A DNA stretch of 11,705 nucleotides from Methylococcaceae bacterium (lineage in GTDB: Bacteria; Pseudomonadota; Gammaproteobacteria; Methylococcales; Methylomonadaceae): NCBI GenBank assembly GCA_013140465.1, contig JABFST010000287.1, forward strand, positions 1 through 11,705, written 5' to 3'. Below, piece by piece: positions 1-11,705 of the stretch; within the stretch, counting starts at the first letter, position 1; each line of letters opens with the position of its first letter. The position numbers and the translations under genes are program-made. Under the pieces are notes generated by a model that worked only from the letters and a program-made list of their open reading frames with translations, was not told the origin of the DNA and did no database searches.

Positions 1-1
1 A

Positions 2-892
2 CAAATCAGCAAAGGTGAAATTACTGGCTCGCTGAATGCCGGGGTGATGGATTTGGGCATCAACACCTTACCTGTGTTCAACAAAGATTCCGGCGACCGT
101 AACCGCACCTCACCGTTTGCGTTTACTGGCAACCGTTTTGAATTCCGCGCCGTCGGTTCAGGCCAATCTGTAGCTGGCCCCTTGGTCGCTATGAACTCAA
201 TGCTGGCGGATTCGTTAAACTGGATAGCTGATAGTTTGGAAGCCGAACTTAAGGCAGGTTTGTCACTGGATGCGGCTATCCTGAAAACCCTTAAAGAAGT
301 TATCGACAACCACGGCGCAGTGGTTTTTGGTGGCAATGGCTATTCTGCCGAATGGCATAAAATGGCGGTGGAAGAACGCGGCTTGGCTAATTTAAAAACC
401 GCCGCCGATGCTTTGCCTGTGTTGAAAGAAGCCTATATTGAAGAACTGTTCAGCAAACTGGGCGTATTGTCGCCTGTTGAGCTTGCCAGCCGTTTTGAAA
501 TTTATGCCGAGCAGTACATACTCGCCATTGAAGTAGAAGCCAAACTGGTGGTCAGCATGGCAAAAACTGGGATTTTTCCTGCCGTGGTGGCTTATTTGTC
601 GGAACTTTCTGGCACCATAAACAGTCTTAAAAACAACGGCATAACCCTCAGCAGCGACGCTGCGGGCCAGATCGCGGCCTTGTTGGACACGATGATGGCC
701 TTGGTTGCTAAGCTCAGTGCCGCGTTAAAACAGCACGACTTCGACTCACCCGAAGCCCACATGCAGTTTTGCGCCCAAACTTTGCGCCCGCTCATGGATG
801 AAATCCGTGGCTACGCCGACACCTTAGAAGGTGAAATCGCCGATGCGCAATGGCCGTTCCCGACTTACCAAGAAATGTTGTTTATCAAATAG
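2..892 (+). CDS. glnN: Glutamine synthetase type III, C-terminal part (5' end outside window)
   Basis: This gene makes glutamine from glutamate, ammonia and ATP. The reading frame is open from base 2 and ends at TAG 890-892, so the gene enters from the left. The 296 visible codons would be roughly the last 40% of a type III enzyme (family length about 700-730 residues). The GTG at base 44 is internal, because coding continues upstream of it. The diagnostic stretch is NKDSGDRNRTSPFAFTGN followed by RFEFRAVGS, which is the ATP/glutamate-binding region of the GSIII family. FGGNGYSAEWH and the AVEERGLANLKTAADALP segment are also typical of GSIII and absent from GSI. The C-terminal third is helical and rich in Ala and Leu, as expected for GSIII. 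No gene follows on the same strand, so this is probably the end of its transcript. Family assignment is secure. The symbol follows cyanobacterial usage. Confidence 0.93.
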   Translation, partial: QISKGEITGSLNAGVMDLGINTLPVFNKDSGDRNRTSPFAFTGNRFEFRAVGSGQSVAGPLVAMNSMLADSLNWIADSLEAELKAGLSLDAAILKTLKEVIDNHGAVVFGGNGYSAEWHKMAVEERGLANLKTAADALPVLKEAYIEELFSKLGVLSPVELASRFEIYAEQYILAIEVEAKLVVSMAKTGIFPAVVAYLSELSGTINSLKNNGITLSSDAAGQIAALLDTMMALVAKLSAALKQHDFDSPEAHMQFCAQTLRPLMDEIRGYADTLEGEIADAQWPFPTYQEMLFIK

Positions 893-926
893 CAGCTGGC
901 GCAATACCAGAAACCTGCCGTTGACA

Positions 927-950
927 GGCAAACCCTTCATACGGTTTGCC
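927..950 (+). terminator. Hairpin 35 bases after the glutamine synthetase stop, possible terminator
   Basis: GGCAAACC (927-934) and GGTTTGCC (943-950) form a perfect 8-bp stem with an 8-base loop. The position fits the 3' end of the glutamine synthetase transcript. No T-run follows on either strand, so it is not a textbook intrinsic terminator. It could instead be part of the larger structured stretch that continues to about 1041. Confidence 0.35.
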
Positions 951-962
951 ACTCTCTTATAC

Positions 963-1041
963 GGGACGCAAGTGCCCCTTCCTTAGAGCAAAACTCTCTG
1001 TCGTCAGCGCACCATTCCGGCTTTGCAGGAGTGGTGACGTT
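963..1041 (+). other. Hairpin-rich intergenic segment, unidentified
   Basis: Three further stems follow the one at 927-950. GGG 963-965 can pair with CCC 976-978. AGAG 985-988 pairs with CTCT 994-997 across a CAAAA loop. The strongest stem is 1010-1018 with 1028-1036, nine pairs including one G-U if read on the plus strand. It extends outward through 1006-1009 and 1038-1041 past a bulged A at 1037. On the minus strand the G-U becomes an A-C mismatch, which slightly favours a plus-strand RNA. An open minus-strand frame also covers the area (937-1170), but its Cys/Arg/Trp-rich translation resembles no family I know. I cannot name an RNA class. Confidence 0.3.
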
Positions 1042-1126
1042 CTGCCTTAACTCCCTCTTGCGTATTTTGCCTACAATTTGGCATTTACAACATCCTCCTC
1101 TGACAAGGATGGCTTTCTGCCAATGT

Positions 1127-1573
1127 TTACATAAAGAAAAATGACGCCAAATACAGCGAACCCAACACAATCGCGAACACTTTTGCCCTATCCAACCACG
1201 GCAAACCTTGCCAATAAAAACCCGTGTCTGCCTTCAAATAGCTCAATTGGTCTTGGCAATAGCCTGCCGAATCTTTTAAATAGGCACAGAGCTTATTAAG
1301 TTTTTGCCACAGATAAAAAGCAGGGTAAGCAAAAAGCGTTAATATTAGGTAAAAAACGATAATTTGGGTTGTGTGTAAATCGGTGTGGAAAAGGTGTTCT
1401 ACGAGGTGGTCGAGTGTTGACTCCAACCACTCGAACAAAATAAAGACCAATTCAAAGAGTAAATGGAAAATTTCCATGATAAAACCGAATACGACATCCG
1501 GGACGGTGACGATGATGGTAAGACCGATCAACACCAAGCTATAGGTAATCTTTTGGGTTGTACTTAAGCTCAT
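1127..1573 (-). CDS. Small membrane protein of unknown function
   Basis: This encodes a 148-residue protein that I do not recognise. Hydrophobic segments lie at about residues 11-33, 35-50, 69-89 and 131-148, so three or four membrane passes are likely. The last segment runs to the very C-terminus (SFFFM). Between the second and third segments is a short His/Glu/Asp-containing stretch (about 48-67, with H56, H60, H63 and H67). The 90-130 loop is soluble and carries C96, C106 and several aromatic residues. The ATG at 1573 is preceded by AGGA with about 7 bases of spacing, which supports this start. The gene is alone on its strand: purL ends 278 bases upstream, and the convergent glutamine synthetase gene ends 234 bases beyond its stop. 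The membrane-like composition and the ribosome-binding site argue that it is real. Confidence 0.75.
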   Translation of the reverse strand: MSLSTTQKITYSLVLIGLTIIVTVPDVVFGFIMEIFHLLFELVFILFEWLESTLDHLVEHLFHTDLHTTQIIVFYLILTLFAYPAFYLWQKLNKLCAYLKDSAGYCQDQLSYLKADTGFYWQGLPWLDRAKVFAIVLGSLYLASFFFM

Positions 1574-1724
1574 TTGTTTTCCTGCTAGGGCTATGAAGGG
1601 AACAATTTTTTAGGTGTATTGTGGTCTGGATGGGGGTCTATGGGCTGACCTTATTATTGTTTGCGTTGTGTATTAAGCCTTGTACACGCGTGTGCTGGAG
1701 ATGGCTTAAAGCTTTGCATTTAAG

Positions 1725-1765
1725 GCGTGCGGGCATACACGCTAGATGTGTAGCCTATCGCACGC
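1725..1765. repeat. Long imperfect inverted repeat in the spacer downstream of purL
   Basis: Three nested stems line up. GCGTGCG 1725-1731 pairs with CGCACGC 1759-1765. GGC 1732-1734 pairs with GCC 1753-1755. TACAC 1736-1740 pairs with GTGTA 1748-1752 around a 7-base loop. Only a one-base bulge and a three-base bulge interrupt the 15 pairs. A perfect 10-bp palindrome, ACACGCGTGT, lies just before it at 1684-1693. There is no T-run. It could be a REP-type dispersed repeat or an RNA 3' structure. The rest of 1574-1851 shows no gene. Confidence 0.45.
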
Positions 1766-1784
1766 AGTAATGGGATAGTATTTG

Positions 1785-1843
1785 TGGTCGGGCAGTAACC
1801 CGACCAGCGTAATGCCCAACTGGCGGGGTGGGCAAAGCCACCC
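1785..1843 (-). terminator. Two hairpins just after the purL stop, probable transcript end
   Basis: In the direction of purL, the first stem lies 9 bases past the stop codon: GGGTGG (1843-1838) with CCACCC (1831-1826), loop of 6. The second is a perfect 8-bp stem, TGGTCGGG (1806-1799) with CCCGACCA (1792-1785), loop of 6. Neither is followed by a T-run. They may protect or end the purL mRNA, or be dispersed hairpins. Termination is inferred from position only. Confidence 0.4.
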
Positions 1844-1851
1844 TAAGTGCA

Positions 1852-4800
1852 TTATTTTTTTGCCGCCGTTTGCGTCCACACTTTGGCGTTCCTAAACATC
1901 CGCATCCACGCGCCGTATTCGCCCCAGTTGTCTGGATGCCACGAGTTTTGCAAGGTTCTAAAGCAACGTTCGGGGTGTGGCATCATTATAGTAAAACGCC
2001 CGTCGCGGGTGGTCAAGCCCGTAACGCCTAAAGGTGAGCCGTTAGGGTTGGCCGGAAACGCCGTAGTTTTGGCGCCATAGTTGTCAACATAACACAAGGC
2101 GATGGCTTGGGCATCTATTGCCGCTTGCAGGTCGTCAAATTCGGCACGGCCTTCGCCATGCGCAACCGCGACAGGCATGGTTGAACCTGCCATACCCGCC
2201 AGCAAAATGGACGGCGAAGGCTGTACTTCTACCATAGCGACTCGGGCTTCAAACTGTTCGGAATGGTTGCGCAGAAACCGGGGCCAATGCTCCGCACCCG
2301 GGATAATGTCTTTTAAGCCGGACAGCATTTGGCAGCCATTACAAACGCCTAAACCAAAAGTGTCGGAGCGGGCAAAGAAAGCGGCAAATTCGCTGCGGGC
2401 ATGAGCATTGAAGAGTATCGATTTGGCCCAGCCGCCGCCAGCACCCAACACGTCCCCATAAGAGAACCCGCCACAAGCGACCAAGCCAGTAAAGTCTTGC
2501 AAGCTGACCCGTCCGTGGATAATGTCCGAGACATGCACGTCGATGCTGGTAAAACCTGCACGGTCAAACGCCGCCGCCATTTCCACATGCCCGTTTACGC
2601 CTTGTTCGCGCAAAATGGCGACTTTGGGGCGTACGTCGGCGTAAGGCGCGCTGATGTCTTCATCGATGTTAAAGCTTAAACTGGCGTGCAAGCCGGGGTC
2701 TTGGTCATCTTGGATGCGGTCAAATTGTTGTTGGGCGCAGTCTGGGTTATCACGCAAGGCTTGCATCCGATAGCTGACTTCTGACCACACGCTTTGCAAG
2801 TCGGCGCGGCTGGCGCTATAAAGCACTTGCTCGCCCTGCACAATGTCCAACTGTTGCGCGTGTTGTAGCGTGCCGATGGGATAAGCACTTAAGCCGGATT
2901 GCGCCAATAAGGCGACGATGTCGGCACGGTCGGCAGGGCGGATTTGCACCACGCCGCCTAATTCTTCATTAAATAACGCGGCGAGGCTATCGCTGCCCAA
3001 GGCATCAAGATTTAGTTTGATGCCAATACGGCTGGCGAACAGCATTTCCGCAACTGTTGCCAACAAGCCACCGTCGGAACGGTCATGGTAGCTGAGCAAC
3101 TTGCCTTGTTGGTTGAGGGTTTGGATGGCGTTGAAATAGGCTGATAACAGCTGGGCATCATCGACATCAGGGCAATCATTGCCCAGTTGTTGATAGACTT
3201 GCGCCAACACCGAGCCACCCAAGCGGTTTTTACCTGCGCCCAAGTCGATAAGCCATAATTCGCTGTCGCTGACGTTTTGCAGTTGCGGGGTAAGCGTGGT
3301 GCTAATGTCCAACACCGGGGCAAAAGCGGTGATAATTAAGGACAAGGGCGCGGTCATGGTTTTTTGGCCGGACTCATCTTGCCACAAGGTTTTCATCGAC
3401 AGCGAATCTTTGCCGACAGGGATGGCAATGCCTAACGCCGGGCAAAGCTCTAAGCCCACGGCTTTGACGGTGTCGAACAAAGCCGCGTCTTCACCCGGAA
3501 AACCTGCCGCCGCCATCCAGTTGGCCGAAATTTTGATATGGCTTAAGGATTCAATACGCGCCGCCGCGAGGTTGGTTAAGGCTTCGCCTATCGCCATGCG
3601 GCCTGAGGCAGGGGCATCAATGACCGCAATCGGAGCGCGTTCGCCCATCGCCATCGCTTCGCCAGTCAGGGCATAAAAACCCGACGCGGTGACGGCAACG
3701 TCGGCGACAGGCACTTGCCAAGGGCCGACCATTTGGTCGCGGGCCACCAAGCCAGTAACCGAGCGGTCGCCGATGTGGATCAGAAAGCTTTTGTCAGCCA
3801 CTGCCGGAAAAGCCAAAACCCGTTTGACCGCTTCAGGCAAGCTAACATCGCTTAGGTTTAAGGGCTGGGTTTTGGGGCTGACATGTGCCACTTGGCGGTG
3901 CATTTTAGGGGGTTTGCCAAACAAGATGGACATCGGGATGTCTACGGGTTTGTCGCCCAATAAGCCGTCGTTTAGCAATAAATGTTCGTCTTCGGTGGCC
4001 TCGCCAATCACGGCAAACAAGCAGCGTTCGCGTTCACAAAAAGCCGTGAATAAGGCCAAGGCATCAGGCTTGATGGCAACCACATAACGTTCTTGGGCTT
4101 CGTTGCACCAAATTTGCATAGGCGACATGCCGGGGTCGGCATTGTGGACTTTGCGCAATTCAAAACGTCCGCCACGCCCGCAATCGTGGATGATTTCAGG
4201 GACGGCATTAGACAAGCCACCCGCGCCGATGTCGTGGATAGAGATGATCGGGGTGGCATCGCCCAAGGAGTTGCAATGGTTGATGACTTCTTGGCAACGG
4301 CGTTCCATTTCGGGGTTTTCGCGTTGTACCGAGGCAAAATCCAAGTCTTCCGAACCCGCGCCTGAAGCTTGCGATGAGGCCGCACCACCGCCCAAGCCGA
4401 TTAGCATGGCGGGGCCGCCCAAGATGATAATCAACGAACCCGCAGGGATGGGGTGTTTGTCGATTAACATGGGGCGGATATTGCCCATGCCGCCCGCGAT
4501 CATAATGGGCTTGTGGTAGCCTTTCAGGGCATTGGGGTCGTCGCCTGGAGCGATTTGTTCAAAGCTGCGGAAATAACCTGCGAGGTTGGGTCGGCCAAAT
4601 TCGTTATTAAACGCAGCACCGCCTAACGGGCCTTCCAGCATAATCGCCAAGGCCGAGGCGATACGCGCGGGTTTGCCGTGGTCTTGTTCCCAAGGCTGGA
4701 GATAACCCGGAATTTTTAAGTGCGACACGGAAAAGCCCGTCAAGCCCGCTTTGGTTGCCGAGCCGCGCCCGGTTGCGCCTTCGTCACGAATCTCACCGCC

Positions 4801-5733
4801 GGATCCGGTTGCCGCGCCTGGAAATGGGGAAATCGCGGTGGGGTGGTTGTGGGTTTCCACTTTCATCAATAAATGCGCGTATTCTTCGACATAGCCATAT
4901 TCGTGGCTGTGGGCATCGCGGATAAAAACCTGGGCGTGTGCGCCTATTGCAACCGAGGCGTTGTCGCTGTATGCCGAAAGAATACCGGACGGGCTTTGTT
5001 CGGCGGTGTTGCGGATCATGCCGAATAAAGTATGGGCTTGGGCGACACCGTCGATAGTCCAATTAGCATTAAAAATTTTGTGGCGGCAATGTTCGGAATT
5101 GGCTTGGGCGAACATCATCAGTTCCACGTCGGTGGGATTACGGCCCAGTTGCTGGAAACTGGCGGTTAAATAATCGATTTCATCATCCGACAAAGCCATG
5201 CCCAGCTCGGCATTGGCATGGACTAAGGCAGCACGGCCTAAGCCGATAACGTCTATGCGCTGTAAAGGTTTGGGTTGGTGATCGGCGAACAAATCGGGTT
5301 CTTGCCCGTCAAACAGCACCGATTGGGTCATGCGGTCATGCAAAACAGCGGCAAGCTGGGTTTTGCTGTCGAGCGACAACGCCTGGCTGGCACTCAGGGT
5401 GTATTCAATGCCGCGCTCTAGGCGCTTGATAGCCGTTAGCCCGCAGCGTTGGGCAATTTCGGTGGCTTTGCTGGACCACGGCGAAATAGTCCCCGCGCGC
5501 GGGATAACCAGTAGTTTGTCGCCCGCTGTTTCGGTAGTGATGGCAGTCCCACTATAGGCCAGCAGTTGGTTTAAGGTGTCGGTTTGGTCGGTGTTGAGGG
5601 CGGTTTCGGCATCGACAAAATGGATGAATCGGGCGCTAACAGCAGTGATAGTCGGCTCTATGGCGCACAATTGGGCGCGTAATTTGTTGATACGAAAATC
5701 GGATAATGCCGTAGGGCCAGGGATTTTTAACAT
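1852..5733 (-). CDS. purL: Phosphoribosylformylglycinamidine synthase (FGAM synthase), single-chain form
   Basis: This enzyme catalyses the fourth step of purine synthesis: FGAR + glutamine + ATP gives FGAM. The 1,293 residues match the large proteobacterial form, which fuses the PurS-like, PurL and PurQ functions (E. coli about 1,295). The N-terminus ([12 protein letters not shown]) aligns with E. coli PurL, which supports this ATG although no clear Shine-Dalgarno lies upstream. Order visible: PurS-like domain (about 1-150), then AIR-synthase-like halves with NSEHCRHK at 212-219 and the ATP/substrate loop ([17 protein letters not shown], then [15 protein letters not shown]) at 291-324. The glutaminase domain begins near 1036, with nucleophile C1131 in GVCNGCQ and the partners H1253 and E1255 in MPHPER. 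All glutaminase triad residues are present. It is transcribed alone, with a spacer of 474 bases from bamC upstream. Confidence 0.98.
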
Positions 5734-5896
5734 AGTCGCTAAGTAGTAGGGTAATTTAAATGAATAAGGGTATTGCTATTAAGCTGTGATGACGAAATTA
5801 ATGGCCTTTATGTTTGCAGGGAATTATTCGACAACGGTTTTGGCCTTAGCTGCGTGTCAGTAGGAGGGAACTCATGGGCATCGGATGAAGACGACT

Positions 5897-6044
5897 GCCG
5901 ATTCGTAAACATTCAGTCCCCCTCCTTAATAAGGAGGGGTTAGGGGAGGTTTTATTGAATAACCCCCCTCAGCCCCTCACAAGCTCTCCCCCCTTTTTCA
6001 AGGGGGGAGAGCTTGTGAGGGGGCCTGAATAAGTACGCCGATTC
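5897..6044. mobile_element. MITE-like palindromic element, long copy, with 8-bp target duplication
   Basis: The element proper is 5905-6036 (132 bp). Its ends read GTAAACATTCAG on the left and, on the complementary strand, GTACTTATTCAG on the right; 9 of 12 bases agree. The 8-mer GCCGATTC directly abuts both ends (5897-5904 and 6037-6044), as expected of a target duplication. Bases 5905-5949 match 44 of 45 bases, and 6021-6036 match 16 of 16, of the reverse complement of the element at 8156-8216. The 71 bases between them are absent from that copy. It has no coding capacity, so movement would need a transposase supplied in trans. The interior also contains a 9-bp hairpin, 5919-5927 with 5931-5939. 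Confidence 0.8.
5973..6022. repeat. Perfect 23-bp stem, 4-base loop hairpin inside the long element copy
   Basis: Bases 5973-5995 are perfectly complementary to 6000-6022, with loop TTTC at 5996-5999. Arm key words are CCCCTCACAAGC and CTCTCCCCCC. It is G/C-rich and lies almost wholly within the 71-base segment that distinguishes this copy from the 61-bp copy. A transcript from bamC reading into it would form a very stable hairpin, but no T-run follows on the minus strand, so terminator function is uncertain. Confidence 0.85.
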
Positions 6045-6207
6045 TTTATATAGTAGTCAACTGAGTTAGCATTTAAGTTAAGGCATACGGCTGGCACTTA
6101 AGCGTTGATATAAACCACACAGTCACCCCGTTATTCCTGCTTGTTCCTTGGGTGCTTGCTAACGCGCAAAGTATTTGGCTAGTTAGCACGTTGCCAACAA
6201 CTTAGGC

Positions 6208-6930
6208 TTATTGATTTTTCGCCAAGTCGGCCTTAATCGTAGCTTCCAATAAGTTTAACAGCTTGATGCTGCTTTCATCCGCCGTTAACTGCTGGTCTTC
6301 ATCCAACACGACAATATCTGTTTTTTGCGGCTGTTGTTCTTCGAGTTTCAGCCGATAAGTTTGATCGTTGCCTTGCAAGCCTTTAACCATAAACACCAAC
6401 TCATCCCAGTAAGAATCATCGGCAACCACTTGTTCATCGGGGTCGTAATGGACTGTAAACAGCCTTGCAGTTTGGTCGCGTTCGGTAACTTCTATGGATT
6501 TTCGGGTAAGTGCCTTGCCGACTATACGCCACGCTTTGACAAACGGCACATTAATGCGCAAACGGTTTTCACCATCAGCAAATTGAACGCGCTCGACACT
6601 GATTGCCGAGTTGGGAATGTCCGACCCGCTTTCCGCCGGAGCAGGAGGAAGGCGTGTATCTAACGCTTGTTCCACAGGTTCTGCTGCGGCATCAGCTGTT
6701 ATCGGGGGAGCAACGTCGGCAACAGCTGCGCTGGGTTCCACCGTTGCCACCGACGGCAATTGGGGCGTAGCCGCTCTTTTTAAGTCTTCCGGCAAAATCA
6801 GCGGGGCAATTTCTGTCGTGTATTGATAGTCTTTTTCCTTATCAGGAAACAGGCTTTGAATATAGCTACAAGCGGTTAAATTGCTTAACGCCAAGCTCGT
6901 CAATAGTATCAGGCCAAAACGTGTTTTCAT
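6208..6930 (-). CDS. bamC: Outer-membrane protein assembly factor BamC (NlpB/DapX lipoprotein)
   Basis: BamC is a lipoprotein subunit of the Bam complex that inserts beta-barrel proteins in the outer membrane. The 240 residues begin with a lipoprotein signal peptide (KTRFGLILLTSLALSNL) and lipobox L18-T19-A20-C21. Serine at +2 fits outer-membrane sorting. Next comes the extended FPDKEKDYQYTTEIAPLILPEDL stretch, which in this family contacts BamD. A low-complexity Ala/Pro linker (about 55-105) follows, then a single NlpB/DapX domain (about 110-240, from ERVQFADGENRLRINVPF to the C-terminal helix). The protein is shorter than E. coli BamC (about 344), which has two such domains. Its ATG overlaps the dapA TGA as ATGA (6927-6930), and no good Shine-Dalgarno is seen, so translation is probably coupled to dapA. 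The same order occurs in E. coli, where the gene was also called dapX. Confidence 0.92.
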   Translation of the reverse strand: MKTRFGLILLTSLALSNLTACSYIQSLFPDKEKDYQYTTEIAPLILPEDLKRAATPQLPSVATVEPSAAVADVAPPITADAAAEPVEQALDTRLPPAPAESGSDIPNSAISVERVQFADGENRLRINVPFVKAWRIVGKALTRKSIEVTERDQTARLFTVHYDPDEQVVADDSYWDELVFMVKGLQGNDQTYRLKLEEQQPQKTDIVVLDEDQQLTADESSIKLLNLLEATIKADLAKNQ

Positions 6931-7805
6931 TGGATCACATTAGCCTGACGCAAGGCATCTTCTACGCTGGCGACACAATCGTCAGTCAGCCAAGTTAAAG
7001 GTAAACGGATACCTGTATCCATCAAGCCCATACGCGCCACCGCCCATTTGACGGGGATGGGGTTGGATTGGATGAACAGCTGTTTGTGCAAAGCCGCCAA
7101 GTGTTGGTCGATAGCCTGCGCGGTTGCGTTGTCGCCGGCGATGGCGGCGGTAATCATGTCATGCACTTTGCGCGGTGCAACATTGCCTGTGACGGTGATG
7201 CTGCCGTTACCGCCCAACAAACAAAATTCGCGGCTAGTGGCATCGTCGCCCGTGTAAATGGCAAAATCGTCGCCCACTAAGTCACGGATTTTTTTTACGC
7301 GGGACAAGTCGCCCGTGGCTTCTTTGACACCCACAATATTGGGGATGGCAGCCAATTGCCCTACGGTTTCAGGCAACATGTCGCAGCCTGTGCGGCCAGG
7401 GACGTTGTATAGAATTTGCGGAATGTCAACGGCTTCGGCAATGGCTTTGTGATGCAGGAACAAACCTTGTTGGGTGGGTTTATTGTAATAAGGTGTAACA
7501 ATCAAACAGGCATCAGCCCCCAATTGCTTGGCTTTTTGGGTCAGGTTGATGGCTTCGGTGGTGGAATTGGCCCCTGTGCCTGCTATGACGGGAATCCTGC
7601 CCGCCGCATAGCCAATAACGGCCTTGATAACGGCGCAGTGTTCCGCCTCGTCCAGGGTGGCGGATTCGCCTGTGGTGCCTACGGCAACCAAAGCATCAGT
7701 GCCTTGATCTATATGAAATTCAACCAAGGCTTTTAGTTGGTCAAAATGCACGGCACCGTTTTGAAACATGGGGGTTACTAAGGCTACGATACTACCTTGA
7801 ATCAT
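6927..7805 (-). CDS. dapA: 4-hydroxy-tetrahydrodipicolinate synthase
   Basis: DapA condenses pyruvate with aspartate semialdehyde, the first committed step to diaminopimelate and lysine. I chose the ATG at 7805 over a TTG at 7817. GAGAGA lies 5 bases upstream, the protein becomes 292 residues like the E. coli enzyme, and catalytic positions then fall exactly on E. coli numbering: T44-T45 in GTTGES, Y133 in YNVPGRT, R138, and Schiff-base lysine K161 in GVKEATGD. The (beta/alpha)8 barrel is complete, and the TPYYNKP motif is at 104-110. The TGA stop overlaps the bamC start, forming a two-gene operon. An extended -10 lies upstream at 7848-7856. Confidence 0.97.
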   Translation of the reverse strand: MIQGSIVALVTPMFQNGAVHFDQLKALVEFHIDQGTDALVAVGTTGESATLDEAEHCAVIKAVIGYAAGRIPVIAGTGANSTTEAINLTQKAKQLGADACLIVTPYYNKPTQQGLFLHHKAIAEAVDIPQILYNVPGRTGCDMLPETVGQLAAIPNIVGVKEATGDLSRVKKIRDLVGDDFAIYTGDDATSREFCLLGGNGSITVTGNVAPRKVHDMITAAIAGDNATAQAIDQHLAALHKQLFIQSNPIPVKWAVARMGLMDTGIRLPLTWLTDDCVASVEDALRQANVIQ

Positions 7806-7847
7806 GAAGTCTCTCAATCAGAATTACGACGGTTACAATTGGCAGCT

Positions 7848-7856
7848 ATTATAGCA
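7848..7856 (-). promoter_or_regulatory. Putative extended -10 promoter of dapA-bamC
   Basis: Read on the minus strand, the sequence is TGCTATAAT, a consensus TATAAT with the TGn extension. No good -35 sits 16-18 bases upstream, as is usual for extended -10 promoters. Transcription would start near 7841, giving a leader of about 36 bases before the dapA ATG. Confidence 0.5.
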
Positions 7857-8081
7857 ACACAACACCTATAAAATAGCCAAACGCCTAAATTTTTAAGTTG
7901 CCCAGAAAAATCACCGTGCAACCCAAACTTTGTTTGCGCCGTGCTGCCGCTAAGATTTGCAGCCTATAGTCCTGTTGGAAAAAAAACACCTCCAACAACC
8001 ACATTGGCAAGGGGATTATATGATCTACAACACATAGACCCGTAAATATTATAAAGTATAGGGAACGCAGGAAGTAAAGCG

Positions 8082-8134
8082 ACATTAAATCCCCCTCACC
8101 CTATCCTCTCCCTGAGGGAGAGGGAGTTTAATGT
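8082..8134. repeat. Palindromic repeat with 8-bp ends and an internal hairpin
   Basis: ACATTAAA (8082-8089) and TTTAATGT (8127-8134) are perfect inverted ends. Inside, CCTCTCCC (8105-8112) pairs with GGGAGAGG (8116-8123) around TGA. The CCCCTCAC and CTCTCCC words recur in the hairpin at 5973-6022, suggesting the same kind of dispersed repeat. No flanking duplication is visible, and no T-run follows. Confidence 0.6.
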
Positions 8135-8147
8135 AGATTTATCAGCT

Positions 8148-8224
8148 TCGGACTCGTACTTATTCAGGCCCCCTCCCCTAACCCCTCCTTTTTAAGGAGG
8201 GGGACTGAATGTTTACTCGGACTC
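8148..8224. mobile_element. MITE-like palindromic element, short copy, with 8-bp target duplication
   Basis: The element is 8156-8216 (61 bp), in inverse orientation to the copy at 5905-6036. TCGGACTC abuts both ends (8148-8155 and 8217-8224), a perfect 8-bp duplication different from that of the other copy. Ends are GTACTTATTCAG and, on the complementary strand, GTAAACATTCAG. Apart from lacking a 71-base internal segment, it differs from the long copy by one base. It lies between dapA and the H-NS-like gene and carries no reading frame. Confidence 0.8.
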
Positions 8225-8319
8225 TATAAGTGCCAAAGTGAGGCCAAAACAGCGTTATTTTTAAATTACCACATGCTTTAATTTTTAGAAATATATTATA
8301 ATAGGCTCGGGAAACGGAC

Positions 8320-8337
8320 ATAATAGCGGGCTATTAT
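8320..8337. promoter_or_regulatory. Inverted repeat upstream of the H-NS-like gene, possible operator
   Basis: ATAATAG (8320-8326) and CTATTAT (8331-8337) flank CGGG. The repeat lies 31-48 bases upstream of the putative -10, which is the region where a dimeric regulator could bind. No regulator can be named. Confidence 0.3.
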
Positions 8338-8367
8338 TGCAATGCCTTTAAATAGCTTGGTTATTTA

Positions 8368-8376
8368 TGATACAAT
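8368..8376 (+). promoter_or_regulatory. Putative extended -10 promoter of the H-NS-like gene
   Basis: TGATACAAT matches TGnTATAAT with one mismatch. A weak TTTAAA at 8347-8352 sits 18 bases upstream. Initiation near 8383 would leave a leader of about 27 bases that includes the Shine-Dalgarno GGAG at 8401-8404. Confidence 0.5.
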
Positions 8377-8409
8377 GCCCTTTATTTTTTTATTATGGAT
8401 GGAGTAACA

Positions 8410-8724
8410 ATGACCGATTATAAAAACCTTTCTGAAAGTGAATTACAAAATGTTATTGAGGGCGCAAAAAAAGCCCTAAAAAATAAACAGGCCAATAAGC
8501 GTAAAAGTGTGATCGCGCAAATCAAGGAGCTGGCTGCTTCAATTGATGTGGTGGTTGATATTAAAGAACCTGACAACACATCAGTGCGCAAAGGCGTTAA
8601 AGTGGCTGTCAAATACCGCCACCCCGAAGATCATGAAAAAACATGGACAGGGCGCGGGGTTATGCCTAAATGGCTGCAAGCCTTAATTAACGAAGGCCGC
8701 GAACGCCAAGAGTTTGAAGTCTAA
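8410..8724 (+). CDS. H-NS histone family nucleoid protein
   Basis: This is a small DNA-binding protein of the H-NS type, likely to bind A/T-rich DNA and silence transcription. The chosen ATG at 8410 has GGAG 5 bases upstream and gives 104 residues. The in-frame ATG at 8395 would put that Shine-Dalgarno inside the gene. Residues 5-45 are a Lys/Glu/Ala-rich helix suited to oligomerisation. Residues 50-70 are a short linker and strand. The DNA-binding motif is at 68-89: KYRHP, then TWTGRG at 78-83, then PKWL. This matches the family pattern WTGxGRxPxW, except that VM replaces the usual R-x after the second Gly. The family also includes plasmid-borne and phage-borne members, but the setting here looks chromosomal. 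It is monocistronic and converges on the amidase gene. Confidence 0.88.
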   Translation: MTDYKNLSESELQNVIEGAKKALKNKQANKRKSVIAQIKELAASIDVVVDIKEPDNTSVRKGVKVAVKYRHPEDHEKTWTGRGVMPKWLQALINEGRERQEFEV

Positions 8725-8753
8725 CATTCGTTAGTTAGCCAGCCTGACCGCAC

Positions 8754-8800
8754 ACTAGCCATCTGAACCTACAATAGGCGGCTTCAGATGGCTGGCTAGT
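8754..8800. terminator. Hairpin between convergent genes, possible bidirectional terminator
   Basis: CCATCTGAA (8759-8767) pairs perfectly with TTCAGATGG (8783-8791). ACTAGCCA (8754-8761) and TGGCTAGT (8793-8800) form an alternative or outer arm. It sits in the 80-base gap between two converging genes. The lack of T-runs weakens the terminator reading. Confidence 0.45.
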
Positions 8801-8804
8801 CGGT

Positions 8805-9689
8805 TCAGTCTATAAAGCGCTTGTTTAGATCTGCGTAGGCATCAATCCTGCGGTCGCGCAAAAACGGCCATATTTGCCTAATGCGCGTGTTGCGGTCACT
8901 GTCCAGGGTTGCAGTGACCACTTTTAGCTCAGACGCATTGGCTTGCGCCAGTATCTCGCCTTGCGGCCCCGCTATAAAACTATTGCCCCAAAAACGGATG
9001 CCCGTGTTTGAATTGGGCGCTTGCTCAAAGCCTATACGGTTACACGAAACAACTGGAATACCATTGGCAACTGCATGGGCACGCTGGATAGTCACCCAAG
9101 CGTCCACTTGCCGCTGATGCTCCTCTGGCGTATCCTGCGGATCCCAGCCTATGGCTGTCGGATAAACCAATAACTCCGCACCCGCCAAGGCCATCAATCG
9201 GGCCGCCTCAGGAAACCACTGGTCCCAACAAATCAATACACCTAATTTGCCTATAGTCGTGTTTATGGGTTTAAAGCCCAAGTCTCCGGGTGTAAAATAG
9301 TATTTCTCGTAAAAGCCAGGATCGTCGGGGATGTGCATTTTTCTGTATCGGCCCGCGATACTGCCATCGCTATCAAAAACCACGGCGGTATTATGATAAA
9401 GGCCAGGCGCCCTAGCCTCAAATAGAGTCGAAACAATGACCACCCCCAGCTCTTTGGCAACGGCTGACAATCTTTCTGTAGTCGGCCCGGGTATGGTTTG
9501 GGCAAGGCCAAAATTGTTGTAATCCTCATTTTGGCAAAAGTAAGGCCCTAAATGCAGCTCGGGCAGCACCACCAAATCGGCGTTATTGGCTGCGGCTTCG
9601 CGTATTTTGGCGATAGAAAACTCTAAGTTAGTTTCGCGGTCTTCTTGACAAGACTGCTGGATTGCGCTAATGGTTAATGATGTTTTCAT
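8805..9689 (-). CDS. aguB: N-carbamoylputrescine amidase
   Basis: This nitrilase-superfamily enzyme hydrolyses N-carbamoylputrescine to putrescine, CO2 and ammonia, the last step of the agmatine (arginine decarboxylase) route to polyamines. It has 294 residues, typical for AguB. The catalytic triad is visible: E44 in VVLPEL, K117 in YRKMHIPDDPGFYEKYYF, and C154 in LICWDQWFPEAAR. The EKYYFTPGD stretch, the NRIGFE segment and the C-terminal WPFLRDRRIDAY are features that separate AguB from other amidases. The usual partner, agmatine deiminase, is not adjacent. An upstream TATAAT on the minus strand (9721-9726) is a possible -10, but its -35 is poor and no good Shine-Dalgarno is seen before the ATG. 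Confidence 0.93.
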   Translation of the reverse strand: MKTSLTISAIQQSCQEDRETNLEFSIAKIREAAANNADLVVLPELHLGPYFCQNEDYNNFGLAQTIPGPTTERLSAVAKELGVVIVSTLFEARAPGLYHNTAVVFDSDGSIAGRYRKMHIPDDPGFYEKYYFTPGDLGFKPINTTIGKLGVLICWDQWFPEAARLMALAGAELLVYPTAIGWDPQDTPEEHQRQVDAWVTIQRAHAVANGIPVVSCNRIGFEQAPNSNTGIRFWGNSFIAGPQGEILAQANASELKVVTATLDSDRNTRIRQIWPFLRDRRIDAYADLNKRFID

Positions 9690-9865
9690 AATTCAGTGAT
9701 ATAATGACCAAGTAAAGCAAATTATAAACTATTATTTAACCGCCCAACTACCAAACGCTATCGTTTAAACTTGACGGGCTTAAAATCAGGCTCTCTTACG
9801 GACTTAGGCTTTCAATTGAGTAACAATATCGTCATTTGCCAAGAATACCCTTTTCCTTACTACTC

Positions 9866-9885
9866 ATGAGATCTTCTCATTTTTT
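9866..9885 (+). terminator. Small stem-loop followed by T-run, upstream of the exported-protein gene
   Basis: ATGAGA (9866-9871) and TCTCAT (9875-9880) form a 6-bp stem with loop TCT, directly followed by five more Ts (9881-9885). The stem is A/T-rich and weak. A second inverted pair, GCCGCC (9891-9896) and GGCGGC (9913-9918), lies between it and the gene start at 9951. They could attenuate the cluster's transcript or be chance. The rest of 9690-9950 shows no gene. Confidence 0.3.
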
Positions 9886-9950
9886 GCAGTGCCGCCATGT
9901 GTCTGCCCCTAGGGCGGCTTTCAGAACCCTTCAATTTTAGGTGAGCCAAT

Positions 9951-10523
9951 ATGCGCAACCAAGAGCAAGAAAATTCAGATAATTTGACAGAACCAACTGA
10001 AGCAAATAACAGAAGGCGATTCATAAAAGGCTTGGGGGGAATCACCCCTGTCCTATTAACGCTCACTAGCCCGTCGATATTAGGCGGGGAAATGTGTCTC
10101 TCCCAGCAACTGTCTGGCAATGTGTCCGGCACGACCAACGGTGCTTGTGTCAAAGGGCAAAATCCGACTTTCTGGAGGAATGGCAGCAGCATTAGCTTAT
10201 GGCAAACAGCGGGGTTGGTTTATGGGACGCGCATCACTTCACCCACCAATAACGGCACCTTATGCTCCCACTATACTGGCGGAACAGCCTTTAACGTTAT
10301 ATTCGGTGGCAACACAACCACACCCCTACGCCAACTTTTATGCTCAAATGTTACTAATTCAACAGCTATTTGGATTGCGGCTTATCTTAATGCAGCAGCC
10401 ATTCCTAATTACATCTTAACCAAACAACAGGTGTTGGAATTATATACTGGGGCACTCGCACCGCCACCGCCTTATCCAAACGCTAACTCAGGCCGCACCA
10501 ACTTTTTAAAATCAACATGGTAG
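9951..10523 (+). CDS. Exported protein with twin-arginine-type signal, four cysteines, unknown function
   Basis: The 190-residue protein starts at an ATG with AGGTGA 6 bases upstream. A 20-residue polar N-region leads to NRRRFIKG (20-27), close to the Tat consensus, then a moderately hydrophobic core (about 28-44, GLGGITPVLLTLTSPSIL). Export by Tat is therefore likely. The mature part has exactly four Cys (49, 66, 105, 131), enough for two disulfides. It contains NPTFWRNGSSISLW (71-84), GTAFNVIFGG (111-120) and AAYLNAA followed by LTKQQVLELYTG (143-167), and it ends in a Pro-rich tail. I have the impression of similar exported proteins with an 'SPGFWKN...W' pattern and a late Leu/Asn/Ala helix, but I know no function or catalytic motif for them. 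It is the first gene of the three-gene right-edge cluster; the next gene begins 41 bases after its stop. Confidence 0.82.
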   Translation: MRNQEQENSDNLTEPTEANNRRRFIKGLGGITPVLLTLTSPSILGGEMCLSQQLSGNVSGTTNGACVKGQNPTFWRNGSSISLWQTAGLVYGTRITSPTNNGTLCSHYTGGTAFNVIFGGNTTTPLRQLLCSNVTNSTAIWIAAYLNAAAIPNYILTKQQVLELYTGALAPPPPYPNANSGRTNFLKSTW

Positions 10524-10564
10524 ATGCAAGCACCCTCATTTTAATGTTTGCCTAAAACGCACTT

Positions 10565-10861
10565 ATGCTTGAGGGTAACTATATTGGCTTGCCTGAACAG
10601 GGCGTACATTATCGGCTTTGGGACGATGAGTGCGTTGTTTTTAATTCGCAATCAGGACAAACCCATTTGCTTGACGGTGTAGGCGCATTTATTTTTCAAT
10701 TGCTTTCCAAAAATGTAACTACACGCACAGCAGTGTTAGAATACGCGCAAAATGCCTTTGAATTTGAAACAGGCATTAACAACAAACTGCTTATGGATAA
10801 CTTAATTCTTGAATACCATAAATTAGGGCTATTAATCATAACGGAAAACCCAGCCGCGTGA
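10565..10861 (+). CDS. PqqD-like small protein of the HPr-rel-A gene set
   Basis: This is a 98-residue protein with the PqqD fold pattern. A strand-rich N-terminal half contains HYRLWDDECVVFNSQSGQTHLLDGVGAFIFQLL (15-47), and a helical C-terminal half (about 50-95) resembles winged-helix PqqD proteins. PqqD itself presents a peptide to a radical-SAM enzyme; related proteins act as peptide-binding domains in RiPP systems. No radical-SAM gene is visible here. An in-frame stop lies just upstream, so the ATG at 10565 is the only ATG start possible, although no Shine-Dalgarno is evident. Its TGA overlaps the kinase start as GTGA (10858-10861). Adjacency to an HprK-related kinase places it in the set annotated as the 'HPr-rel-A system PqqD family' protein. 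Binding of a peptide or of the upstream exported protein is inference. Confidence 0.8.
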   Translation: MLEGNYIGLPEQGVHYRLWDDECVVFNSQSGQTHLLDGVGAFIFQLLSKNVTTRTAVLEYAQNAFEFETGINNKLLMDNLILEYHKLGLLIITENPAA

Positions 10862-11705
10862 AATTAGCCGACATCCCGAAACCGGAACTTTTCAAAACCC
10901 TGAAAACACAAGGCTTACGCTTAAAAATTGGCGGCTATGCCGTATGCGTGTCATCGCCTATAGCCGAAGTAGCAGAGCATTTGTCTTGCCTCTACGATGC
11001 TTTTGAAATTATCAGCGCAGACAGCTTTATCGATTTTCATGTTGCTTTGCAAGCCCCTAGTGGGCTGCGCCATTATTGGCATCCACAAGTCAATTTCTCT
11101 TTTGACGGCCATTTGCCGTTCAAGCCCTTGCCTTACGACCAAGCTGCAGCCCTGTTTGAATGGGGCCTAAATTGGTGTGTCGCCAGCCATTCCAACCATT
11201 ACCTAGTCATTCATGCTGCCGTAGTGGCACTCAATAACCAAGCTTTTATATTCCCTGGCACGCCCGGCAGTGGCAAAAGCACTTTATGCGCCGCTTTGGT
11301 GGAAAGCGGTTGGCGGCTGCTTTCTGATGAGATGGCTCTAATGTCATTGGCTGACGGACTGATTTATCCACTGCCTAGGCCCATAAGTCTCAAAAACCGC
11401 TCAATTACGGTGATCCAAGATTTTTCGCCCTCAGCGGTATTTGGCAAACTCGTTCATGACACCAGCAAAGGCAGTGTCGGGCATTTGCGCCCCCCTAATG
11501 CCAGCGTAGAGGCGGGGTCAAAACCCGCCCAGCCCAGGCATCTGATTTTCCCCAAATACGAAGCCTCATCATCCACCCAGCTATTGCCGTTAAGTAAAGG
11601 CCGGGCGATGATCAAACTGGCTGAAAACTGCTTTAACTATAATATATTAGGCGCACATGGCTTTAATGGCGCGGCTGATTTAATTACTGCCTGTGGGTGT
11701 TATGA
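10858..11705 (+). CDS. HprK-related kinase A, 3' end outside window
   Basis: The frame starts at GTG 10858, overlapping the PqqD-like stop by 4 bases, and stays open to the right edge (282 codons). The protein resembles the C-terminal catalytic domain of HPr kinase/phosphorylase without its normal N-terminal domain. Visible are IHAAVV at 118-123, the Walker A loop GTPGSGKST at 134-142, a Walker B-like LLSDEMAL at 154-161, and LPRPISLKN at 172-180 then GHLRPP at 208-213, which are typical of this kinase set. Family length is about 300, so only a few codons are probably missing. The substrate is unknown, and no HPr protein is encoded in the window. The start has no clear Shine-Dalgarno, so coupling with the upstream gene is likely. 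An ATGA at 11702-11705 could begin a further overlapping gene, but this cannot be judged. Confidence 0.85.
   Translation, partial: MKLADIPKPELFKTLKTQGLRLKIGGYAVCVSSPIAEVAEHLSCLYDAFEIISADSFIDFHVALQAPSGLRHYWHPQVNFSFDGHLPFKPLPYDQAAALFEWGLNWCVASHSNHYLVIHAAVVALNNQAFIFPGTPGSGKSTLCAALVESGWRLLSDEMALMSLADGLIYPLPRPISLKNRSITVIQDFSPSAVFGKLVHDTSKGSVGHLRPPNASVEAGSKPAQPRHLIFPKYEASSSTQLLPLSKGRAMIKLAENCFNYNILGAHGFNGAADLITACGCY

Follow-up and report, generated by a model that had tools for sequence, protein, structure and literature searches.

A protein with a twin-arginine-type signal as a candidate substrate of the HPr-rel-A kinase and PqqD-like protein

Some lasso peptides (paeninodin PadeK, ThcoK, SyanK; pseudomycoidin PsmK/PsmN) are phosphorylated and glycosylated, as far as excerpts of the relevant papers go, by the same three kinds of protein as those encoded by the gene cassette considered here, namely an RRE, a homologue of HPr kinase and a nucleotidyltransferase. 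According to these excerpts (PMC8498205, PMC9266682), the kinases phosphorylate the C-terminal Ser of the lasso precursor, the B1 RREs bind its leader, and a nucleotidyltransferase gene is required for the placing of one or two hexoses on the phosphate, the excerpt of one review leaving open whether the nucleotidyltransferase itself transfers the sugar; the lasso kinases are reported with a catalytic His-Lys-Asp-Asp set (PMC8498205, PMC9266682). Both systems also have His, Lys and Asp conserved in their homologue of HPr kinase, whereas the fourth kinase residue, compared by description with the excerpts, looks like Glu in the cassette and is Asp in the lasso kinases. The partner differs as well, being an exported protein of about 130-320 aa here and a short peptide in the lasso pathways.

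DUF2063-type RREs, in turn, pair with DUF2282 precursors bearing Sec signals, as stated in the available part of one paper (PMC12710340). They resemble the cassette in that an RRE goes together with a precursor bearing a signal for export, and differ from it in the signal, which is Sec in that excerpt and twin-arginine here. The enzyme class also differs, being multinuclear iron in the DUF2063-type systems. As for PqqD and PqqA, the RRE fold of PqqD (5sxy) is common to the PqqD-like protein of the cassette, the sequence of which falls under the Pfam PqqD cut-off (19.3 vs 23.4), and no radical SAM partner was found among the subset of neighbours annotated. A further comparison is offered by the Tat proofreading chaperones TorD, DmsD and NapD, small cytoplasmic proteins that hold twin-arginine signals until maturation. 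The PqqD-like protein is likewise proposed to hold such a signal, the binding being putative, but the fold of these chaperones differs from that of an RRE, and here no redox cofactor is known.

To my knowledge, the HPr-rel-A gene set is functionally uncharacterised, and no earlier statement of a link between it and the exported protein was found in the literature outside subscription papers and preprints. The window, that is, the whole stretch of DNA analysed (11,705 nucleotides), is an entire contig (C211) of a 3.6 Mb assembly, 83% complete and made of 507 contigs. Near the end of the window (Table 1), three genes lie in order on the same strand, with 41 bases from the stop of the exported-protein gene to the start of the PqqD-like gene, and the GTG start of the kinase at 10858 overlapping the PqqD-like stop as GTGA; order, coordinates, gap and overlap had all been given correctly in the preliminary description. 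A pattern scan of 9600-11000 returned no terminator-like site, hence none between the exported-protein gene and the pair, in line with the link drawn in that description; as the sole promoter-like site returned lies on the - strand, no such pattern separates the three genes.

Table 1. Positions of the cassette features in the window
Feature	Position	Strand	Basis
Exported protein, 190 aa; proposed cassette substrate	9951-10523	+	Translation
Twin-arginine-type signal region of the exported protein	10011..10088	+	Highest conservation among distant relatives
C-x-S-x3-S-G-N-x-S, start of the mature part; Ser 51, 55 and 59 candidate acceptors	10095..10127	+	Alignment A5
PqqD-like/RRE protein (TIGR04353), proposed leader binder	10565-10861	+	TIGR04353 over cut-off; AlphaFold2 model
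HprK-related kinase A (TIGR04352), 3' end lost at the contig end	10858-11703	+	TIGR04352 score
Kinase P-loop GTPGSGKST, with His 119 before and Asp-Glu 157-158 after	11257..11283	+	Alignment A3

The kinase and the PqqD-like protein had been taken for members of a named gene set, and both indeed exceed the curated cut-offs of the HPr-rel-A models, whereas no model of that set covers the exported protein. The window kinase scores 374.9 bits against TIGR04352 (cut-off 200), the match ending at model position 263 of 280. H119, K140, D157 and E158 are invariant in the kinase alignment A3, and the His, the P-loop Lys and the Asp-Glu motif are found, by an expression fitted after viewing the sequences, in 176 of 176 kinase loci (169 of the 176 sequences being distinct over their last 200 residues). 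The His, Lys and Asp are presumably catalytic, as they are in HprK and as is reported for the lasso kinases; with HprK 1jb1 the kinase aligns weakly across the P-loop region (E 0.04). The PqqD-like protein reaches 43.7 bits against TIGR04353 (cut-off 35), and its AlphaFold2 model (pLDDT 91.6) has a winged-helix RRE fold. In the PDB this model best matches leader-bound TbiB1, a B1 protein of a lasso-peptide pathway (E 1.8e-4), and then, more weakly, B1 6jx3 (E 0.004) and PqqD 5sxy (E 0.035, TM 0.60-0.62); as modelled, it is an RRE nearest to the lasso-peptide B1 proteins.

The simplest reading of the cassette is that the exported protein is the substrate of its enzymes. I regard it as somewhat probable that this protein serves the HPr-rel-A set as a dedicated substrate, which would make the set a system for modifying proteins before their export. 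The PqqD-like protein would bind the N-terminal signal or leader in the cytoplasm and present the exported protein to the kinase, which would phosphorylate one of its Ser or Thr residues. Candidate acceptors are the serines of C-x-S-x3-SGN-x-S in the class to which the window protein belongs, or else a C-terminal hydroxyl residue, as in the SCW-x-S tails of class II and the FL-x-x-T-W-like tails of class I. The nucleotidyltransferase would put a nucleotidyl group or a sugar on that phosphate; phosphorylation followed by nucleotidylation or glycosylation is proposed by analogy. The modified, folded protein would leave via Tat and work in or at a polysaccharide-producing cell surface, and since Tat moves folded proteins, the export by this route of a protein modified in the cytoplasm would make sense. 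Binding, phosphorylation and Tat export, as predicted from sequences and models, fit the RRE fold, the conserved kinase residues and the presence of TatC in 98 of 101 genomes of the family.

As to the exported protein itself, the translation confirms the four cysteines (at 49, 66, 105 and 131) and the RR motif noticed earlier, the latter as RRR at 21-23, after which comes a weakly hydrophobic stretch. The twin-arginine signal claimed along with them is present as a motif, but TIGR01409 matches at 13.8 bits, under its cut-off of 16.7; it is the sole NCBIfam match of the window protein, and no Pfam family was found for it. Relatives in groups of 24, 24 and 59 (scanned with Pfam and NCBIfam in the first two groups and with NCBIfam in the third) gave stray matches to one member each, plus TIGR01409 in two. 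Among the exported proteins, the pattern RRx[FLM]x[KRQ] is carried by 51 of the 74 named ones, 35 of the 49 from the phylum and 30 of the 35 from the family; its presence in the phylum and named sequences is not independent of their selection for an RR-like motif. TatC, present in 90 of 90 family genomes of high quality, was not found in the window's own 83%-complete genome, an absence most simply caused by incompleteness. The sub-cut-off TIGR01409 match and the lack of TatC in the host's own genome count against the substrate reading.

Mean pairwise identity, taken over 600 pairs drawn at random from the named set, is 40.2% in the signal region versus 28.9% in the mature part, the segment before RR giving 24%, the PqqD-like protein 28%, the kinase 51% and shuffled controls 20-21%. 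R23 and P33 are invariant in alignment A2 (24 sequences of the window's class), and in A5 (59 sequences, among them 53 of the 74 named-set exported proteins, the 21 more divergent ones being omitted) C49, S51 and S55 are invariant, G56 and S59 nearly so. Three classes of exported protein were delimited by eye: class I, that of the window, opens its mature part with C-x-S-x3-S-G-N-x-S; class II has SCW-x-S-like C-terminal tails; and the third, made of one group (f46), ends in FTCFASLQMPRG or a near variant. Alignment A4 of class II was picked partly by the appearance of the tail, and the invariance of the C-terminal Ser in it is not independent. Motifs were counted in the sequences of 35 of 37 family loci, 49 of 52 positive phylum loci (L117, L152 and L154 out) and 74 of 77 positive named loci: a strict SGN-x-S is present in 49 of the 74 named proteins, in 23 of the 35 from the family and in 4 of the 49 from the phylum, whereas a C[WFYM]xS tail is shared by 35 of the phylum proteins and 5 of the family ones and is seen in none of the named set. 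By these counts no acceptor residue common to the classes was found, which speaks against the substrate reading. Profile A4 recovers the window's own exported protein at E 3e-6, so that the classes share at least their N-terminal part. For the window protein, structure prediction gives the mature part as a single ordered domain, with pLDDT about 90 from residue 70 on, and this model has no match in the PDB. The mature domain is far larger than a RiPP core, an observation that likewise counts against the protein being a substrate.

The kinase was counted when over the TIGR04352 cut-off, with the addition of a contig-edge fragment in G059, and the weak kinase loci L068-L071 were removed ahead of the family counts. 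At E <=0.001, matches to the kinase model occur in 43 of the 101 genomes of the family and in 199 of the 398 of the phylum; over the cut-off, the kinase is present in 37 of the former (38 with the G059 fragment) and in 61 of the latter. The A2 profile (24 sequences) finds a homologue of the exported protein in 34 of 101 family genomes, 33 of them with a kinase over the cut-off; in the 34th, G059, the kinase fragment adjoins the homologue at a contig edge (hypergeometric 8e-23, shared descent being ignored). One extra weak A2 match (E 8e-4) is located elsewhere in G032, and four genomes (G033, G037, G084, G098) have the kinase without an A2 match, yet carry an exported protein of another class beside it. 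In the phylum, where at most six candidates per genome were scored for the kinase and at most nine for the class II exported protein, profile A4 (24 sequences) matches 40 of 398 genomes, 40 of 40 with a kinase over the cut-off (hypergeometric 8e-40, shared descent being again ignored). The query alignments of A2 and A4 consist mostly of cassette neighbours, a bias toward finding cassette members; a search from the window exported protein alone gave nine further proteins, none of them on a contig longer than 6.2 kb. According to the preliminary description, homologues found mostly in the absence of the kinase/PqqD pair would have removed the link; in fact they are almost confined to genomes with the kinase and mostly adjoin it.

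A similar picture emerges from gene position. In 34 of the 37 family loci, window included, the gene for the exported protein (RR, twice KR, in L044 and L059) immediately precedes the PqqD-like one. In L045 its gene is interrupted into two ORFs, and in L055 and L056 the contig ends at its position, a piece being at the end of another contig (G036:C432, G083:C20); none of these is a clear exception to the family gene order. In the phylum, 59 stretches were fetched (G273 is not among them), L159 of G289 being left out as contig-cut, and an exported protein lies within 2 kb of the kinase in 52 of 58 testable loci, 51 on the same strand; the positives include L152 and L154, accepted by eye, L127, which is short, and L117, with the pair on the opposite strand. 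The remaining phylum loci are L119, L120, L126, L134, L143 and L158. Among the 80 named loci, at least seven of which are apparently the same contigs as family loci, the exported protein precedes the PqqD-like and kinase genes in 77 of 79 testable ones (L210 is contig-cut and out), 74 by an automatic rule and three by eye (L228 and L248 without an RR motif in view, L244 by its tail). No exported protein was found near the kinase in L226 (a Nitrosospira MAG) and L235 (Sedimenticola selenatireducens), nor in L158 of the phylum, and these kinase-only loci count against the substrate reading.

The distance from the exported-protein stop to the RRE start has a median of 12 bases and a maximum of 93 (66 loci). 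Of 445 control genes (130-330 aa) located elsewhere in the same loci, 26 pass a loose rule (RR or KR plus a hydrophobic stretch), whereas the RR-signal rule, with place and length limits, is passed in front of the kinase in 74 of 80 named loci; a signal-bearing neighbour is thus more than a chance occurrence. All this strongly indicates that, in the genomes and loci examined, the HPr-rel-A set nearly always includes the exported protein.

In five of the six phylum genomes whose kinase has no exported protein nearby (G169, G181, G122, G225, G368), the kinase lies apart, with no PqqD-like match beside it, and the exported-protein gene is elsewhere. In four of the five (L309-L312) the displaced exported-protein gene adjoins a PqqD-like gene, as expected if one protein binds the other; in the fifth (L308) it is followed by another protein. 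Along the same line, G285 has a second exported-protein/PqqD pair with no kinase within the 7 kb read (L313). The tightest association seems to be that of the exported protein with the PqqD-like protein. The other two members are tied together by a fusion, since L123, also of G285, is a 706-aa frame in which TIGR04352 matches at 20-299 and PF14907 at 354-608, i.e. kinase and nucleotidyltransferase in one.

In the window genome, PF14907 (NTP_transf_5) has a single match, at the start of contig C343, where a 358-aa nucleotidyltransferase is followed, counting from the contig end, by genes of 402, 441 and 403 aa; a matching order is seen in L033, with 359 (PF14907), 399, 441 and 372 aa. From this synteny I infer that the nucleotidyltransferase of C343 is the next gene after the window kinase. 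The preliminary description had suggested looking to the right for a nucleotidyltransferase or other modifying enzyme, and gene order and sizes like those of related loci agree with it, but C211 and C343 share no overlap. Across the loci, 79 of the 80 named ones have a nucleotidyltransferase match following the kinase, and the stretches read contain such a match at 47 of the 59 phylum loci and at 33 of the 37 family loci. The family stretches without it are those of the window (match on C343), L036, L037 and L042 (PF14907 elsewhere in the genome). The lack of a match in 12 of 59 phylum stretches counts against the substrate reading. The four genes form a conserved unit, which is mostly a tandem array but is split at a minority of the loci.

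That the cassette often lies among sugar-polymer genes invites a different explanation, in which the exported protein is not modified, the enzymes acting on another molecule (a sugar, a lipid or a short peptide of a polysaccharide pathway) and the exported protein belonging to that pathway as a co-expressed effector or surface protein. Near the cassette, 24 of 37 family loci have an asparagine-synthase-like, XrtA-type amidotransferase-like gene. The mature domain varies and lacks an acceptor motif common to the classes, and, as gene reading at the loci covered frames above about 55-70 aa, a short precursor outside gene overlaps could be missed. I nevertheless consider this explanation unlikely: the other recurrent neighbours reach at most 24 of 37 family loci, against 34 for the exported protein, whose remaining three are interrupted or cut; four of the five split genomes have a PqqD-like gene next to the exported-protein gene that lies apart from the kinase; RREs of known kind bind peptide leaders, according to the excerpts cited above; and the intergenic gaps of the cassette are too small for much other precursor.

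The variable mature domain could also be a sensor, and HprK homologues act as regulators in other systems. It is nonetheless improbable that the exported protein acts as an outside regulator of the cassette, for instance as a sensor whose signal region stays bound to the PqqD-like protein until export and whose state is signalled by the kinase, for a nucleotidyltransferase fused to the kinase or placed after it would then have no evident role. A strict RiPP pathway, with the mature part trimmed to a short modified peptide, would account for a conserved signal followed by a variable remainder, and RRE, HprK-like kinase and nucleotidyltransferase are together a RiPP tailoring set in the excerpts on lasso peptides. 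Such trimming appears very doubtful in view of the modelled mature part, which is one ordered domain, and of the protease: no B2-type protease was found with the cassette, the lasso-type protease domain PF13471 (B2 family) being present in just three of the 37 family kinase genomes (two over the cut-off), on other contigs.

Coming back to the exported protein as substrate, one may speculate, tentatively, that Tat proofreading is done here by the RRE/PqqD-family protein as chaperone, which would hold the twin-arginine signal of one dedicated protein until the kinase and the nucleotidyltransferase have built a phospho-sugar or nucleotidyl group, the modified protein alone being exported, perhaps to carry or anchor exopolysaccharide. 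If true, many Pseudomonadota would have a new system that modifies a protein and controls its export, a single conserved signal preceding mature domains that can be exchanged. A named gene set without a known target gains a concrete candidate substrate, and its function becomes directly testable. If the substrate reading is right, the RRE/HprK/nucleotidyltransferase logic of lasso tailoring would extend to exported proteins, and there would be a case of cytoplasmic modification preceding export in bacteria such as Methylobacter, Thiobacillus, Massilia and Noviherbaspirillum.

The neighbouring genes deserve a final mention. On C343, the 441-aa gene is presumably UDP-sugar dehydrogenase-like, judging from one annotated cluster member, and those of 402 and 403 aa are presumably glycosyltransferase-like. 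The amidotransferase-like gene of L035, the one member scanned, falls under the cut-off of the lasso cyclase model and scores 1077 bits against TIGR03108 (XrtA amidotransferase; cut-off 817).

The kinase and nucleotidyltransferase functions of the cassette can reside in one polypeptide, as in genome G285, where a single reading frame at locus L123 joins kinase A to an NTP_transf_5 nucleotidyltransferase. Besides a complete cassette, the same genome carries a second pair of exported-protein and PqqD-like genes (L313, contig C66; 7 kb stretch) with no kinase adjoining, and this combination suggests that one kinase there serves two substrates. Disrupted genes were also encountered: in L045 (G068) the exported-protein gene is interrupted and reads as a 76-aa and a 178-aa ORF, with the PqqD-like, kinase and nucleotidyltransferase genes following, and in L067 (G016) a transposase-like insertion splits the kinase gene in two.

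The place usually held by the nucleotidyltransferase, downstream of the kinase, is taken in L036, L037 and L042 by a MauG/MbnH-like di-haem gene, which lies about 150-200 bases past the kinase and, in the one member scanned (L036), matches PF03150; all three genomes encode PF14907 proteins elsewhere. Genome G082 has a second PF14907 gene, and close to it are a PF13471 gene, which we take to be lasso-B2-like, and two HprK-like matches, both weak. Judged by these matches, the region looks like a putative lasso-type cluster employing the same kinds of enzyme as the cassette.

As to neighbours, the N-carbamoylputrescine-amidase-like gene upstream of the window's cassette, on the opposite strand, has a homologue likewise upstream in L041. 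XrtA/PEP-CTERM-type genes border many cassettes in family loci L032-L067; an XrtA-amidotransferase-like gene occurs in 24 of the 37 family stretches and, at >800 bits, in 4 of the 80 named and 1 of the 59 phylum stretches. The window's own genome (G000) has an asparagine-synthase-like gene on contig C112 scoring 568 bits to TIGR03108, below the cut-off of that model.

Positions of the features discussed
Feature	Location	Strand	Remark
N-carbamoylputrescine-amidase-like gene	window, 8805-9689	-	below TIGR03381 cut-off
Kinase A/NTP_transf_5 fusion	L123 (G285:C392), 5468-7588		one 706-aa frame
Putative lasso-type cluster (PF14907 gene, PF13471 gene, weak HprK-like matches)	G082:C297, 47640-64225		within 17 kb
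Interrupted exported-protein gene	L045, 6255-7155		
Split kinase gene	L067, about 7500-9100		
Asparagine-synthase-like gene	G000:C112, 420-2348
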